Assembly: GCF_003259615.1 (NCBI RefSeq)
Contig: NZ_QLLR01000008.1
Span: 1-64,000 of the forward strand
From: Pedobacter cryoconitis
GTDB taxonomy: Bacteria > Bacteroidota > Bacteroidia > Sphingobacteriales > Sphingobacteriaceae
Length of the DNA stretch: 64,000 nt
Reading direction: 5' to 3'
The notes beneath the pieces were generated by a model. It did not search any database. It had not been told where the DNA came from and worked only from the letters and a program-made list of their open reading frames with translations. Each line of letters opens with the position of its first letter. The stretch's first letter is position 1. Below, one piece after another: positions 1 through 64,000 of this stretch. The translations under genes were made by a program, and so were the position numbers.

Positions 1-71
1 AACAGAGAAGTTAAGCCCACCAGAGCCGATGGTACTGCGGTAACACGTGGGAGAGTAGGTCGGTGCCAAAT
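1..71 (+). rRNA. rrf: 5S ribosomal RNA, 3' part (cut by window start)
   Basis: The first 71 bases are identical to the 3' part of the complete 5S rRNA at 1732-1845 (offset 1774), including the GTGGGAGAGTAGGTCGGTGC block. This is probably the end of an rRNA operon whose 16S and 23S genes lie upstream of the window. A terminator hairpin follows directly. Confidence 0.93.
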
Positions 72-79
72 CTTAAAGA

Positions 80-108
80 AAGCCTGTAGGAAACTACAGG
101 CTTTTCTT
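80..108 (+). terminator. Intrinsic terminator after the first 5S rRNA
   Basis: AGCCTGTAG, a GAAA loop and CTACAGGCT form a perfect 9-bp stem followed by TTTCTTG. The same element recurs after the second 5S copy with one compensating G-U pair. Confidence 0.9.
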
Positions 109-208
109 GTTTACAGGCATTTTTATAAGACATTTCTGATTGATACCGCTTGTTTATAAACCTTTTTGATGATGGGTACGCCTTTCTGTTGATACCTTTC
201 TACCAGCT

Positions 209-1471
209 CTAAATTCGCTTTTTTAGTCTAAGCAATACAACATGCTTATCATTTCCTCTATATATCTCGATCAATAATTGTTTTCCATTGCGCTCTTTCA
301 GCATTTCTGTCAGATCATTCAGCTTATAATGTATAACACTGGCGAAGTTTATCGCCGTAATTTCATCATTTACTTGTAGTCCTGCCTCCTCCGCAGGAGA
401 ACCAATTTCAATTCTTCCAATATAATACCGGTCCTTAATTCCTTGTAACACATAAATTTCAAGGCCAGACATGTCGTGCTCAAATTTTGGAACTTCATTA
501 TTATTCTTCTTCAGGTATATAGACCCACCTGTATAATCAAAAGTTACCACAAAATGCCGCAGTATATCTGAACCCAGGCTGCCATTCCGCGTTCTTCCTT
601 CCATCGTGGAGCGTCCAATATTATATTCTGGAAAGCCTGTAAGCACTTCCTTGAAGGTATAAGTTCCAAGTTTAATCTCGGCAACCCTACCCATGGAGCC
701 ATTAATGATACCGTTAATTCCAACACCAAGATTTGCAGAGATAGTTTTGGCAGGTAACGGAAATGGTTTATCATGGAGTGATTCCATCATTAACGGGTGG
801 CTTGAGCCATTATCAATCAGCAGATCGACAGGTATATCACCCAGTTCGTCGGTCTTTATTTGTGTAGACAGATAAGGTTTTCCACCTGTGATCTGTATCG
901 GAATACTTGTTCCTTTAGGTTCAATTTTCGCATCATGGGTATAAAATGTAAGTTTGTTTGTATAGTAATTGATTTTTACGCTGAAGCTGTTGAAAAAATA
1001 ATACCCAAGGATGCCATAAATTTTAATGCCAAGATAATTAGACAAATCGAAGATGTCTTTCTTAAAAATGGCTGTTGGTATATTTCTGATGGTGGCTTTA
1101 CCTATTTTGGCAGTAACATTTCTGGTTAAAACTGCTTCGATATTATCACCAAATCCATAACCCTGAACCTTTACGGTCTGTGCCTTTTTGAGGTCAAGAT
1201 TCTCCAGGAAAGTAGTGTCAGTGATAATCATTTGTGCCACACCTGTATCCAGCAGGAAATTGTAAGGGCCTTTGCCATTAATGTACACAGGAACGATAAT
1301 CAGGTTTTTAACTAGTACAAAAGGAATAGACTGTTTTTTACGGCTTCCGCTGAACTCAAATCTTTGGGCATAAATAGGAGAGGCTATCGCAAACAGCAGG
1401 TATAGGATGAAACCTCCGGTAAGCAATAACTTAGCATAGCTAATTTTCCTGGAGAGTCGTTGGATCATCAT
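209..1471 (-). CDS. Exported retropepsin-like aspartyl protease with C-terminal PDZ domain
   Basis: The product is about 420 residues. I place the start at the ATG at 1471, which opens MMIQRLSRK and an N-terminal hydrophobic stretch ending in ASPIYAQ, read as a signal peptide; an upstream in-frame ATG at 1534 would add 21 residues before it. Two tandem retropepsin-like lobes are visible: one with LLDTG (the catalytic Asp motif) and a second with LIDNGSS, where Asn replaces the usual Thr/Ser after the Asp. The C-terminal 90 residues look like a PDZ domain (GSPAEEAGLQVNDEI). It is probably a periplasmic or outer-membrane-facing peptidase of unknown substrate. It lies alone, antisense, between two 5S rRNA copies. 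Family call is confident; activity is inferred. Confidence 0.85.
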   Translation of the reverse strand: MMIQRLSRKISYAKLLLTGGFILYLLFAIASPIYAQRFEFSGSRKKQSIPFVLVKNLIIVPVYINGKGPYNFLLDTGVAQMIITDTTFLENLDLKKAQTVKVQGYGFGDNIEAVLTRNVTAKIGKATIRNIPTAIFKKDIFDLSNYLGIKIYGILGYYFFNSFSVKINYYTNKLTFYTHDAKIEPKGTSIPIQITGGKPYLSTQIKTDELGDIPVDLLIDNGSSHPLMMESLHDKPFPLPAKTISANLGVGINGIINGSMGRVAEIKLGTYTFKEVLTGFPEYNIGRSTMEGRTRNGSLGSDILRHFVVTFDYTGGSIYLKKNNNEVPKFEHDMSGLEIYVLQGIKDRYYIGRIEIGSPAEEAGLQVNDEITAINFASVIHYKLNDLTEMLKERNGKQLLIEIYRGNDKHVVLLRLKKRI

Positions 1472-1668
1472 TATACTGTTTATAATTTCCAGAAATATGC
1501 TTTTTGAAAAAATATAAGACAGATGCCACAGCAAATGCCGGGGAACGCTAAGCTTAGGAACAAGAAGTATATTTGGTTAGAAATTCTTTATATTAAATAT
1601 ACAAAAAATAATTGTTAAGCTAAGATTGAATAATTTGTTATTTATAGGGCTAATGCGATATTTTTAGC

Positions 1669-1676
1669 TATCTTTG
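1669..1676 (+). promoter_or_regulatory. Possible -7 element for the second 5S rRNA
   Basis: TATCTTTG matches the Bacteroidota -7 consensus TAnnTTTG and lies about 55 bp before the 5S start. No TTG or TTTG at the usual 19-21 bp upstream was found, so the assignment is weak. It would let this 5S be transcribed without an rRNA operon. Confidence 0.35.
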
Positions 1677-1731
1677 AGCCATCAATAAGACATAAAAACA
1701 TGAACTGCGATTGCAGGGAGTGTTCGAAAAT

Positions 1732-1845
<114 letters not shown>

Positions 1846-1853
1846 CTTAAAGA

Positions 1854-1882
1854 AAGCCTGTAGGAAACTGCAGGCTTTTCTT
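1854..1882 (+). terminator. Intrinsic terminator after the second 5S rRNA
   Basis: AGCCTGTAG, GAAA and CTGCAGGCT followed by TTTCTTG. It differs from the copy at 80-108 by a single base that turns an A-U into a G-U pair, so the stem is kept. Confidence 0.9.
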
Positions 1883-1931
1883 GTTTACAGCATTTTTTAT
1901 TTAAGACGGGAAATTATTAAAGCCAAATTGA

Positions 1932-4900
1932 TTACTTTAAAACTGTTAAAGTGCCCGAAAGGATTTTCCTTCCGTTTTTAGGATCTATCACGTAATAATA
2001 GACCCCCGCAGGTACATATTCCCCGTTATATTTCCCGTCCCAGTTCTTTGCAGCACCGGTTGCACTGTATACTTTTCCACCGTATCTGTTGAACACATTG
2101 ACAGTAGCCTGAGGATAACTGCTCAAATATTTAATATTCCATTCATCATTGATGCCGTCACCATTGGGAGTGAAGGTATTGGGGATTTCTGGATTCTGTA
2201 AGACGTGTACAAAAACATCATCTGTCGCAAAACATCCCTGGGCGGTTGTTACTGTCAGTTGATAAGTAATATCCCGTGAGGGTGAGGCGACGGGATTAAG
2301 TATATTATCCTTGTCCAGTCCTGTTGATGGGATCCATTTATAGCTTAAAGTTAAATCGGGTGAAGCAGTTACTGCCGCTGTCAATTGTACCTCTCTGCCT
2401 TCCAAAACCACCTGGTCTTTCCCGGCATCTACAGCTGGCGTACCAAAAACGATAATGTCCTGTGTTTTGGCAATTGAAGAGCAGCCATTGTCCGTCGTAA
2501 ATGAATAAGTTAAAGTATGTTTTCCTGTGCCTGCGGCATTAGGGTCAAACAGACCAGAAGCACTGACTCCGTCCCCGGTATAAGTACCCTTACCTGGTAA
2601 TTGGCCGGAAGCCTCTCTGCCCTGGGTGAGCTGAATGGGAGCGCTGGAACTGCATATTGATGTTGGTATGACATCGAAAACTACCTCGGGTACCGCCTGT
2701 AAAGTAATTGGGATAGTCTGTTCATCGATGCAGGAAAGCCCGGAATAAACCACCATTCGTACTTGGAATACTTTAGTGGCTGGGGTATTGAATACTGGAT
2801 ATAGGTGTTTGTATAACTTTGGGGTGGCATGCCGCAATCCAGGACTGTTGTCTGTTTCCACAACCGTGGGATTATTTTGCGCATCATAATACCAGTCAAT
2901 GCGGGTGATCTCGCCAAAATCTACTGTTGCGTGATCTTCAAATAAAACCTCTCTGCCACTACATAGCGCCGTACTGTTTTGCACGGTAAAACCGGCTTTT
3001 GGCGCACTGCCGTTTACGCGGAATGTTTTCGTCAGGGTACGGCCACAGCCATTTCTGAATACAGTCAGTTTGGTGAGGTATTCTCCGGTATGGGTATAAA
3101 CATGCTGTCCATCCCTTGTTGTAGCGGTTGGGTTCGCCGAACCGGGATCTCCAAAATCCCACAAATAAGTAATCTGGTTAGCTTCATCATCAGTAACTAT
3201 TGTTTTATTGTTAAATTTTGCTGAAGCATCCTTTAAACAAATATCAGGCATATCAAAATCCACTGCATCAGGTGGCATAATTACATTGAACTTCACAACA
3301 TTACTAATTAACTGTGTAATGGTGCAGCCAGAGTAGGATATAGTCCGGCGGTAGTATATGGTTTGCTGAATCAGGGGTGGGGTATAATCTTTAGCCATAG
3401 CCCCTGCAATGTCCTGGTAGGTAATTCCATCCGAAGAAGATTGCCACTGGTAAGTATAAGAATCGGTTCCTGCTACGATTGCACTTCCTTCAATCGGGTC
3501 AGGGTTTCCTTCCGTACAAAATGTCGTAGTCAGGGGAGCCTTAATTTCGTTTTGTATATTAGGCACGCCTACAGTTACATCACTTGTGGTAGAAAGATTA
3601 CCGTTATAATTACTTCCGGCCACCGGGCCGGAAATTCCTGTCTCATAAGAAGTGTTACTGCCGGGGAAAGCATTTAAAACAGGGGTAATTCTGCGGGCAG
3701 TATCAGCTAACGTCCGTGTAGGATCTAAATACAGAGCCTGAGCATTGCTTTTATAAATTCCTGCCTTCGTACCGCAAGGAATACTGGCGGTTAAAGTAAG
3801 CTGGACCTGATCGCCTGGAGAAATGTTAAAGTTCCCGAATAAGAGTTGGTTGGTATCTCCGCTAAGGTTGTTAACCGTGGCCGGTCCGCTGGAGTCTCCT
3901 GTATAAGTGACAGTTGCTGAACTGTACAAAAATCCAGGGGGAAGTTTCACCTGGATTTGCACACCTGCTGCTGTTCCCCCACCAGAATAATTAGTAGTAT
4001 TGATTTGATAGTTGACCGTAGCTCCGGCATATTGGATACCCGTGGGGGTGACACTGGTAATTACAGTATTGAGCTCGGGATAACAGAAAGAACCTCCTCC
4101 CTGTAAATAAGGCGGTAAACTCGAAATCGCAAAGGGAGCTGTGTGTCCATCCTGACCTTCAGCAGCAAAATTATGTGTTCCATGGATAAATCCTGCGGTA
4201 CCTTTCCCTACGTTCACATTGACTGAAGCAGGAGGAACAGAATAGAAGACTTCGCCACCACCACCACCACCACCCGGTCCACCGGCATTAGCTAACACAC
4301 TTCCTCCATTACCACCTTTGGCTTCAATAGTAAGGCTGGCTGAAGGATCAGGATTGGTAACTTTGATCAGGACCGTACCACCTGCACCACCACCACCGGC
4401 CGCATCAAAATCATCATTGGCCTGCGCGGCATATCCTGAACCTCCATTTGACAGGATTTTACCTGTACCTGTAATTCGGCCAGCATTAATCACGATGATC
4501 CCACCCCCGAATCCTCCTCTTGAACCGTCTCCTGCACCAGCACCCCCGCCGCCACCCATAATCAACCTGCTCAATTCTGGAGTTAGTGGGTCATAATTTG
4601 CCGATCCCGGTCTTCCGCCATTTGGGAAAGAACCTGGGGCATTTAAGGCGGAAGCGCCATTACCACCTACGCCAGCTGCACCTCCATTGCCGCCGCCGCC
4701 GCCGCCTGCATTAAATTCATTTCCACCACCGCCAGCATTGCCGGGTGCTCCTTTGCCATAGGAGCCCACTGGCAGCCCTTCAGTTGGATTGGTCACCTGG
4801 TTAATAAAATTTACCACATATATTGGTGTACCGGCAATACCTTCCCCTTTGCTGGAACCGCTGCTGTCTGCGAATGTGACATAGTTTCCAATCAAATTGT

Positions 4901-5630
4901 TCTTTGAAACAACTTTTGGCCTTAATCCGCCTCGAAATCCACCAGCGGAGACATCTATTTGAAAACCACTCAAGTTCATCGTGCCCGATACATTGTATGC
5001 GATGACTCCTCCTATTTCTCCATTAAACGGGGAAGTATAGATATTCTGAGCTAATGTTAGGTTAGAATACTGAGGAACCCGGATAACCTGAAATTTCCTT
5101 CTCCCACGATTGGGAGTTGCATCTTCATTGGTATAAGCATTAACGGTGCCTTTTCCTGCCCCGGCTCCTCTAAAATTTAAAACGCCTCCGCTAAGGGGAA
5201 CAGCATTGTTAGCAATTACATATTCAAACTTGCCAGTATTGCTTAGGCTGGTATAGCCTGTACCACCGAGCCCGTCATTCCCTGCTTTGTCATTATTTGA
5301 ACCGTAAAAAGCATCATTGGTATACTGTATGGTTGCATCCTGCATTTGGATAATCAATAACATATCACCGGCACGGATGGGGGTAATGCCATAACTTAAA
5401 TAAGTATAGGTCTGACTGGGCACTGCGCCGAGCGCTATACTTTTAGCTCCTGCTGGTAAGCTCACACCTCGCTTCGGCGGAAAATAAGTATTCATTGTAC
5501 TGGAATAATTTGTTGATCCAAACGGATGGGAAACAATTGCTGGTCCGTCCAGACCGGGTGTACCACAGATTTGTGCCTGTAGTGCTGAACATAAAAAAAA
5601 CAGCAATAAAAGTAGAGGTATTCTTTTCAT
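1932..5630 (-). CDS. Giant secreted multidomain protein with T9SS type B (gliding-motility) C-terminal domain
   Basis: The product is 1232 residues. It starts with a clear signal peptide (MKRIPLLLLLFFLCSALQAQ). Residues about 270-480 form a glycine-rich region with poly-Gly runs. About 520-650 resembles a DUF11-type beta domain and about 690-790 an Ig-like domain (YTYQWQSSSDG). PKD-like domains follow (YLWDFGDPGS at about 830), and a further Ig/PKD-like module lies at about 1070-1140. The last ~85 residues (IPNTFTPNGDGINDEWNI ... VFNRYGGKVY ... AGVYYYVI) are the gliding-motility-associated type B sorting domain, which sends proteins through the type IX secretion system to the cell surface. 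Function is probably adhesive or structural; no enzymatic motif was seen. It stands alone. Confidence 0.9.
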   Translation of the reverse strand: MKRIPLLLLLFFLCSALQAQICGTPGLDGPAIVSHPFGSTNYSSTMNTYFPPKRGVSLPAGAKSIALGAVPSQTYTYLSYGITPIRAGDMLLIIQMQDATIQYTNDAFYGSNNDKAGNDGLGGTGYTSLSNTGKFEYVIANNAVPLSGGVLNFRGAGAGKGTVNAYTNEDATPNRGRRKFQVIRVPQYSNLTLAQNIYTSPFNGEIGGVIAYNVSGTMNLSGFQIDVSAGGFRGGLRPKVVSKNNLIGNYVTFADSSGSSKGEGIAGTPIYVVNFINQVTNPTEGLPVGSYGKGAPGNAGGGGNEFNAGGGGGGNGGAAGVGGNGASALNAPGSFPNGGRPGSANYDPLTPELSRLIMGGGGGAGAGDGSRGGFGGGIIVINAGRITGTGKILSNGGSGYAAQANDDFDAAGGGGAGGTVLIKVTNPDPSASLTIEAKGGNGGSVLANAGGPGGGGGGGEVFYSVPPASVNVNVGKGTAGFIHGTHNFAAEGQDGHTAPFAISSLPPYLQGGGSFCYPELNTVITSVTPTGIQYAGATVNYQINTTNYSGGGTAAGVQIQVKLPPGFLYSSATVTYTGDSSGPATVNNLSGDTNQLLFGNFNISPGDQVQLTLTASIPCGTKAGIYKSNAQALYLDPTRTLADTARRITPVLNAFPGSNTSYETGISGPVAGSNYNGNLSTTSDVTVGVPNIQNEIKAPLTTTFCTEGNPDPIEGSAIVAGTDSYTYQWQSSSDGITYQDIAGAMAKDYTPPLIQQTIYYRRTISYSGCTITQLISNVVKFNVIMPPDAVDFDMPDICLKDASAKFNNKTIVTDDEANQITYLWDFGDPGSANPTATTRDGQHVYTHTGEYLTKLTVFRNGCGRTLTKTFRVNGSAPKAGFTVQNSTALCSGREVLFEDHATVDFGEITRIDWYYDAQNNPTVVETDNSPGLRHATPKLYKHLYPVFNTPATKVFQVRMVVYSGLSCIDEQTIPITLQAVPEVVFDVIPTSICSSSAPIQLTQGREASGQLPGKGTYTGDGVSASGLFDPNAAGTGKHTLTYSFTTDNGCSSIAKTQDIIVFGTPAVDAGKDQVVLEGREVQLTAAVTASPDLTLSYKWIPSTGLDKDNILNPVASPSRDITYQLTVTTAQGCFATDDVFVHVLQNPEIPNTFTPNGDGINDEWNIKYLSSYPQATVNVFNRYGGKVYSATGAAKNWDGKYNGEYVPAGVYYYVIDPKNGRKILSGTLTVLK

Positions 5631-5784
5631 TCTTTACTGAGCGTATCCATAGATTTTGAATGAAATTAATGATAAGATTTATAATTATAGTGTTTTATTA
5701 ACAAATTCATTTACAGCGATATATGTGTTTTATTTTAATGGCAAATGCTAAAACATTATAGTAAATAAAACCCCCGGAAATAAT

Positions 5785-5856
5785 CATTAAGATATATTGA
5801 AATCATTTATCTTAATGGTTGAATCTTTCCAGGGTTTTCAATTTCTCAACCATTAA
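5785..5856 (-). repeat. Overlapping inverted repeats sharing one arm
   Basis: The segment 5808-5822 can pair either with 5785-5794 (perfect 10-bp CATTAAGATA / TATCTTAATG) or with 5846-5856 (perfect 11-bp TTAATGGTTGA / TCAACCATTAA). The two hairpins are mutually exclusive. They lie at and just past the stop codon of the small gene ending at 5853. No T-run follows, so this is not an ordinary intrinsic terminator. Confidence 0.6.
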
Positions 5857-6122
5857 CACGGTGCTTTACCCACCACATATACAGCCCTTGTGAATGGAGG
5901 TTGTGCTTTTTGTGCTATGAAAAAATTGGATAGATAAGTCCGTACATTATTGGATAAAGGGCTTACTGGTCTTCCAGGGCCAGTATTTGATTTAATTGCG
6001 CAGAGCCTACACCCATCTGGACAAGGTGCCACAGCAGTAAGATCCAAAGGATTATAAAGGGTATAGCTAATGCTCGAATTCGGGTCACCTGACCCGTTAT
6101 ACAAATACCATGCTTTTGCCAT
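5853..6122 (-). CDS. Small hypothetical protein with CPDGCRLCAI cysteine motif
   Basis: I place the start at the ATG at 6122 (MAKAWYLYNGSGDP...), giving 89 residues; the open frame continues to 6215, but the extra N-terminus looks unconserved and basic. There is no signal peptide or membrane segment. The centre carries CPDGCRLCAIKS and the product ends in GKAPC. I believe similar short proteins beginning MAxAWY and containing a CxxxCxxC-like core occur in Sphingobacteriales, but this is memory, not a search. Function unknown. It lies between the T9SS protein and gap, followed by paired inverted repeats. Confidence 0.65.
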   Translation of the reverse strand: MAKAWYLYNGSGDPNSSISYTLYNPLDLTAVAPCPDGCRLCAIKSNTGPGRPVSPLSNNVRTYLSNFFIAQKAQPPFTRAVYVVGKAPC

Positions 6123-6397
6123 AATAAAGATTCTTTTATAAATCAAAAAGACATCAAAAAACTTTAATTCACGCCTACTCTTTCCATGGTTTTCGGCTGC
6201 TCCATAATTAACCATTTTATAGTATTAATTTACGAATACATGTGCTGTTTTGCTAGGGTCAAAGTTTACAATCTGCTATGATCCTGATTTTAAACCCTTA
6301 TCATTCAGCTACTCTATAAACTGGATGTAAAACAATGAAATATCATAAGTTAAGCCCAAAGAATATACCTAGTTTTGTGCCGTCAATTGAAAATGAA

Positions 6398-7390
6398 ATG
6401 AAATTAGCAATTAATGGTTTTGGCAGGATAGGACGTATATTTTTACGGACTGCTCTGGAAAAAAATATCAATGTGGTCGCTATTAACGATCTTGGTGATC
6501 CGGCAACTTTAGCGCACCTGTTTAAATATGATACCGTTCACCGTGGTTTCAAAGGAGAGGTGACTTTTGATGAAGAAGCGCTGATTATTAACGGAAAACG
6601 AATTAACGTTTACCGCGAAGCCCAACCAGAGAATCTTCCCTGGAAAGCTTTAGACATAGACATCGTACTGGAATCTACGGGTAAATTTACAACCAGAACA
6701 GGAGCAGGCAAACATTTGCTGGCTGGTGCTAAACAAGTACTCATCTCTGCCCCGGCAGACAAAGACATTCCTATGTTTGTACTGGGCGTGAATGATTCGG
6801 CACTGGACTTAAGTGCTGAGATCATTTCTAACGCTTCCTGTACCACAAACAATGTAGCACCAATGGTAAAGATCCTCGATGATAAATGGGGGATTCTTGA
6901 CGGTTATATTACCACGATACATTCCATGACTGGTGATCAGAACCTCCATGACGCACCACATAAAGATTTAAGAAGAGCAAGAGCTGCCTCTGCCTCGATT
7001 ATACCTACCAGTACAGGAGCTGCAAAAGCAATTACCAATATTTTCCCTCACCTGGAAGGTAAACTGGGAGGAGCAGGTATTCGTGTTCCGGTATTAAACG
7101 GTTCATTGACTGATTTTACCTGTATCCTTAAAGAGAAAGCTACGATAGAAGAAATCAATGCAGCTTTTAAATCGGCTGCTGAAAATGAAATGAAAACTGT
7201 ACTGGAATATACAGAAGACCCGATTGTCTCCGTAGATATTCTGGATAATCAGCATTCTTGTATTTTTGATGCACAACTTACCTCTATTGTTGGTGATCTG
7301 GTTAAAGTAGTAGGCTGGTATGACAATGAATCCGGTTATTCCGCAAGATTGGTTGACCTGGTCCTTAAAATTTCAGAAAATCATGATTAG
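6398..7390 (+). CDS. gap: Glyceraldehyde-3-phosphate dehydrogenase (paralogue 1)
   Basis: Catalyses oxidation of glyceraldehyde 3-phosphate to 1,3-bisphosphoglycerate in glycolysis or the reverse in gluconeogenesis. The Rossmann start [18 protein letters not shown] and the catalytic SNASCTTN (Cys148 counted from the chosen start) are present. The start at 6398 gives 330 residues, the family length; the frame extends 21 codons upstream to 6335 with atypical sequence. The second, normally conserved cysteine of the active-site loop (CTTNC) is Asn here (CTTNN), unlike the second gap at 47060-48061. It is followed by an overlapping GNAT gene and then pgk, which fits a triose-phosphate role. Confidence 0.95.
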   Translation: MKLAINGFGRIGRIFLRTALEKNINVVAINDLGDPATLAHLFKYDTVHRGFKGEVTFDEEALIINGKRINVYREAQPENLPWKALDIDIVLESTGKFTTRTGAGKHLLAGAKQVLISAPADKDIPMFVLGVNDSALDLSAEIISNASCTTNNVAPMVKILDDKWGILDGYITTIHSMTGDQNLHDAPHKDLRRARAASASIIPTSTGAAKAITNIFPHLEGKLGGAGIRVPVLNGSLTDFTCILKEKATIEEINAAFKSAAENEMKTVLEYTEDPIVSVDILDNQHSCIFDAQLTSIVGDLVKVVGWYDNESGYSARLVDLVLKISENHD

Positions 7391-7820
7391 AAGAATTTCA
7401 CCGGCAGAGACACTGCACCTGAGAAGTACCGTATTATGGGGCAACAGGCCTCTGGCAGATTGTGGCCTGGCTACTGATGCTGTAGAAAATGGATTTCACC
7501 TGGGCTGTTTTGAAGATGACAGGCTGGTTTCTATCGGTACATTTATCCCTGAAAATTATAAAGAAAAAGGAGACGGAGGTTTCAGGCTGCGCGCTATGGC
7601 TACTGATCCGGCCTATACCGGGCGTGGTTTTGGCGCAGAACTAATAAAATTTGCAATCAATGAGCTGAGATCGGTTCATGCTTCTTATATTTGGTGTAAT
7701 GCAAGGACTGTCGCTGTAGGTTTTTACAGCAGACTAGGGTTTGAAGTCATTTCTGAGGAATTCGAAATTCCAGGAGTCGGCCCGCATTTTGATATGTTTA
7801 GCCAAATAGCCGAAAAATAA
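7383..7820 (+). CDS. GNAT-family N-acetyltransferase
   Basis: 145 residues starting MIRRISPAETLHLRS at the ATG 7383, which overlaps the end of gap by 8 bp, so translation is probably coupled. The frame is open further upstream inside gap but only the 7383 start gives a normal GNAT N-terminus. The acetyl-CoA binding motif A is visible as MATDPAYTGRGFGAELIKFA, followed by a C-terminal NARTVAVGFYSRLGFEVI. Small-molecule or protein acetylation; substrate unknown. Related GNAT proteins of this compact type resemble ElaA/PhnO-like enzymes. Confidence 0.88.
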   Translation: MIRRISPAETLHLRSTVLWGNRPLADCGLATDAVENGFHLGCFEDDRLVSIGTFIPENYKEKGDGGFRLRAMATDPAYTGRGFGAELIKFAINELRSVHASYIWCNARTVAVGFYSRLGFEVISEEFEIPGVGPHFDMFSQIAEK

Positions 7821-7831
7821 ATTTATAACGT

Positions 7832-7873
7832 GAAAGTTGTGATTCATCGTTGATGATGCGCATGACTTTTTTT
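7832..7873 (+). terminator. Probable intrinsic terminator between the GNAT gene and pgk
   Basis: An imperfect hairpin centred on CATC-GTT-GATG with outer AAAG / CTTT pairing is followed by seven T residues at 7866-7873. It has bulges, so strength is uncertain. It would separate gap-GNAT from pgk. Confidence 0.45.
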
Positions 7874-7896
7874 AACACCTAAAAATTAGATACAAG

Positions 7897-9090
7897 ATGA
7901 AAACAATTGACCAATGTGATTTCAAGGATAAGAAAGCTTTAGTACGGGTAGATTTTAATGTGCCCCTGGATAAGGATTTCAACATCACAGATGATAAAAG
8001 AATGCGGGCTGCATTACCAACAATCACTAAGATTTTGAATGATGGTGGTTCTGTGATTTTAATGTCACACCTGGGCCGCCCAAAAGGAGGTCCTGAAAAT
8101 CAATTTTCACTGAAACATATTTTAGGTGATTTATCAAGAATGCTTGATCTTGAAGTTAAATTTGCTGATGATTGTATTGGTGCTTCTGCTGTTGATGCCG
8201 CAAGAAACCTTGTTCCGGGACAGGTTTTATTGTTAGAAAACCTTCGCTTTTACAAAGAAGAAGAAAAAGGAGATAAAGATTTTGCAGCTAAACTTGCGAA
8301 ATTAGGCGATGTATATGTAAATGACGCTTTTGGTACAGCACACCGTGCACATGCTTCCACTTCAATTATTGCTGAGTTTTTCCCTACAGAAAAATACTTT
8401 GGTTACCTGATGGCTGAAGAACTGAAAAATGCAGAGAAAATTAACCACCATGCAGAGAAGCCTTTCACTGCGATTATGGGCGGCGCGAAAGTATCAGACA
8501 AAATCCTTTTAATTGAGAGCTTACTTGAAAAAGTAGATAACCTGATTATTGGTGGTGGTATGGCTTATACTTTCAGTAAAGCACAAGGTGGTGAAATCGG
8601 TACTTCTTTATTGGAAGCTGACCGTATGGAACTTTGTTTGCAATTGCTGGAAAAAGCGAAAGCAAAAGGCGTAAATATCATTTTACCTCTGGATACTGTT
8701 ATCGCAGATAAATTTGACAATAACGCTGAAAAGAAAAATGTTGATGCAGGTCATATCCCTGCAGACTGGATGGGACTGGATATTGGCCCTAAATCAGTTG
8801 AACTTTTCTCTGAAGTAATTAAAAAATCAAAAACGTTATTATGGAACGGTCCGATGGGCGTTTTCGAAATGGCTAATTTTGAGCAAGGTACGCGCGCAGT
8901 TGCCAATGCAGTTGTAGCGGCTACCAAAGAAAATGGTGCATTTTCTTTAATTGGTGGTGGTGACTCTGCTGCTGCAATTGCTAAATTCAACCTGGAAGAT
9001 GAAGTGAGCTATGTTTCTACCGGTGGTGGTGCATTGCTTGAATATATGGAAGGTAAAGAACTACCTGGTGTTAAGGCTATTAACGGATAA
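7897..9090 (+). CDS. pgk: Phosphoglycerate kinase
   Basis: 397 residues, the usual length. Transfers the phosphate of 1,3-bisphosphoglycerate to ADP in glycolysis. Family landmarks are the N-terminal [13 protein letters not shown], the substrate-binding SHLGRPKG, the hinge [10 protein letters not shown], and the C-terminal nucleotide-binding [12 protein letters not shown] with [19 protein letters not shown]. It lies 76 bp after the GNAT gene and is followed by a strong terminator, so it is likely a transcription unit of its own or the distal part of the gap unit. Confidence 0.97.
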
Positions 9091-9133
9091 GGTTAAAGCC
9101 AATAAAATTTCCACAGGATTACGATCCTTTTTG

Positions 9134-9160
9134 AAGGCCGCTTTTTAAAGCGGCCTTTTT
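9134..9160 (+). terminator. Intrinsic terminator after pgk
   Basis: AAGGCCGCTTT and AAAGCGGCCTT form a strong GC-rich stem followed by TTT. It isolates pgk from the downstream dcw cluster. Confidence 0.9.
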
Positions 9161-9170
9161 GCATGTATAG

Positions 9171-9236
9171 TGGTAGAATGTGGAGCATAATTTATGTTGA
9201 TAACTTTTTTGTGGTAGATTGTGGTAAAAAGTGGTA
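9171..9236 (+). promoter_or_regulatory. Phased TGGTA repeats, candidate MraZ operator
   Basis: TGGTA starts at 9212, 9222 and 9232 with exact 5-bp spacers. A second pair lies upstream at 9171 (TGGTA) and 9181 (TGGAG), also 10 bp apart. MraZ is known in other phyla to bind several short TGGG-type repeats separated by 5 bp upstream of its own gene, so the layout matches an autoregulatory MraZ box with a lineage-specific TGGTA core. The last copies overlap a possible -33 TTG at 9219-9221, 19 bp before TATCTATTT at 9241, which fits repression. Confidence 0.7.
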
Positions 9237-9240
9237 GAAG

Positions 9241-9274
9241 TATCTATTTTTACACTACATAAAAAGTGTAGATA
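9241..9274 (+). repeat. Inverted repeat in the mraZ leader
   Basis: TACACT (9251-9256) and AGTGTA (9265-9270) form an inverted repeat extended by TATC and GATA outside, ending 6 bp before the mraZ ATG. It may fold in the leader mRNA or be an additional operator. Confidence 0.4.
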
Positions 9275-9279
9275 CTAAA

Positions 9280-9747
9280 ATGGTTCAACTACTTGGAGAA
9301 TTTGATTGTAAATTGGATACGAAAGGCCGCATGATGGTCCCTTCGAATCTGAAGAAACAATTGCCAAACGTTGAGCAAGAAGGACTTGTGATAAACAGAG
9401 GCTTCGAAAAGCATTTAGTGATCTACCCTAAAAAAGTGTGGGAAGGAATAGTGGAAGAGCTGAGTAAACTGAACCAGTACGAGAAGAAAACGAGAGAATT
9501 TATTCGCTTTTTTACGCGTGGCGCGACGGAATTGACGCTGGATGCTTCGGGTAGAGTCAATCTTCCGAAGTCATTATTGGAATTTGCAGGTATAGATGGC
9601 GAAGTAATCTTGTCTTGTCAGTTTGATAAAATAGAACTTTGGTCTAAAACTGCGTACGACAATTTACTGGACAGTGAGCCGGAAGATTTTGCAAATCTGG
9701 CGGAAGAAGTGATGGGAAATAAAAACAGGGGGGAAGATGGAAAATAA
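9280..9747 (+). CDS. mraZ: MraZ, transcriptional regulator of the dcw cluster
   Basis: 155 residues with two SpoVT/AbrB-like DNA-binding halves, each carrying the MraZ signature: LDTKGRMMVPSNLK near residue 13 and LDASGRVNLPKSL near residue 88. MraZ proteins form rings that bind direct repeats upstream of their own operon and repress it. Such repeats are seen at 9171-9236. The gene overlaps rsmH by 11 bp, so the two are translated from one message. Confidence 0.96.
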   Translation: MVQLLGEFDCKLDTKGRMMVPSNLKKQLPNVEQEGLVINRGFEKHLVIYPKKVWEGIVEELSKLNQYEKKTREFIRFFTRGATELTLDASGRVNLPKSLLEFAGIDGEVILSCQFDKIELWSKTAYDNLLDSEPEDFANLAEEVMGNKNRGEDGK

Positions 9748-10642
9748 TTATCATGTGCCAGTACTTTTGCAGGAATGTATTGATGGGTTGAATATCAAAC
9801 CTAATGGTGTATATGTGGATGTTACTTTTGGCGGCGGCGGCCATTCAAGAGAAATCCTGAATAAACTGGGCAAAGACGGTGTACTCATCGCTTTTGATCA
9901 GGACCCTGATGCGCAACGTAACAAGATTGATGATCCCCGCTTTTTATTTGTTGATCAGAATTTCGCTTTCTTAAAAAATAATCTTCGTTTATTGGGTTAT
10001 AAGCAGGTAGATGGCATTCTGGCTGATCTTGGCGTTTCTTCACATCAGTTCAATGAGCCGGAAAGAGGCTTCTCTACCCGTTTCGAATCTTCTTTGGATA
10101 TGCGTATGGATAAACAGGGCAAGCTTACTGCAGCTGATGTTTTGAATACTTATACTGAAGATAAACTGCATAAAATATTTGGGATCTACGGTGAGGTTAA
10201 AAATGCGAAATCATTGGCCAGAGCGGTCGTAACATCACGCGCAGGACAGCCTATTGTAACCCTGGCAGACTTTAAAGCTGCTGCAGGGGCCCACATCCCA
10301 AAAGGAAAAGAAAATAAATATATGGCACAGGTATTTCAGGCTTTACGTATCGAAGTGAACGCGGAGATCGAAGTACTGGAAAGCTTTTTATTGCAAACTG
10401 CCGAGGTGTTAAGCCCGGGTGGCAGACTGGTAGTCATGTCTTACCATTCACTGGAAGACAGGCCGGTAAAGAATTTTATTGCTAAAGGAAAGATCAGAGG
10501 CGAAGCAGATAAGGACTTCTTTGGTAATGAAGAAAAGCCATATAAAGTGATTACGCGTAAAGCTGTGATTGCCGAGGAGGACGAGCTGGAAAGAAACAGC
10601 AGGTCCAGAAGTGCAAAGTTGAGAATTGGAGAAAAGATCTAA
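9737..10642 (+). CDS. rsmH: 16S rRNA (cytosine-1402 N4)-methyltransferase
   Basis: 301 residues, typical length. Methylates N4 of C1402 in the ribosomal P site using S-adenosylmethionine. Motifs: HVPVLLQECIDGL at the N-terminus, the SAM-binding VDVTFGGGGHSREIL, ADLGVSSHQ, ERGFSTRFESSLDMRM, and the late SYHSLEDRPVKNFI. It sits in its conserved place after mraZ with an 11-bp overlap and 3 bp before ftsL. Confidence 0.97.
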   Translation: MENNYHVPVLLQECIDGLNIKPNGVYVDVTFGGGGHSREILNKLGKDGVLIAFDQDPDAQRNKIDDPRFLFVDQNFAFLKNNLRLLGYKQVDGILADLGVSSHQFNEPERGFSTRFESSLDMRMDKQGKLTAADVLNTYTEDKLHKIFGIYGEVKNAKSLARAVVTSRAGQPIVTLADFKAAAGAHIPKGKENKYMAQVFQALRIEVNAEIEVLESFLLQTAEVLSPGGRLVVMSYHSLEDRPVKNFIAKGKIRGEADKDFFGNEEKPYKVITRKAVIAEEDELERNSRSRSAKLRIGEKI

Positions 10643-10645
10643 GAT

Positions 10646-11074
10646 ATGAACAACCAGTTCAGAGCAGATGAGGTAGAGAACGAAGAGGAATTGCCAGAAG
10701 AACCGGTAATTCGCTTAAAAAAGCCCAAAAAAGAAAAGAAGGAGCCTGAAAATGCTAACCTTTTCTTTAAAAAGCTTTTTGTGGATGGCGTAGTGACTAA
10801 GGAAGCCGCTACTGCCATGCTGCCATTTCTTATCTTCTTGTCGCTGTTGACGATGCTTTACATCGCGAACAGCCACATGGCGGTTAAAAATATAAGAGAT
10901 ATAGATAAACTAAATAAAGAAGTAAAAGAACTGAGCTGGGAATATAAATCGCTTAAAGCTGATCTGATGTTCAAAAGCAAGTTAACGGAAGTAGCAAAAA
11001 AAGTAGATACGTTAGGCATTAAGGAGCTAACAGAGCCTCCTAAAAAAATTATCATAAGTAATGATGAACATTAG
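10646..11074 (+). CDS. ftsL: FtsL-like cell division protein
   Basis: 142 residues. A charged cytoplasmic N-terminus (acidic, then Lys-rich KKPKKEKKE) is followed by one transmembrane segment at about residues 58-78 and a periplasmic coiled coil (about 85-115). This single-pass bitopic layout and its position between rsmH and ftsI identify the Bacteroidota FtsL-type protein, which with FtsB-like and FtsQ partners activates FtsWI at the septum. The sequence itself is poorly conserved, so the call rests on layout and context. It overlaps ftsI by 14 bp. Confidence 0.85.
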   Translation: MNNQFRADEVENEEELPEEPVIRLKKPKKEKKEPENANLFFKKLFVDGVVTKEAATAMLPFLIFLSLLTMLYIANSHMAVKNIRDIDKLNKEVKELSWEYKSLKADLMFKSKLTEVAKKVDTLGIKELTEPPKKIIISNDEH

Positions 11075-13163
11075 AGCTAACATATTATTACGTGTTTATC
11101 TGTCCTTCGGACTGATTGTACTGCTTGCCGTGGCAGTATTGGTCAGATTATGCGATGTACAATTTGTAGAGGGACATAAATGGCGTGCCATGGCCGATAG
11201 TCTCTCTACAAAGTATATCAATGTGGATGCTGCACGTGGTAATATCTATTCTAATGATGGAAGCCTGTTAGCTACATCTGTACCAGAATACGAATTGAGA
11301 ATGGATTTGTATGCTGGCGGAATTAGTGAGAATAAAGTTTTTTATGCTAAAGTGGATTCTCTGGCTATGAAACTTTCACAGTTTTTTGTAGATAAAACGC
11401 CAAAGGAATATTCCCGTATGCTGCGTACTGCCAGAGCAGACAGCGTGAGGTACTTATTGATTAAGCGTAAAGTGAATTATCAGCAGCTCAAGGAATTGAG
11501 GACTTTCCCATTGTATAATATTGGAAAGTATAGTGGTGGTTTGATGGCCATTCAGCAGAATAAAAGAATTTTACCTTTTCAGAACCTTGCAAAAAGGACG
11601 ATCGGGTATAAAAATGAAAACGTTTCCAACGGCGTAGGACTGGAAGGTGCTTACGGCAATTATATTAATGGGGAAAGTGGTAAAAGACTAGTACAACGTA
11701 TTGCTGGTGGTGTTTGGATGCCGGTTAATGATGAGGCTGAAATTGCACCGAAAGATGGAGCTGATATCATTTCTACGATCGATATTAATATGCAGGATCT
11801 GGCGCAGAGTGCATTAGAGAAACAAATGATTAAAAGTGATGCAGATCACGGGACAGTAATTTTGATGGAAGTGGCGACTGGTGAAGTCCGGGCAGTTGCG
11901 AATTTTACCAGGGAGAGTGAGGGTGTTTATAAGGAAATGTTCAATTACGCGATTGGCGGAAGCCAGGACCCGGGATCTACTTTTAAGCTGGCCTCTTATA
12001 TGGCTTTGCTGGAAGATAAAAAAATAGATACAAACACTACAGTGGATACTGGAAATGGAGTTTACAGGCTTTATAACCATAATATAAAAGATTCCCATGG
12101 GGGCGTAGGAGTGGTAACTGCTAAAAAGGCATTTGAAGTTTCATCAAATACCGCTGTGGCCAAATTTGTTTATGCCGCTTATAAAGATAACCCTAAACAG
12201 TTCACGGATCATTTATACCGGATCCATATGAATGAAAGACTGAAACTGCAAATTACCGGGGAAACAAAACCGGTCATTAAGAATCCGTCTTTTAGGTCCT
12301 GGAGTGGTTTAACCTTAGCGCAGATGGCTTATGGTTATGAAATGCAGATTACTCCACTGCAAATTTTGACGTTTTATAATGCCATCGCCAATGATGGAAA
12401 GTATATATCGCCAATTTTTGTAAAAGAAATCAGAAGGCTGGGAAACCCGATTGAGCAGTTTCATGCCAGGGTGATCAGTGAGAAAGTTTGTTCTGAAGCT
12501 ACTGTTAAAAAATTACAGGCCATGCTGGAAGGCACGGTCACAGAAGGTACTGGTAAACTGATGGGGTCCCCGTTTTACCGGGTAGCTGGAAAAACAGGTA
12601 CTGCACAGGTGGCCGATGGAAATAAAGGTTATAAAGCCAAGAGAAGTTATCAGGCTTCTTTTTGTGGGTATTTCCCGGCTGATAAGCCTAAGTACTCGAT
12701 TATGGTTTCTATCAACGGACCGAAAAACGGGTATTACGGTGGATCGGTTGCCGGACCGGTATTTAAAGAAATTGCAGATCGTATTTACGCAAGTGATGTG
12801 CAGATGTATAATAATGTAACTGACCATCTGGTTGGGAACACGAAAAGTCCGGAAGCGAAAGCAGGACAGAGTAAAGCAGTGAAAAGTGTTTACAATGCCT
12901 TGGGAATTAAAGCCCTGTATGCTGCTAAATCTGACTATTTCAATAGTATAGATACCAGCAACGGGATTGTTTACCAGGAATATAGTTCTGTGAAAGGTAT
13001 GATGCCTAATGTAAGTGGAATGGGCTTAAAAGATGCCTTATACCTTTTGGGAAATGCGGGTTTAAAAACACAGGTTAAGGGAAGCGGAAAAGTAATAAGC
13101 CAGTCGATTCCTTCAGGGATGAAGATTGGAAGAGGATTATTGGTACAATTAGAATTGAAATAA
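11061..13163 (+). CDS. ftsI: Septal peptidoglycan transpeptidase (PBP3-like) with PASTA domain
   Basis: 700 residues. An N-terminal membrane anchor (about 8-29) precedes the PBP dimerisation domain and the transpeptidase domain. The three catalytic motifs are present: SxxK as STFK at 306-309, SxN as SSN at 361-363 and KTG at 511-513 (AGKTGTAQVAD). The C-terminal ~55 residues (MMPNVSGMGLKDALYLL) form one PASTA domain. It crosslinks septal peptidoglycan together with FtsW. A second ATG directly follows the first, so either could be used. Confidence 0.96.
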   Translation: MMNIRANILLRVYLSFGLIVLLAVAVLVRLCDVQFVEGHKWRAMADSLSTKYINVDAARGNIYSNDGSLLATSVPEYELRMDLYAGGISENKVFYAKVDSLAMKLSQFFVDKTPKEYSRMLRTARADSVRYLLIKRKVNYQQLKELRTFPLYNIGKYSGGLMAIQQNKRILPFQNLAKRTIGYKNENVSNGVGLEGAYGNYINGESGKRLVQRIAGGVWMPVNDEAEIAPKDGADIISTIDINMQDLAQSALEKQMIKSDADHGTVILMEVATGEVRAVANFTRESEGVYKEMFNYAIGGSQDPGSTFKLASYMALLEDKKIDTNTTVDTGNGVYRLYNHNIKDSHGGVGVVTAKKAFEVSSNTAVAKFVYAAYKDNPKQFTDHLYRIHMNERLKLQITGETKPVIKNPSFRSWSGLTLAQMAYGYEMQITPLQILTFYNAIANDGKYISPIFVKEIRRLGNPIEQFHARVISEKVCSEATVKKLQAMLEGTVTEGTGKLMGSPFYRVAGKTGTAQVADGNKGYKAKRSYQASFCGYFPADKPKYSIMVSINGPKNGYYGGSVAGPVFKEIADRIYASDVQMYNNVTDHLVGNTKSPEAKAGQSKAVKSVYNALGIKALYAAKSDYFNSIDTSNGIVYQEYSSVKGMMPNVSGMGLKDALYLLGNAGLKTQVKGSGKVISQSIPSGMKIGRGLLVQLELK

Positions 13164-13164
13164 G

Positions 13165-14622
13165 ATGCAGTTGCAGGATGTTTTATATGGAGTGGCGATT
13201 AAAAACCTGGTTGGAAAAACCAACAGGGTAATTAGTGCGCTTACGTTTGACTCACGTGAGGTACAGCAAGGTGCTGTATTTTTTGCGGTAAAGGGAACTT
13301 TATCAGACGGACATACTTTTATTAACCAGACTATTGCTGCAGGGGCAACAGTTATTATTTGTGAAGAGATACCAGCAGAGGTAAACCCTGAGGTAACTTA
13401 TATCGTGGTAGAAAATACTTCGGTAGCTTTGGGGATTATGGCTTCCAATTATTATGGAAACCCTTCTTCTTCGTTGAAACTGGTTGGGATTACCGGAACA
13501 AATGGTAAAACAACTATTGCAACTATTTTATTTAAGTTATTCAGAAGCCTTGGTTTCCATACCGGATTAATTTCTACGGTACAAAATCAGATCAATGATA
13601 AAATCATTGCGGCGACACATACTACACCAAATCCATTGGCGCTGAACCAGCTGCTGAAGCAAATGGTTGAGCTGGGTTGCACTTACTGCTTTATGGAAGT
13701 AAGTTCTCATGCGATGGTGCAGCACAGGATAGAGGGATTGACTTTTGCAGGTGGTGTATTTTCAAACATCACACACGATCACCTTGATTTTCATAAAACG
13801 TTTGACAATTATATTAAAGCTAAGAAATCATTTTTTGATGACCTGCCAAAAGGTTCTTTCGCACTGACCAATGCTGATGATAAAAACGGAATGGTGATGC
13901 TTCAGAATACGAAGGCTTCTAAAAAGACCTATGCTTTAAAGCAACTGGCTGATTATAAAGTAAGCATTATTGAAAACAGGTTCAGTGGTCTGAATCTTGA
14001 AATTGACCATACTGATGTGTTTTTCAAATTGGTAGGTTCATTTAATGCGTATAACCTGGCTGCCGTTTATGGTACAGCGATGTTATTAGGGCAGGACAAA
14101 CTCCAGGTATTAACGCTATTGAGCAACTTAACTGGTGCTGAAGGCAGATTTGAAGAAGTACCTAATTCAAAACAGATCATTGGTCTGGTGGATTATGCAC
14201 ATACCCCCGATGCTGTTCAGAATGTATTGAGTACGATTCATGACATCAGAAAGGGTACAGAACAGGTAATTACGGTAATTGGTTGCGGTGGGGACAGAGA
14301 TAAAACTAAACGACCGGTAATGGCACAGGTAGCTTGTGACTGGAGTGATAAAGTGATCCTGACTTCGGACAATCCAAGAACGGAAGACGCGCATCAGATT
14401 CTGGCTGATATGGAAGCTGGGGTATCACCAACTAACCGAAGAAAAACATTAACGATCGCAGATCGTAAAGAAGCTATAAAAACAGCTTGTCATTTAGCCA
14501 GGCCAGGTGATATTATCCTGATTGTGGGTAAAGGGCATGAAAAATACCAGGATATAAATGGAATAAAGTATCATTTTGATGATAAAGAAGTGTTAATGGA
14601 ACAATTAAACTTAATCAGCTAA
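13165..14622 (+). CDS. murE: UDP-MurNAc-tripeptide ligase, meso-diaminopimelate type
   Basis: 485 residues. Adds the third amino acid to UDP-MurNAc-L-Ala-D-Glu in peptidoglycan precursor synthesis. Mur ligase landmarks are the ATP loop [39 protein letters not shown] and the C-terminal [12 protein letters not shown]. The DNPR motif is the known signature of meso-diaminopimelate addition, so this organism should have DAP-type peptidoglycan, consistent with dapA nearby. It begins 1 bp after ftsI and abuts mraY. Confidence 0.97.
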
Positions 14623-15869
14623 TGCTATATTATCTATTTGAATATTTAAACGCACATTACGAATTTCCTGGATTAAGGTTGTTCCAGTATATTACGTTCC
14701 GTACTTCACTGGCGATTATCATTTCGTTGATCATTACTACTGTTTTTGGAAGAAGGATTATCAATTATCTGCACAAAATGCAGGTAGGGGAAACAGTAAG
14801 GAATTTAGGTTTGGAAGGACAAATGCAGAAACAAGGCACGCCGACTATGGGTGGGGTAATGATTCTGATGGGTATCCTGATCCCAACTTTATTATTGGCC
14901 AACCTGACCAATGTATACGTGTTACTGATGATTGTCACTACGGTATGGATGGGCGCGGTAGGTTTTGTGGATGATTATATTAAAGTATTCAAGAAAAATA
15001 AAGAGGGGCTTGCTGGAAGGTTTAAAATTGTCGGACAGGTAGGATTAGCTTTAATCATTGGCTGGACGATGTATTTCAATCCTAATATCGTGGTGAGACA
15101 AACTGTGGATGAAACCGGGGTGAGCAAAAATGCGGCACCAATGGTCCTGAGACAAAAAGGAGAGAAGTTCTATTATACGCAGGATGTTAAATCAACGATT
15201 ACCAATATTCCTTTTTATAAAAATAATGAGTTCGATTATGCCAAGGTACTTAAGTTTTTAGGTCCTGGTTATGAGAAATATGCGGTTTTTGTTTTTATCC
15301 TTTTTGTAGTGATTATCATTACGGCGGTTTCTAACGGCGCGAATTTAACGGATGGGATAGATGGTCTGGCTACGGGTACTTCTGCGATTATAGGGATTAC
15401 ACTGGGTTTACTGGCCTATGTTTCGGGTAACACGGTGATTGCCGATTACCTGAATATCTTATATATCCCAAATTCCGGTGAGCTGATGATTTTTGCGGGT
15501 GCCTTTGTGGGTGCTTGTGTCGGGTTCTTATGGTACAATTCTTATCCTGCGCAGGTTTTTATGGGCGATACAGGAAGTCTGGCTATTGGAGGTATCATCG
15601 CTGCGCTGGCGATTATGATCAGAAAAGAATTGCTGATCCCGATTTTATGCGGGGTATTCCTGATCGAGGTGACTTCGGTTATGCTGCAGGTATCTTATTT
15701 TAAATATACTAAAAAGCGCTTTGGAGAGGGTAAAAGGATCTTCCTGATGTCGCCGCTGCACCACCATTATCAGAAAAAAGGATACCATGAAGCGAAAATT
15801 GTTACGCGCTTCTGGATTGTAGGAATATTATTGGCCATCATCACCATAATCACTTTAAAACTGAGGTAA
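14622..15869 (+). CDS. mraY: Phospho-N-acetylmuramoyl-pentapeptide transferase
   Basis: 415 residues, about 50 longer than proteobacterial MraY because of an insertion at about residues 155-205, a feature I associate with Bacteroidota. It makes lipid I from UDP-MurNAc-pentapeptide and undecaprenyl phosphate in the inner membrane, with about ten membrane segments. Catalytic motifs seen: [28 protein letters not shown] and [10 protein letters not shown]. The start overlaps the stop of murE and its stop overlaps the start of murD. Confidence 0.97.
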
Positions 15870-17212
15870 TGGAAAAGCAAAGGATCGTCATACTTGGAGC
15901 TGGTGAAAGCGGTGTAGGTGCAGCAATTCTTGCGCAAAAGCAGGGCTTTGATGTTTTTGTTTCAGATTTCGGGGCAATTGCAGACCGGTATAAAGAAACA
16001 TTGGTGGAACTGAATATTGCATTTGAGGAGAAGCAGCATACGGTTGCTTTGATTATTAATGCAAACGAGGTGATTAAAAGCCCTGGTATTGCTGATTCGG
16101 TGGCGATTATCAAAGAGCTGAAAAAGAAAAATATTCCGGTGATCTCAGAAATTGAGTTTGCTAAAAGATATACAACAGCAAAAACGATCTGTATTACCGG
16201 ATCAAATGGTAAAACAACAACCACGATGCTGACTTACCATATCCTTAAAAAAGCGGGCTTGAATGTAGGCCTTGCCGGTAATATAGGACATAGTTTTGCA
16301 GCACAGGTAGCTACAGAGAATTTCGATTGGTATGTACTGGAAATATCGAGCTTTATGCTGGACGATATGTATGATTTCAGAGCTGATATCGCTGTACTTT
16401 TAAACATTACGCCTGACCATCTGGACAGGTACGATTACAAAATGACAAATTACGCAGCTTCAAAAATGCGTATCGTACAGAATCAGCGACCTGAAGATCA
16501 TTTTATCTTTTGTGCCGATGATGAAGAAACCCTGAAAGCTTTAAAAAGCACGAAGGTGAATTCACAGAAATGCCCTTTTTCTATTCGTAAAAAAGTAGAT
16601 GGCGGAGCTTATCTGGAAGGCAACAATATTCATATCAATATAAATCCAAAAGACCATTTAACCATGTCAATTTCAGAGTTAGCTTTACAAGGCAAGCACA
16701 ATATCTACAACTCTATGGCTTCGGGCATAGTCGCTAAAGTGTTGGAAATCCGCAATGCGACCATCAGAGAGAGTATGGGTGATATTAAAAATATTGAACA
16801 CCGGTTGGAGCATGTTGCCAAGATTTCTGGTGTGGATTATATCAATGATTCAAAAGCTACCAATGTGAACTCTACCTGGTATGCGCTGGAAAGTGTAAAT
16901 ACAGACGTGATCCTGATTATGGGTGGTGTGGATAAGGGTAATGATTATGATATGCTGAAAGACCTGGTGAAGCAAAAAGTGAAAGCTATTGTTTGCCTGG
17001 GTAAAAATAATAAACGTATTCACGAAGCTTTTGAGGATGATGTGGAAATTATTGTCAATACGTTCTCTGCAAATGAAGCGGTACAGGTAGCTTATCACCT
17101 GGCAACAAAAGGGAATACCGTGTTGTTGTCACCAGCTTGTGCAAGTTTTGATTTGTTTAAGAATTATGAAGACCGTGGAAACCAATTCAAAATGGCTGTA
17201 AAAGAATTATAA
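15869..17212 (+). CDS. murD: UDP-MurNAc-L-alanine:D-glutamate ligase
   Basis: 447 residues. Cytoplasmic Mur ligase that adds D-Glu to UDP-MurNAc-L-Ala. N-terminal VILGAGESGVGAAILAQKQG, ATP loop ITGSNGKTTTTMLTYHI, LEISSFMLDDM, NITPDHLDRY and the C-terminal VDYINDSKATNVNSTWYAL with LLSPACASFDLFKNYEDRG are all standard. It overlaps mraY by one base and lies 2 bp before ftsW. Confidence 0.97.
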   Translation: MEKQRIVILGAGESGVGAAILAQKQGFDVFVSDFGAIADRYKETLVELNIAFEEKQHTVALIINANEVIKSPGIADSVAIIKELKKKNIPVISEIEFAKRYTTAKTICITGSNGKTTTTMLTYHILKKAGLNVGLAGNIGHSFAAQVATENFDWYVLEISSFMLDDMYDFRADIAVLLNITPDHLDRYDYKMTNYAASKMRIVQNQRPEDHFIFCADDEETLKALKSTKVNSQKCPFSIRKKVDGGAYLEGNNIHININPKDHLTMSISELALQGKHNIYNSMASGIVAKVLEIRNATIRESMGDIKNIEHRLEHVAKISGVDYINDSKATNVNSTWYALESVNTDVILIMGGVDKGNDYDMLKDLVKQKVKAIVCLGKNNKRIHEAFEDDVEIIVNTFSANEAVQVAYHLATKGNTVLLSPACASFDLFKNYEDRGNQFKMAVKEL

Positions 17213-17214
17213 CA

Positions 17215-18423
17215 ATGGGTACAGTACAGGCGCTTTTAGAGAAAACCAAAGGGGACCGCTGGATATGGCTGATCATAATCCTGTTGTCTCTGATCTCTAT
17301 TTTTGCGGTTTATAGTGCAACTGGAACACTTGCTTATAAACAGGGCAAAACTGTAGAGAAAATACTGCTCACCAAACACTTGATTTTTGTGGTGATGGGG
17401 ATTGGTATGATCTATATTGCGCATTTAGTGGATTATCAATACTATGCCGGGATTTCAAAGATCCTGATGATTATTACGATTCCGCTGTTGTTTTATACGC
17501 TGGTTTTTGGAACGAGCCTGAATGATGCTTCCAGGTGGGTTAAGATTCCTATTATCGGATTGACTTTCCAAACGTCCGATTTAGCAAAATTAGCCTTGAT
17601 TACGTTTCTGGCCAGGATGCTGACCAAGAAACAGGAAAATATTAAAGATGTAAAGACTTCCTTTATCCCGATTATGGGGTCGGTTTGTGTGGTTTTTGTT
17701 TTGATTGCATTAGCCAATTTATCAACAGCGCTGATGTTGTTTGGGGTAAGTATCTTATTGTTAATTATAGGCCGGATCAGTATTAAACAAATACTGGTGG
17801 TTTGTGCGGGTGGTTTTGTACTGCTGATGTTTGTCGTTTTCCTTGGGCCAAGACGTGAGACTTATAAATCACGTGTGAACTCTTATTTGCATCCGGAGGC
17901 TCAGCATTCAGATAAAACTTACCAGGCAGATCAGGCGAAGATTGCATTGGCATCGGGAGGGATCTTTGGAAAAGGGCCGGGGAATAGTACCCAGCGTAAT
18001 TTCCTGCCTCACCCATATTCGGATTTTATCTTCGCAATTATCGTGGAGGAATATGGTTTGTTCGGGGCATTGATCATTATCGTGCTGTACCTGGTACTGC
18101 TTTATCGATGCGTCAGGATTGTGACGCAGAGTCCGAAGGCCTTTGGAGCACTGCTCGCCGCCGGACTGAGTTTTAGTCTGACAATACAGGCTTTTGCAAA
18201 TATGGCAGTAGCCGTAGGTTTAGGACCCGTAACTGGTGTCCCTTTGCCGTTAGTAAGCATGGGTGGTACTTCGATGATCTTCACGAGTATTGCTTTTGGA
18301 ATTATCCTGAGCGTAAGCAGGGATGTAGAAGAGAATGGTAAAAAAGGGTTAAGTGAAGATTTGGCTAAACCAGCTGTTAAAGTAAATAAAGTGATTGTAG
18401 GTGAATTACCGGCAATGACATAA
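17215..18423 (+). CDS. ftsW: Septal peptidoglycan glycosyltransferase FtsW (SEDS family)
   Basis: 402 residues with about ten membrane segments. SEDS glycosyltransferase that polymerises lipid II at the division site together with FtsI. Motifs include the first-helix IFAVYSATGTLAYKQG, the loop with GKGPGNSTQRNFLPHPYSDF and IFAIIVEEYGLFGAL, and the late GVPLPLVSMGGTSMIFTSIA. The short cytoplasmic tail is Lys-rich. It lies 10 bp before murG. Confidence 0.96.
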   Translation: MGTVQALLEKTKGDRWIWLIIILLSLISIFAVYSATGTLAYKQGKTVEKILLTKHLIFVVMGIGMIYIAHLVDYQYYAGISKILMIITIPLLFYTLVFGTSLNDASRWVKIPIIGLTFQTSDLAKLALITFLARMLTKKQENIKDVKTSFIPIMGSVCVVFVLIALANLSTALMLFGVSILLLIIGRISIKQILVVCAGGFVLLMFVVFLGPRRETYKSRVNSYLHPEAQHSDKTYQADQAKIALASGGIFGKGPGNSTQRNFLPHPYSDFIFAIIVEEYGLFGALIIIVLYLVLLYRCVRIVTQSPKAFGALLAAGLSFSLTIQAFANMAVAVGLGPVTGVPLPLVSMGGTSMIFTSIAFGIILSVSRDVEENGKKGLSEDLAKPAVKVNKVIVGELPAMT

Positions 18424-18433
18424 AATATATAGA

Positions 18434-19546
18434 ATGAAACCAACAAAAATAATCATTTCAGGTGGCGGTACTGGCGGACACATTTTTCCTGCCATTGCGA
18501 TCGCGAATGCGCTCAAACGCATAGAGCCTGAGTGTGAAATATTATTTGTAGGTGCGACAGGCAGAATGGAAATGGAAAAAGTTCCTGCTGCCGGGTACAA
18601 AATCGTAGGCTTGAATATCAGCGGAATCCAAAGGGGATCAATACTCAAAAATCTGAGTTTGCCTTTTAAACTGGTTGACAGCATGCAGAAAGCATTGAAG
18701 CTGATTGCAACCTTTAAGCCTGATGTGGTAGTAGGAGTTGGTGGTTATGCTTCGGGGCCGGTTTTATTTGCAGCTTCCTGGAAAAATGTTCCATACCTGA
18801 TACAAGAGCAGAATTCATATGCGGGTATGACCAACAAAAGACTAGGGAAAAAGGCTTCGAAAATATGTGTGGCTTTCGATGGAATGGAGCAGTTTTTTCC
18901 GGCTGACCGTATCTTAAAAACGGGTAATCCGGTACGTAAAGATGTAGTCGAGATTTACAATAAACGTTTCCACGGATCGGAATTGCTGAAACTGGACCCG
19001 TTGAAGAAAACTATTTTGGTGACAGGCGGAAGCCTTGGTGCAGCCACATTGAATAAAAGTATTGAAAAGCATTTGCAGGATTTTATAGATCAGGATGTAC
19101 AGTTAATCTGGCAAACAGGTAAATATTATTATGCAGGAATTATGGAACGTCTTGGCGGAAGTTTTCATCCGAATGTGCGTATCCTGGAATTCCTGAACCA
19201 GATGGATCTGGCTTATGCAGCTGCCGATGTAATTATATCAAGAGCAGGAGCGGGAACAATTGCTGAACTCTGCCTGATCAAAAAACCGGTAATCCTGGTG
19301 CCTTCGCCTAATGTGGCTGAAGATCATCAGACTAAAAATGCGATGGCATTAGTGAAAAGGAATGCAGCCCTTTTAATCAATGATCGCTCTGCGGAGGATA
19401 CTTTGGTTACGCAGGCGCTGGAATTATTAAAAGATGAAGCTCGTTGTGAACAGCTTTCGGTGAATATCGCTGAAATGGCCTTGCCACAAGCGGATGAGCT
19501 GATTGCAAGAGAAGTATTTAAACTAGCAGTAAAGAAAGATATATAA
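18434..19546 (+). CDS. murG: UDP-GlcNAc:lipid I GlcNAc transferase
   Basis: 370 residues. Peripheral inner-membrane GT-B glycosyltransferase that converts lipid I to lipid II. The N-terminal GGGTGGHIFPAIAIANAL, VGVGGYASGPVL, the linker VTGGSLGAATLNKS, and ISRAGAGTIAELCLIKKPV with PNVAEDHQTKNA are family motifs. It abuts murC without a gap, in the conserved murG-murC order. Confidence 0.97.
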   Translation: MKPTKIIISGGGTGGHIFPAIAIANALKRIEPECEILFVGATGRMEMEKVPAAGYKIVGLNISGIQRGSILKNLSLPFKLVDSMQKALKLIATFKPDVVVGVGGYASGPVLFAASWKNVPYLIQEQNSYAGMTNKRLGKKASKICVAFDGMEQFFPADRILKTGNPVRKDVVEIYNKRFHGSELLKLDPLKKTILVTGGSLGAATLNKSIEKHLQDFIDQDVQLIWQTGKYYYAGIMERLGGSFHPNVRILEFLNQMDLAYAAADVIISRAGAGTIAELCLIKKPVILVPSPNVAEDHQTKNAMALVKRNAALLINDRSAEDTLVTQALELLKDEARCEQLSVNIAEMALPQADELIAREVFKLAVKKDI

Positions 19547-20902
19547 ATGGAACTGGATTTAATCAAACGCGTTTATTTTATTGGTGCCGGTGGTATCGGA
19601 ATGAGTGCGCTTGCGCGGTATTTTAAAAAACGCGGCTGCCAGGTTGGCGGATATGATAAAACCCGGACTGTTTTAACGAGTCACCTGGAGGAGGAAGGAA
19701 TTCTGATTTCTTATGTGGACGAGCTGAGTACATTGCCTTCGGAATTTGAAGTGACAACGGCGGATACGCTGATTGTATATACACCGGCGATTCCTAAAGA
19801 TTCGGTATTGCTGAATTATTTCAGGGATAACGGTTTCAATTTACAGAAACGTTCCCAGGTACTGGGGATCATCAGTAAAGGACAATTTTGTATTGCTGTT
19901 GCGGGTACGCACGGTAAAACAACAACTTCTTCTATTGTAGCCCATATTCTGACGGATACTGGTTATGGATGTACTGCGTTTTTAGGCGGAATTGCGACGA
20001 ACTATCAAAGTAACTTCCTGCTGGGCGACAACAATGTCGTGGTAGTGGAAGCAGACGAGTACGATCGTTCTTTTTTAACCTTGCACCCGGATATTGCAGT
20101 GATTACTTCTATGGATGCAGATCACCTGGATATTTACGGGGATGCTGAACAATTACAGGAGTCATTTCAGTTGTTTGCAAAACAGCTGAAGCCTGAGGGT
20201 ACTTTGTTCTTTAAACAAGGATTACCGATTGCGCAGGGAATAACTTATGGTAGTGATACTGATGCTGCTGTTCAAGCTTTAAATATCAGGGTAGAGGCCG
20301 GGAATTTTGTTTTTGATTATCAGGATGAAAAAGTGAGTATTACGGATATACCGTTGATGCTTCCTGGCAAACATAACGTGGAAAATGCTACAGTTGCAAT
20401 AGCAGCAGCGCTTAAATTAGGAATTGACCCTGTTAAAGTAAAGGCTGCCGTTGCGAATTTTAAAGGGGTAAAAAGACGCTTTGAATATGTGGTCCGTGAG
20501 GATAAACACATTTATATTGATGACTATGCACATCATCCGGAAGAGTTACGTGCTTGTTTTCATGCGGTAAGACAATTGTATCCGGATAAGAAGATGACTG
20601 TTGTTTTTCAGCCGCACCTTTTTAGCCGTACACGTGATTTTGCAACTGATTTTGCAGAGGTTTTAAGCACGGCTGATGAATTGTTGCTGCTGGATATATA
20701 CCCGGCCAGAGAGTTACCGATGGAAGGAATAACTTCAGCATTTTTAAAAGCAAAATTAACGCTTGAAAACAGCGGAGTTTATTCGAAAGATGAAGTGCTG
20801 GAATATGTAAAGGAAAATCAGCCTGAGTTATTGGTTACTGTGGGCGCAGGAGATATTGATACTTTGATTCAACCGTTAAAAAAGATTTTGACCCATGTTT
20901 AA
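19547..20902 (+). CDS. murC: UDP-MurNAc:L-alanine ligase
   Basis: 451 residues. Adds L-Ala to UDP-MurNAc, the first peptide step. Motifs: VYFIGAGGIGMSALARYF, ATP loop VAGTHGKTTTSSIVAHIL, VVEADEYDRSFL, DADHLDIYG, and IDDYAHHPEELRAC in the C-terminal domain. It overlaps the start of ftsQ by 8 bp. Confidence 0.97.
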   Translation: MELDLIKRVYFIGAGGIGMSALARYFKKRGCQVGGYDKTRTVLTSHLEEEGILISYVDELSTLPSEFEVTTADTLIVYTPAIPKDSVLLNYFRDNGFNLQKRSQVLGIISKGQFCIAVAGTHGKTTTSSIVAHILTDTGYGCTAFLGGIATNYQSNFLLGDNNVVVVEADEYDRSFLTLHPDIAVITSMDADHLDIYGDAEQLQESFQLFAKQLKPEGTLFFKQGLPIAQGITYGSDTDAAVQALNIRVEAGNFVFDYQDEKVSITDIPLMLPGKHNVENATVAIAAALKLGIDPVKVKAAVANFKGVKRRFEYVVREDKHIYIDDYAHHPEELRACFHAVRQLYPDKKMTVVFQPHLFSRTRDFATDFAEVLSTADELLLLDIYPARELPMEGITSAFLKAKLTLENSGVYSKDEVLEYVKENQPELLVTVGAGDIDTLIQPLKKILTHV

Positions 20903-22151
20903 AAGGATCGACTGGAAATTTGTTTTCAAATGTTTTGCCTGGATATTTTGTCTTGGCGGAATAGTTACCCTGATGAGCTTTGTTTCGGTAAAAAAACATA
21001 CAGTTAACATAACGAATGTAAAAATTCTTATTCCTGGAGCAGATAATTTTATCGAAAGAGAAGAAATTGATGCGATATTGAAACAGAGCCAGGGGCAGTT
21101 AATCGGGCGTAAACTAGAAGAGATTAACCTGCATGCAATTGAAGAAAAAATTAAGTCAAATCCTTATATAGCATTGTCTACAGTTTATGCAGATATGGAC
21201 GGTGTAATTCATATTGAAATTAGTCAGAGACAACCTTTATTGAGAATTATCAGTTCTAGCGGACAAGATTTTTATATTGATAAGAATGGACTTAAAATGC
21301 CTGTGTCTCCGAACTTTACGGCAAACGTAGTGGTGGCAAATGGTAAGATTTTAGAGCATTTTAGTGGCAGGGTGGATACCTTGATTACCAAGATGGCCTC
21401 AGATTTGTACAAAACGGCATTATTTTTGAAAAAAGATACGTTGTGGGACTCACAAATTGAACAAATATTTGTTAATGATAAAGATGATATTGAATTGATA
21501 CCAAGAGTGGGTAACCAGCGTATCATTTTAGGGAATGCAGATTCTCTTCAAACGAAAATGACCAATCTGATGACCTTTTATAAAGAGGCCATGCCGAAGG
21601 TAGGTTGGGACACTTATAAAACCATCAACATAAAATACACGAATCAGATTGTTTGTGAAAAGAACAACATGGATTCCATATTGGGGTCAGGTGGCAGAGC
21701 TAAGCCTGCAAAACCAACTATTGCTTCAGCAAAAAAAGTAATGGATTCGCTGGTAAGGGCTGAGGTTGCTGCAGAGCTCCGGAATAATCCGCAGGGACTT
21801 CAGGACGGTGAACCGGGAGAGAGAGTAAGTGCCCCGGCTGTAGTGAAAGCTATACCAAAACCAGGGATGGTGATCCATAAACCGGCAAAGGTTATCCATC
21901 AGCCGGCAAAAGTTGCAGCAGTGAAGCCGGAACATAAAGCTGTGAAAACAGCGCATAAACCAGCTAAAACTACGGAACATAAACCGGTGGTGAAGCCGGA
22001 AAAGAAGTGGGTGAAGCCTGAGCATAAGCCGGTGAAAGCCGAAGCCAAACCAGTAAAGGCCGTCATTAAGTCAGCTGAAGTAAAACCAGCGAAAGCTAAA
22101 GTGACAGCAAAACCAGTAAAGACAACAAAACACACCAGTGATAATAATTAG
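20895..22151 (+). CDS. ftsQ: FtsQ/DivIB-like cell division protein with long Lys/Pro/Ala tail
   Basis: 418 residues. A short cytoplasmic N-terminus, a transmembrane segment at about 9-28, then POTRA-like and FtsQ beta domains (SVKKHTVNITNVKILIPGA onward) up to about residue 257. The remaining ~160 residues form a low-complexity basic tail with repeated HKPAK / EHKPVK / KPVK units. This is not part of the FtsQ family core, whose usual length is near 250-290 residues. Context (after murC, before ftsA) fixes the identity. The tail should be periplasmic and could bind anionic wall polymers or peptidoglycan; that is inference. Confidence 0.9.
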   Translation: MFKRIDWKFVFKCFAWIFCLGGIVTLMSFVSVKKHTVNITNVKILIPGADNFIEREEIDAILKQSQGQLIGRKLEEINLHAIEEKIKSNPYIALSTVYADMDGVIHIEISQRQPLLRIISSSGQDFYIDKNGLKMPVSPNFTANVVVANGKILEHFSGRVDTLITKMASDLYKTALFLKKDTLWDSQIEQIFVNDKDDIELIPRVGNQRIILGNADSLQTKMTNLMTFYKEAMPKVGWDTYKTINIKYTNQIVCEKNNMDSILGSGGRAKPAKPTIASAKKVMDSLVRAEVAAELRNNPQGLQDGEPGERVSAPAVVKAIPKPGMVIHKPAKVIHQPAKVAAVKPEHKAVKTAHKPAKTTEHKPVVKPEKKWVKPEHKPVKAEAKPVKAVIKSAEVKPAKAKVTAKPVKTTKHTSDNN

Positions 22152-22178
22152 TATATAATTCGACAAATAAATATAGTT

Positions 22179-23540
22179 ATGGGCAAAGAAAAAACCACCG
22201 TTCAGTCTCCAATTGTAGTGGGATTGGACATCGGTACCACAAAAATCTGTGTGATAGTTGGTCGCAGAACACAGCATGGCAAGATTGAGGTTTTGGGTAT
22301 TGGGAAAGCAGAGTCTGCGGGCGTAACCCGTGGTGTGGTTTCCAACATACAGAAAACTGTACAGGGTATTTCACAGGCCGTTGAATTGGCGAGCGGTCAG
22401 TCCAATGTGGAAGTACGTGTAGTAAATGTTGGTATTGCAGGTCAGCATATCAAGAGTTTACAACACCGTGGAATCCTGACAAGAAGAGAACTGAATAATG
22501 AGATCAGTAAAAAAGATCTGGATAAGTTAATTGATGATATGTTCAAACTGGTTATGCCCCCGGGAGAAGAGATCATCCATGTACTGCCTCAGGAATTTAC
22601 TGTCGATAATGAACCAGGAGTTAAAGATCCGATCGGTATGGCGGGTGTTCGTTTAGAAGCGAATTTCCATATCATTTCAGGTCAGGTAACTGCGGTTAAA
22701 AATATCATGAGGTGTGTAACCAATGCTGGTTTACAAACTCAGGAACTGATTTTAGAGCCGCTTGCGTCTTCTGAATCTGTTTTAAGTGATGAAGAAAAAG
22801 AAGCTGGAATTGCTTTAGTGGATATAGGTGGTGGCACTACTGATATTGCTATTTTCCATGAAGGTATTATCCGCCATACAGCGGTTATCCCTTTCGGTGG
22901 AAATAGTGTGACTGAAGATATTCGTGAAGGCTGTTCGGTGATGAGAAATCAGGCTGAACTGTTGAAAACACGTTTCGGTTCTGCTTTAGCTGAAGAAAAT
23001 AAAGAAAATGAAATTATTTGTGTACCAGGTCTGCGTGGCAGAGAACCAAAAGAAATTTCAGTAAAAAACCTTGCTTATGTGATCCAGGCCCGTATGGAAG
23101 AAATCATTGAGCACGTTTATTATGAGATTAAATCTTCTGGTTATGAGAAAAAACTAATCGGTGGTGTAGTAATTACCGGTGGCGGAGCGTTATTAAAGCA
23201 CCTCTCTCAATTGGTTGAATATGTTACAGGACTGGATTGTCGTGTAGGTTATCCGAATGAACATTTGTCGAAATATGAGGATATGCCAAAAACTATTTAT
23301 GATGACCTGAAAAGCCCGATGTACGCGACCAGTGTTGGCTTGCTGATTAAAGGAATTCAAAAGGCTGAAGAGTTGATTGAAGAGTTAAAGCAGCCTGGTG
23401 TTTATGTCGAAAGACCAGCAGTTGTAAAAGATAAAGTGAAACGCCCGGGAGGTGGATTATTTGATAAGTTACTGGCAAAAACCAAGGATTTCATCAAAGA
23501 CGACATGAACGTAAGCGATGAGGATTATATAAAACCGTAA
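22179..23540 (+). CDS. ftsA: FtsA, actin-like membrane tether of the Z-ring
   Basis: 453 residues. Actin-fold ATPase that attaches FtsZ filaments to the membrane and recruits the divisome. Phosphate-1 VVGLDIGTTKICVIVG, phosphate-2 ALVDIGGGTTDIAIFHEG and adenosine motif GGVVITGGGALLKHL are present, along with the FtsA-specific SHS2-like 1C domain between them. The C-terminal GGGLFDKLLAKTKDF can form the membrane-targeting amphipathic helix. A 27-bp gap follows ftsQ. Confidence 0.97.
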   Translation: MGKEKTTVQSPIVVGLDIGTTKICVIVGRRTQHGKIEVLGIGKAESAGVTRGVVSNIQKTVQGISQAVELASGQSNVEVRVVNVGIAGQHIKSLQHRGILTRRELNNEISKKDLDKLIDDMFKLVMPPGEEIIHVLPQEFTVDNEPGVKDPIGMAGVRLEANFHIISGQVTAVKNIMRCVTNAGLQTQELILEPLASSESVLSDEEKEAGIALVDIGGGTTDIAIFHEGIIRHTAVIPFGGNSVTEDIREGCSVMRNQAELLKTRFGSALAEENKENEIICVPGLRGREPKEISVKNLAYVIQARMEEIIEHVYYEIKSSGYEKKLIGGVVITGGGALLKHLSQLVEYVTGLDCRVGYPNEHLSKYEDMPKTIYDDLKSPMYATSVGLLIKGIQKAEELIEELKQPGVYVERPAVVKDKVKRPGGGLFDKLLAKTKDFIKDDMNVSDEDYIKP

Positions 23541-23543
23541 TAT

Positions 23544-23590
23544 TTATCCACAATGGACGATTTTTCCACATTTTAAACACTTGTGGAAAA
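23544..23590. promoter_or_regulatory. Cluster of DnaA-box-like sequences in the ftsA-ftsZ gap
   Basis: One perfect DnaA box, TTATCCACA, lies at 23544-23552. TTTTCCACA (one mismatch) follows at 23562-23570, and the same one-mismatch sequence lies inverted at 23582-23590 (TGTGGAAAA). Three sites in 47 bp of a 129-bp intergenic region are more than expected by chance. They may couple ftsZ transcription to DnaA; binding is not shown by sequence alone. Confidence 0.5.
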
Positions 23591-23669
23591 CGTGTGTTGA
23601 AAAAGTGTTAATATTACAATGAGAGATGAACAGGTAAAACCAATTTTTAAGTAACTGATTCATAAATAT

Positions 23670-25301
23670 ATGTATTTTGAAATGTTAAAAGATAAGTCAT
23701 CAATCATCAAGGTAATTGGTGTTGGTGGCGGTGGTGGTAATGCGGTTAACCATATGTACCGTCAAGGAATTGCAGGTGTAGACTTTATAATCTGTAACAC
23801 TGATGCCCAGGCATTGGAGTTCAGCCCTATACCGAATAAAGTACAGTTGGGTGCAAGTTTAACCGAGGGAATGGGTGCAGGCTCAATTCCGGAAGTGGGG
23901 AAAAATTCGGCTATTGAGAATATAGACGATATCAAAAGCATGTTAGGCAGTACTACAAAAATGCTGTTTATTACTGCGGGTATGGGTGGTGGAACAGGTA
24001 CGGGTGCTAGTCCCATCATTGCGCAGGCAGCGAAGGAACTTGACATTTTAACTGTTGCTATTATCACAACCCCTTTCTCTTTCGAAGGTAAAAGACGTAA
24101 AATGCAGGCTGAAGACGGTCTGGATGAACTGAAGAAATATGTAGATTCTTATCTGGTTATTTCCAATGATCGTTTACGTGAAATATTTGGTAACCTGACT
24201 TTAGGTTCCGCTTTCGCACAGGCAGATGATATTTTGACTACTGCGGCAAAAGGTATTGCCGAAATCATAACGGTTCCGGGTTATATCAACGTGGATTTCA
24301 AGGATGTGCGTACAGTGATGAAAGACAGCGGTGTTTCTATCATGGGTAGTTTTGCCTGTGAGGGTGAAAATCGTGCTTTGAGTGCTGTTGAAGGTGCATT
24401 AGCTTCTCCGCTGTTGAAAGACAACGAGATTGAAGGTGCAAGGTACATCCTGTTGAACATCAGTTCTGGTTTGAAAGAGGTGACGATGGATGAAGTTGCT
24501 ATTATCACGGATTATATCCAGGATAAGGCTGGTTTAACCGCAGATTTAATCTGGGGTAACTGTATTGACGAAAACCTGGGTGAAAAACTTTCTGTAACAA
24601 TTATTGCCACTGGGTTCCAGACTACGGAACAACGTGCACACGATAAAAAGAACGTAAAGAAAATTTCTTTATTAACTCCTGAAGAAGCTCCGCTGGTAAA
24701 ACCATTAGAACCTGTTAACTCTTTTATTGAGCCAAAAGCAGGTGCTTATACGAATGAGCCGGTAATGAAACTGAAAGATGATCTGAAACAGTCTGATCTT
24801 TTCGGTGACATGTACAGCGGAAACAGAAATAGAAGAGACGATGCTGATAACGGCATCATCAGACATACTTTAGTAGAAGAGGAATCTACACCTGCTGAAA
24901 ATAAACAGGAAGCAGGAACTGATTTTGAATTGAAAACATCAGAAACTGATTTTGTTTTTGAAGCACCTAAATCAAATTATAACGAACCTGCTGCTGCTCA
25001 GCAGGAAGAAGTAGTTGTACCTGGTCTGGATGATGACAAAAGCGATGAGTCTATTGAAGATCAGCTGAAAAAATCTAAAGAAAGAATCATGAGGCTGAAA
25101 GATCTGAGCATGAAATTGCGTACAACCAATGGATTGCAGGAGCTTGAAAACGAACCTGCTTATAAACGTAAACAAACACAATTGACACAGGTACAGCATT
25201 CTTCGGAATCGCAGGTGTCAAGGTTTACTTTAAGCAATGATGAAGAGGGGAGTACAGAGATCAGACCTAACAATTCATTCCTTCACGATAACGTTGATTA
25301 A
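23670..25301 (+). CDS. ftsZ: FtsZ, tubulin-like cell division GTPase
   Basis: 543 residues. Tubulin-like GTPase that assembles the Z-ring. Motifs are VIGVGGGGGNAVNHMY near the N-terminus, the tubulin signature GGGTGTGASPIIAQAA and the T7-loop region NVDFKDVRTVM. The GTPase core ends near residue 325. A long (about 200 residue) acidic, disordered linker leads to the C-terminal RPNNSFLHDN peptide, which takes the place of the proteobacterial FtsA-binding tail in Bacteroidota. Start MYFEML is chosen; a Met four codons later is possible. Confidence 0.97.
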   Translation: MYFEMLKDKSSIIKVIGVGGGGGNAVNHMYRQGIAGVDFIICNTDAQALEFSPIPNKVQLGASLTEGMGAGSIPEVGKNSAIENIDDIKSMLGSTTKMLFITAGMGGGTGTGASPIIAQAAKELDILTVAIITTPFSFEGKRRKMQAEDGLDELKKYVDSYLVISNDRLREIFGNLTLGSAFAQADDILTTAAKGIAEIITVPGYINVDFKDVRTVMKDSGVSIMGSFACEGENRALSAVEGALASPLLKDNEIEGARYILLNISSGLKEVTMDEVAIITDYIQDKAGLTADLIWGNCIDENLGEKLSVTIIATGFQTTEQRAHDKKNVKKISLLTPEEAPLVKPLEPVNSFIEPKAGAYTNEPVMKLKDDLKQSDLFGDMYSGNRNRRDDADNGIIRHTLVEEESTPAENKQEAGTDFELKTSETDFVFEAPKSNYNEPAAAQQEEVVVPGLDDDKSDESIEDQLKKSKERIMRLKDLSMKLRTTNGLQELENEPAYKRKQTQLTQVQHSSESQVSRFTLSNDEEGSTEIRPNNSFLHDNVD

Positions 25302-25325
25302 TCAACCGGTATAAGAAAAATAATT

Positions 25326-25359
25326 AAAAGCCTTAACAATGAATTGTTAAGGCTTTTTT
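25326..25359 (+). terminator. Intrinsic terminator closing the dcw cluster
   Basis: AAAAGCCTTAACAAT, a short loop and ATTGTTAAGGCTTTTTT form a long perfect stem with a T-run, 25 bp after ftsZ. Confidence 0.93.
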
Positions 25360-25409
25360 GGCATAATAATGGATTACTGGACAGCGGGATTACTGGTTTT
25401 TGGGCAATC

Positions 25410-25440
25410 TTGTATTTCAGCCCCAGAAAGCTTAAATTTG
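25410..25440 (+). promoter_or_regulatory. Bacteroidota-type promoter for the PLP enzyme gene
   Basis: TTG at 25410-25412, 20 bp, then TAAATTTG at 25433-25440, a perfect TAnnTTTG -7 element. Transcription should start near 25446, leaving a leader of about 30 nt before the TTG start codon at 25475. Confidence 0.7.
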
Positions 25441-25474
25441 CATAAAATAATAAGACAACTTAAAGACAGATACA

Positions 25475-26716
25475 TTGGATATTTTTGAAAAGATAGCAAA
25501 GCATATGGGCCCGCTTGGGCAACACCAAAAATGGTCACATGGATATTTTTCCTTTCCGAAGTTAGAAGGAGCCATTGCGCCGCATATGAATTTTCGGGGT
25601 AAAGAACATTTGGTTTGGAGTTTAAATAACTATCTGGGATTAGCTAATCACCCGGAAGTAAGAGAAGCGGATTCAAAAGGTGCAGCAGATTTTGGGATGG
25701 CTTACCCGATGGGTGCCAGAATGATGTCTGGAAACTCTAAATATCATGAGCAATTAGAACAGGAGCTTGCAGAATTTGTGGGTAAACCTGACGCATTCCT
25801 GTTAAACTATGGTTACCAGGGAATGTTATCTATCATTGACTGCCTGGTAGACAGAAATGATGTGATCGTTTATGATGGAGAATGCCATGCTTGTATTATC
25901 GATGGTTTGCGTCTTCATTTAGGTAAACGTTTTGTTTATAAACACAATGATATTGACAGTGCCCGTAAACAACTGGAACGTGCTACTAAATTAGTAGACA
26001 GCTCTGGCGGAGGTATTCTTGTAATTACTGAAGGTGTTTTCGGGATGTCAGGTGCGCAGGGTAAACTGAAGGAAATTATTGAATTGAAAAAAGATTTCAA
26101 TTTCCGTTTGTTAATCGATGATGCACATGGATTCGGTACGATGGGTAAAACTGGTGCCGGAACTCATGAAGAGCAGGATTGTATTGAAGGAGTTGACATT
26201 TATTTCGGAACATTTGCAAAGTCAATGGCTGGAATTGGTGCTTTTGTTGCCTCTTCAGAAGAAATAACTAATTTCTTCCGGTATAACATGCGTTCTCAGA
26301 CTTTTGCGAAAGCTTTGCCAATGCCAATGGTAATTGGTTTATTAAAGCGCTTAGAATTGCTTAAAAACAATCCTGAGCTGAGAGAAAAACTCTGGAATAT
26401 AGCAACTACGCTGCAGAAAGGATTAAGAGCACGTGGTTTTGATTTAGGGATTACCAATACCATGGTTACCCCTGTATTCTTAAAAGGTGAATTGTTACAG
26501 GCTACCGCATTGACAATGGATCTTCGTGAGAACTATAGCATCTTCTGTTCGATTGTAGTGTATCCGGTTATCCCTAAGGGCTTAATTGAACTGAGATTGA
26601 TACCAACTGCAATGCACACTTTAGAAGACGTTGAGCGTACGCTGGAAGCTTTCAGTGAAGTTGCTGACAAGCTGAAAAGCGGCTATTATAATGACAATAA
26701 GTTCAGCCCGGAATAG
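25475..26716 (+). CDS. PLP-dependent alpha-oxoamine synthase family enzyme
   Basis: 413 residues. Fold-type I PLP enzyme of the group containing 8-amino-7-oxononanoate synthase, 2-amino-3-ketobutyrate CoA ligase, serine palmitoyltransferase and cysteate acyltransferase. Visible are SLNNYLGLANHPEV, YDGECHACIIDGLRL, LLIDDAHGFGTMGKTGAG and the PLP lysine in GTFAKSMAGIGAF. Such enzymes condense an acyl thioester with an amino acid. The sequence does not read like the Sphingobacterium serine palmitoyltransferase as I recall it, so the substrate is open; sphingolipid or sulfonolipid synthesis is possible. The start is TTG at 25475, supported by the upstream promoter; the next in-frame ATG would remove the family-like N-terminus MDIFEKI. 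Confidence 0.85.
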   Translation: MDIFEKIAKHMGPLGQHQKWSHGYFSFPKLEGAIAPHMNFRGKEHLVWSLNNYLGLANHPEVREADSKGAADFGMAYPMGARMMSGNSKYHEQLEQELAEFVGKPDAFLLNYGYQGMLSIIDCLVDRNDVIVYDGECHACIIDGLRLHLGKRFVYKHNDIDSARKQLERATKLVDSSGGGILVITEGVFGMSGAQGKLKEIIELKKDFNFRLLIDDAHGFGTMGKTGAGTHEEQDCIEGVDIYFGTFAKSMAGIGAFVASSEEITNFFRYNMRSQTFAKALPMPMVIGLLKRLELLKNNPELREKLWNIATTLQKGLRARGFDLGITNTMVTPVFLKGELLQATALTMDLRENYSIFCSIVVYPVIPKGLIELRLIPTAMHTLEDVERTLEAFSEVADKLKSGYYNDNKFSPE

Positions 26717-26732
26717 CTGATTTCTATAAAAC

Positions 26733-26770
26733 AAAAAAGGCCCTTCACATAACTGTGAAGGGCCTTTTTT
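26733..26770. terminator. Strong terminator after the PLP enzyme gene
   Basis: AAAAAAGGCCCTTCACA, a short TAAC loop and TGTGAAGGGCCTTTTTT form a perfect long stem with T-run (A-run on the other strand, so it can act in both directions). Confidence 0.93.
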
Positions 26771-26831
26771 GTTTTGCTTATTTTGTATCTTATTGTTTTT
26801 CAACGATATATCTTATATTTTTTGATGAATT

Positions 26832-26859
26832 TGTGAATAACCATGCTTTTTGTGGATAA
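26832..26859 (-). promoter_or_regulatory. Two perfect DnaA boxes upstream of the histone H1-like gene
   Basis: TGTGAATAA at 26832-26840 and TGTGGATAA at 26851-26859 are both exact matches to the inverse of TTATNCACA, in the same orientation and 19 bp apart (start to start). They lie about 120 bp before the histone H1-like ATG and after the terminator of the preceding gene. Confidence 0.5.
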
Positions 26860-26977
26860 AAACAGCGTTTTACAGGTCCCAATTGTGCTGTTAATCTTTC
26901 ATTTATTAGAATAAAGCGCTTACATTAGTAATTGAGTATTAATCAACCCTAAAAAATAAACCAAAAGGTAATTAGAA

Positions 26978-27157
26978 ATGAAAAAATTTGATGAGTTAAA
27001 GAAGCTTGTTACCACATTAGAAGCTGATGCAGACAAGTTTTACAACAAAGCCAACAGTGCTGCCGGAACGCGTGTACGTAAAGGAATGCAGGATCTTAAA
27101 AACATAGCCCAGGCTATCCGTTTAGAGATTCAGGAAACCAAAAACAAAGAGGCTTAA
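26978..27157 (+). CDS. Histone H1-like DNA-associated protein (Hc1 family), 59 residues
   Basis: Short gene reading MKKFDELKKLVTTLEADADK, then the conserved AAGTRVRKGMQDLKNIAQ and a C-terminal Lys/Glu helix. It is all helical, with clustered basic residues. I recognise the AGTRxRKxLQDLKxxA core as that of the small histone H1/Hc1-like proteins widespread in Bacteroidota, thought to bind DNA. Ribosome binding is probably from the A/G-rich AAAAGGTAATTAGAA before the ATG. It has its own terminator, and two DnaA boxes lie upstream. Confidence 0.85.
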   Translation: MKKFDELKKLVTTLEADADKFYNKANSAAGTRVRKGMQDLKNIAQAIRLEIQETKNKEA

Positions 27158-27183
27158 ACCAATTTCTTGTTTTGAATTTATAG

Positions 27184-27213
27184 CGCCCCGGTAATACCGG
27201 GGCGTTTTTTTTT
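27184..27213 (+). terminator. Intrinsic terminator after the histone H1-like gene
   Basis: CGCCCCGG, loop TAATA, CCGGGGCG and nine T residues. The next gene, dapA, ends 17 bp later on the opposite strand. Confidence 0.93.
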
Positions 27214-27229
27214 GTTTAAGCTGGGAAGC

Positions 27230-28111
27230 TTATAAACTGATTTGTTTGATTTGAGTGCTGATCAGCTGAGCCAGGCGGCCAGATGCGGGTACTAATGGTA
27301 AACGTACCTGATCACCACAAACATTGAAATATTTTAAAGCAGCTTTAATTCCTGCAGGGTTACCTTCTTCGAAAACTAACCTGGTGAATTCCACTACATT
27401 CAGGTGCATAACCTGAGCCGCTTTGAAATTACCTTTCAGGCATAACCTGATCATTTCTGAGAATAAAAGAGGGAACGCATTTCCAACTACAGAAATTACA
27501 CCTACAGCACCCAATGCAATCATTGGTAAGGCCACAGGGTCATCACCAGAGATCAATAAAAAATCTGACGGTTTATCTCTCATAATCTGGTTGAACTGAT
27601 CAAAACTTCCAGAAGCTTCTTTGGTCCCGATTATATTTTTACAATCTACTGCTAAACGGCAGGTTGTTTCTGCACTTACGTTACTGGCTGTACGGCCAGG
27701 AACATTATACAGCAATACATCCAGGTCAGTAGACTCACTGATCGCTTTATAGTGCTGATATATTCCTTCTTGTGTAGGTTTATTGTAGTAAGGGCTTGCT
27801 GAAAGTATCGCGTCGTATCCTGAAGCATCAAATTCTTTGACCTCCTGAATAACTTCTGCTGTATTGTTACCGCCGATACCAGCGATCAATGGTAATCTGC
27901 CGTTATTTATTTCTGCTGTAAATGCCCAGATCTTCTTCTTTTCGTCCTTATTGAGTGTTGCTGTTTCACCTGTAGTACCTAAGGATACCAGGTATTCTAC
28001 CTTCCCGTCAATCTGGTAGTTGATCAGTTTTTTCAAACCGTCGTAATCTACCGATCCGTCTGCGTTAAATGGTGTAACAAGAGCTACACCCGTTCCATGA
28101 AATTTGTTCAT
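27230..28111 (-). CDS. dapA: 4-hydroxy-tetrahydrodipicolinate synthase
   Basis: 293 residues. TIM-barrel Schiff-base aldolase joining pyruvate and aspartate semialdehyde, first committed step to diaminopimelate and lysine. GTGVALVTPF at the N-terminus, SLGTTGETATL, the catalytic Tyr in LLYNVPGRT and the Schiff-base Lys in IIGTKEASG are present. It lies 4 bp after ligA in the same direction, so the two probably share a transcript. Supplies the meso-DAP used by MurE. Confidence 0.96.
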   Translation of the reverse strand: MNKFHGTGVALVTPFNADGSVDYDGLKKLINYQIDGKVEYLVSLGTTGETATLNKDEKKKIWAFTAEINNGRLPLIAGIGGNNTAEVIQEVKEFDASGYDAILSASPYYNKPTQEGIYQHYKAISESTDLDVLLYNVPGRTASNVSAETTCRLAVDCKNIIGTKEASGSFDQFNQIMRDKPSDFLLISGDDPVALPMIALGAVGVISVVGNAFPLLFSEMIRLCLKGNFKAAQVMHLNVVEFTRLVFEEGNPAGIKAALKYFNVCGDQVRLPLVPASGRLAQLISTQIKQISL

Positions 28112-28115
28112 TTTT

Positions 28116-30143
<2,028 letters not shown>

Positions 30144-30192
30144 TTAGTAAATCGGCTGATTTGCTTGTTTATTTTGATTGTTTTTTTTGCAA

Positions 30193-30882
30193 TTAGAAGG
30201 ATTGTTTAGCCAGTTCTTCCTCGATCTGATTGAATATAGTCAGAAAGCCCTGCTTGTCCAGCTGTTGCTTAAACTCTTCCAGCTTCTGCGTTAAGGTTTC
30301 CAATTGCTCTTCGGTAAATGGATTGAGCCATAACCGCATACAAATCCGGTTCAGTGCATAGGTAATATTTTCAATTTTCTCATAGCTGAAAAGGTATTCA
30401 CTGGAGATAAACTTATCCAGAAAATGAGCGAAACGCGGCTGGTCTGTTAACCCGGCATATTTTAAAAATCCGGTTAAGGATTCGGTGTGTGCGCCGCCCA
30501 GCTGCTGGTAAAAAAGAGCGGTATTTACCTTATTCTGAGTTAAAAGGAGGTGATCAAGAATGAGCTCCAACCCGATATGTGCTAAAAAGAAAGGCTTTAC
30601 GGGGCCGGTTTGTAAGGCTGGTAAGATCAGTTGTTTAAGGATAGCGGTCTGCGTTTTGAAAAATTCTGAGGAATGGAATAAACGGTCTACTTCCAGGTGT
30701 CTTTTCCATCCGCTAAGCAAGTCGGCATATTCAGGTACATCCCTGAAAAGGTATTCATCTTTCTGCGGATTAAGGTTCCAGTCTTTGTCAGCATTTTTGA
30801 TCAGGTCGGGCAATACCACACCCATCACCATATAATTATTGGAGTTTTGCCGTTCAAAATAAAAGTGCGAAAGAAAGTTCAT
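30193..30882 (-). CDS. AcpH-like acyl carrier protein phosphodiesterase family protein
   Basis: 229 residues, helical. The start MNFLSHFYFE, GVVLPDLIKN, LLSGWKRHLEVDRLFHSSEFF and AHIGLELILDHLLL match the landmarks of the AcpH family (MNFLAHLxLA, LLxDF, HxxID, DHxL), which removes 4'-phosphopantetheine from ACP. Identity to E. coli AcpH by eye is low, so the same activity is plausible but not shown. It is monocistronic, between ligA and tyrS (divergent). Confidence 0.6.
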   Translation of the reverse strand: MNFLSHFYFERQNSNNYMVMGVVLPDLIKNADKDWNLNPQKDEYLFRDVPEYADLLSGWKRHLEVDRLFHSSEFFKTQTAILKQLILPALQTGPVKPFFLAHIGLELILDHLLLTQNKVNTALFYQQLGGAHTESLTGFLKYAGLTDQPRFAHFLDKFISSEYLFSYEKIENITYALNRICMRLWLNPFTEEQLETLTQKLEEFKQQLDKQGFLTIFNQIEEELAKQSF

Positions 30883-31009
30883 CGTTTTAAAAGTAGGATT
30901 TTTTTAGGAGGGAGCCGGGGAAATGGCCCAAATAACCCATAATTATTTATACCTGACAAGAATCTGTCCAAGATCCGCTTTTATCGGGCGCTAAGTTTAA
31001 ACGGTTTCT

Positions 31010-31017
31010 TATCTTTG
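31010..31017 (+). promoter_or_regulatory. -7 element of the tyrS promoter
   Basis: TATCTTTG is a perfect TAnnTTTG -7 box, with transcription expected near 31022 and a leader of about 12 nt before the ATG at 31034. No good TTG was found about 20 bp upstream. Confidence 0.5.
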
Positions 31018-31033
31018 CCGAAATTATAAAGCG

Positions 31034-32320
31034 ATGACCAATTTTGTTGATGAATTAAGATGGAGAGGCATGTTACATGATATCATGCCCAATGCAGAAG
31101 ATAAATTAAATGAAGGCATGTGCTCAGGATATATAGGTTTTGATCCTACGGCTGATTCGTTACATGTTGGTCACCTGACGCAGATTATGACATTAATTCA
31201 CTTTCAACGTGCTGGCCATAAGCCTTATGCGCTTGTGGGTGGAGCTACTGGTATGGTCGGCGATCCGTCGGGAAAATCTGAGGAAAGAAATTTACTGACC
31301 GAAGAAACATTGGCTCATAATCTGGATGGAATTAAAAAACAGTTGAATCAATTTTTAAGCTTCAGCGCTGAAGGTAACGGTGCGGTGATGGTTAACAATG
31401 CAGATTGGTTTAAAGGTTTTAGTTTCCTTGATTTCATCAGGGATGTAGGTAAGCACATCACTGTGAACTACATGATGGCCAAAGACAGTGTGAAAAAGCG
31501 TTTGGAAGGTGATACTGGTATGTCTTTTACGGAGTTCAGTTACCAGCTGATCCAGGGTTATGATTTCTATTATTTATGGAAAAATAACAATTGTACAATC
31601 CAGATGGGTGGTTCTGATCAATGGGGTAATATTGTAACCGGAACAGAATTCATCAGAAGAAAAGACAGAGGAACAGCTTATGGATTAACTACACAACTGA
31701 TCAAAAAATCGGACGGTACTAAATTCGGAAAAACTGAAAGCGGAGCAATCTGGTTAGACCCTGAGAAAACTTCTCCTTATAAATATTACCAGTTCTGGCT
31801 GAATGCTACAGATTCCGATGCGAGATCATGGATACGTATATTCACCTTGCTGGAGCAGCAGGAATTAGAGAAATTGGAAGCAGAACATGACGCAGCACCT
31901 CATTTGAGGATTCTGCAGAAAGCACTGGCTACTGATATTACCATCAGAACACATTCTGAAGCTGCTCTGGAAACAGCAGTGAAAACTTCAGAATTCTTGT
32001 TTGGTAATGGTTCTTTATCATTTTTAGAGAGTCTGAGCCCTGCACATATCCTGGAAATCTTTGACGGTGTACCTCAGTTTGTAATTAGCCGTGAAGAATT
32101 AGCATCAGGTATTGATGTAGCTACCTTACTGGCGGAAAAAACGACAGTATTCCCATCCAAAGGAGAAGTAAAGAAAACTATCCAGGGTGGCGGATTGAGT
32201 ATTAATAAAGAAAAAGTAGCAGAGGTTACTGCCAGTTATACTGTCAGCAACCTGATTAATGATCAATATATTATCGTTCAGAAAGGTAAAAAGAACTATT
32301 TCCTGTTAATCGCGGAATAG
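31034..32320 (+). CDS. tyrS: Tyrosyl-tRNA synthetase
   Basis: 428 residues. Class I aminoacyl-tRNA synthetase with HIGH as HVGH (DSLHVGHLTQI), QGYDFYYLW, GGSDQWGNIVTG and KMSKS as KFGKTES. A C-terminal S4-like RNA-binding domain (about 360-428, KGEVKKTIQGGGLSINKEKV) is present. It ends one base before the end of the convergent LuxE-like gene, with no terminator between. Confidence 0.97.
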   Translation: MTNFVDELRWRGMLHDIMPNAEDKLNEGMCSGYIGFDPTADSLHVGHLTQIMTLIHFQRAGHKPYALVGGATGMVGDPSGKSEERNLLTEETLAHNLDGIKKQLNQFLSFSAEGNGAVMVNNADWFKGFSFLDFIRDVGKHITVNYMMAKDSVKKRLEGDTGMSFTEFSYQLIQGYDFYYLWKNNNCTIQMGGSDQWGNIVTGTEFIRRKDRGTAYGLTTQLIKKSDGTKFGKTESGAIWLDPEKTSPYKYYQFWLNATDSDARSWIRIFTLLEQQELEKLEAEHDAAPHLRILQKALATDITIRTHSEAALETAVKTSEFLFGNGSLSFLESLSPAHILEIFDGVPQFVISREELASGIDVATLLAEKTTVFPSKGEVKKTIQGGGLSINKEKVAEVTASYTVSNLINDQYIIVQKGKKNYFLLIAE

Positions 32321-32321
32321 T

Positions 32322-33320
32322 TTACTGAACCAGCAGGTTACAGCCTCTGATGTCTGCATTGTCAAAACGGCCAAGTACTTCAAAGGAACCGCCAGGCAAT
32401 AACCGGCCCAGGTCCTGTGTAGCGATAAACGAGCAGGAGTTAATATTGGCAAGGTCAATAATGTTAATGCCTCCTGTCTGAGTAGAATTGAGGAGTGTTA
32501 GGGGATCATTCGTGTCCCTTAACACAATCTTCATCCAGTTTGGACAATCAAATACACCTTCTCCCAAAGAATAAGCTTGTGAAAGCAGCTCAGTCATACC
32601 ATATTCACTGTGGATGGCATTTACACCAAATCCGCTTTTTAATATTTCGTGCAGTTCTTCCCGGACCATTTCTTTCCTCTTTCCTTTCATACCGCCGGTT
32701 TCCATCACGATTAATTCGGGGAAGTCTAATTGGTGGTTTTCAAGAAAGTCGAGCAGGGCATAGGTAACGCCAATTAATAACGTTGGCTGACCTGCCTTTT
32801 TTAAAGCCGTTAATTTTTGGAAAAGCTCTTCGTGGTTGTGTAAAAAATAGCCGCTATCGGGATGTTTGCTTTGTTTCAGTAATTCGTCAATCATATAGAT
32901 CAGTGAAGAGCCGTCTCTTTCCAGATAGGAAGGAAGTAAAGCCAGCAGGCAAGTGTCTGCTACCGGGCCGTAAAACTGCTCAAATGCTTTGTTAAAACTT
33001 TCTTCGTATACACTCAGGTCAGTTACGACATGTTTGCTCTGTACCATTCCGGTAGTTCCGGAGCTGCTGAAAACAATTTCCTCTGGCTCAGTATTACTGA
33101 CCACGCGATGGGTTTTGAAAAAGCTGATCGGCAGATAGGGAATATCAGCAACCAAGGTGATCTGTTCAGGTTTAATATTCAGGTGAGTGATAAACTGACG
33201 ATAGGGTACACAAAACTCCGCCTGGTGTTTGAAAACGGCCAGTGCAGTTTCATTAAACTGCTGTTCATCGCGGATAGAAAATATTTGAGGAATTAAAGCT
33301 TTCACGCCGCAAAAATACAC
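32322..33320 (-). CDS. LuxE-like acyl-protein synthetase/acyltransferase
   Basis: 332 residues. Belongs to the LuxE branch of adenylate-forming enzymes: SSSGTTG at 85-91 is the ATP-binding P-loop, followed by IHSEYGMTELLSQAYS and a C-terminal TQDLGRLLPGG. LuxE activates a fatty acid as acyl-AMP and holds it as a thioester. No luxC, luxD or luciferase genes are nearby, so the role here is unknown; acyl transfer in lipid or polysaccharide metabolism is possible. The start is uncertain: ATG at 33320, or GTG at 33302 just after TATTTTTG on the minus strand. Confidence 0.75.
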   Translation of the reverse strand: MYFCGVKALIPQIFSIRDEQQFNETALAVFKHQAEFCVPYRQFITHLNIKPEQITLVADIPYLPISFFKTHRVVSNTEPEEIVFSSSGTTGMVQSKHVVTDLSVYEESFNKAFEQFYGPVADTCLLALLPSYLERDGSSLIYMIDELLKQSKHPDSGYFLHNHEELFQKLTALKKAGQPTLLIGVTYALLDFLENHQLDFPELIVMETGGMKGKRKEMVREELHEILKSGFGVNAIHSEYGMTELLSQAYSLGEGVFDCPNWMKIVLRDTNDPLTLLNSTQTGGINIIDLANINSCSFIATQDLGRLLPGGSFEVLGRFDNADIRGCNLLVQ

Positions 33321-33337
33321 AAAGAGTTAGATAAATC

Positions 33338-33688
33338 TTATGCTGTTGTTTTTTTAACCAGTACTGCTTTTCTGAACTGGTACCCACAATAACCGCTTAC
33401 TGCAGCCACGAAGCCGCCTAGTAATACTGAAACTAATAAAACTAACCACCAGGCGTGAAGACCGAACATTTCTGCAACGCGCGAAACCAGCAGATTATGG
33501 TTAGGCAGGCTCTGGTATAAAGCAACGCCTGTCCATAATACGACAATCGCAAAGAAAGGTTGCCACAAAGATAGTTTTGCCGTTTTACCGATTAACCCGC
33601 AGGTTGCAAAGGAAAGGATTACAATGATCCACCAGGGTAAAATCATTTGTAATAAAAAAGAGGCGATAAGTATAACTAGAAAGACCAT
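33338..33688 (-). CDS. Small multi-pass membrane protein, unknown
   Basis: 116 residues with about four hydrophobic segments (MVFLVILIASFLLQMILPW, IIVILSFATCGLIG, FFAIVVLWTGVALYQSL, WWLVLLVSVLLGGFVAAVSG) and a basic C-terminus. No motif was recognised. It starts 3 bp after the stop of the penicillin acylase-family gene on the same strand, so the two are probably co-transcribed. Confidence 0.75.
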   Translation of the reverse strand: MVFLVILIASFLLQMILPWWIIVILSFATCGLIGKTAKLSLWQPFFAIVVLWTGVALYQSLPNHNLLVSRVAEMFGLHAWWLVLLVSVLLGGFVAAVSGYCGYQFRKAVLVKKTTA

Positions 33689-33691
33689 GTG

Positions 33692-36130
33692 CTATTTTTT
33701 AGAAATTTTTAAACGAGAAAGAACTTTACCCTGGGTATCCTCAGCAGATTGCATCAGGTAAAGGTCATATAATTTACCATCTGCCCAGGTACTCAGCATG
33801 TCGTCATAGAAAAAGCTGCCCGGATTACCTGATTGTCCGCCGGGGTATACACCATGGCCTTTAGGCTTTTTCCCAAGCTCAACGATCATTCTCCACGATG
33901 GCCCATTTTTTTCACTTAAGGCATTAATGGTACTTTTCGCTCCTCCGATCATTAGTGTTTCCGAACCCATTCCCGGTATATTGGCCAGGTGAGGTACATG
34001 TGTCTGTTTCACATTTGCCCATTGCCATCTTTTACCGATCGGCCCGTATTTTCGCTCCAGACTATCGCAGGTGTATTTAAAAGCTTCATTAACGAGATCA
34101 TTCAAAGTTTCCTTTTGCGGAGTATTCACGTTGTCGAACCATTTTGAGCCCGGGTCTTTTAAAATTAATTCCACAGTCCGGTCTTTGGAAGGATACCGCA
34201 TCGGTACTGAGGCAATCGTAAATTCGTCATCCCAGATGTCGATAAATAAGCGTTTTGTCCACAGGTCGAAAATACTGCCGCCAATTGCGTTGGCGGTAAA
34301 AAATTTATCCCATTTGCTGGTGATTTCCAATGCTTCTTTTTGTGTCGCATTGAGTTTTGCCGGGTCAATTTTTGAAAGTAGTGCGGGCAGCAGATCCTGA
34401 GCCAGAATACTGTAACTGTCACTTTGCATGATCCGGATACTATCGGCGGTTGCTTTTGTCATCGCTTTAAGCCTGTCATTAATTCTTTTGCCACGTTCAT
34501 AAGAGCCAAATTCCCAATTGACATAATAAGGGTAGGATGGATCGGTAGAGGACTGATTTGCTGAGCTGACAAAGTTTCTTTCCGGATTTTTAACTGTCGG
34601 ATTTTGTGCATAAGGTATCCATCCCTGCCAGTCATTCTTAGGATCAGAGCCATCGAGTATAAACTTACCCTGATCTTTCCATTTCAAAGGGAATTTTCCA
34701 TTCGCTGTAATGGCAATATCATTCGCTGAAGAAGCAAAAATAAAGTTCTGTGCAGGCGCTGTATAATAAGTCAGTGCTTTCCGGTAGTCGTTGTAATTTT
34801 TACCCCTGTTCAGTAAATAAAAAGTCATCAGCTCATTTGATTTATCATGCGCAATCCAGCGCAGCGCATTACCGGTAGGCACATTGTTGGCCATGCCGAA
34901 CTTTTCTGGTTTCTGAAAATAAACAACCGGACCATGGTGGGTATAAAAAACGGTATCTATTTCATTTTTAGCACCTCTGATTTTTATCTTTTCCAGTCTT
35001 ACAGTCGTATTTTTCCACGCATTGTTGTATTTATACTGCTTGTGTGTATCATCCTTAAATTTGATCTGGTAAAAATCCAGTACATCAGCGGCAACATTGG
35101 TTACGCCCCATGCAATGTCTTTGTTGAAACCAATTGTAATACCAGGAGCGCCTGGAAGAGACACTCCATAAGCATTAAGTCCGGGTGCATTTAACTGGAT
35201 CTGATACCAGATAGAAGGCAGTGTTAAATTCAAATGGGGGTCATTGGCCAGAATTGGATACCCTGAGGCCGTTTTTGCACCAGAGAGCGCCCAGTTATTA
35301 CTGCCAATACCATCTTCCAATACTTTGGTTTTTACTTTACCTATAGTCATTTCAGTGAAGTCTGCAGGAGTTTGAGGAACCTGCAGTGGCTTGAAATCCC
35401 ATTTTGTACCTACAGGAATAATAGGGTCTTCACGGAAAGGATAGTCAGGGAATAAGTCGGCAGTTACTTCAGGGCCATATTTTTTTAGAATGTTACTCAT
35501 ATAGAATTCATCAGAACCCATAGCGAGTACTGCTGACATCTGTTTTAAAAGCAAAGCACATTTAAGCGGTGTCCAGTCTTCGGGCTTAAAATCAAGTATT
35601 TTATATTCTAATGGAAGCTGTGCGCTGGAAAGTGAGTGGATATAGTCATTGATCCCGGCGGTATAAGCTTCAATCATCACTTTTGATTTAGGATCTTCCA
35701 TCATGCCTTTTAAAGAGTTCTCAGCACCATAAACCATACCCATGCGGCGTTGGTATCTGTCGAGTTCAATGGCTTTAGCACCCACTACTTCAGAGAGCCT
35801 TCCGGCTGCAAAACGGGTCTGAAAATCCATCTGCCATAAGCGGTTCATTGCGGTAATATAGCCTTGTGTGTAATAAACATCGTGGTCATTTTTAGCAAAA
35901 ATATGAGGGATCATCCGGTCATCAAAAACGACCTCAACTGTTTCTTCTGTCCCTTTCAGACGGATTGCACTTTTTTTAGCAACACTCATCTTTTCTGCAT
36001 TCTGCCAGAAACCGGTAAAGGGGTTAAGGAATTTTAAAAGCGGGGGGACGGAACCAAATTTTGTGTTTAACACAATGGCTAACAGTATAGGTATAATGAC
36101 GCAAATGAATGCTTTGAATTTGTTCTTCAT
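33692..36130 (-). CDS. Penicillin acylase-family (Ntn) hydrolase
   Basis: 812 residues. Starts with a membrane anchor or uncleaved signal (FICVIIPILLAIVLNTKFG). The Ntn-hydrolase beta-subunit nucleophile is Ser277 in DGIGSNNWALSG, which in this family becomes the N-terminal residue after autocatalytic removal of a spacer. NDPHLNLTLPSIWYQ, PGAPGITIGFNKDIAWGVTN and the late GPSWRMIVELG with PGGQSGNPGS are typical. Members hydrolyse amides such as beta-lactam side chains or acyl-homoserine lactones; the substrate cannot be read. Divergent from the GH31 gene. Confidence 0.92.
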   Translation of the reverse strand: MKNKFKAFICVIIPILLAIVLNTKFGSVPPLLKFLNPFTGFWQNAEKMSVAKKSAIRLKGTEETVEVVFDDRMIPHIFAKNDHDVYYTQGYITAMNRLWQMDFQTRFAAGRLSEVVGAKAIELDRYQRRMGMVYGAENSLKGMMEDPKSKVMIEAYTAGINDYIHSLSSAQLPLEYKILDFKPEDWTPLKCALLLKQMSAVLAMGSDEFYMSNILKKYGPEVTADLFPDYPFREDPIIPVGTKWDFKPLQVPQTPADFTEMTIGKVKTKVLEDGIGSNNWALSGAKTASGYPILANDPHLNLTLPSIWYQIQLNAPGLNAYGVSLPGAPGITIGFNKDIAWGVTNVAADVLDFYQIKFKDDTHKQYKYNNAWKNTTVRLEKIKIRGAKNEIDTVFYTHHGPVVYFQKPEKFGMANNVPTGNALRWIAHDKSNELMTFYLLNRGKNYNDYRKALTYYTAPAQNFIFASSANDIAITANGKFPLKWKDQGKFILDGSDPKNDWQGWIPYAQNPTVKNPERNFVSSANQSSTDPSYPYYVNWEFGSYERGKRINDRLKAMTKATADSIRIMQSDSYSILAQDLLPALLSKIDPAKLNATQKEALEITSKWDKFFTANAIGGSIFDLWTKRLFIDIWDDEFTIASVPMRYPSKDRTVELILKDPGSKWFDNVNTPQKETLNDLVNEAFKYTCDSLERKYGPIGKRWQWANVKQTHVPHLANIPGMGSETLMIGGAKSTINALSEKNGPSWRMIVELGKKPKGHGVYPGGQSGNPGSFFYDDMLSTWADGKLYDLYLMQSAEDTQGKVLSRLKISKK

Positions 36131-36414
36131 ATTCTATTGAATTACCGGTTAAAGTATTTGGTATCCTATGGCAATTTAATATAAAACTGGATTGATTGCT
36201 AATGTTAATCGTATTTGTGATTTTCAGCTGAAGATGGTTGCTGGTTTGTTCAAGAAAATGCTAAATAGATTCAGCAAACTTTATTTTGATCTTGATAGTT
36301 GAAATTTCTATTAGAATTATATCTGAAAAATCTTGTGTTTTGGCATAATAATTAACACTTTAGCTAGGTCAATCAGACAATTTATACACACAAACAGATT
36401 ACGGAAACCTTTTT

Positions 36415-38889
36415 ATGGAAGAATTCGAAGAGCAAGGAAACGAAATAACGGACAACGAAAATATCAAGGAAATAGTTGAATCCACTATTCAACATTTAAA
36501 CAATCCGGTATTAGCTTTAAAACCGATAGTTAAGAAATATCTTACGCAAGTTCGTGATGTTCGTAAGGATGGGAACAAATTTTTCTTCTCGGATGGGGAA
36601 GCCTGCGTAGAGGTCAGAATAGTAAGTAATGAAATTATACGCGTCAGACTTGCGCCACATAGTGTTTTCCTGGAAGACTTTTCTTATGCTGTTCCGGTTG
36701 TGGATCAGAAAGTAAGTACGTTCAGTTTCGATGAGGAAGAAGATTATTATGCGATTGCAACCAATACGGTAACTTGTAAAATCAGGAAAGAGGATTTTCA
36801 TATTTCATTTACAGAGAACCTGTCCCAAATTGTGATGAGTGAAGATGCCTCTCCGATGCACTGGGAAGAGAATGCGGATTTTGGAGGGTATTATGTTTTT
36901 GCCACTAAAAAATGTTTTCCGGAAGAGAACTTTTTCGGCCTTGGTGATAAATCAGGAAATATGAACCTGCGCGGCCGTCATTTTCAGAACTGGAATACTG
37001 ATGCTTATTCTTTTGGATGGGATCAGGACCCTTTATACAGAACAATCCCGTTTTATACAGGCGTTCATCAAAAATCTGCTTACGGTATTTTCTTTGACAA
37101 TACCTTCCGCTCTTATTTTGACTTCGGTAAAGAAGATAATGGTAAGACCAGTTTCTGGTCAGATGGTGGTGAATTACAATATTATTATATCCACGGGCCA
37201 CATATGATGGATGTGGTAAAACGTTATCAGACTTTGACCGGCACGCATCCTATGCCTCCTAAATGGGCTTTAGGGTATCATCAGTGCCGCTGGAGCTATT
37301 ATCCGGAAACCAAGGTGAAAGAAATTGCAGATGGGTTCCGTTCCAGAGATATTCCTTGTGATGCGATTTATTTCGACATTGATTATATGGATGGTTACCG
37401 CTGTTTTACGTGGAATAAAAAACACTTTCCTGATCCAAGGAAAATGATCAAGGAATTAGCAGACGATGGGTTTAAAACTGTCGTGATGATTGATCCGGGA
37501 ATTAAAGTAGATGATAATTACTGGGTTTTTAAAGAAGGAAAAGAGAACAACTATTTCTGCAGAAGGAGTGATGACTATTTTATGGAGGGTCATGTGTGGC
37601 CAGGCAGATGCCAATTTCCTGATTTCACGAACCCAGCAGTAAGAGATTGGTGGGGAGGCTTGTATAAAGAGCTCGTAGACATGGGGGTTGCAGGGGTTTG
37701 GAATGATATGAATGAGCCGGCAGTATTCGGCGCAGGAACTTTTCCAAACGATGTACGTCATAATTACGATGGGCACAGAGGTTCACACCGTAAGGCACAT
37801 AACGTGTACGGGATGCAAATGGTACGTTCAACTTATGACGGCTTGAAAAAGCTGATGCGTAATAAACGTCCTTTTACGATTACCCGTGCCGGATATGCTG
37901 GTATGCAGCGTTATGGTTGTGTATGGACAGGTGATAATGTAGCGAGCTGGGAACATTTAAAAATAGGAAATATACAATGCCAGCGGATGTCAGTTTCAGG
38001 AGTCCCTTTTTGCGGAACTGATATTGGAGGATTTAGCGGTGAACCGGATGGAGAGTTATTTACCCGCTGGATTCAGTTAGGAACATTTTCTCCTTTTATG
38101 CGGGCACACTCTGCGGGTGATACAGCCGAAAGAGAGCCCTGGAGTTTTGGAGAGCCTTATACTGCGATCAACCGTAAGTTTATTGAATTGAGATACCGTT
38201 TAATGCCTTATTTTTACTCTGTATTCTGGGAGCACCACCGTTATGGTTTCCCGATTCTGAGGCCTCTGGTGATGTTGGAGCAGGAAAATGTGAGCAATCA
38301 TTTCAGACAGGATGAATTTGCCTATGGGGATAAAATCCTGGTATGCCCGATTTTAGAGCAAGGGGCTGTTTCAAGGACGGTGTATTTGCCAAAAGGACAA
38401 TGGTATAATATCTGGACGCATGAATTACTTGCCGGAGAAAACGAACATTTAGTAGATGCGCCGTTAGAGAGTATGCCTATTTTCATCAAAGCGGGGGCTG
38501 TTATTCCAGAGTATCCGGTGATGCAGTATGTGGGAGAGAAACATGTAGACGAGGTATTACTGAATATCTTCTATGCGAACTATGAAGTGAATTCATTCTT
38601 CTTTGAAGACCATGGGGACACTTTTGCCTATGAGCAGGATATTTATTCGGAGAAAAAGTTCACGGTTAAAGGAAACGACCGCCGCCTGCTGATCCAGCAG
38701 AAACTGGAAGGTTTATATACACCGAATTATGAAACCTATAATTATAACTTAATTGGCATTCCTTTTGGAGTTAAGAAAGTCATTGTAGACGGATTGGAAA
38801 TTAAAGACTATTTTACTGACGATAGAAACTGCTTACGTTTTAAAAGCAATAAAAACTTCTCTGTAATACAAATTCAGGGAGAAATATAA
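36415..38889 (+). CDS. Glycoside hydrolase family 31, alpha-glucosidase
   Basis: 824 residues without a signal peptide, so cytoplasmic. An N-terminal beta domain (Gal-mutarotase-like) precedes the TIM barrel. The catalytic nucleophile is Asp431 in GVWNDMNEP, and the acid/base is the Asp of WTGDN near 507. GYHQCRWSYYPE is another family signature. It should release glucose from non-reducing ends of maltose or glycogen-derived oligosaccharides. A 16-bp perfect inverted repeat and glgB follow, suggesting a glycogen-metabolism unit. Confidence 0.95.
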   Translation: MEEFEEQGNEITDNENIKEIVESTIQHLNNPVLALKPIVKKYLTQVRDVRKDGNKFFFSDGEACVEVRIVSNEIIRVRLAPHSVFLEDFSYAVPVVDQKVSTFSFDEEEDYYAIATNTVTCKIRKEDFHISFTENLSQIVMSEDASPMHWEENADFGGYYVFATKKCFPEENFFGLGDKSGNMNLRGRHFQNWNTDAYSFGWDQDPLYRTIPFYTGVHQKSAYGIFFDNTFRSYFDFGKEDNGKTSFWSDGGELQYYYIHGPHMMDVVKRYQTLTGTHPMPPKWALGYHQCRWSYYPETKVKEIADGFRSRDIPCDAIYFDIDYMDGYRCFTWNKKHFPDPRKMIKELADDGFKTVVMIDPGIKVDDNYWVFKEGKENNYFCRRSDDYFMEGHVWPGRCQFPDFTNPAVRDWWGGLYKELVDMGVAGVWNDMNEPAVFGAGTFPNDVRHNYDGHRGSHRKAHNVYGMQMVRSTYDGLKKLMRNKRPFTITRAGYAGMQRYGCVWTGDNVASWEHLKIGNIQCQRMSVSGVPFCGTDIGGFSGEPDGELFTRWIQLGTFSPFMRAHSAGDTAEREPWSFGEPYTAINRKFIELRYRLMPYFYSVFWEHHRYGFPILRPLVMLEQENVSNHFRQDEFAYGDKILVCPILEQGAVSRTVYLPKGQWYNIWTHELLAGENEHLVDAPLESMPIFIKAGAVIPEYPVMQYVGEKHVDEVLLNIFYANYEVNSFFFEDHGDTFAYEQDIYSEKKFTVKGNDRRLLIQQKLEGLYTPNYETYNYNLIGIPFGVKKVIVDGLEIKDYFTDDRNCLRFKSNKNFSVIQIQGEI

Positions 38890-38890
38890 A

Positions 38891-38933
38891 CAACTGGTTT
38901 AAGCAGGCTATGCTTGTCTGCTTAAACCAGTTG
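38891..38933. repeat. Perfect 16-bp inverted repeat between the GH31 gene and glgB
   Basis: CAACTGGTTTAAGCAG (38891-38906) and CTGCTTAAACCAGTTG (38918-38933) are perfectly complementary with an 11-nt loop. It begins 2 bp after the GH31 stop and is not followed by a T-run. It may be an mRNA 3'-end stabiliser, a weak terminator or a protein-binding site. Confidence 0.8.
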
Positions 38934-38998
38934 CTAATGAACAGGAGCGGAGATTTCCAGAAGGAAGCATTTTGAACTAAATATAACCCCTTAAAATA

Positions 38999-40960
38999 AT
39001 GGCTAAAGCGAGTCAGGGTAAACCTGTTAAAGAAAATATTGCCGTATCTGCAGATGCACCTGTCTGGATTTTTAGTTTACTGACAGACTTTGATGTCGCT
39101 TTGTTTATTTCAGGCAAACACTTTCGTTTGTATGAAAAAATGGGTGCACATCTTTTAAATGTAAATAATAGTGAGGGAACTTATTTTTCGGTATGGGCAC
39201 CTAATGCGCATGCTGTTTATGTAACCGGAGATTTTAACCAGTGGCAGGCTACTTCGCATCTTTTATATAAACGACTGGATGAATCAGGAATCTGGGAAGG
39301 CTTTATTCCCGCAGTAGGGAAAGGGGCTGTTTATAAGTATTTTATCAAAGGATTTGATGGGAAAGATTATGAAAAGGGCGATCCTTTTGCGACCCGTTGG
39401 GAGCATCCTCCGCAAACAGCGTCAGTAGTCTGGGATACTGCATATGCCTGGAAAGATAAGGCATGGCTGAAAAAACGTCCTGTATTAAATGCACTGGATC
39501 AGCCTATGTCTGTTTATGAAGTCCATCTGGGCTCCTGGCAGCGCGATCCTTCAGAGCCTGACCGGATTTTAACTTATAAAGAAATAGCCAATACCTTAGT
39601 ACCATATGTGCTGGAAATGGGCTTTACCCATGTCGAGCTGATGCCGATTATGGAATATCCTTATTATCCTTCCTGGGGTTATCAGATCACCGGATATTTT
39701 GCGGCCAGTTCCCGGCATGGAACGCCGCAGGAACTGATGTACCTGATTGAACAATTCCACAAAAATGATATTGCGGTAATTTTGGACTGGGTACCTTCAC
39801 ATTTCCCGGGTGATGCGCATGGGTTGTTTCATTTTGATGGAACACATCTGTATGAACATGCCGATATGCGTAAAGGCTTTCATCCCGACTGGAAATCCTA
39901 TATCTTCAATTATGACAGAAACGAAGTCAGGTCTTTTTTGATCAGTAATGCGATGTACTGGCTCGATCAGTTTCATGCGGACGGTTTACGTGTGGATGCG
40001 GTAGCTTCTATGTTATATTTTGATTTCTCCAGAAAGGCGGGAGACGCAGCAACCAATGAATTTGGCGGCTCAGAAAATCTGGGGGCTATCCAGTTTCTAA
40101 AAGATCTGAATGAATCTATTTATACGAATTTTAAAGGTGTACATACGATTGCTGAAGAAAGCAGTACTTATCCGGGCGTAACACATCCGGTAGCTGAAGG
40201 AGGTTTGGGTTTTGGAATGAAGTGGATGATGGGCTGGATGAATGATACGCTGAAGTATTTCAAAACCGACCCGATAGATAGAAAATATAATCACCATCAG
40301 CTGACCTTCAGCATTACCTACGCATTTTCTGAAAAGTTTATGCTGCCTTTCTCTCATGATGAAGTGGTGCATGGTAAATCATCTATGATTTATAAAATGC
40401 CGGGTGATGAATGGAGAAAACATGCAAACCTGCGCCTTTTATATGCTTACATGTTTACCCAGCCTGGTACTAAACTCCTTTTTATGGGGAATGAGTTTGC
40501 ACAGAATGGAGAGTGGAATTTTACAAACTCACTGGACTGGGATTTGTTGCGCTATAAGTCTCATTCAGGGATGCAGACTTATGTGAAAGCATTGAATAAG
40601 CTATACCGCACAGAGCCGGGGTTATATGATTTTAATTTTTCTGCTGAGGGATTTGAATGGATCAGTGCGGATGATAGTGACCATTCTATTTATGTGTATA
40701 CACGCAAAGGACATAAAGCAAAGGATACCTTGATTGTGATTTTAAATATGACTCCTGTATACAGGCAGAATTATAAAATAGGTTTGCCATTTAAGGCATC
40801 CTGGAAAGAAATTTTCAACAGTGATGCAACGGAATATTTTGGTAGCGGTAAGCTCAATACAACCGCTTTTGCACCAGAAGCGACCTCAGTGAATGGAAGA
40901 GAGTATTCAATTTCAATCAATATTGCGCCTTTAGGTGCAATGATATTAAAAACGGTATAA
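38999..40960 (+). CDS. glgB: 1,4-alpha-glucan branching enzyme
   Basis: 653 residues. Makes alpha-1,6 branches in glycogen. An N-terminal region and CBM48 domain (TYFSVWAPNAHAVYVTGDFN) precede the GH13 barrel. The nucleophile is Asp333 (LRVDAVASMLY), the acid/base Glu386 (TIAEES) and the stabilising Asp lies in PFSHDEVVHGKSS. The Met of GNEFAQNGEWNF follows. It is about 110 bp after GH31 and 3 bp before the GNAT gene. Confidence 0.96.
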   Translation: MAKASQGKPVKENIAVSADAPVWIFSLLTDFDVALFISGKHFRLYEKMGAHLLNVNNSEGTYFSVWAPNAHAVYVTGDFNQWQATSHLLYKRLDESGIWEGFIPAVGKGAVYKYFIKGFDGKDYEKGDPFATRWEHPPQTASVVWDTAYAWKDKAWLKKRPVLNALDQPMSVYEVHLGSWQRDPSEPDRILTYKEIANTLVPYVLEMGFTHVELMPIMEYPYYPSWGYQITGYFAASSRHGTPQELMYLIEQFHKNDIAVILDWVPSHFPGDAHGLFHFDGTHLYEHADMRKGFHPDWKSYIFNYDRNEVRSFLISNAMYWLDQFHADGLRVDAVASMLYFDFSRKAGDAATNEFGGSENLGAIQFLKDLNESIYTNFKGVHTIAEESSTYPGVTHPVAEGGLGFGMKWMMGWMNDTLKYFKTDPIDRKYNHHQLTFSITYAFSEKFMLPFSHDEVVHGKSSMIYKMPGDEWRKHANLRLLYAYMFTQPGTKLLFMGNEFAQNGEWNFTNSLDWDLLRYKSHSGMQTYVKALNKLYRTEPGLYDFNFSAEGFEWISADDSDHSIYVYTRKGHKAKDTLIVILNMTPVYRQNYKIGLPFKASWKEIFNSDATEYFGSGKLNTTAFAPEATSVNGREYSISINIAPLGAMILKTV

Positions 40961-40963
40961 CAC

Positions 40964-41491
40964 ATGGAGATCTGGATAGAGACGGAAAGGTTAATACTCA
41001 GAGAATATGTTGAAGCGGATTGGAAGGCTGTTCATGAATACGCAAGCCAGGAAGAAATCCTGGTTTACGAAAATTGGGGGCCTAATACGCACGATGATAC
41101 GTTAAAGTTTATTGAGGAAGCGCTGAAATTGAAAGAAGCTGTACCCAGATTAAGTTTTGAATTAGCCATTGTATTGAAAGAAGAAAACAGGCTGATCGGG
41201 GGTTGCGGTTTCAGGTTTGATAAGAAGGAGGAGGATAAGGGAAACTTAGGTTACATCATTAATCCATTATATTGGAGAACCGGATACGCTAAAGAAGCTA
41301 CAAATGCTTTGATTCAATTTGTAGCTTCCGAATTAAGCGTCAGGACTATTGATGCCACTTGCGATGTTTTAAACCTGGCTTCCCAGGCAGTGTTAAAACA
41401 TTGCGGTTTTTTCAGGATCAGGTTAATCAAGAAACATTTTGAAATGAAAGGCAGAGTCAGGGATACTTTCGTTTACGAGAGAAATACTTGA
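40964..41491 (+). CDS. RimJ/RimL-type GNAT acetyltransferase
   Basis: 175 residues. IETERLILREYVEADWKAV at the N-terminus and LGYIINPLYWRTGYAKEAT are characteristic of the Acetyltransf_3 subgroup that acetylates protein N-termini or small molecules. It starts 3 bp after glgB and is probably translated from the same message; no functional link to glycogen is evident. Confidence 0.9.
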   Translation: MEIWIETERLILREYVEADWKAVHEYASQEEILVYENWGPNTHDDTLKFIEEALKLKEAVPRLSFELAIVLKEENRLIGGCGFRFDKKEEDKGNLGYIINPLYWRTGYAKEATNALIQFVASELSVRTIDATCDVLNLASQAVLKHCGFFRIRLIKKHFEMKGRVRDTFVYERNT

Positions 41492-41577
41492 AATTCTGCT
41501 TCCTCCACCACAATAAGAAACCAGGTTCAGCCAGCTGTGGATCGAAAAGGCCACAACCCGTGTTAGGTTTAACTTCT

Positions 41578-43944
41578 TCATTGAATCAGGTAACTTATGC
41601 CTAATCTGTAATTCAGCGGATCACCTAAACCACCGGTAACGGTGCTTGATCTGCTGCCTGTGAAATAGCGTTTATCTGTTAAATTATAAGCATTCAGCTG
41701 GATATTGTATTTCCCTCTGCGGTAATTAAGCGCAGCATCAAAAACGGTATAAGAAGGAAATATAAAATTCTGATTTGTTATCTGGCCAACCTGATCGCTT
41801 ACATAGCGCACTCCTGCAGCTATTCCAATCCCTTTAACTGCACCTTTGGCCATCGTATATTTAAGCCATAAATTGGCGATATGCTTTGGTGCATTACTAA
41901 ACCGGTCACCTTTTTTACCGAAGGTACTGGTACTTAAAATCACATGGTCGTTATAGGCGTATCCGGCGATAATATTGAAATTCCGGATCGTACCGGTCGC
42001 TGAAAACTCTATCCCATTACTTCTTGTTCCTTTCAGGGCTTCCTGACGATGAGAATTTTCTTCTGTGGGTGCTGAAGCGAGAATATTCGCATACCGGATC
42101 TGGTAAATAGCTATGCTGGTTGAAATTGCGTTGTTCATAAAATCTCCCTTATATCCGATTTCATATTGTGTTGCTCTGCGGGTAGGAAAAGGCCCGCCCG
42201 ACAATACGTTATTAGAGGTCTGAGGGTTAAATGATTTTAAGAAACTTGCATAAACAGAAATATTGGCCGCTGGTAAATAGACTAACCCAGCGCGCGGAAT
42301 CAGTCCGGAAGCTTGCAATTCATCACCCTGTTTATTATCTCTTGCTGATAGTGGTGTCTCTTTTGCCTGGTAAGAATCATAGCGCATTGATAATAATGCT
42401 TTGATCTTTTCACCAATGCTGATCTGATCCTGAACGTATACTCCGATAAGATTTGTTATTCTTTTGTTATCATCTGATTCCTGCGCTTTAACGGACTCTG
42501 CGGGTGGATCGAGGCTGTAATCAGGATTGAAGATAGAAATGCGTGTAGCGGGCTTATATTGATAATCATTTTTAGTCCAGCCGTAACGGTTATAATCAAC
42601 TCCAGTAATGATATGATGCTGAAGTGATCCGGTACTGGTTTGATAAGCTAAGTAAGCAGTGGTCTGCAAACTAAAACGGCTGGTTTCCCAATCCTGATAA
42701 CCTCTGCTAATTGAATCATTTCTTATTTTACCTACCGGGATGTGATCTGTATAATCCAGCTTACTGTTCACGGCGCGGTGCACAGCTGTCAATTTCAATT
42801 TATCGCTGAATTGATGGTTAAAAGTCAATGTAGCTGATACATTATCTGTTTTTCCATAATCTGTCGGGCTTTGTATGGTCAGGTTATTCGGATAGTAGTT
42901 GAAATCAAAGGTTCCGTCCGCATTTGTCTTGATATAAGTACCGTTATCGTATTGCTGATTCACTTTTTGATGTGCATAATTGATCTCCAGGTTTAAATCA
43001 GTACGCGCAGAGAACAGATAGGTAAGCGAGGGCGCGATGAAAATGTTTTCTTTATCCTGGTAGTCCCTGAAACTTTTCGATTTATCATACCCTATAATTG
43101 CACGGTAAAGCAGTTTTTTGTTCTTAGATAACGGCCCTGTTAAATCGGCCGACAATCTTTTGAAGTCCCAGCTGCCTATAGACAGATCAAATTCATATCT
43201 TTCTTTAACCTGGGGTTTTTTAGTCACGAAATTAACGACACCTCCCGGTGAACCTTCACTAAATAATGCTCCTGAAGGCCCACGCAGTAATTCTACGCTT
43301 TCAATGTTATATAATAGGGGTTGTTGACTCCACAGGTATAAATTTCCGCGGATACCATTGTACAAGAGGAAACTTGCATCTGTAGGGGAGTAGGCTGTAA
43401 AACCGCGGATACTAAAAGAACCACTTCCGTTATTGGCCTTCATCCCGGTAAAGGAGCTGGAGATCTCGTTCAGGGTGAATGCCTGGCGGTCTTTAATCAC
43501 CTGATTGGGAATGATTTGGACAGACTGCGGGGTAGTTAATAAAGGAATATCCATCCGTGTGGATGTGTTGGAGCTGGTCACTTTGTAACGGTTTTTAACT
43601 GCGCTAACTGCTACCTCATTCAATTCCTGCCTGCTTTTTGAAAGCTGGAAATTGAGGTTCAGTTTTTTACCGGGTTCAATGATCAGGTTTTGCCTGGTGG
43701 CGGTATAACCCACGTTAGAAACAATTAAGACATAGGTTCCCGCCGGAACGTTCTTAAAGTTGAAATTCCCATGCGCATCAGTTACTGTTTTGATCTTGGT
43801 GTTTTGAAAGACCACATTTGCACCCGGAATAGGTTCATTGTCAAAAGAAACGATATTGCCGTGTAAAGTTCCTGAAGGGGATTGGGCGGAGAGTTTACAG
43901 GTAGATAAAAGTAAAAATATATAAAGGAAAACCTTGATTTTCAT
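41578..43944 (-). CDS. TonB-dependent siderophore-type receptor
   Basis: 788 residues. Signal peptide MKIKVFLYIFLLLSTCKLSAQ, then a carboxypeptidase-regulatory-like beta domain (about 22-105), a plug domain (about 125-235; IPLLTTPQSVQIIPNQVIKD, LLRGPSGALFSEGSPGGVVN) and a 22-strand-type barrel ending with the aromatic C-terminus of outer-membrane proteins (RLGISYLIQ). Plug sequence and length match the ferric-siderophore receptor group. A stem-loop lies just before its start. It is preceded, on the same strand, by a small Cys-motif gene at 44169. Confidence 0.92.
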   Translation of the reverse strand: MKIKVFLYIFLLLSTCKLSAQSPSGTLHGNIVSFDNEPIPGANVVFQNTKIKTVTDAHGNFNFKNVPAGTYVLIVSNVGYTATRQNLIIEPGKKLNLNFQLSKSRQELNEVAVSAVKNRYKVTSSNTSTRMDIPLLTTPQSVQIIPNQVIKDRQAFTLNEISSSFTGMKANNGSGSFSIRGFTAYSPTDASFLLYNGIRGNLYLWSQQPLLYNIESVELLRGPSGALFSEGSPGGVVNFVTKKPQVKERYEFDLSIGSWDFKRLSADLTGPLSKNKKLLYRAIIGYDKSKSFRDYQDKENIFIAPSLTYLFSARTDLNLEINYAHQKVNQQYDNGTYIKTNADGTFDFNYYPNNLTIQSPTDYGKTDNVSATLTFNHQFSDKLKLTAVHRAVNSKLDYTDHIPVGKIRNDSISRGYQDWETSRFSLQTTAYLAYQTSTGSLQHHIITGVDYNRYGWTKNDYQYKPATRISIFNPDYSLDPPAESVKAQESDDNKRITNLIGVYVQDQISIGEKIKALLSMRYDSYQAKETPLSARDNKQGDELQASGLIPRAGLVYLPAANISVYASFLKSFNPQTSNNVLSGGPFPTRRATQYEIGYKGDFMNNAISTSIAIYQIRYANILASAPTEENSHRQEALKGTRSNGIEFSATGTIRNFNIIAGYAYNDHVILSTSTFGKKGDRFSNAPKHIANLWLKYTMAKGAVKGIGIAAGVRYVSDQVGQITNQNFIFPSYTVFDAALNYRRGKYNIQLNAYNLTDKRYFTGSRSSTVTGGLGDPLNYRLGISYLIQ

Positions 43945-43961
43945 GTGTTTTTAATGATTTT

Positions 43962-43994
43962 GATTTAGTCTCAGCATCGGGCTGATACTAAATC
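43962..43994 (-). repeat. Inverted repeat in the TonB receptor leader
   Basis: GATTTAGTCTCAGC (43962-43975) pairs with GCTGATACTAAATC (43981-43994) with one mismatch and a 5-nt loop. It ends about 18 bp before the receptor ATG. It could be a leader stem-loop or an operator; no T-run follows on the minus strand. Confidence 0.65.
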
Positions 43995-44168
43995 AGTATA
44001 TAATTCAGACTTATCATCAGCAGAAAGCCAATGACCAGCGCAGCTTGAAATACAGCGCATAACAAACCATCAGTTATCTTGCTGTAAATAAATGAATACA
44101 ACAATATATCCGCATAACGGAATTCATTTGCGTTACACGGCAATAAAAGAGGGTATACCAATAAAAAT

Positions 44169-44588
44169 TTAAGCGAAAGCTACCTGTGGCGGTCTGAAGA
44201 TGTCGTTATGAAAAGAGGAAGGTTTGAAATGGAGATAAAATCTGTTGAAATTATCCTTTTGAGCAGCTAAAAGATAACCTGCAAAATCAAGTTTGTTCAG
44301 TTTGCAGAAAAATAAGACGTTCGTGTTTTCCTGATTTTGATTTCTTTGCTTTTGCTCATTGTCTTCGGCCATTTTTAGCTTTTTGGCTAAAATACATCTA
44401 CCGTTACAGTGCATTTCAGGTCTGCTTTTATTCTCACAAAGTACAGTTGAAATATAACGTTCGTTCATTTTAAAAGATAGCGTTACCCACAATTTGTTAA
44501 AGGATTGTGAGGCAATGATAATGAGTAATAAAATGCAGACTGATCTTCTCAATGACTGTGCTTGTTTAATATGCCGCAAATGTATCAT
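44169..44588 (-). CDS. Small membrane-anchored protein with CENK...HCNGRC motif
   Basis: About 139 residues from the ATG at 44588 (MIHLRHIKQAQS); the frame opens 11 codons earlier at 44621. One hydrophobic segment (RSVCILLLIIIASQSF) is followed by LCENKSRPEMHCNGRCILAK, with three cysteines and a histidine, and a Lys-rich stretch. I recognise the CENKxxPxxxCxGxCxLxKxL pattern from short Bacteroidota proteins near TonB receptors and metal-uptake genes; a metal-related role is inferred. It lies 224 bp before the receptor gene on the same strand and is divergent from the LytS/LytTR pair. Confidence 0.75.
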   Translation of the reverse strand: MIHLRHIKQAQSLRRSVCILLLIIIASQSFNKLWVTLSFKMNERYISTVLCENKSRPEMHCNGRCILAKKLKMAEDNEQKQRNQNQENTNVLFFCKLNKLDFAGYLLAAQKDNFNRFYLHFKPSSFHNDIFRPPQVAFA

Positions 44589-44746
44589 TTTTTCATGAAA
44601 AGGGGAGGGATACCTTCGCAATCCAAGTGTTAAAAACGATTTATTGATTTTGTAATTTCGGATGTGATGTTGTCCGTTTCGGGAGTGAAGTACTTTATCA
44701 TCTTAAGCTAAAGCTGCACTTTCGCATAAAACCCGGAAAAAAATAA

Positions 44747-45844
44747 ATGAGAAACCTTTTTTCAATCCTGACTATATTTGCCTCGATGAAGACGAAGCTG
44801 CCGGCGAAAAATATATTAAAAGTAAGTTGTAGTTTTTCTCTGACCATTTGCCTGTTCTCCTTTAGTTCTGCTTTTATGGAAGGGGAGACTGTACAGGGCG
44901 CACTATGCCGGTCCGCTATGTTTTTCTTTCTACTGGTGCTGATCAGTGTGGGTAATACTGGCTTACTGCTGGTTTTTAGAAAAGAAAATGATACTACAGG
45001 GCGTAATTGTTCAATCTGGTTTTACATTTCAAGTTTCATCCTCAGTACACTGGTCATGTGGACGATGTACAATTTTCAAAATTACCTGATTGAAAAAGGA
45101 ATATCAACAAGTACGCTTGGAACAAGAGTTAAAGGCGATATTATCTATTTTTATATTTTAATACAGGGATTATTTGTCAATTGCATATTGCTGCTCCTGC
45201 AGAACTTTATTATTATACAGGATGCCAATAACAAAGCGCAGCTTGAAAATTCCCGTTTAAATGCGGCAAGTTCAGAGGCGGCTCATCAATTGTTACAACA
45301 ACAGATCCAGCCTCATTTTTTGTTTAATGCCCTCAATATTCTGAAGTCACTGATTAAAAAGAGCCCGGAACGCGCAGAAGATTACCTGCTGCGGTTATCA
45401 GACTTCCTAAGAGTATCCATGTCTGGAAATAAACGCGGATTAGCCACTCTGAATGAGGAAATAAAATTAGGGATAGACTATCTGGAAATGCAGAAGGTCA
45501 GGTTTGGTGAAGCTTTGCAGTTCTCTTTTGAAATTACCAAATCAGAGCAGTTGTTACCTGTGTTTTCTTTACAGCCACTGCTGGAAAATGCAATTAAGCA
45601 CAATGAGCTTACTGATGAAGAGCCTTTGATCATTAAAATCAGGCAGGAAGGTGATTCTATTATTGTAATTAACAATGTGAAATTAAGAGCTGTGACAGAA
45701 CATTCCACAGGAAGTGGTTTAGCAAATCTTGCAGAAAGATATAAGTTATTATCAGGTGATGAGATCGACATCAAAGATGATGGGAGATTCTTTTCAGTGC
45801 GTTTAAAAATTTTAGAGAATGAAGATCGTAATTATAGAGGATGA
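44747..45844 (+). CDS. LytS/YehU-type sensor histidine kinase
   Basis: 365 residues with about four membrane segments in the first 150 residues, then the His_kinase domain with the phosphoacceptor His in QQQIQPHFLFNALNILKSL and the ATP-binding LQPLLENAIKHNEL and GSGLANLAERYKLL. A short N-terminal part before M14 may not be translated. It overlaps the LytTR regulator gene by 26 bp, so the two form one two-component system. The stimulus is unknown; the divergent TonB receptor locus is a candidate target. Confidence 0.93.
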   Translation: MRNLFSILTIFASMKTKLPAKNILKVSCSFSLTICLFSFSSAFMEGETVQGALCRSAMFFFLLVLISVGNTGLLLVFRKENDTTGRNCSIWFYISSFILSTLVMWTMYNFQNYLIEKGISTSTLGTRVKGDIIYFYILIQGLFVNCILLLLQNFIIIQDANNKAQLENSRLNAASSEAAHQLLQQQIQPHFLFNALNILKSLIKKSPERAEDYLLRLSDFLRVSMSGNKRGLATLNEEIKLGIDYLEMQKVRFGEALQFSFEITKSEQLLPVFSLQPLLENAIKHNELTDEEPLIIKIRQEGDSIIVINNVKLRAVTEHSTGSGLANLAERYKLLSGDEIDIKDDGRFFSVRLKILENEDRNYRG

Positions 45845-46580
45845 AAAATTAACGGCTGAGGATCTTGCGGATGTGATTTTAAAATTACAGCCCGGTGCGC
45901 AGCTGGTCGCTTTGCTGAAATCTGTTAAAGAAGCTGTGGCTTATTTCCAAAATGCCCCGGCACCAGATCTTATTTTTAGTGATATTCAGTTAGGGGATGG
46001 GGTGAGTTTTGATATTTTTAAAGTCGTCAATGTCACCGCACCTATAATTTTTTGTACTGCTTATGATGAATACGCTTTGAATGCTTTCAAAACAAATGGT
46101 ATTGATTACATTTTAAAGCCATTCACAGAGGTGTCCATTGCCCAGGCTTTGAATAAATACCATGCTTTATGCAGAGGGTTTTCTGATCAGCGTATTTCTT
46201 ACGATGCACTTTTTGATCTTTTTGTAAATAAGATGCCACAAAAAACTTCTTCTATACTGGTCAATTATAAAGATAAAATCATACCTGTTAAAACCGATCA
46301 TATCGCCTTATTTTATATTGCAAATGAGGAAACGAAGCTGCTGACATTTGAACATCAGACTTATGTGCTGAATAAGAAACTGGAAGAGCTGGAAAAATTA
46401 TCGGGTGATGACTTTTTCAGAGTAAACCGTCAATACCTGGTGAACAGAAAAGCAGTCAAAGATGCAGCTCACTTTTTCTCCCGTAAGCTGGTCATCAATC
46501 TTTCCGTTTCCTTCAAAGAGCCGATCACAATCAGTAAGGAAAAGACCCCCCAGTTTCTGGATTGGCTGGCTAGAAAATAG
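45819..46580 (+). CDS. LytTR-family response regulator
   Basis: 253 residues. Receiver domain starting MKIVIIEDEKLTAEDL, with the phosphorylated Asp in PDLIFSDIQLGDG, the conserved Thr/Lys region FCTAYDEYALNAF and YILKPFTE. The C-terminal LytTR DNA-binding domain (about 140-250; FFRVNRQYLVNRKAV) is complete. It is translated from a start inside the kinase gene, indicating coupling. Confidence 0.94.
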   Translation: MKIVIIEDEKLTAEDLADVILKLQPGAQLVALLKSVKEAVAYFQNAPAPDLIFSDIQLGDGVSFDIFKVVNVTAPIIFCTAYDEYALNAFKTNGIDYILKPFTEVSIAQALNKYHALCRGFSDQRISYDALFDLFVNKMPQKTSSILVNYKDKIIPVKTDHIALFYIANEETKLLTFEHQTYVLNKKLEELEKLSGDDFFRVNRQYLVNRKAVKDAAHFFSRKLVINLSVSFKEPITISKEKTPQFLDWLARK

Positions 46581-46751
46581 GAGCATGTTTACCGGTTATT
46601 TTTGACCGTTCACCGCCAATTTTGTGCGTTTCAGCCTCAAACCCCTTTAGATAGTTGATTTGTTACCTCATCTTTAGCTTAGAGGTTTCTGCCGGGCAAT
46701 AGAAAGAAATATTTGCAAGCGTTGTCTGAATCCTGAACTATTTAACTATAA

Positions 46752-46991
46752 ATGATGAATGTAATTATATTTAAAACATCAGTCCAGGACAAGGATGATC
46801 TGGATTGTGTAAGGCCAGCACTCAATGCTTTCCTGGGAGAGAAGAACTGGACATTCGATTTAGAAGACGTAGATAAAATTTTAAGGGTAGTGAGCCCGGT
46901 AATCTGCACGATAGCCGTAGAACAATTATTGCTGGAACATGGATTCCTGTGTATAGAAATGCCTTATTCTCTGGATGAGTTTAATACTTAA
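46752..46991 (+). CDS. Small conserved-looking hypothetical protein
   Basis: 79 residues, MMNVIIFKTSVQDKDDLDCV..., with WTFDLEDVDKILRV. Acidic, alpha/beta, one domain, no signal peptide. The pattern resembles short ferredoxin-like-fold proteins in Bacteroidota, but no function is known to me. It stands alone, 170 bp after the LytTR gene and convergent with the second gap operon. Confidence 0.65.
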   Translation: MMNVIIFKTSVQDKDDLDCVRPALNAFLGEKNWTFDLEDVDKILRVVSPVICTIAVEQLLLEHGFLCIEMPYSLDEFNT

Positions 46992-46999
46992 AACCAGAA

Positions 47000-47025
47000 A
47001 GGGATCTTCCTTGCGGAAAATCCCT
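47000..47025 (-). terminator. Probable terminator of the pfkA-gap operon
   Basis: AGGGATCTTCC, loop TTGC, GGAAAATCCCT form a stem with one mismatch. On the minus strand it is followed by T-rich TTCTGGTTTT, so it most likely ends the minus-strand operon 35 bp after gap. Confidence 0.55.
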
Positions 47026-47059
47026 GTTCTAACTACCTATGAATCTGTGTGAACAGATA

Positions 47060-48909
<1,850 letters not shown>

Positions 48910-48910
48910 G

Positions 48911-49897
48911 TTAAATTGATAAAACTTTAGTCATTTCCAAAAGATCACTTTCTAATTTAAAACTATGCTCTGTCAACGCTTCATCCAAGCTGGTTAACCT
49001 GATCTCATTGCCACGTAAGCCTACCATTTGTTGTGTACTGCCTTTCAGCAATTCATTTACAGCGGCATAACCTAAACGGCTTCCTAAAATCCTGTCAAAA
49101 CTACTCGGGCTTCCGCCACGTTGCAAGTGTCCTAATATAGTGACCTTTGTGTCATAATGATTGAATTTTTCTTTAACATGTTTCGCAATGTCATAAGCGC
49201 CGCCTTGTTTATGTCCTTCAGACACAATTACAATGCTCGACGATTTTTTTGTTGCTGCTCCGATTTCCAATTGTTTAATCAGTTCATCAAGACTCGTTGC
49301 TTTCTCAGGCAGTAAGACAGCTTCAGCTCCACAGGCAATAGCGCTTCTTAAAGCGATACAACCTGAATCCCGGCCCATTACTTCTACAAAAAATAAACGG
49401 TCATGCGAATCTGCAGTATCCCTGATCTTATCTATAGCTTCAATAACTGTGTTAATCGCAGTATCGTAACCTAATGTAAAATCAGAACCGTATAAATCAT
49501 TGTCGATGGTACCAGGAATGGCAATTACATTGATATGATGTCTTTGTGCAAAACGACGGGCTCCGGTAAAAGTACCATCACCGCCAATTACTACAAGTGC
49601 ATCTATTTGGTGCAGTTTAAGGTGCTCATAAGCAAGATCCATTCCTTCGTCGGTTTTAAACTCTAAACAGCGTGCTGTTTTAAGTACTGTTCCGCCTAAA
49701 TGGATTATGTTGCTCACTGAACGGGCATCCATAGGAATAATATTGTTAGTTATTAATCCTTGATAACCTTGCAAAACTCCAAACATATTTATACCATTGT
49801 AAATACCGGTACGTACTACTGCTCTGATGCATGCGTTCATTCCGGGAGCGTCACCCCCAGATGTCAATACAGCGATATTTTTGATATTTGGTTTCAT
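48911..49897 (-). CDS. pfkA: ATP-dependent 6-phosphofructokinase
   Basis: 328 residues. Phosphorylates fructose 6-phosphate, the committing step of glycolysis. TSGGDAPGMNACIRAVV at the N-terminus and IGGDGTFTGA and IPGTIDNDL in the middle mark the family; the Gly in GGDG and PGT indicate ATP rather than pyrophosphate use. MGRDSGCIA and LGHLQRGGSPSSFDR follow. First gene of the operon pfkA, kinase-like gene, gap. A perfect palindrome lies upstream, shared with the divergent regulator. Confidence 0.96.
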   Translation of the reverse strand: MKPNIKNIAVLTSGGDAPGMNACIRAVVRTGIYNGINMFGVLQGYQGLITNNIIPMDARSVSNIIHLGGTVLKTARCLEFKTDEGMDLAYEHLKLHQIDALVVIGGDGTFTGARRFAQRHHINVIAIPGTIDNDLYGSDFTLGYDTAINTVIEAIDKIRDTADSHDRLFFVEVMGRDSGCIALRSAIACGAEAVLLPEKATSLDELIKQLEIGAATKKSSSIVIVSEGHKQGGAYDIAKHVKEKFNHYDTKVTILGHLQRGGSPSSFDRILGSRLGYAAVNELLKGSTQQMVGLRGNEIRLTSLDEALTEHSFKLESDLLEMTKVLSI

Positions 49898-49919
49898 CTG
49901 TTTATATTACGAATATACC

Positions 49920-49934
49920 GTGTAGATATTACAC
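49920..49934. promoter_or_regulatory. Candidate operator between pfkA and the Nudix-type regulator
   Basis: GTGTA GATAT TACAC is a perfect 5-5-5 inverted repeat in the 117-bp divergent intergenic region. It lies upstream of a possible minus-strand -7 element (TATATTCG) for pfkA. NrtR/AraR-type regulators bind short inverted repeats near their genes, so this is a natural candidate site. Confidence 0.5.
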
Positions 49935-50014
49935 TAAGTAATTTATTTTGATTTATTTTATGTAAATCGCAAACAAGTATATTAATTTGCTTTAGTTTTT
50001 AAAAATTTAATGTT

Positions 50015-50704
50015 TTGAAAGAAGTCTTACCACAGCTTAATTCCACCTTCTCAATTGATTGTGTTTTATTCGGATTTGATGAAGGAGAATTAAAAGTTCT
50101 GCTGATTGAAAGGAACGAGGAACCTTTTAAAGATTGGTGGGCCCTTCCGGGGTATCTTGTAAATGAGAACGAAAGTCTGGATCAGTCCGCGGCCCGTATC
50201 TTGCACGAACTCACAGGAATAGAGAATGTTTACATGGAGCAGTTTTATACTTTTGGTGACGTAGGCCGTCACCCTCAGGGAAGAATTATATCCGTAGCTT
50301 ATTATGCAATGTTGCGATTGGGAGGGGATAAAGCCCTTAAGCCGATCAGTAATTATGCGAAACAAGCACACTGGATTAATGTCAAAGACTTACCTCCGCT
50401 GGCATTTGACCACCAGAAAATATTTGACCAGGGACTCGAAAAAATAAAAAGAAGGATCAAACATCAGCCAATTGCTTTTGAATTACTTCCGGAGAAATTC
50501 ACTTTGACACAATTACAAAATGTGTATGAAGTGATCTTGGGTAAGAAATTAGATAAAAGGAATTTCAGGAAAAAGATGCTGAGCTTTAATGTCTTGAAAG
50601 ATCTCAATGAGAAACAAAAGGGAGTTTCCTTCCGCGCGGCAACCTTATACCGTTTTGATAAAAGAAAATATGGAAAGTTATTTGGAAAAGAAATCTCCTT
50701 TTAA
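50015..50704 (+). CDS. NrtR/AraR-like transcriptional regulator (degenerate Nudix domain + winged helix)
   Basis: 229 residues from a TTG start at 50015 (KEVLPQLNSTFSIDCV). An N-terminal Nudix-fold domain (VLLIERNEEPFKDWWALPG) precedes a C-terminal winged helix (LTQLQNVYEVILGKKLDKRN and KGVSFRAATLYRFDKRKYG). The Nudix box, GYLVNENESLDQSAARILHE LTG, has RI and EL in place of the catalytic RE and EE, so hydrolysis is improbable and ligand sensing likely. This architecture is known for NrtR (ADP-ribose sensing) and AraR in Bacteroidota. Divergent from pfkA-gap, so a sugar or glycolysis regulator is inferred. Confidence 0.88.
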   Translation: MKEVLPQLNSTFSIDCVLFGFDEGELKVLLIERNEEPFKDWWALPGYLVNENESLDQSAARILHELTGIENVYMEQFYTFGDVGRHPQGRIISVAYYAMLRLGGDKALKPISNYAKQAHWINVKDLPPLAFDHQKIFDQGLEKIKRRIKHQPIAFELLPEKFTLTQLQNVYEVILGKKLDKRNFRKKMLSFNVLKDLNEKQKGVSFRAATLYRFDKRKYGKLFGKEISF

Positions 50705-50727
50705 ATTTCTTTCTGTGCTATTCTAAC

Positions 50728-50763
50728 AAAAAAAATCCCGGTTATTCATAACCGGGATTTTTT
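50728..50763. terminator. Bidirectional terminator
   Basis: AAAAAAAATCCCGGTTAT, short loop, ATAACCGGGATTTTTT: perfect stem with T-runs on both strands, between the convergent regulator gene and the BadF-type kinase gene. Confidence 0.93.
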
Positions 50764-50781
50764 ATAACATTTGTTTTTTTT

Positions 50782-51645
50782 CTATTTCAGACTTCTTGCT
50801 GGCTGCATATGGTAATCAACAAGATCATCTATAGGAGAACGGATAATTTTCCCTACACCCATTTCATATCTGTCTGCAACAATACTTAATATATCTCTGA
50901 AGCTATAGCCTACAGAACCTACACAGTTCAAGGTATAATCTTTATAGTTCGGGTAATGAATAACCAGATTTTCAAAGAATGCTGTAAAAGCATATTCAAC
51001 TGTAGAGAACGCATAATCCTCATAGTTATCTTTGAAATCATACAAGAACTTACTGAATCCTGCACAGAAACGATTTGGAAGAGGTTTATTGTAAATATGA
51101 TCGAAAATATCTTCGTTCGTCAAAGCGAAGTTGTCATAAAAACTTTCTCTCAAACCTTTAGGCATGTAACCTTTCATATAATCACCCAGGATACGTTTAC
51201 CGATATAGCAACCGCTACCTTCGTCTCCTAAGAAATATCCTAAAGAGTCAATGTTTAAAGAAATATCACTTCCGTCATAAAGACAAGAATTTGTACCTGT
51301 ACCTAAGATTGCGGCAAAACCTGGCTCATCACCCAGTAATGCTCTGCAAGAAGCCAGTAAATCATGTCCAATAAAGATGATTGCATTAGGGAAAACCTGT
51401 CCCATTGCATCTGCTACAATTTTTTTATTCGCGTCAGTTGAACAACCTGCGCCATAATAATATACTTCTGTTAGCTTATCTGCCTCTAAATGATCTGGTA
51501 AAGATTTTTTTAAAGATTCAACAATATAATCTGTACGGGAAAAATACGGATTGTAACCTTCGGTATTAAAATGAATTTTTCTACCAGCTTCATTAATTAA
51601 GCACCAATTGGTTTTGGTTGAACCACCATCTGCAATAACTATCAT
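50782..51645 (-). CDS. BadF/BadG/NagK-like sugar kinase
   Basis: 287 residues from the ATG at 51645 (MIVIADGGSTKTNW); an upstream in-frame ATG at 51693 adds an unlikely 16 residues. Intact ATP-binding motifs: ADGGSTKT, AILGTGTNSCLYDG, GDEGSGCYIGKRIL; catalytic-base candidate Asp in FIGHDLLASCRALLG. The family includes N-acetylglucosamine kinase. It is a full paralogue of the degenerate gene at 48067-48909. The preferred substrate is probably an amino sugar, by analogy. Confidence 0.9.
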   Translation of the reverse strand: MIVIADGGSTKTNWCLINEAGRKIHFNTEGYNPYFSRTDYIVESLKKSLPDHLEADKLTEVYYYGAGCSTDANKKIVADAMGQVFPNAIIFIGHDLLASCRALLGDEPGFAAILGTGTNSCLYDGSDISLNIDSLGYFLGDEGSGCYIGKRILGDYMKGYMPKGLRESFYDNFALTNEDIFDHIYNKPLPNRFCAGFSKFLYDFKDNYEDYAFSTVEYAFTAFFENLVIHYPNYKDYTLNCVGSVGYSFRDILSIVADRYEMGVGKIIRSPIDDLVDYHMQPARSLK

Positions 51646-51693
51646 CTTAATTTGTTTTTTTTGGGGTAAAAGTAAATATTCCTGACACTTCAA

Positions 51694-52151
51694 ACATGTT
51701 TTTTTCCATTTTCAGTTTTTTTTTCTGATTCCTGCGTTTATCCTTGTAAGTTATTTTTCAATTTTGTTATTATTCCTTCTATTTACTAGCTATTAGCTTT
51801 CCCAATTCAAATATCTTCTTCCTCATGCTTCTTCGTAAACCGCAAATATTCAGGTATTAAGCCTTCGTAATTAAGATATTGTTAAATTAACACTAAGATA
51901 AAATTACACTAGTTATTTTAAATTCCAAATTTTAATATTTTATCGGGGATGACAAATGTCATAATATTCTTTTAAAATACCCAATCATTCAATTTTAAAA
52001 CACTCATAAAGAGCAATTAAAGAATTTTATGTGGTATTTAACGAACACACGAATAAAAATACTTTGATGTGAGCTGTAATTGTGATAATTTCACCTTTAA
52101 GGATTAAAAGAAGCGCAAAAAATTAAAATTGTATGCTGTCCTGTTTTTTCT
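51694..52151. other. 458-bp AT-rich intergenic region
   Basis: No gene seen. It contains a 14-bp palindrome ATGACAAATGTCAT at 51949-51962 and AT-rich sequence preceding ltaE. Both neighbouring genes start here on opposite strands, so it holds two promoters that I cannot place firmly. Confidence 0.5.
51949..51962. promoter_or_regulatory. 14-bp palindrome ATGACAAATGTCAT
   Basis: A perfect dyad (ATGACA, AA, TGTCAT) in the divergent region between the kinase gene and ltaE. Its size and symmetry fit a dimeric repressor site. No regulator could be linked from sequence. Confidence 0.4.
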
Positions 52152-53192
52152 ATGCAAAATAAAATAGATTTTAGAAGTGATACTGTAACTATACCCACAC
52201 CAGAAATGATCGCTGCGATGATGACCGCAAAAGTTGGTGATGATGTATATGGAGAAGATGAAACCGTAGCCGCACTTGAAAGTAAACTATCCGGCCTTTT
52301 TAAGATGGAAGCAGGACTTTTCTGTCCTTCAGGAACTATGACCAACCAGATCGCAATTAAATGTTTCACCCAACCGATGGATGAAGTGATTTGCGATCAG
52401 ACTGCCCATGTTTACCGCTATGAAGGAGGGGGGATTGCTTTTCATTCGGGGGCATCGGTCAGATTACTGAATGGCCCAAGGGGGATTTTAACCCCTGAGC
52501 TTATCAGTCCTGAAATTAATGAAGATAATATCCATTATCCGAATTCAAGTTTAGTCGTTCTGGAAAATACCGTGAATAAAGGAGGGGGTGCCTGTTATAC
52601 GCTGGAGCAGATTGCGCCAATTGCGGAATTATGTAAAAGCAGAGGACTGAAACTTCATTTAGATGGGGCAAGGATCTTTAATGCACTGGTTAAAACCGGG
52701 GATGCAGCTGGGGATTACGGGCAATATTTTGATGGGATCTCTATCTGTCTTTCTAAAGGATTGGGTGCACCAGTAGGTTCAGTTTTATTAGGTTCCAGGC
52801 AGACTATTCATCGGGCAAAAAAGATCCGTAAAGCATTCGGTGGCGGTATGCGTCAGGCAGGTTTTCTTGCTGCGGCAGGGATTTACGCATTGGATCACCA
52901 TGTTGTAAGGCTTGCTGAAGATCATCAGCATGCACAGTTACTGGCAGATGCCTTGGGCGCTGCAGATTTTGTAGCTGCTGTGATGCCCGTTGAAACAAAT
53001 ATTGTAATTTTTAAAATAGCTGACAGTTATACCATCGCCAGCGTATTGGATAGTTTAACAGATAGTGGCATTTTATGTGGTGCTACAGGTCCTGATACGT
53101 TAAGATTTGTGACGCACCTGAATACTGATGCGAATCAGATTGCACAAGCTGTGCAGCTGATCAAAGAACTGAAACCAGAAAAAAAATCCTAA
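52152..53192 (+). CDS. ltaE: Low-specificity L-threonine aldolase
   Basis: 346 residues. PLP enzyme that splits L-threonine (or allo-threonine) to glycine and acetaldehyde. FRSDTVTIPTPEM, VGDDVYGEDETV, HLDGARIFNA and the PLP lysine in ICLSKGLGAPVGSVLLG are typical. It lies 10 bp before accC and probably shares its transcript. Confidence 0.95.
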   Translation: MQNKIDFRSDTVTIPTPEMIAAMMTAKVGDDVYGEDETVAALESKLSGLFKMEAGLFCPSGTMTNQIAIKCFTQPMDEVICDQTAHVYRYEGGGIAFHSGASVRLLNGPRGILTPELISPEINEDNIHYPNSSLVVLENTVNKGGGACYTLEQIAPIAELCKSRGLKLHLDGARIFNALVKTGDAAGDYGQYFDGISICLSKGLGAPVGSVLLGSRQTIHRAKKIRKAFGGGMRQAGFLAAAGIYALDHHVVRLAEDHQHAQLLADALGAADFVAAVMPVETNIVIFKIADSYTIASVLDSLTDSGILCGATGPDTLRFVTHLNTDANQIAQAVQLIKELKPEKKS

Positions 53193-53202
53193 ACAGATTT
53201 AT

Positions 53203-54687
53203 ATGAAGAAGATTTTAATTGCCAACAGAGGGGAAATTGCTTTGCGTATTATGCGCTCTGCAAAGGAAATGGGTATACTGACAGTCGCTGTGTTTTCAGA
53301 GGCTGACAGAGAAGCGCTGCACGTTCGTTATGCGGATGAGGCAATTTTTATAGGCCCTGCCCCGGCAAATCAATCTTATTTAGTGGGTCAGAAAATAATC
53401 GATGCTTGTTTGCTGACCGGTGCACAGGCGATACATCCGGGATATGGGTTTTTATCAGAGAATGCTGAATTTGCGAGAATGGTCAAGGATGCAGGTTTGA
53501 TTTTAATTGGCCCTACGCCCGAGGCAATGGCTATTATGGGAAACAAATTGTCTGCAAAAGCTGCTGCGTTGAAATATCAGATCCCTATGGTTCCGGGAAC
53601 TGAAGAAGCAATTACTGATATTGAAGAAGCGAAACGCAGAGCACAGGAAGTTGGTTTCCCAATCCTGATTAAAGCTGCTGCAGGTGGTGGTGGAAAGGGA
53701 ATGCGGATCGTAGAAGAACTTGCGGTTTTTGAAGAGCAGATGCAGTTAGCAGTAAGTGAAGCAAAATCAGCGTTTGGTGATGGCGCAGTGTTTATAGAAA
53801 GGTATGTATCCTCACCCCGGCATATAGAAATACAGGTGCTGGGCGATAATTATGGAAATATTGTCCACTTGTTTGAAAGGGAATGTTCCATTCAAAGAAG
53901 GCATCAAAAGGTGATTGAAGAAGCGCCTTCCAGTGTACTCAGTCCTGAAATCAGGGCGGAAATGGGTAAATGTGCTGTGGATGTTGCCAGATCGGTTAAT
54001 TATACGGGTGCAGGAACGGTCGAGTTTATTCTGGATGAGAACCTTGATTTCTTTTTCCTGGAAATGAATACCCGTTTACAGGTGGAACATCCGGTTACAG
54101 AGCTGATCACAGGACTGGATCTTGTTAAAGAACAAATAAAAATAGCCCGGGGCGAAAAGTTAAGCTATAGCCAGGAAGATTTAAAAATCAACGGGCATGC
54201 GATAGAACTCAGAGTTTATGCGGAAGATCCTCAGCACAATTTTCTTCCGGATATTGGAGTGCTGAAAACTTACCGTACACCAAAAGGAAACGGGGTTCGG
54301 GTAGATGATGGATTTGAACAGGGCATGGAAATTCCTGTGTATTATGATCCTATGATTGCCAAGCTGATTACTTTTGGGGCAGACCGCAAAGAAGCCATTG
54401 CCAGAATGCGCAGGGCAATTTCAGAATATGACATTACAGGCATTCAAACTACTTTGAACTTTGGTAAATTTGTAATGGAGCATGAGGCGTTTACTTCAGG
54501 AAATTTTGATACCCATTTCGTTGGTAAATACTTTAATCCAGAAAAAAAGGAAGATACAAACGAGGATGAGGCACTGATTGCCGCGATAGTTGCGTTGAAA
54601 AGCCTGAAGAAAAAGAAAATTGCTGCTGTGGCAACAACAGCAGAGGGGACATCAAGCAACTGGCTTAAAAACCGGACAAAATATTAG
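53203..54687 (+). CDS. accC: Biotin carboxylase subunit of an acyl-CoA carboxylase
   Basis: 494 residues. ATP-grasp enzyme that carboxylates biotin on a carrier protein. KILIANRGEIALRIMRSA, HPGYGFLSENAEFA, AAAGGGGKGMRIV, the catalytic ERECSIQRRHQKV and EMNTRLQVEHPVTE are intact. The C-terminal ~45 residues after KYFNPEKKEDTNEDEA are an acidic/Lys-rich extension beyond the usual ~450. No biotin carrier or carboxyltransferase gene is adjacent, so partners must be elsewhere. Located between ltaE and ribE (5 bp before). Confidence 0.94.
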   Translation: MKKILIANRGEIALRIMRSAKEMGILTVAVFSEADREALHVRYADEAIFIGPAPANQSYLVGQKIIDACLLTGAQAIHPGYGFLSENAEFARMVKDAGLILIGPTPEAMAIMGNKLSAKAAALKYQIPMVPGTEEAITDIEEAKRRAQEVGFPILIKAAAGGGGKGMRIVEELAVFEEQMQLAVSEAKSAFGDGAVFIERYVSSPRHIEIQVLGDNYGNIVHLFERECSIQRRHQKVIEEAPSSVLSPEIRAEMGKCAVDVARSVNYTGAGTVEFILDENLDFFFLEMNTRLQVEHPVTELITGLDLVKEQIKIARGEKLSYSQEDLKINGHAIELRVYAEDPQHNFLPDIGVLKTYRTPKGNGVRVDDGFEQGMEIPVYYDPMIAKLITFGADRKEAIARMRRAISEYDITGIQTTLNFGKFVMEHEAFTSGNFDTHFVGKYFNPEKKEDTNEDEALIAAIVALKSLKKKKIAAVATTAEGTSSNWLKNRTKY

Positions 54688-54692
54688 AATTT

Positions 54693-55277
54693 ATGTTTAC
54701 AGGAATTATTGAAACACTAGGTGCAGTTAAAGAGATCAGAGAAGAAGGAACAAACCTTCATTTTACCATTGAATCTGGATTAAGTAATGAATTAAAAATT
54801 GACCAGAGTGTATCCCATAATGGCGTGTGTTTAACTGTCGTAGCATTGGATGATACGACCCATACGGTTACCGCTATTCAGGAGACGCTGGAGAAAAGTA
54901 ACCTGCAACACCTCGCTTTAGGTATGAAAGTAAATCTGGAGCGTTGTATGCAGATGAACGGCCGGCTGGACGGACATATTGTACAAGGACATGTAGATCA
55001 GACCGGAGTATGTGTGCTCAGAGAGGAACTGGATGGCAGCTGGGAGTACCGTTTTAAGTATGATAGCAGCAAAGGTAATGTAACTGTTGAAAAAGGGTCT
55101 GTTTGTATCAATGGAATCAGTTTGACAGTGGTTAACTCTGCAGAAGATGAGTTTTCTGTATTTATCATTCCTTATACTTTTGAACATACCAATTTACAGG
55201 AGGTGAATACAGGAGATACCGTAAATCTTGAATTTGATATTATTGGTAAATATGTAGCAAGGTTACTTCATAAATAG
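54693..55277 (+). CDS. ribE: Riboflavin synthase (alpha chain)
   Basis: 194 residues with the two homologous lumazine-binding repeats: MFTGIIETLGAV ... QSVSHNGVCLTVVAL and DGHIVQGHVDQTG ... VEKGSVCINGISLTVV. Dismutates 6,7-dimethyl-8-ribityllumazine to riboflavin. It is the third gene after ltaE and accC with a 5-bp gap. No FMN riboswitch is seen upstream. Confidence 0.96.
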   Translation: MFTGIIETLGAVKEIREEGTNLHFTIESGLSNELKIDQSVSHNGVCLTVVALDDTTHTVTAIQETLEKSNLQHLALGMKVNLERCMQMNGRLDGHIVQGHVDQTGVCVLREELDGSWEYRFKYDSSKGNVTVEKGSVCINGISLTVVNSAEDEFSVFIIPYTFEHTNLQEVNTGDTVNLEFDIIGKYVARLLHK

Positions 55278-55429
55278 TTGGAAGCTGTTTTTAATATTCA
55301 AAGACAGACCATCTATCTTCTTGCTTATCTTGTGATTATCCAGCTTTTGAAAAGATATTAAAATCTATGGCAAGGTAATTGGTTACTGTTAATTGTAAAT
55401 AATTACAGAAGAATATAAAATTTAGTCAT

Positions 55430-55729
55430 ATGGATACTTTAAAAAAGTTTGAATTAATGGAGAAGATTGTAAGAGAGTTAGAAGACTTACAACATTCGCA
55501 ACAAGCGATTATTCAAAAGATCGGGAAAATTGAAGTAGATAATATTGAATTAGGAGATAAAAAACTAGATAAAGATTTACCAGATATGCATCAGCGTGTT
55601 GCTGATAACCTGGATACCATTGTAGAGATATTAGCTTACTTCGCTGACAAAACTCAAAACTTTGGTAACAAGAATAATGTTGAGGTGCTGAAAGAGAAGC
55701 AAATCATCAATGACGCAACAAAGGGTTAG
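55430..55729 (+). CDS. Helical coiled-coil protein, unknown
   Basis: 99 residues, MDTLKKFELMEKIVRELEDLQHSQQAI..., strongly charged and helical with heptad-like spacing, no signal peptide. No family recognised. It has its own 150-bp upstream region and shared bidirectional terminator after it, so it is probably an independent unit. Confidence 0.7.
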   Translation: MDTLKKFELMEKIVRELEDLQHSQQAIIQKIGKIEVDNIELGDKKLDKDLPDMHQRVADNLDTIVEILAYFADKTQNFGNKNNVEVLKEKQIINDATKG

Positions 55730-55750
55730 TGTGTTTAATTGTTGTGTAAT

Positions 55751-55785
55751 AAAAAAGGGGCTGTTTTTTAACAGCCCCTTTTTTT
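55751..55785. terminator. Bidirectional terminator
   Basis: AAAAAAGGGGCTGTT, loop, AACAGCCCCTTTTTTT: long stem with A- and T-runs between convergent genes; its end overlaps the last 2 bases of the histidine kinase gene. Confidence 0.93.
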
Positions 55786-57550
55786 ATGCCTGATGTCTGG
55801 GGATTTGTAAATTGAACAAAGTTCCTGTACCTAATTCACTCTCAATGGTAATGCTTCCTTCATTCCGCTCCATAAAATCCCAGCATACCATTAAGCCAAT
55901 TCCGGTACCTTTCTCATTTTGAGTACCTCTGCTGGAGAAATTCTCCCCATTAAATATTTTCTGAATGTTCTCGAGTGCAATACCAACACCATTGTCCTGA
56001 ATCTGCAGACCTATATAATCTGCATTGCTATAAGAGGCCGCAATGTTGATCCGGCAGTTTTCGTGGCAGAATTTGATGGCATTAATAATAAGGTTACGAA
56101 TCACAATCTGCATCATCAGCAAATCGGCATAAGCAATCAGATCATCTGTTAATTGCTGAACGATCTCTATCTTTTTTACAGAAGCTGCCTTAAGATGGTA
56201 ACTGACTTCTGAACTAATCAGGTTTTTCAGATCAAAAAGTTCTTTATTAATTCCATAGCCTTTGAGCTGACTTCTGGACCAATGCAGGATATTCTCTAAT
56301 AAATCAGTTGTATAAGAAATGTCTTTAGTTAAAGTAGGAGAGAGCTCCTTAAATTCATCCGCACTGATTGTATCGTCAGAGGTCATTTTTAAGACTTCAG
56401 CAAGATTTAGCAGTGGCCCCCTGAGATCATGTGCCATGATGGAAAATATCCGGTCCTTTAGCTGATTTAGTTTTTGGAGTTCTTCTGCCTGACGCTGAGA
56501 TTTTAAAGCTTCCTGCCTGGCATTCGTTAAATCCTGAAGCTTAATAATCGTTGCGTTTCTATTCAGCTTATTTTCATTTAAAAAACAAATATCTGCTTCC
56601 AGATCAAATACTCCGTTTGCAGTATGCACTAGTAATTCTACTTTTCCGGATTCCTGTTGATTCAGCAGATCAAGCAATTCTGGTTGGTATTGCAGCAATT
56701 CATTAATGTCTTTACCAATAATTTTATCTGCATGATAAACGCTGATATATTTTTTAAATGCTGAATTATAATCTATAACGCGGTTCCGGTGATCCAGCAC
56801 CATAAATCCATCACCCATGAGCTCCAGTACTTTTTCCCTGGCAACAGGCAGCACATTTAGCAGTTTAAATCTATAGATCGCAATAAAGATCAAAAAAGTT
56901 GAAACCTGAAAGGCGAAAGGGGTAATGTCCAGGTTAGGAATGGGGCGTAAACCAACTAAATAAGAAATATTCGCTATCCATGGCAGCATTGCTGCGGTTA
57001 GAATCACCCGGTTTTGCTTTTTATAAACCCGGTCAGAACGCCTGAATTTTTTTACCAGGAAATAGTTTCCGACGATCAGCAGCGAATAAAAGTAGCAGAT
57101 GAAAAAATAGAAAGCAATTCCAGGGACGATTTTAAGCATCGGGAAGTTCCCGCTATAATCAATACTGACCTTTTTATAGTGCAGGTGATGCAGGTTATTG
57201 GTCCATACTAACAAGAGGTACAGCACAGGAACAGCGGTAATGAGCAATTGATTTCCTGGTTTCTTTAACCATTTTTCTTTTCCGGCCAGGTCCAGGCAAA
57301 ATAAAAACCAATAAAAGGGAACTGCCACAATACCCAGATATTCGACATCAATAAGCATCTTCATATGCTCCAACGTTCTGCTGGCCAGTTCAAAGCCATA
57401 GGCAAGCGACCAGATCGAATTAGACAGCATCAGATACCCTACCCAGCGTACAGTGCCTTTTTCATTGCTTAATATATATCCGGAAAGAAGGACAGTGATG
57501 ATGCCGGAAATAATCAGGCTTAATGCATAGAGGTTAAAATCTAAATCCAT
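55784..57550 (-). CDS. Membrane histidine kinase with 7TM-type sensor and PAS domain
   Basis: 588 residues. About seven hydrophobic segments in residues 1-225 match the 7TM histidine-kinase N-terminal sensor. A PAS domain follows (LMGDGFMVLDHRNRVIDYN), then HisKA with the phosphoacceptor SIMAHDLRGPLLNLAEVL, and the HATPase domain with NLIINAIKFCHENC, QDNGVGI and GTGIGLMVC. No response regulator is adjacent, so it is an orphan kinase. Signal unknown. Confidence 0.93.
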   Translation of the reverse strand: MDLDFNLYALSLIISGIITVLLSGYILSNEKGTVRWVGYLMLSNSIWSLAYGFELASRTLEHMKMLIDVEYLGIVAVPFYWFLFCLDLAGKEKWLKKPGNQLLITAVPVLYLLLVWTNNLHHLHYKKVSIDYSGNFPMLKIVPGIAFYFFICYFYSLLIVGNYFLVKKFRRSDRVYKKQNRVILTAAMLPWIANISYLVGLRPIPNLDITPFAFQVSTFLIFIAIYRFKLLNVLPVAREKVLELMGDGFMVLDHRNRVIDYNSAFKKYISVYHADKIIGKDINELLQYQPELLDLLNQQESGKVELLVHTANGVFDLEADICFLNENKLNRNATIIKLQDLTNARQEALKSQRQAEELQKLNQLKDRIFSIMAHDLRGPLLNLAEVLKMTSDDTISADEFKELSPTLTKDISYTTDLLENILHWSRSQLKGYGINKELFDLKNLISSEVSYHLKAASVKKIEIVQQLTDDLIAYADLLMMQIVIRNLIINAIKFCHENCRINIAASYSNADYIGLQIQDNGVGIALENIQKIFNGENFSSRGTQNEKGTGIGLMVCWDFMERNEGSITIESELGTGTLFNLQIPRHQA

Positions 57551-57723
57551 TAGAAAACTGATTGCAGCATGTGGTTCGGGAGCATAAACAAATCTAAGAA
57601 ATAAGGCGCGATTAATTTAAATTGACGTAATTTAGTTTGCAAAAAAAATATTCCTAATTTTACTCCGTAGGAAAGCCCTATTGTGCTTGATTACCTTTAA
57701 AAATAACAAACAAATAAAAACTT

Positions 57724-58323
57724 ATGAAAAAAATTGTTCTATTCTCATTGTTTATCTGCTTTAGCGCAGTAGCTTTTGGCCAGATATTGCCATCTTTTCA
57801 ATTTGGTGTTAAAGGAGGAGCCAATCTTTCTAAATTAAGTAGCCAGAATACATTTAGCAGTGATAACTCAGCGGGTTATTATGCAGGTGTGTGGGCCAGA
57901 ATCGGGGCAGCAGGAATACATTTTCAACCAGAGCTTTATTTGTCAGGTAAAAATACGACCATGACTAGTAGTAAGCCGGAATTTGCTGGTCAGGAAAGCA
58001 AAGTTAAATTTACAAGTCTTGATGTGCCTTTATTGATCGGTACTAAAATCGGTGCTGCTGGTATTGGGGTGCGTTTAAATACAGGCCCTGTAGTTTCATT
58101 TATTTTAGATGATAAACAGTCTTTTGGTGATGCTACAAAAGATATTTTCAGAGGTGACTTCAAGAAACAAGCTGTTGCATGGCAGTTTGGTGCTGGTTTA
58201 GATATTGGTAAAATAGGTGTAGACCTTAGATATGAAGCTGGTATCAGCAAATTAGGAAAACAAGATTATGAAGGACAGAGATTAAACTTATTTACTTTAG
58301 GATTGGCACTTAAACTTTTTTAG
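57724..58323 (+). CDS. Outer-membrane beta-barrel protein (porin family)
   Basis: 199 residues. Signal peptide MKKIVLFSLFICFSAVAFGQ is followed by an amphipathic beta-barrel sequence (FQFGVKGGANLSKL, IHFQPELYLSGKN, FTSLDVPLLIG) ending in LALKLF with the C-terminal aromatic. This resembles the PorT-like/outer membrane beta-barrel family common in Bacteroidota. Specific role unknown. Monocistronic. Confidence 0.9.
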   Translation: MKKIVLFSLFICFSAVAFGQILPSFQFGVKGGANLSKLSSQNTFSSDNSAGYYAGVWARIGAAGIHFQPELYLSGKNTTMTSSKPEFAGQESKVKFTSLDVPLLIGTKIGAAGIGVRLNTGPVVSFILDDKQSFGDATKDIFRGDFKKQAVAWQFGAGLDIGKIGVDLRYEAGISKLGKQDYEGQRLNLFTLGLALKLF

Positions 58324-58463
58324 GAACTGATTTTCCAAGGTAAAACGATTCGCATCGCTTTAATTGAGGTTGTGCAAAAAAGGAGTAAACGAATCATGTT
58401 TATTCCTTTTTTTTGGCGTTAAATTTGCTGGAATAATCTTCCCTAACCTTAAATTCTTACGCT

Positions 58464-58742
58464 ATGAGTATCAAAGAGTTATTATTGAATGGAACGAGCT
58501 TTTTATTGCTAATGAAAGAGTATGCCATCGACATCGCCGATATTAAAATAAAGGACGAAGAGGTGATTGCTGTACAGTTTTTGCAACACCCCGAAGTTTC
58601 TAAAGAGAGCATTTGTATCGAAGGCAGAAATAAAGATGGAATAATAAATTTTTTTGGTACCCTTCATTATAATCTTCTGAGTAAACTTGCTGTATTTGAA
58701 ATGCAGGGATTTGAGCGGACTGCTTTGCAGGAACTGACTTAG
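58464..58742 (+). CDS. Small hypothetical protein
   Basis: 92 residues, MSIKELLLNGTSFLLLMKEY..., soluble, alpha/beta by composition, ending ALQELT. It overlaps the 3' end of the convergent YihY gene by 4 bp. No family recognised. The coding frame is supported by length, an ATG with upstream A-rich sequence, and absence of a competing frame. Confidence 0.55.
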   Translation: MSIKELLLNGTSFLLLMKEYAIDIADIKIKDEEVIAVQFLQHPEVSKESICIEGRNKDGIINFFGTLHYNLLSKLAVFEMQGFERTALQELT

Positions 58743-59659
58743 GATGGCTTTAAAACCTCTTTTATTTCATAATTAAATGCTCCTTTAATGGGGCGTATAG
58801 GGGTTTCTTTGGCATCACTCAGCACTTTCACAAAACAAGCTCCGAAATAGAATATAAAAGAAGAATAGAATACGAAAAGCATAATCAGCACAATGGAACC
58901 GGATGCACCATAAATATTACCTATGTTACTCATTGGTAGTGCAATACGTAGAATGTATTTCCCAAGTGTGAATAGAATGCCGGTCAGAATTCCCCCTCTG
59001 ATCGAAGATTTCCACGTGGGCCTACCACTAGTCAGAAAACGGAATAAAACACTGAACCAGGTCGTTACAATGGCAATAAATAATAACTGATTTAAAATCA
59101 GGAGAAATACTCTTCCCAAGGTAGGAGAGGCTGTAGTGATATAAACACCAATAAAAGCCTGGACACTGTCTGTAAGCAGGCCTATAGAGAATAATAAACC
59201 TGCCAGCAGGATAATAACCATTGACCTTGCCCTGATTTTGAGTTTAAACAAAAAGCTCGTATGATCTTTCATCCCGATAGACCAGATCTGATCCATGGAG
59301 TTTTTGATGACTGCGAAAAGGGTAGTTGCTACAAAAAGGAAGAAAACAAAACTCAGCAGCGTAGCATACCATTTATGGTCCATTCCCCTGATGTTCCTTA
59401 AGGTTTGCCTGATTTGCTGGGTACTGCTGTCATCCAGTATTGTTCCAAGCCGTTCAAAAATCCGGTTGACCATAGTCTTACGGTCAATAAAAAAACCAAA
59501 TAGTCTGATCAGGATCAATAAAATGGGAGGTAAAGCGAAATTGGCGAAAAAGGCAGTTGCGCCGGCCAGCCTTAGCGGGTCATTCTTTTGAAAAAGTTTA
59601 AATGCTTTCCGGAAATGCACTGTAAAAATATGAATTCTCTGGATAGTAATATTAAACAT
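58739..59659 (-). CDS. YihY/BrkB-family inner membrane protein
   Basis: 306 residues with six hydrophobic segments. LRLAGATAFFANFALPPILL near the N-terminus and IYGASGSIVLIMLFVFYSSFIFYFGACFV before the C-terminus are typical of the YihY/virulence factor BrkB family, whose function is uncertain (once annotated as RNase BN). Monocistronic; its upstream region is the structured gene-free stretch. Confidence 0.93.
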   Translation of the reverse strand: MFNITIQRIHIFTVHFRKAFKLFQKNDPLRLAGATAFFANFALPPILLILIRLFGFFIDRKTMVNRIFERLGTILDDSSTQQIRQTLRNIRGMDHKWYATLLSFVFFLFVATTLFAVIKNSMDQIWSIGMKDHTSFLFKLKIRARSMVIILLAGLLFSIGLLTDSVQAFIGVYITTASPTLGRVFLLILNQLLFIAIVTTWFSVLFRFLTSGRPTWKSSIRGGILTGILFTLGKYILRIALPMSNIGNIYGASGSIVLIMLFVFYSSFIFYFGACFVKVLSDAKETPIRPIKGAFNYEIKEVLKPS

Positions 59660-59798
59660 GCCTCTCTTGTTGCCGGTGAAGCCCGAAAGTACTTAAATTT
59701 TCCGAATGGAAGGGTAGAAAAAAACAACTTTACCAGGGAAATCCCGCGGGAGACCTAAAAGGCCATCCCACGAGTTATACCTGGTTTTTGTAAACAAT

Positions 59799-59838
59799 TT
59801 AGCTAAACACACCACATAATTAACTAAACAACACACCA
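59799..59838. repeat. Imperfect direct repeat pair
   Basis: TTAGCTAAACACACCA (59799-59814) recurs as TTAACTAAACAACACACCA (59820-59838), 21 bp apart, i.e. on the same face of the helix. Confidence 0.55.
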
Positions 59839-60003
59839 TATAGCGGTAAGACCATACAGGTAATAAGCTTACAGGTTATACATAACCCGATAAAGCTCAA
59901 TAAGTTTGAAAATTAAACCGGTAAATTTAATTACGGCTTAAAGTATTAATTGATTAAACGTACAAAACAGAGAATACCCCTATGTGTACGTCCAATCTTT
60001 TAT

Positions 60004-60079
60004 AAAAAAACAAGTGTTAGTTACCTGGCTTAACGTTCGCTACCCCCTCAGACAGCGTAACGCGGCCAATTAATAACAC
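60004..60079 (-). terminator. Long composite stem-loop with T-tract, downstream of hpd
   Basis: On the minus strand: outer 6-bp GTGTTA/TAACAC plus TTA/TAA, then TGGC/GCCA, then an 8-bp CGTTCGCT/AGCG-T-AACG stem with a 12-nt loop, followed by TTGTTTTTTT. It begins 42 bp after the hpd stop codon. It fits an intrinsic terminator, though large and interrupted, or the 3' end of a small RNA. Confidence 0.5.
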
Positions 60080-60120
60080 CTGCTTTTTATACTATTTTGA
60101 AGGTTAAACCTTCCGGGAAA

Positions 60121-61248
60121 TTAAAGATTACCTCTTAATTCCTGCTCACGTTCTAAAGATTCAAACAAAGCTTTAAAGTTTCCCGCACCAAAGGATTGGG
60201 CACCTTTTCTCTGGATAATTTCGAAGAACAACGTCGGACGATCCTGCACTGGTTTAGTGAAAATCTGCAGTAAATAACCTTCTTCATCATGGTCAACTAA
60301 AATTCCCAGTTCCTGTAAAGGCGCAATATCCTCGTCGATTTTTCCTACACGTTCCAGTAAAGTATCATAATAAGCTTTTGGGGGAGGACTCAAAAACTCT
60401 ACTCCACGTGCCTTCATCTCTCTTACAGTCTGAATAACATCATGTGTAGCTACTGCAATATGCTGTACGCCTTCCCCATTGTAAAACTCCAGGTACTCTT
60501 CAATTTGCGATTTCTTTTTACCTTCGGCAGGCTCATTGATCGGAAATTTCACATATCCATTTTTGTTGCTCATCACCTTACTCATTAAAGCAGAGTATTC
60601 CGTGTTGATTTGTTTATCATCAAATGAAAGGATGTTTCTGAAGCCCATGACATCTTCATACCACTTCACAGCTTCGTTCATTCTGTTCCAGCCTACATTT
60701 CCAACACAGTGGTCAATATATAAAAGGCCAGTGCTTCCTGGTTGATAACCGCCTTCTACAGCAACATAACCAGGCATAAATGAACCTTTATAGTTTTTGC
60801 GTTCTACAAACAAGTGGACAGTTTCACCATAAGTATAAATACCTGCGGTACGAACTTCACCAAACTCATCTGTTAAAGTTTGAGGCTCCTGGTAAGAAAC
60901 AGCGCCGCGTTTAATGGTTTCCTCATACGATTTGTAAGCGTCATCAACCCATAATGCAAGGATTTTTACCCCATCACCGTGTGTTTTAATATGTTCTGCA
61001 ATTACGCCTTCAGAGCCCATTGGTGTAGTCAGTACCAATCTTATTTTTCCTTGTTGTAATACATAGGAAGCTCTGTCTCTCAGGCCGGTTTCCGGGCCTG
61101 CATATGCCACAGTTTCGAACCCAAAGGCTGTTTTATAAAAGTGTGCAGATTGTTTTGCATTACCTACATATAGCTCTAAATGGTCTGTACCATTAAGTGG
61201 CAGGAAATCACGCACTTCTGTGTCTTTTTCTACAACTAGTGTTTGCAT
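60121..61248 (-). CDS. hpd: 4-hydroxyphenylpyruvate dioxygenase
   Basis: 375 residues. Fe(II) enzyme that makes homogentisate in tyrosine catabolism. The three metal ligands are in the expected places: His in YIDHCVGNV, His in GVQHIAVATHDV and Glu in LFFEIIQRKG near the C-terminus. GTDHLELYVGNAKQSAHFY begins the N-terminal VOC half. It lies 58 bp after hmgA on the same strand, so both are one operon. Confidence 0.97.
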   Translation of the reverse strand: MQTLVVEKDTEVRDFLPLNGTDHLELYVGNAKQSAHFYKTAFGFETVAYAGPETGLRDRASYVLQQGKIRLVLTTPMGSEGVIAEHIKTHGDGVKILALWVDDAYKSYEETIKRGAVSYQEPQTLTDEFGEVRTAGIYTYGETVHLFVERKNYKGSFMPGYVAVEGGYQPGSTGLLYIDHCVGNVGWNRMNEAVKWYEDVMGFRNILSFDDKQINTEYSALMSKVMSNKNGYVKFPINEPAEGKKKSQIEEYLEFYNGEGVQHIAVATHDVIQTVREMKARGVEFLSPPPKAYYDTLLERVGKIDEDIAPLQELGILVDHDEEGYLLQIFTKPVQDRPTLFFEIIQRKGAQSFGAGNFKALFESLEREQELRGNL

Positions 61249-61306
61249 GTTTTTGTCTTTTTATTTAATTAAAGAAATTGTTCAGGTATAATAAGTTAGT
61301 TTTTGA

Positions 61307-62473
61307 TTATTCTACATTGATTTGCCAGCTCTTATGGTAGTTTGGGTCCTCAATCGCCAACGCATCCTCTGTGAGCATTAAAGGGCGAAAAGGATCGATC
61401 ATCACCGCAAGTTCTTCTGTACTCTCTTTGCCGATTGATTTTTCCACTGTACCAGGGTGTGGTCCATGTGGAATACCTCCGGGGTGGAGCGTGATCTGAC
61501 CTTTAACTACACTTTTTCTGCTCATAAAATCACCATCTACATAGTACAAGACCTCATCGCTGTCTACATTACTGTGGTTGTAAGGGGCAGGAATAGATAA
61601 AGGGTGGTAATCAAATTTGCGCGGAACAAAAGAGCAGATCACGAAATTGTGTCCTTCAAATGTCTGATGTACAGGTGGTGGCTGATGGAGACGGCCGGTA
61701 ATCGGCTCGAAATCATGAATAGAGAAAGCCCAGGGGTAATGGAAGCCATCCCAGCCTACAAAATCAAAAGGGTGTGTACCATAAGTATAAGGGTACATTA
61801 ATCCTTGTTTTTTGATCAATACTTTAAAGTCGCCAAATTCATCAATCGTTTCCAGATCTGCAGGTCTTCTGATGTCACGCTCACAATAAGGAGAATGTTC
61901 CATCAGCTGGCCATATTCATTTCTGTAACGTTTTGGAGATCTGATCGGACTGAAACTTTCCACGATGAATAAACGGTTCTTTTCATCATCAAATTCCATC
62001 TGGTAGATAGTACCGCGCGGTATAACCAGGTAGTCACCATAAGCAAAACGAATCTTTCCAAAGCCTGTTTTTAACGTTCCTGTTCCCTGGTGGATGAAAA
62101 TTACCTCATCTGCCTGACTGTTTTTATAGAAATAATCAGTCATGGATTTCCTTGGTGCGGCGAGAGAAATATGCAAATCGCTGTTAACCAGTACTGGTTT
62201 CCTGCTTTTCAGATAGTCGTCTTCGGGAGCCACATTAAAACCGATCAGAGAAGTATGTTTCAGATGTTTCTCCCTGGCAATTTTAGGTTCTACAGAATAA
62301 GGTTCTCCGAGCGATTTAACAATCGTTGGTGGATGACAGTGATAGACAAGCGAATACAGGCTCGAAAATCCTTCAGTGGATACCAGTTCCTCTGCATAAA
62401 GCTCACCGTTCGGCTTTCTAAAAACCGTGTGTCTTTTAGGTGGAATGGTTCCTAAGGTATGATAAATAGGCAT
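61307..62473 (-). CDS. hmgA: Homogentisate 1,2-dioxygenase
   Basis: 388 residues. Cupin-fold Fe(II) enzyme that opens homogentisate to maleylacetoacetate. Cupin region DEVIFIHQGTGTLKTGFGKI and GDYLVIPRGTIYQMEF, and the metal/substrate region LHPGGIPHGPHPGTVEKS, are characteristic. It precedes hpd in a minus-strand operon and is divergent from the fumarylacetoacetase-family gene. Confidence 0.95.
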   Translation of the reverse strand: MPIYHTLGTIPPKRHTVFRKPNGELYAEELVSTEGFSSLYSLVYHCHPPTIVKSLGEPYSVEPKIAREKHLKHTSLIGFNVAPEDDYLKSRKPVLVNSDLHISLAAPRKSMTDYFYKNSQADEVIFIHQGTGTLKTGFGKIRFAYGDYLVIPRGTIYQMEFDDEKNRLFIVESFSPIRSPKRYRNEYGQLMEHSPYCERDIRRPADLETIDEFGDFKVLIKKQGLMYPYTYGTHPFDFVGWDGFHYPWAFSIHDFEPITGRLHQPPPVHQTFEGHNFVICSFVPRKFDYHPLSIPAPYNHSNVDSDEVLYYVDGDFMSRKSVVKGQITLHPGGIPHGPHPGTVEKSIGKESTEELAVMIDPFRPLMLTEDALAIEDPNYHKSWQINVE

Positions 62474-62515
62474 ATCTATAGGTTATAAAATGGTTGAAAT
62501 GTAGGATGAATAAAA

Positions 62516-62529
62516 AACGTGAGAACGTT
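62516..62529. repeat. Inverted repeat near the hmgA start
   Basis: AACGT, GAGA, ACGTT: perfect 5-bp arms about 45 bp upstream of the hmgA ATG (minus strand). Candidate operator for control of hmgA-hpd. Confidence 0.35.
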
Positions 62530-62746
62530 TAGTATACGATAGCTTGAGAAAGAAGCTTAAATGGAGTATTGTGCAAAAATGATCTTAGAGAGCATAGCAT
62601 ACCTGAACCCGGCCAGTACTTGGCTGGCAATACGATCCAGATATTTTAATTTGCGCTTTGTCATTGTTGCGAAGGCTAAATTAAGAATTATATTGTTAGC
62701 TATCAAATTTATACCATACAATCTATTGTCATTTATTTCAAAGGCT

Positions 62747-62779
62747 TTTGTTCATTGTGGGCTAAATTCTCTAGCTTTG
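62747..62779 (+). promoter_or_regulatory. Bacteroidota-type promoter of the fumarylacetoacetase-family gene
   Basis: TTTG at 62747-62750, 21 bp, then TAGCTTTG at 62772-62779, a perfect TTTG-N21-TAnnTTTG match. Predicted transcription start near 62785, about 30 nt before the ATG at 62816. Confidence 0.75.
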
Positions 62780-62815
62780 AAGCACTGTACATTGTGCTAC
62801 CAAAAATAAAACTAT

Positions 62816-63811
62816 ATGAAATTAGTATCCTACAAAACAGAAGACAGAGAACATCTTGGTGTTTTCATCAGCGGGCATATTTATAATTTGAATTCTTGCG
62901 ATAAGCAGATCCCAAATGATATGAACGGGTTTTTAAAAGATTCCGAAGTACTGATGGAACGGGCATTGGCAATTGATGCTAAAATCAAATCGGGTGAAAT
63001 CGAACCTAAAGAAGAAGCTTTTTATGAAGTTGTAGCGCCAGTTCCGCATCCAAGCTCTTGCAGAGACGGTTATGCTTTCCGTCAGCACGTTGCTGCCGCA
63101 CGCAGAAACCGCAAAGTAGACATGATTGCTGAATTTGATCAATATCCTATATTCTATTTTACCAACCACAATGCGATACAAGGCCCCGGAGAGATTGAAT
63201 GTATGCCTGATCACTTCCAAAAGCTTGATTTTGAACTGGAAGTGGCGGTGGTTATCGGTAAAAAAGGAAGAAACATCAAAGCTGCTGAAGCTGATGCGTA
63301 TATCGCAGGGTATATGATTATGAATGATATGAGTGCCAGAACGCTGCAAATGGAAGAAATGTTATTAAACTTAGGCCCTGCAAAAGGAAAAGACTTTTCT
63401 ACAGTAATCGGCCCATGGTTAGTCACTCCTGATGAGCTGGAAGAATATAAAACTGCTCCTAAAGCAGGACATGTTGGAAACAGCTATAACCTGGAAATGA
63501 CCTGTACGGTGAACGGAATCCAGGTTTCAGCAGGGAATACAGCTGATATGGACTGGACATTTGCTGAAATTATTGAGCGTTGTGCTTATGGAGTGGATAT
63601 TTTACCAGGCGATGTTATCGGTTCAGGTACAGTAGGTACAGGCTGCTTTTTGGAATTGAATGGTACAGGTTTGTTAAATGATCCGAACTTTAAGCCACAA
63701 TGGTTACAGGACGGTGATGTGGTAGAAATGGAAATTACCGGTCTTGGCCGTTTAAGCAATACAATCCGCAAAGTGGATACTGATTTTTCTATTCTAGCTC
63801 TTAAAAAATAA
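62816..63811 (+). CDS. Fumarylacetoacetate hydrolase-family protein
   Basis: 331 residues. Probably hydrolyses fumarylacetoacetate, the last step of homogentisate catabolism. The FAH fold motifs are visible: YPIFYFTNHNAIQGPGEIE, LDFELEVAVVIGKKGRNI, GYMIMNDMSARTLQ, the metal-binding acidic residues in FELEVAVV, and GDVIGSGTVGTGCFLELNGTG. Divergent from hmgA-hpd, which supports this substrate. Overlaps the next start codon by one base (TAATG). Confidence 0.93.
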   Translation: MKLVSYKTEDREHLGVFISGHIYNLNSCDKQIPNDMNGFLKDSEVLMERALAIDAKIKSGEIEPKEEAFYEVVAPVPHPSSCRDGYAFRQHVAAARRNRKVDMIAEFDQYPIFYFTNHNAIQGPGEIECMPDHFQKLDFELEVAVVIGKKGRNIKAAEADAYIAGYMIMNDMSARTLQMEEMLLNLGPAKGKDFSTVIGPWLVTPDELEEYKTAPKAGHVGNSYNLEMTCTVNGIQVSAGNTADMDWTFAEIIERCAYGVDILPGDVIGSGTVGTGCFLELNGTGLLNDPNFKPQWLQDGDVVEMEITGLGRLSNTIRKVDTDFSILALKK

Positions 63812-64000
63812 TGCTGACAGTAAAAACTTCAGAGTTGAGTCCGGCGCAACTGCAAAATTACTTGCAATATGCAGTTGCGCCAAGACCGATATGTTTCGCT
63901 ACTACGATTGACAAAGAAGGAAATATCAATTTAAGTCCTTTCAGTTTCTTCAATATGTTTAGTACAAATCCACCGCTGTGTGTGTTTTCACCAGCGCGAA
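63811..64000 (+). CDS. Flavin reductase-like domain protein (5' part, cut by window end)
   Basis: 63 codons seen: MLTVKTSELSPAQLQNYL, then VAPRPICFATTIDKEGNIN and SPFSFFNMFSTNPPLCVFSP. This is the N-terminus of a flavin reductase-like (FMN-binding split-barrel) protein. Start overlaps the stop of the previous gene by one base, so translation is coupled. Such genes are common beside tyrosine-catabolism genes in Bacteroidota; the exact role is unknown. Confidence 0.85.
   Translation, partial: MLTVKTSELSPAQLQNYLQYAVAPRPICFATTIDKEGNINLSPFSFFNMFSTNPPLCVFSPAR

Follow-up and report, generated by a model that had tools for sequence, protein, structure and literature searches.

The window analysed here, a stretch of DNA 64 kb long taken as a whole, carries a gene for an NrtR/AraR-like regulator, termed REG, that faces away from an operon headed by pfkA and closed by gapA (Table 1). 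What does such a regulator read, what does it sense and which genes does it control? The original prediction was one of glycolytic control. This reading was largely supported, and it is extended below by a site before the pyruvate kinase gene (pyk) and by a candidate small RNA, both absent from that prediction.

Table 1. Features of the REG locus, numbered from the first position of the window
Feature	Position	Strand	Basis
REG, NrtR/AraR-like regulator, dead Nudix domain and NrtR winged helix	50015..50704	+	domain search, alignment
pfkA, ATP-dependent 6-phosphofructokinase, first gene of target operon	48911..49897	-	TIGR02482, 411 bits vs cut-off 371
BadF/NagK-like protein, probable pseudokinase	48067..48909	-	phosphate-1 aspartate missing
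gapA, glyceraldehyde-3-phosphate dehydrogenase, last gene of operon	47060..48061	-	domain search
Second BadF/NagK-like kinase, intact DGGSTKT motif, ATG at 51645	50782..51645	-	domain search, motif reading
Operator GTGTAGATATTACAC (GTGT-N7-ACAC), BtAraR operator type	49920..49934	.	pattern search, comparative
-7 box TATATTCG of pfkA promoter, 2 bp from operator	49910..49917	-	conserved position
Degenerate copy of the candidate small RNA, gapA 3' UTR, seed eroded, terminator kept	46983..47047	-	34 bits, E 2.4e-6 in 2 kb

The regulator, its neighbours and its ligand pocket

The open reading frame of REG encodes 229 aa and starts with TTG, which is also the apparent start codon of REG in most species (L011-L090); positions 49898-50014 are intergenic between pfkA and REG and lie outside this frame. 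The NrtR/AraR layout ascribed to the regulator was recovered in full, with scores for NUDIX (51.3 bits), NrtR_WHD (100.7) and AraR_C (58.4). The fusion of a Nudix domain to NrtR_WHD, both above the gathering score, is the arrangement expected of the NrtR family. The impaired Nudix motif also expected of this family was found in 80/80 Pedobacter orthologs, where the RE pair of the Nudix box has become RI and the EE pair EL. The claim that the box lacks the catalytic glutamates was borne out for these two; two further glutamates of the motif are retained in the 80 orthologs.

The neighbouring genes follow the order previously described: pfkA, a BadF-like gene and gapA run divergent from REG, and a second BadF-like kinase gene lies downstream in a convergent orientation. 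pfkA adjoins REG in 79 of 80 Pedobacter-like loci (the exception is L037) and in 17 of the 20 loci sampled from other genera and one divergent Pedobacter; it was not beside REG in L215, L218 and L225. In the BadF-like protein of the operon, the phosphate-1 aspartate is missing (VYSGS/T for IADGGST) in 79/79 loci read, and by this motif alone a conserved pseudokinase probably lies between pfkA and gapA in the glycolytic operon. The suggestion that this pseudokinase and the second kinase form a module with the regulator stood for the former, which belongs to the operon. The second kinase has an exact palindrome of its own in 41/77 Pedobacter loci but none in the 64-kb window. A 5S rRNA gene was detected with Rfam at positions 1734-1845.

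The window belongs to a Pedobacter, and the nearest named relatives are P. cryoconitis, with a regulator 99% identical to REG. REG was present in 121/121 genomes of the order scanned, at 52-100% identity, with paralogs at no more than 47% and up to 8 family members per genome. Its closest solved relative is the Bacteroides AraR (E 6.6e-57), and in the tree REG forms a clade of its own (support 97/87) beside AraR and XylR. This genome carries three other members of the family: an AraR at araB-araD-araA, a separate NrtR adjoining the genes for NAMPT and PRPP synthetase (prs; L098) and a third that is unplaced. The third, NrtR-like paralog (L097; G000:C11:107112) has a divergent helix and a 12-residue insert and adjoins an efflux system.

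Three labels were considered for REG and rejected. The AraR label fails on the separate clade, on the changed pocket and on the presence of the genome's own AraR at the arabinose genes; neither linkage to arabinose genes nor placement in the AraR clade was found for REG. XylR, represented in the tree by xyl-linked rows as BT0791 itself is absent from it, falls on a branch apart from REG (97/87). The NrtR label is contradicted by a score of 154 bits against the 400-bit NCBIfam cut-off and by changed ADP-ribose contacts. Judged by domains and tree position, REG is a member of the NrtR family and not AraR, XylR or NrtR proper. One or two stop codons were seen within the REG match in six genomes of group g2 (G040, G059, G093, G101, G106 and G109); g2 is Sphingobacterium-like and g3, mentioned below, Mucilaginibacter-like, both by presumed genus names.

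Four residues of the arabinose pocket (R34, R86, H131 and F129) are retained in REG. F36 has become E in 79/80 Pedobacter orthologs, G48 is replaced by Y or N, and F49 is L in REG and I or F in relatives; an arabinose pocket including F36 and F49 is thus not found. The ADP-ribose contacts of SoNrtR are K76, R98 and N43 (PMC4666351), and these positions are L, Q and E in REG. From these residues, the pocket appears to keep its sugar-binding groups and to fit neither arabinose nor ADP-ribose. We infer that the dead Nudix domain senses a ligand and, because of the regulon described below, our guess is a hexose or hexose phosphate. It is highly improbable that REG is instead NrtR proper, that is, an NAD regulator sensing ADP-ribose and linked to glycolysis through the NAD-dependent gapA. 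The best NCBIfam model for REG is that of an ADP-ribose-responsive repressor, and an operator of this type accompanies a Bacteroidota NrtR at nad genes (L237), but the score lies far under the cut-off of that model, the three contacts are replaced and this genome has a separate NrtR next to NAMPT and prs. Furthermore, NAD genes are not among the conserved REG-type targets in the sites across the scanned genomes, a PnuC-like gene with a site being found in one species (L165).

The operator, its reader and the regulon

The perfect GTGTA-N5-TACAC palindrome reported between REG and the pfkA operon was confirmed, and its full form, GTGTA-GATAT-TACAC, is the sole exact match in the window. When up to 2 mismatches are allowed, 28 places match in the window against 19 expected, and these weaker matches are background. 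The exact palindrome occurs genome-wide at 6 places compared to 2 for the reversed control, and the bare palindrome across 40 Pedobacter genomes at 431 places compared to 163. In 79/79 Pedobacter pfkA promoters, GTGTA-N5-TACAC is followed after 2 bp by TATATTCG, the end of which lies 8-13 bp from the pfkA start; this box was identified by the Bacteroidota consensus TAnnTTTG. The palindrome stays with pfkA even where the start of REG is 300-900 bp off, as in many Pedobacter loci. A chance palindrome was rejected on the 79/79 promoters and the much lower reversed controls, and a site tied to the start of REG itself was rejected since the palindrome tracks the pfkA start. A CRP site was also rejected, as the Bacteroides Crp consensus differs (PMC3878776).

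In the sample of 20 loci described above, GTGT-N7-ACAC precedes the pfkA -7 box in 15 of the 17 with adjacent pfkA, counted by eye, at a distance of ~11 bp in L231 and 0-2 bp in the others; groups g2, g3, g4, g6, g7, g9 and g10 also have it before pfkA. No operator was found in the 70 bp upstream of pfkA in L227 and L228, and L227 has one pattern site further upstream. In a locus from another family (L246; REG 48% identical), the same divergent layout is found with the exact palindrome 23 bp before pfkA. Conservation of the palindrome in relatives, on which the original prediction depended, was therefore seen within Pedobacter, in several other genera and in another family. On comparative grounds, GTGTA-N5-TACAC is identified as the pfkA operator.

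The operator crystallised with BtAraR is GTGT-TACTTTT-ACAC according to Table 2 of PMC4666351, and the pfkA operator has the same half-sites and the same spacing. The BtAraR residues D178, K179, R180, N181, R183, K184 and R205 are retained in REG and K204 is changed; five of the six AraR DNA contacts (K179, R180, N181, K184, K204 and R205) are thereby kept, K204 being F in REG and Y or H in relatives. The helix DKRNFRK of REG is identical to D178-K184 of BtAraR and invariant in 80/80 Pedobacter orthologs, and the three other family members of this genome all differ from REG in the recognition helix. Sequence comparison supports the reading of GTGT-N7-ACAC by a REG dimer with an AraR-type recognition helix.

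The operator type is common across the NrtR family, being shared by other members at nad (L237), xyl (L241) and ara (L238) loci, and the number of members per genome can be high. The palindromes might therefore be read by a different protein, be it a paralog (AraR or NrtR) or a factor from outside the family, with REG adjacent by chance. We consider this very unlikely, given that within this genome the BtAraR helix is kept in REG alone, that the adjacency of REG and pfkA extends over 79/80 Pedobacter loci and to L246, and that the sites are kept in G016, G033 and G092, where REG is the sole match at E<=1e-20. In G016, the pfkA, pyk, badF2, small-RNA and susC sites are all present. In multi-paralog genomes, some operator sites may belong to other family members.

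To define the regulon read by REG, 121 genomes were searched for GTGT-N7-ACAC followed within 2 bp by TATATTNG. This operator-plus-promoter pattern was found in 99/121 genomes, and the reversed control gave 1 match over all 121. Each of 48 Pedobacter genomes contains exactly two such sites. Firstly, one of the two adjoins REG, as established by comparing coordinates. Secondly, the other lies before the pyruvate kinase gene in 25/25 further genomes fetched and in 6 genomes fetched earlier, and there the operator abuts the -7 box of the pyk promoter. Other recurrent places of the palindrome are the second BadF kinase, susCD operons and a sugar MFS transporter; in this genome, one susCD operon, next to a LacI regulator, has a GTGT-N7-ACAC site upstream (L112). 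The distribution of sites agrees with the glycolytic regulon initially proposed and not with one of NAD genes only. From these sites, the core regulon is read as glycolysis, namely pfkA-gapA and pyk.

As weaker leads, palindromes were also observed in several Pedobacter species upstream of thrA-like (aspartokinase-homoserine dehydrogenase) genes (L148, L158 and L166), of nuoB (NADH dehydrogenase subunit B; L147 and L169) and of a purF-like (amidophosphoribosyltransferase) gene (L145), and sites at lpxD and threonine-dehydrogenase genes occur in single or few species. Operator-plus-promoter matches without the RNA seed described below are found in L305, L315, L316 and L319.

A candidate small RNA behind the same operator

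A further site was found downstream of gapA in 39/76 loci; it faces away from that gene, and behind it come a -7 box and then non-coding DNA in which a conserved core, AGGTTTATATTTGGTTAG, is accompanied by an intrinsic terminator. The core is present in 64 loci among L011-L090, with an operator no more than 330 nt upstream in 39 and none in 25. In these 25 operator-less copies, the core is close to the gapA end (it follows the stop codon immediately in 7 of the 16 read) and would therefore ride on the pfkA transcript. This genome contains the exact core twice, once directly after a palindrome at C3:4431 that had previously seemed geneless and once, at C18, without an operator. Most of the extra g2 pattern matches that were fetched (L306-L314 and L317) drive ~85-nt forms of the same RNA. 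Together with L386-L399, these loci, mostly from g2, hold multicopy RNAs of ~85 nt with the seed AGGTTTATAATTGGTTAG; most have GTGT-N7-ACAC against the -7 box, and there are up to 13 copies per genome.

In an alignment of 35 sequences, the seed is near-invariant and 8/8 predicted terminator pairs show compensatory changes. A covariance model detected the small RNA in 118/121 Sphingobacteriaceae genomes, those of Pedobacter having 1-4 copies and those of g2 having 5-13, and no Rfam match was found for the element in the loci scanned. Folding of the long forms gave z-scores of -2.68, -5.13 and -3.06 in three cases and no signal in L325 (z -0.90). For the operator count, copies were picked by model score alone to avoid bias: GTGT-N7-ACAC lies upstream of 26/31 Pedobacter copies and of 15/21 copies in other genera (0.056 expected from shuffles), and 3 of the 5 operator-less Pedobacter copies are gapA 3' UTRs. 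In L401 and L405 (g3), the 15-bp operator has exactly the sequence crystallised with BtAraR. The operator is shown by its sequence to precede most stand-alone copies of the candidate small RNA; a further set of copies forms the gapA 3' UTR.

In many species the element also serves as the gapA 3' UTR, and terminator hairpins covary in any case; it might thus be a mere conserved terminator or 3'-UTR stabiliser with no targets in trans. This is rather unlikely, as the unpaired seed hardly varies even though the stem does, the element also occurs in short stand-alone versions that have a promoter of their own, up to 13 per genome, and the seed complement is found at start codons. With at most 1 mismatch, CTAACCAAWWATAAA occurs at 21 places in this genome, two of which are the RNA genes, compared to 13 for the reversed control. 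Twelve of the other 19 places overlap a correctly oriented ATG or lie at most 25 nt upstream of one, compared to 7% for shuffled patterns at start codons (binomial 4e-10). The 12 genes, all from one genome and with names assigned by eye, include three SusC-like receptors, four lipoprotein-like genes, a LacI regulator, a DUF1080 hydrolase, a GH127-like enzyme, an aminotransferase and one more. No enrichment of the seed complement was found over 1102 start regions of the loci examined (34/1094 non-SusC regions against a shuffle mean of 29, with 3 mismatches), in a test whose SusC filter caught 8 genes only. Targeting by the RNA is predicted and makes a good hypothesis, for which the position of the near-exact matches argues; it is graded no higher because the total is only moderately above the control and the 1102-region test was negative. 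A DUF1080 hydrolase gene (L093 5083 and L345) has both a palindrome upstream and the seed complement over its start codon.

A proposed circuit and its relation to known systems

We propose that REG represses central glycolysis in Sphingobacteriaceae and senses a sugar or a sugar phosphate. A dimer bound to the spacer of the pfkA-badF-gapA promoter and beside the pyk -7 box would block RNA polymerase, and binding of a metabolite to the dead Nudix domain would free the dimer from DNA, as L-arabinose does with BtAraR. The same operator would also control the stand-alone copies of the small RNA, and the copies in the gapA 3' UTR would ride on the pfkA promoter. Upon derepression of glycolysis, the RNA would then shut down translation of alternative sugar-uptake genes, which would amount to a catabolite-repression circuit.

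We infer repression rather than activation because of the position of the site and the behaviour of BtAraR. An activating REG, with the operator recruiting polymerase to pfkA and pyk, is unlikely: it would also need the invariant position of the site relative to the -7 box, but a dimer on this site would occupy the promoter spacer and be expected to clash with sigma there, and BtAraR is freed from DNA by its sugar (PMC4666351). It is probable that REG represses pfkA-gapA and pyk via the operator, that a sugar-type ligand releases it and that the RNA silences polysaccharide uptake. The same circuit across the family, in which REG would sense a glycolytic sugar phosphate, repress pfkA-gapA, pyk and a multicopy RNA through one operator and free them all under plentiful sugar, so that the RNA would pair at start codons of genes for SusC-type receptors and other polysaccharide functions and shut off alternative uptake, is possible and put forward tentatively.

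Metabolite-sensing glycolytic regulators are known from other phyla in CggR, HexR and Cra; REG would work like these but comes from an unrelated protein family. BtAraR (BT0354, PDB 5bs6; PMC4666351) shares with REG the fold, the layout, the inactive Nudix box, the helix DKRNFRK and the operator GTGT-N7-ACAC. The two proteins are 43% identical over aligned columns and differ at F36, G48 and F49 (E, Y and L in REG), in clade, and in targets, which for REG are pfkA-gapA and pyk and not arabinose genes. Bacteroides XylR (BT0791) belongs to the same NrtR family and regulates a sugar pathway, and its xyl-linked relatives have GTGT-N7-ACAC (L241); in contrast to REG, its targets are xylose genes, and the xyl-linked rows branch separately. 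The Shewanella NrtR (PDB 3gz5) and Bacteroidota NrtR combine a Nudix domain and a winged helix as REG does, whereas REG is devoid of the ADP-ribose contacts and NAD genes are not its core targets.

For the RNA, FopS/GibS of B. thetaiotaomicron (PMC11697453) are likewise short and multicopy, with a single-stranded seed, a terminator and predicted pairing at susC starts; the two were compared by description and not by seed letters, and targeting here is predicted only. FopS is reported within Bacteroidaceae, unlike the RNA of Sphingobacteriaceae, and its promoters are described as canonical with a further, unknown regulator, whereas the Sphingobacteriaceae RNAs carry a REG-type operator (PMC11697453). 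In the literature searched, with bioRxiv and most subscription papers outside it, we found no account of a Bacteroidota transcriptional regulator dedicated to core glycolysis, nor any of this RNA family.

If the proposal is right, the NrtR fold, otherwise familiar from the control of NAD and pentose metabolism, has been recruited to central glycolysis, and a SusC-directed RNA family would have its upstream transcription factor named; the FopS work, which mentions an unknown transcriptional regulator, leaves this open for its own RNAs (PMC11697453). Sequence alone suffices to read the regulator, its DNA tag, two core targets and the RNA arm, which are testable in cultivable soil bacteria. If the family-wide circuit is true, a transcription factor and an RNA family would jointly fill the role played elsewhere by cAMP-CRP or HPr-CcpA.

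Follow-up and report, generated by a model that had tools for sequence, protein, structure and literature searches.

The gene-free stretch between hpd and a YihY/BrkB gene of Pedobacter cryoconitis is composite, consisting of a hairpin of a dispersed family (hairpin A) and an adjoining single-copy probable small RNA gene (Table 1). With moderate confidence, we read it as two minus-strand RNA features: the hpd terminator, a member of the hairpin A family, and an ECF-dependent small RNA that would pair through hairpin D. As judged from its sequence, the second feature is most likely an ECF-sigma-dependent small RNA that acts by base pairing like the sigma-E small RNAs. The window, i.e., the whole stretch of DNA that was analysed, comprises 64,000 nucleotides (contig NZ_QLLR01000008.1).

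The gene-free block and its conservation

The gap between hpd and the YihY/BrkB gene was 461 nt long (59660–60120) and contained no credible gene, in agreement with the earlier note, which had described a gene-free stretch of ~460 bp with at least three inverted-repeat structures. The structure was borne out as well. At least four hairpins (A, C, D, and B) recurred in relatives, and the minus strand of the whole block folded at −151.8 kcal/mol vs. −110.0 kcal/mol in shuffled sequences (z −6.4). The two minus-strand TTGTTTTTTT tracts were spaced by 286 nt. An Rfam search and a covariation analysis in Pedobacter relatives had been proposed as checks. The block gave no Rfam match at the gathering score, and sub-threshold matches were at chance level. 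The earlier note could not match it to tmRNA, RNase P, SRP RNA, or a riboswitch, and the block indeed represents none of these known RNAs. The stems were kept in relatives with compensatory changes. Elsewhere in the window, a 5S rRNA gene was located at positions 1734–1845 (Rfam RF00001).

Table 1. Features of the hpd–YihY/BrkB region, in window coordinates.
Feature	Position	Strand	Description	Basis
hpd	60121–61248	minus		
Hairpin A	60007–60086	minus	terminator-like, 35 nt past the hpd stop codon, dispersed-family member	full-length covariance model match; fold z −5.8 vs. shuffles
Apex of hairpin A	60041–60054	minus	TGTCTGAGGGGGTA, invariant in the 8 hpd-linked copies	alignment
TTGTTTTTTT tract at foot of hairpin A	60004–60013	minus	likely hpd termination site	sequence
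ECF-sigma-like promoter	59956–59982	minus	TAGGGGTATT-N12-CGTTT	motif recurrence in 8 genomes
Predicted small RNA	59718–59950	minus	~230 nt; 5′ end predicted from the −10 box, 3′ end from the T-tract	promoter motif, conserved hairpins, no conserved frame
Hairpin C	59836–59860	minus	short stem, sequence varies by species, pairing mostly kept	4 of 9 pairs changed on both sides
Hairpin D	59797–59829	minus	TTTAGTTAATTATGTGGTGTGTTTAGCTAA; loop UUAUGUGGUGUG is the likely pairing region	30 nt identical in 8 of 8 genomes
Hairpin B	59732–59785	minus	CCAGG-closed irregular stem with wobble and compensatory changes	fold z −4.9 vs. shuffles; alignment
TTGTTTTTTT tract	59718–59727	minus	likely 3′ end of the small RNA	sequence
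−7 box of the YihY promoter	59684–59691	minus	TACTTTCG, housekeeping-type TAnnTTTG	present in block-bearing and block-less relatives
YihY/BrkB gene	58739–59659	minus		

The locus in which yihY lies next to hpd was compared across 30 Pedobacter genomes. The block (300–507 nt) was present in eight of them, all related and belonging to the P. cryoconitis group, including P. cryoconitis S3M1, M2T3, and strain PAMC26386. Since these eight genomes form one clade, the independent support that they provide is limited. The block was absent from the remaining 22 genomes, in which the gap measured 43–218 nt; those block-less gaps that were inspected contained hardly more than a plain terminator, in addition to the −7 box of yihY. 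Only 11% of the fourfold sites in hpd and yihY were invariant over the eight block-bearing genomes, so the stretches of the block that did not vary among them (30 nt in hairpin D and 14 nt at the apex of hairpin A) are evidently under strong constraint. G-U pairs outnumbered A-C mismatches both in hairpin A (44 vs. 4) and in hairpins C, D, and B (69 vs. 1), which indicates that minus-strand RNA is what folds; the latter ratio is not expected from a DNA structure.

Hairpin A and its dispersed family

Hairpin A would terminate the hpd mRNA; its stem is flanked by an A-tract and a T-tract, and it is one of a lineage-specific family of such hairpins. The stems of hairpin A swap sequence among the eight genomes, with compensatory change at 14 of 33 pairs; 93.8% of the cells were paired, compared with 80.5% after shuffling and no more than 48% in slid controls. 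Compensatory cells numbered 40 vs. 14.4, exceeding both the shuffles and the slid controls. A covariance model of hairpin A retrieved full-length copies at other loci. In the refined alignment of 44 copies, compensatory change was found at 25 of 33 pairs (277 cells vs. 88 in shuffles), although this alignment was fitted to the covariance model and is biased towards it. The refined model detected copies in 33 of 400 genomes of the family, every carrier being a Pedobacter of one lineage. Laxer filters gave 17 copies in the genome of the window, 25 in G023, and 28 in G126, the weakest matches being less certain. The hairpin family had no match in Rfam.

According to automatic gene calls, a same-strand gene preceded 81 of 100 distinct copies in the fetched loci, and the copies lay at a median of 27 nt past the stop codon. 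At least five T in eight nucleotides were present at the 3′ foot of 99 of these 100 copies, and the 5′ foot was A-rich in 97. The family thus has the stem, the T-tract, and the position just past a gene by which intrinsic terminators are recognized. The gaps bearing copies were 43 convergent, 35 codirectional, and 2 divergent, compared to 1, 20, and 14, respectively, for other gaps in the same loci (automatic gene calls). In the succession of A-tract, stem, and T-tract, in the enrichment at convergent gaps, and in the rarity at divergent ones, the family resembles bidirectional intrinsic terminators; it differs from plain terminators by a common inner module, fixed internal loops, and conserved sequence. 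The first impression of a strict sense orientation was abandoned, about one in five copies being reversed by the automatic gene calls. Some antisense copies were located upstream of a gene and close to its start, the gene concerned being shared by two species in each case; these genes, named by eye, were nuoA-like (L192, L193) and feoA-like (L097, L185). Since these copies sit at the same place in different species, copies are inherited vertically. Facing pairs of copies, ~125–1370 nt apart, were also observed, some of them between convergent genes (L186, L198, L199, L201, L207, L208, L213, L214).

Short dispersed intergenic hairpins, located mostly at gene 3′ ends and numerous in each genome, are also characteristic of REP elements with RAYT (Y1) transposases. 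However, a search with the Y1_Tnp profile (PF01797) gave no match in any of the 33 family-carrying genomes, although 82 of the 144 genomes of the genus had matches, and the outer arms of the hairpins, unlike those of REP elements, differ at each locus. Mobilisation by RAYT is therefore unsupported, and a RAYT-driven REP element was rejected; the absence of PF01797 follows lineage lines, so that the 33 carriers are not 33 independent observations. Within Pedobacter, Y1/RAYT transposases are frequent in one part of the genus, and none occurs in the 33 carriers. A single weak PF01797 match was found in G006, in which hairpin copies were detected by searches other than the one that gave the 33 carriers. 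The scattered copies and the outer arms differing by locus also argue against attC sites of integrons, which form tandem arrays with an integrase and have conserved outer R boxes, as far as sequence can tell.

Promoter motif and predicted small RNA

The earlier note read the block as two terminators around a possible small RNA, which is largely right: a region of ~230 nt on the minus strand looks like a small RNA. The block does not form one unit, however, the hairpin on the hpd side being a member of a different repeat family with copies at numerous loci. The region beyond hairpin A is single-copy and kept in the eight related genomes with the hairpins in the order C, D, B. It combines conserved RNA structure with a lack of coding potential, as small RNAs do. 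It would also have its own promoter, as stand-alone small RNA genes have: in seven of the eight genomes, it was preceded by the ECF-like motif TAGGGGTATT-N12/13-CGTYT or close variants, i.e., TAGGGG or a close variant downstream of hairpin A, followed after 15–16 nt by CGTYT. The exception, G024, lacks the motif yet keeps hairpins, so the motif must be dispensable or replaced there.

This exception and the co-occurrence of hairpin A with hairpins C, D, and B in the same eight genomes would also fit a long hpd 3′ UTR, in which the whole block forms one read-through mRNA end that has no promoter of its own and either stabilises hpd mRNA or yields a processed 3′-UTR small RNA. We consider such an arrangement unlikely, as the promoter motif is present in seven of the eight genomes and recurs before other genes, and hairpin A resembles a strong terminator whose family occurs without hairpin D everywhere else.

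The exact pattern TAGGGGTATT-N11–14-CGTYT had 26 matches in the eight genomes vs. none for its reversal. Among 25 motif sites examined, one was inside a long gene, three overlapped a sigma gene at its end, immediately ahead of fecR, and one overlapped a short opposite-strand frame; the rest were located before genes, often orthologous ones. Apart from the coding match, only two spacings occurred (match length 26 or 27). The motif preceded an inward rectifier K+ channel gene by ~180 nt in six genomes (L080, L225, L226, L234, L239, L240) and a beta-lactamase-fold gene by 47 nt in four. The ~180 nt before the channel gene leave room for another leader or short gene. Among the downstream genes, Pfam recognized an inward rectifier K+ channel, a beta-lactamase fold, a FecR protein, and a carboxypeptidase-regulatory domain like those carried by TonB-type receptors. 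The promoter motif is thus common to the probable small RNA and, largely, to genes of surface and membrane proteins. A broader pattern, GGGGTA-N15–18-CGTYTTA, gave coding matches only and was no better than the control; only the exact motif was therefore used.

As to the T-tract that the earlier note placed after each stem, both minus-strand TTGTTTTTTT tracts are present; the one after hairpin B, found in G000 and near relatives, does not directly adjoin the stem in G000. The T-run of hairpin B was missing or far off in G023, G006, and G091, the tract itself not being kept in G023. Together with the lack of the motif in G024, the loss of this tract in G023 weighs most against the small RNA reading. 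In G024, hairpins A, C, and D were kept, and hairpin B was replaced by a simple hairpin. Because the T-run is inconsistent across genomes, hairpin B is regarded more as a structured domain than as a terminator common to all of them. In several genomes, hairpin B is nevertheless followed by a T-tract, and the motif lies on the yihY strand ~300–360 nt upstream of this gene; both would suit a cis leader of yihY, with an ECF promoter, a long structured leader, and an attenuator at hairpin B. A leader had also been offered in the earlier note. We regard it as quite unlikely, because yihY has its own conserved −7 box, TACTTTCG, after the block and in block-less relatives as well, and in most genomes yihY has no block at all.

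In hairpins C, D, and B, 5 pairs showed compensatory change vs. 1.5, again more than in the shuffles and the slid controls. A search allowing up to three mismatches found hairpin D at this locus only, in 8 of 144 genus genomes. Since hairpin D hardly varies, its stem is untouched by the covariation test and could instead be a DNA-binding site. An operator made of TTTAG-TAA repeats 21 bp apart, a two-turn spacing, would account for the invariance of both stem arms. It is very unlikely, given that the changes in the neighbouring hairpins C and B are RNA-like and strand-specific and that hairpin D occurs at a single locus. Less probable still is a short membrane peptide (MVCCLVNYVVCLAKLF...) encoded across hairpin D in a frame that is open there in all eight genomes and for ~60 codons in G000: third codon positions show the same invariance as first and second ones, the frame is cut short or shifted in G019, G006, and G091, the start codon is missing in G019 and G024, and peptide coding was rejected, as no reading frame across the small RNA region was kept over the eight genomes.

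Returning to the small RNA, the sequences show its structure, conservation, and strand as well as the promoter motif and the recurrence of this motif; from these we infer the steps from motif to transcription, the sigma factor identity, the pairing mechanism, and the targets as follows. An ECF-type sigma factor would start the ~230-nt RNA at ~59950, with its end near 59718. The RNA would be made on release of the sigma factor; an envelope signal is the probable trigger, given that the remaining motif-bearing genes are largely membrane or surface genes. It would fold into hairpins C, D, and B and pair with target mRNAs via the invariant region of hairpin D.

A scan for targets near start codons gave nothing significant and was no better than with shuffled loops. 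The best candidate was an MraZ-like gene (identified by eye; window position 9279, plus strand), the leader of which contains ACACTACATAA, a near-complement of the loop of hairpin D. As a base-pairing target it was rejected, its value being −14.5 kcal/mol vs. a mean of −14.6 kcal/mol for shuffled loops, and it is kept as a lead. The mraZ gene heads the cell-division cluster. The loop motif TCTGAGGGGGTA alone was uninformative, its matches beyond the clade being mostly within long open frames.

Relation to known RNAs and significance

Sigma-E-dependent small RNAs of enterobacteria (RybB, MicA, MicL) are stand-alone intergenic RNAs with an ECF-type promoter, the motif of which is shared with envelope-protein genes. 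The predicted RNA would resemble them in all these respects; it is longer (~230 nt), and the likeness implies no sequence relation. In a member of the Bacteroidetes, Flavobacterium psychrophilum, ECF promoters typically have a CGT −10 box, and one of them precedes the putative small RNA Rfp11 (PMC9723704). The likeness to the Rfp11/SM6 promoters, a CGT-box ECF promoter before a putative regulatory RNA, is one of description, and the SM6 regulon, unlike the genes found here, includes type IX secretion genes (PMC9723704). A structured RNA motif from Pedobacter (PMC2864571), Pedo-repair (RF01715), has been submitted to Rfam; it comes from the same genus, but neither the block nor the hairpin family matched it. 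Neither the hairpin family nor the small RNA was described in the open-access texts searched, and neither matches Rfam.

More speculatively, the family may be a 3′-end code, in which the conserved inner module is read by a common RNA-binding protein and tags dozens of mRNAs within a single Pedobacter lineage, having spread without RAYT. The neighbouring RNA would then be an ECF-dependent regulator, a kind of RNA of which hardly any examples are known from the phylum; we give this idea as a whole little weight. The hairpin family is a repeat that expands at the ends of genes, and the genomes concerned yielded no RAYT; how it spreads and whether the cells use it are the questions that follow. 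Few Bacteroidetes small RNAs have a known regulator, and the compact promoter motif with its recurring gene set points to a testable ECF regulon in Pedobacter that may include an RNA.
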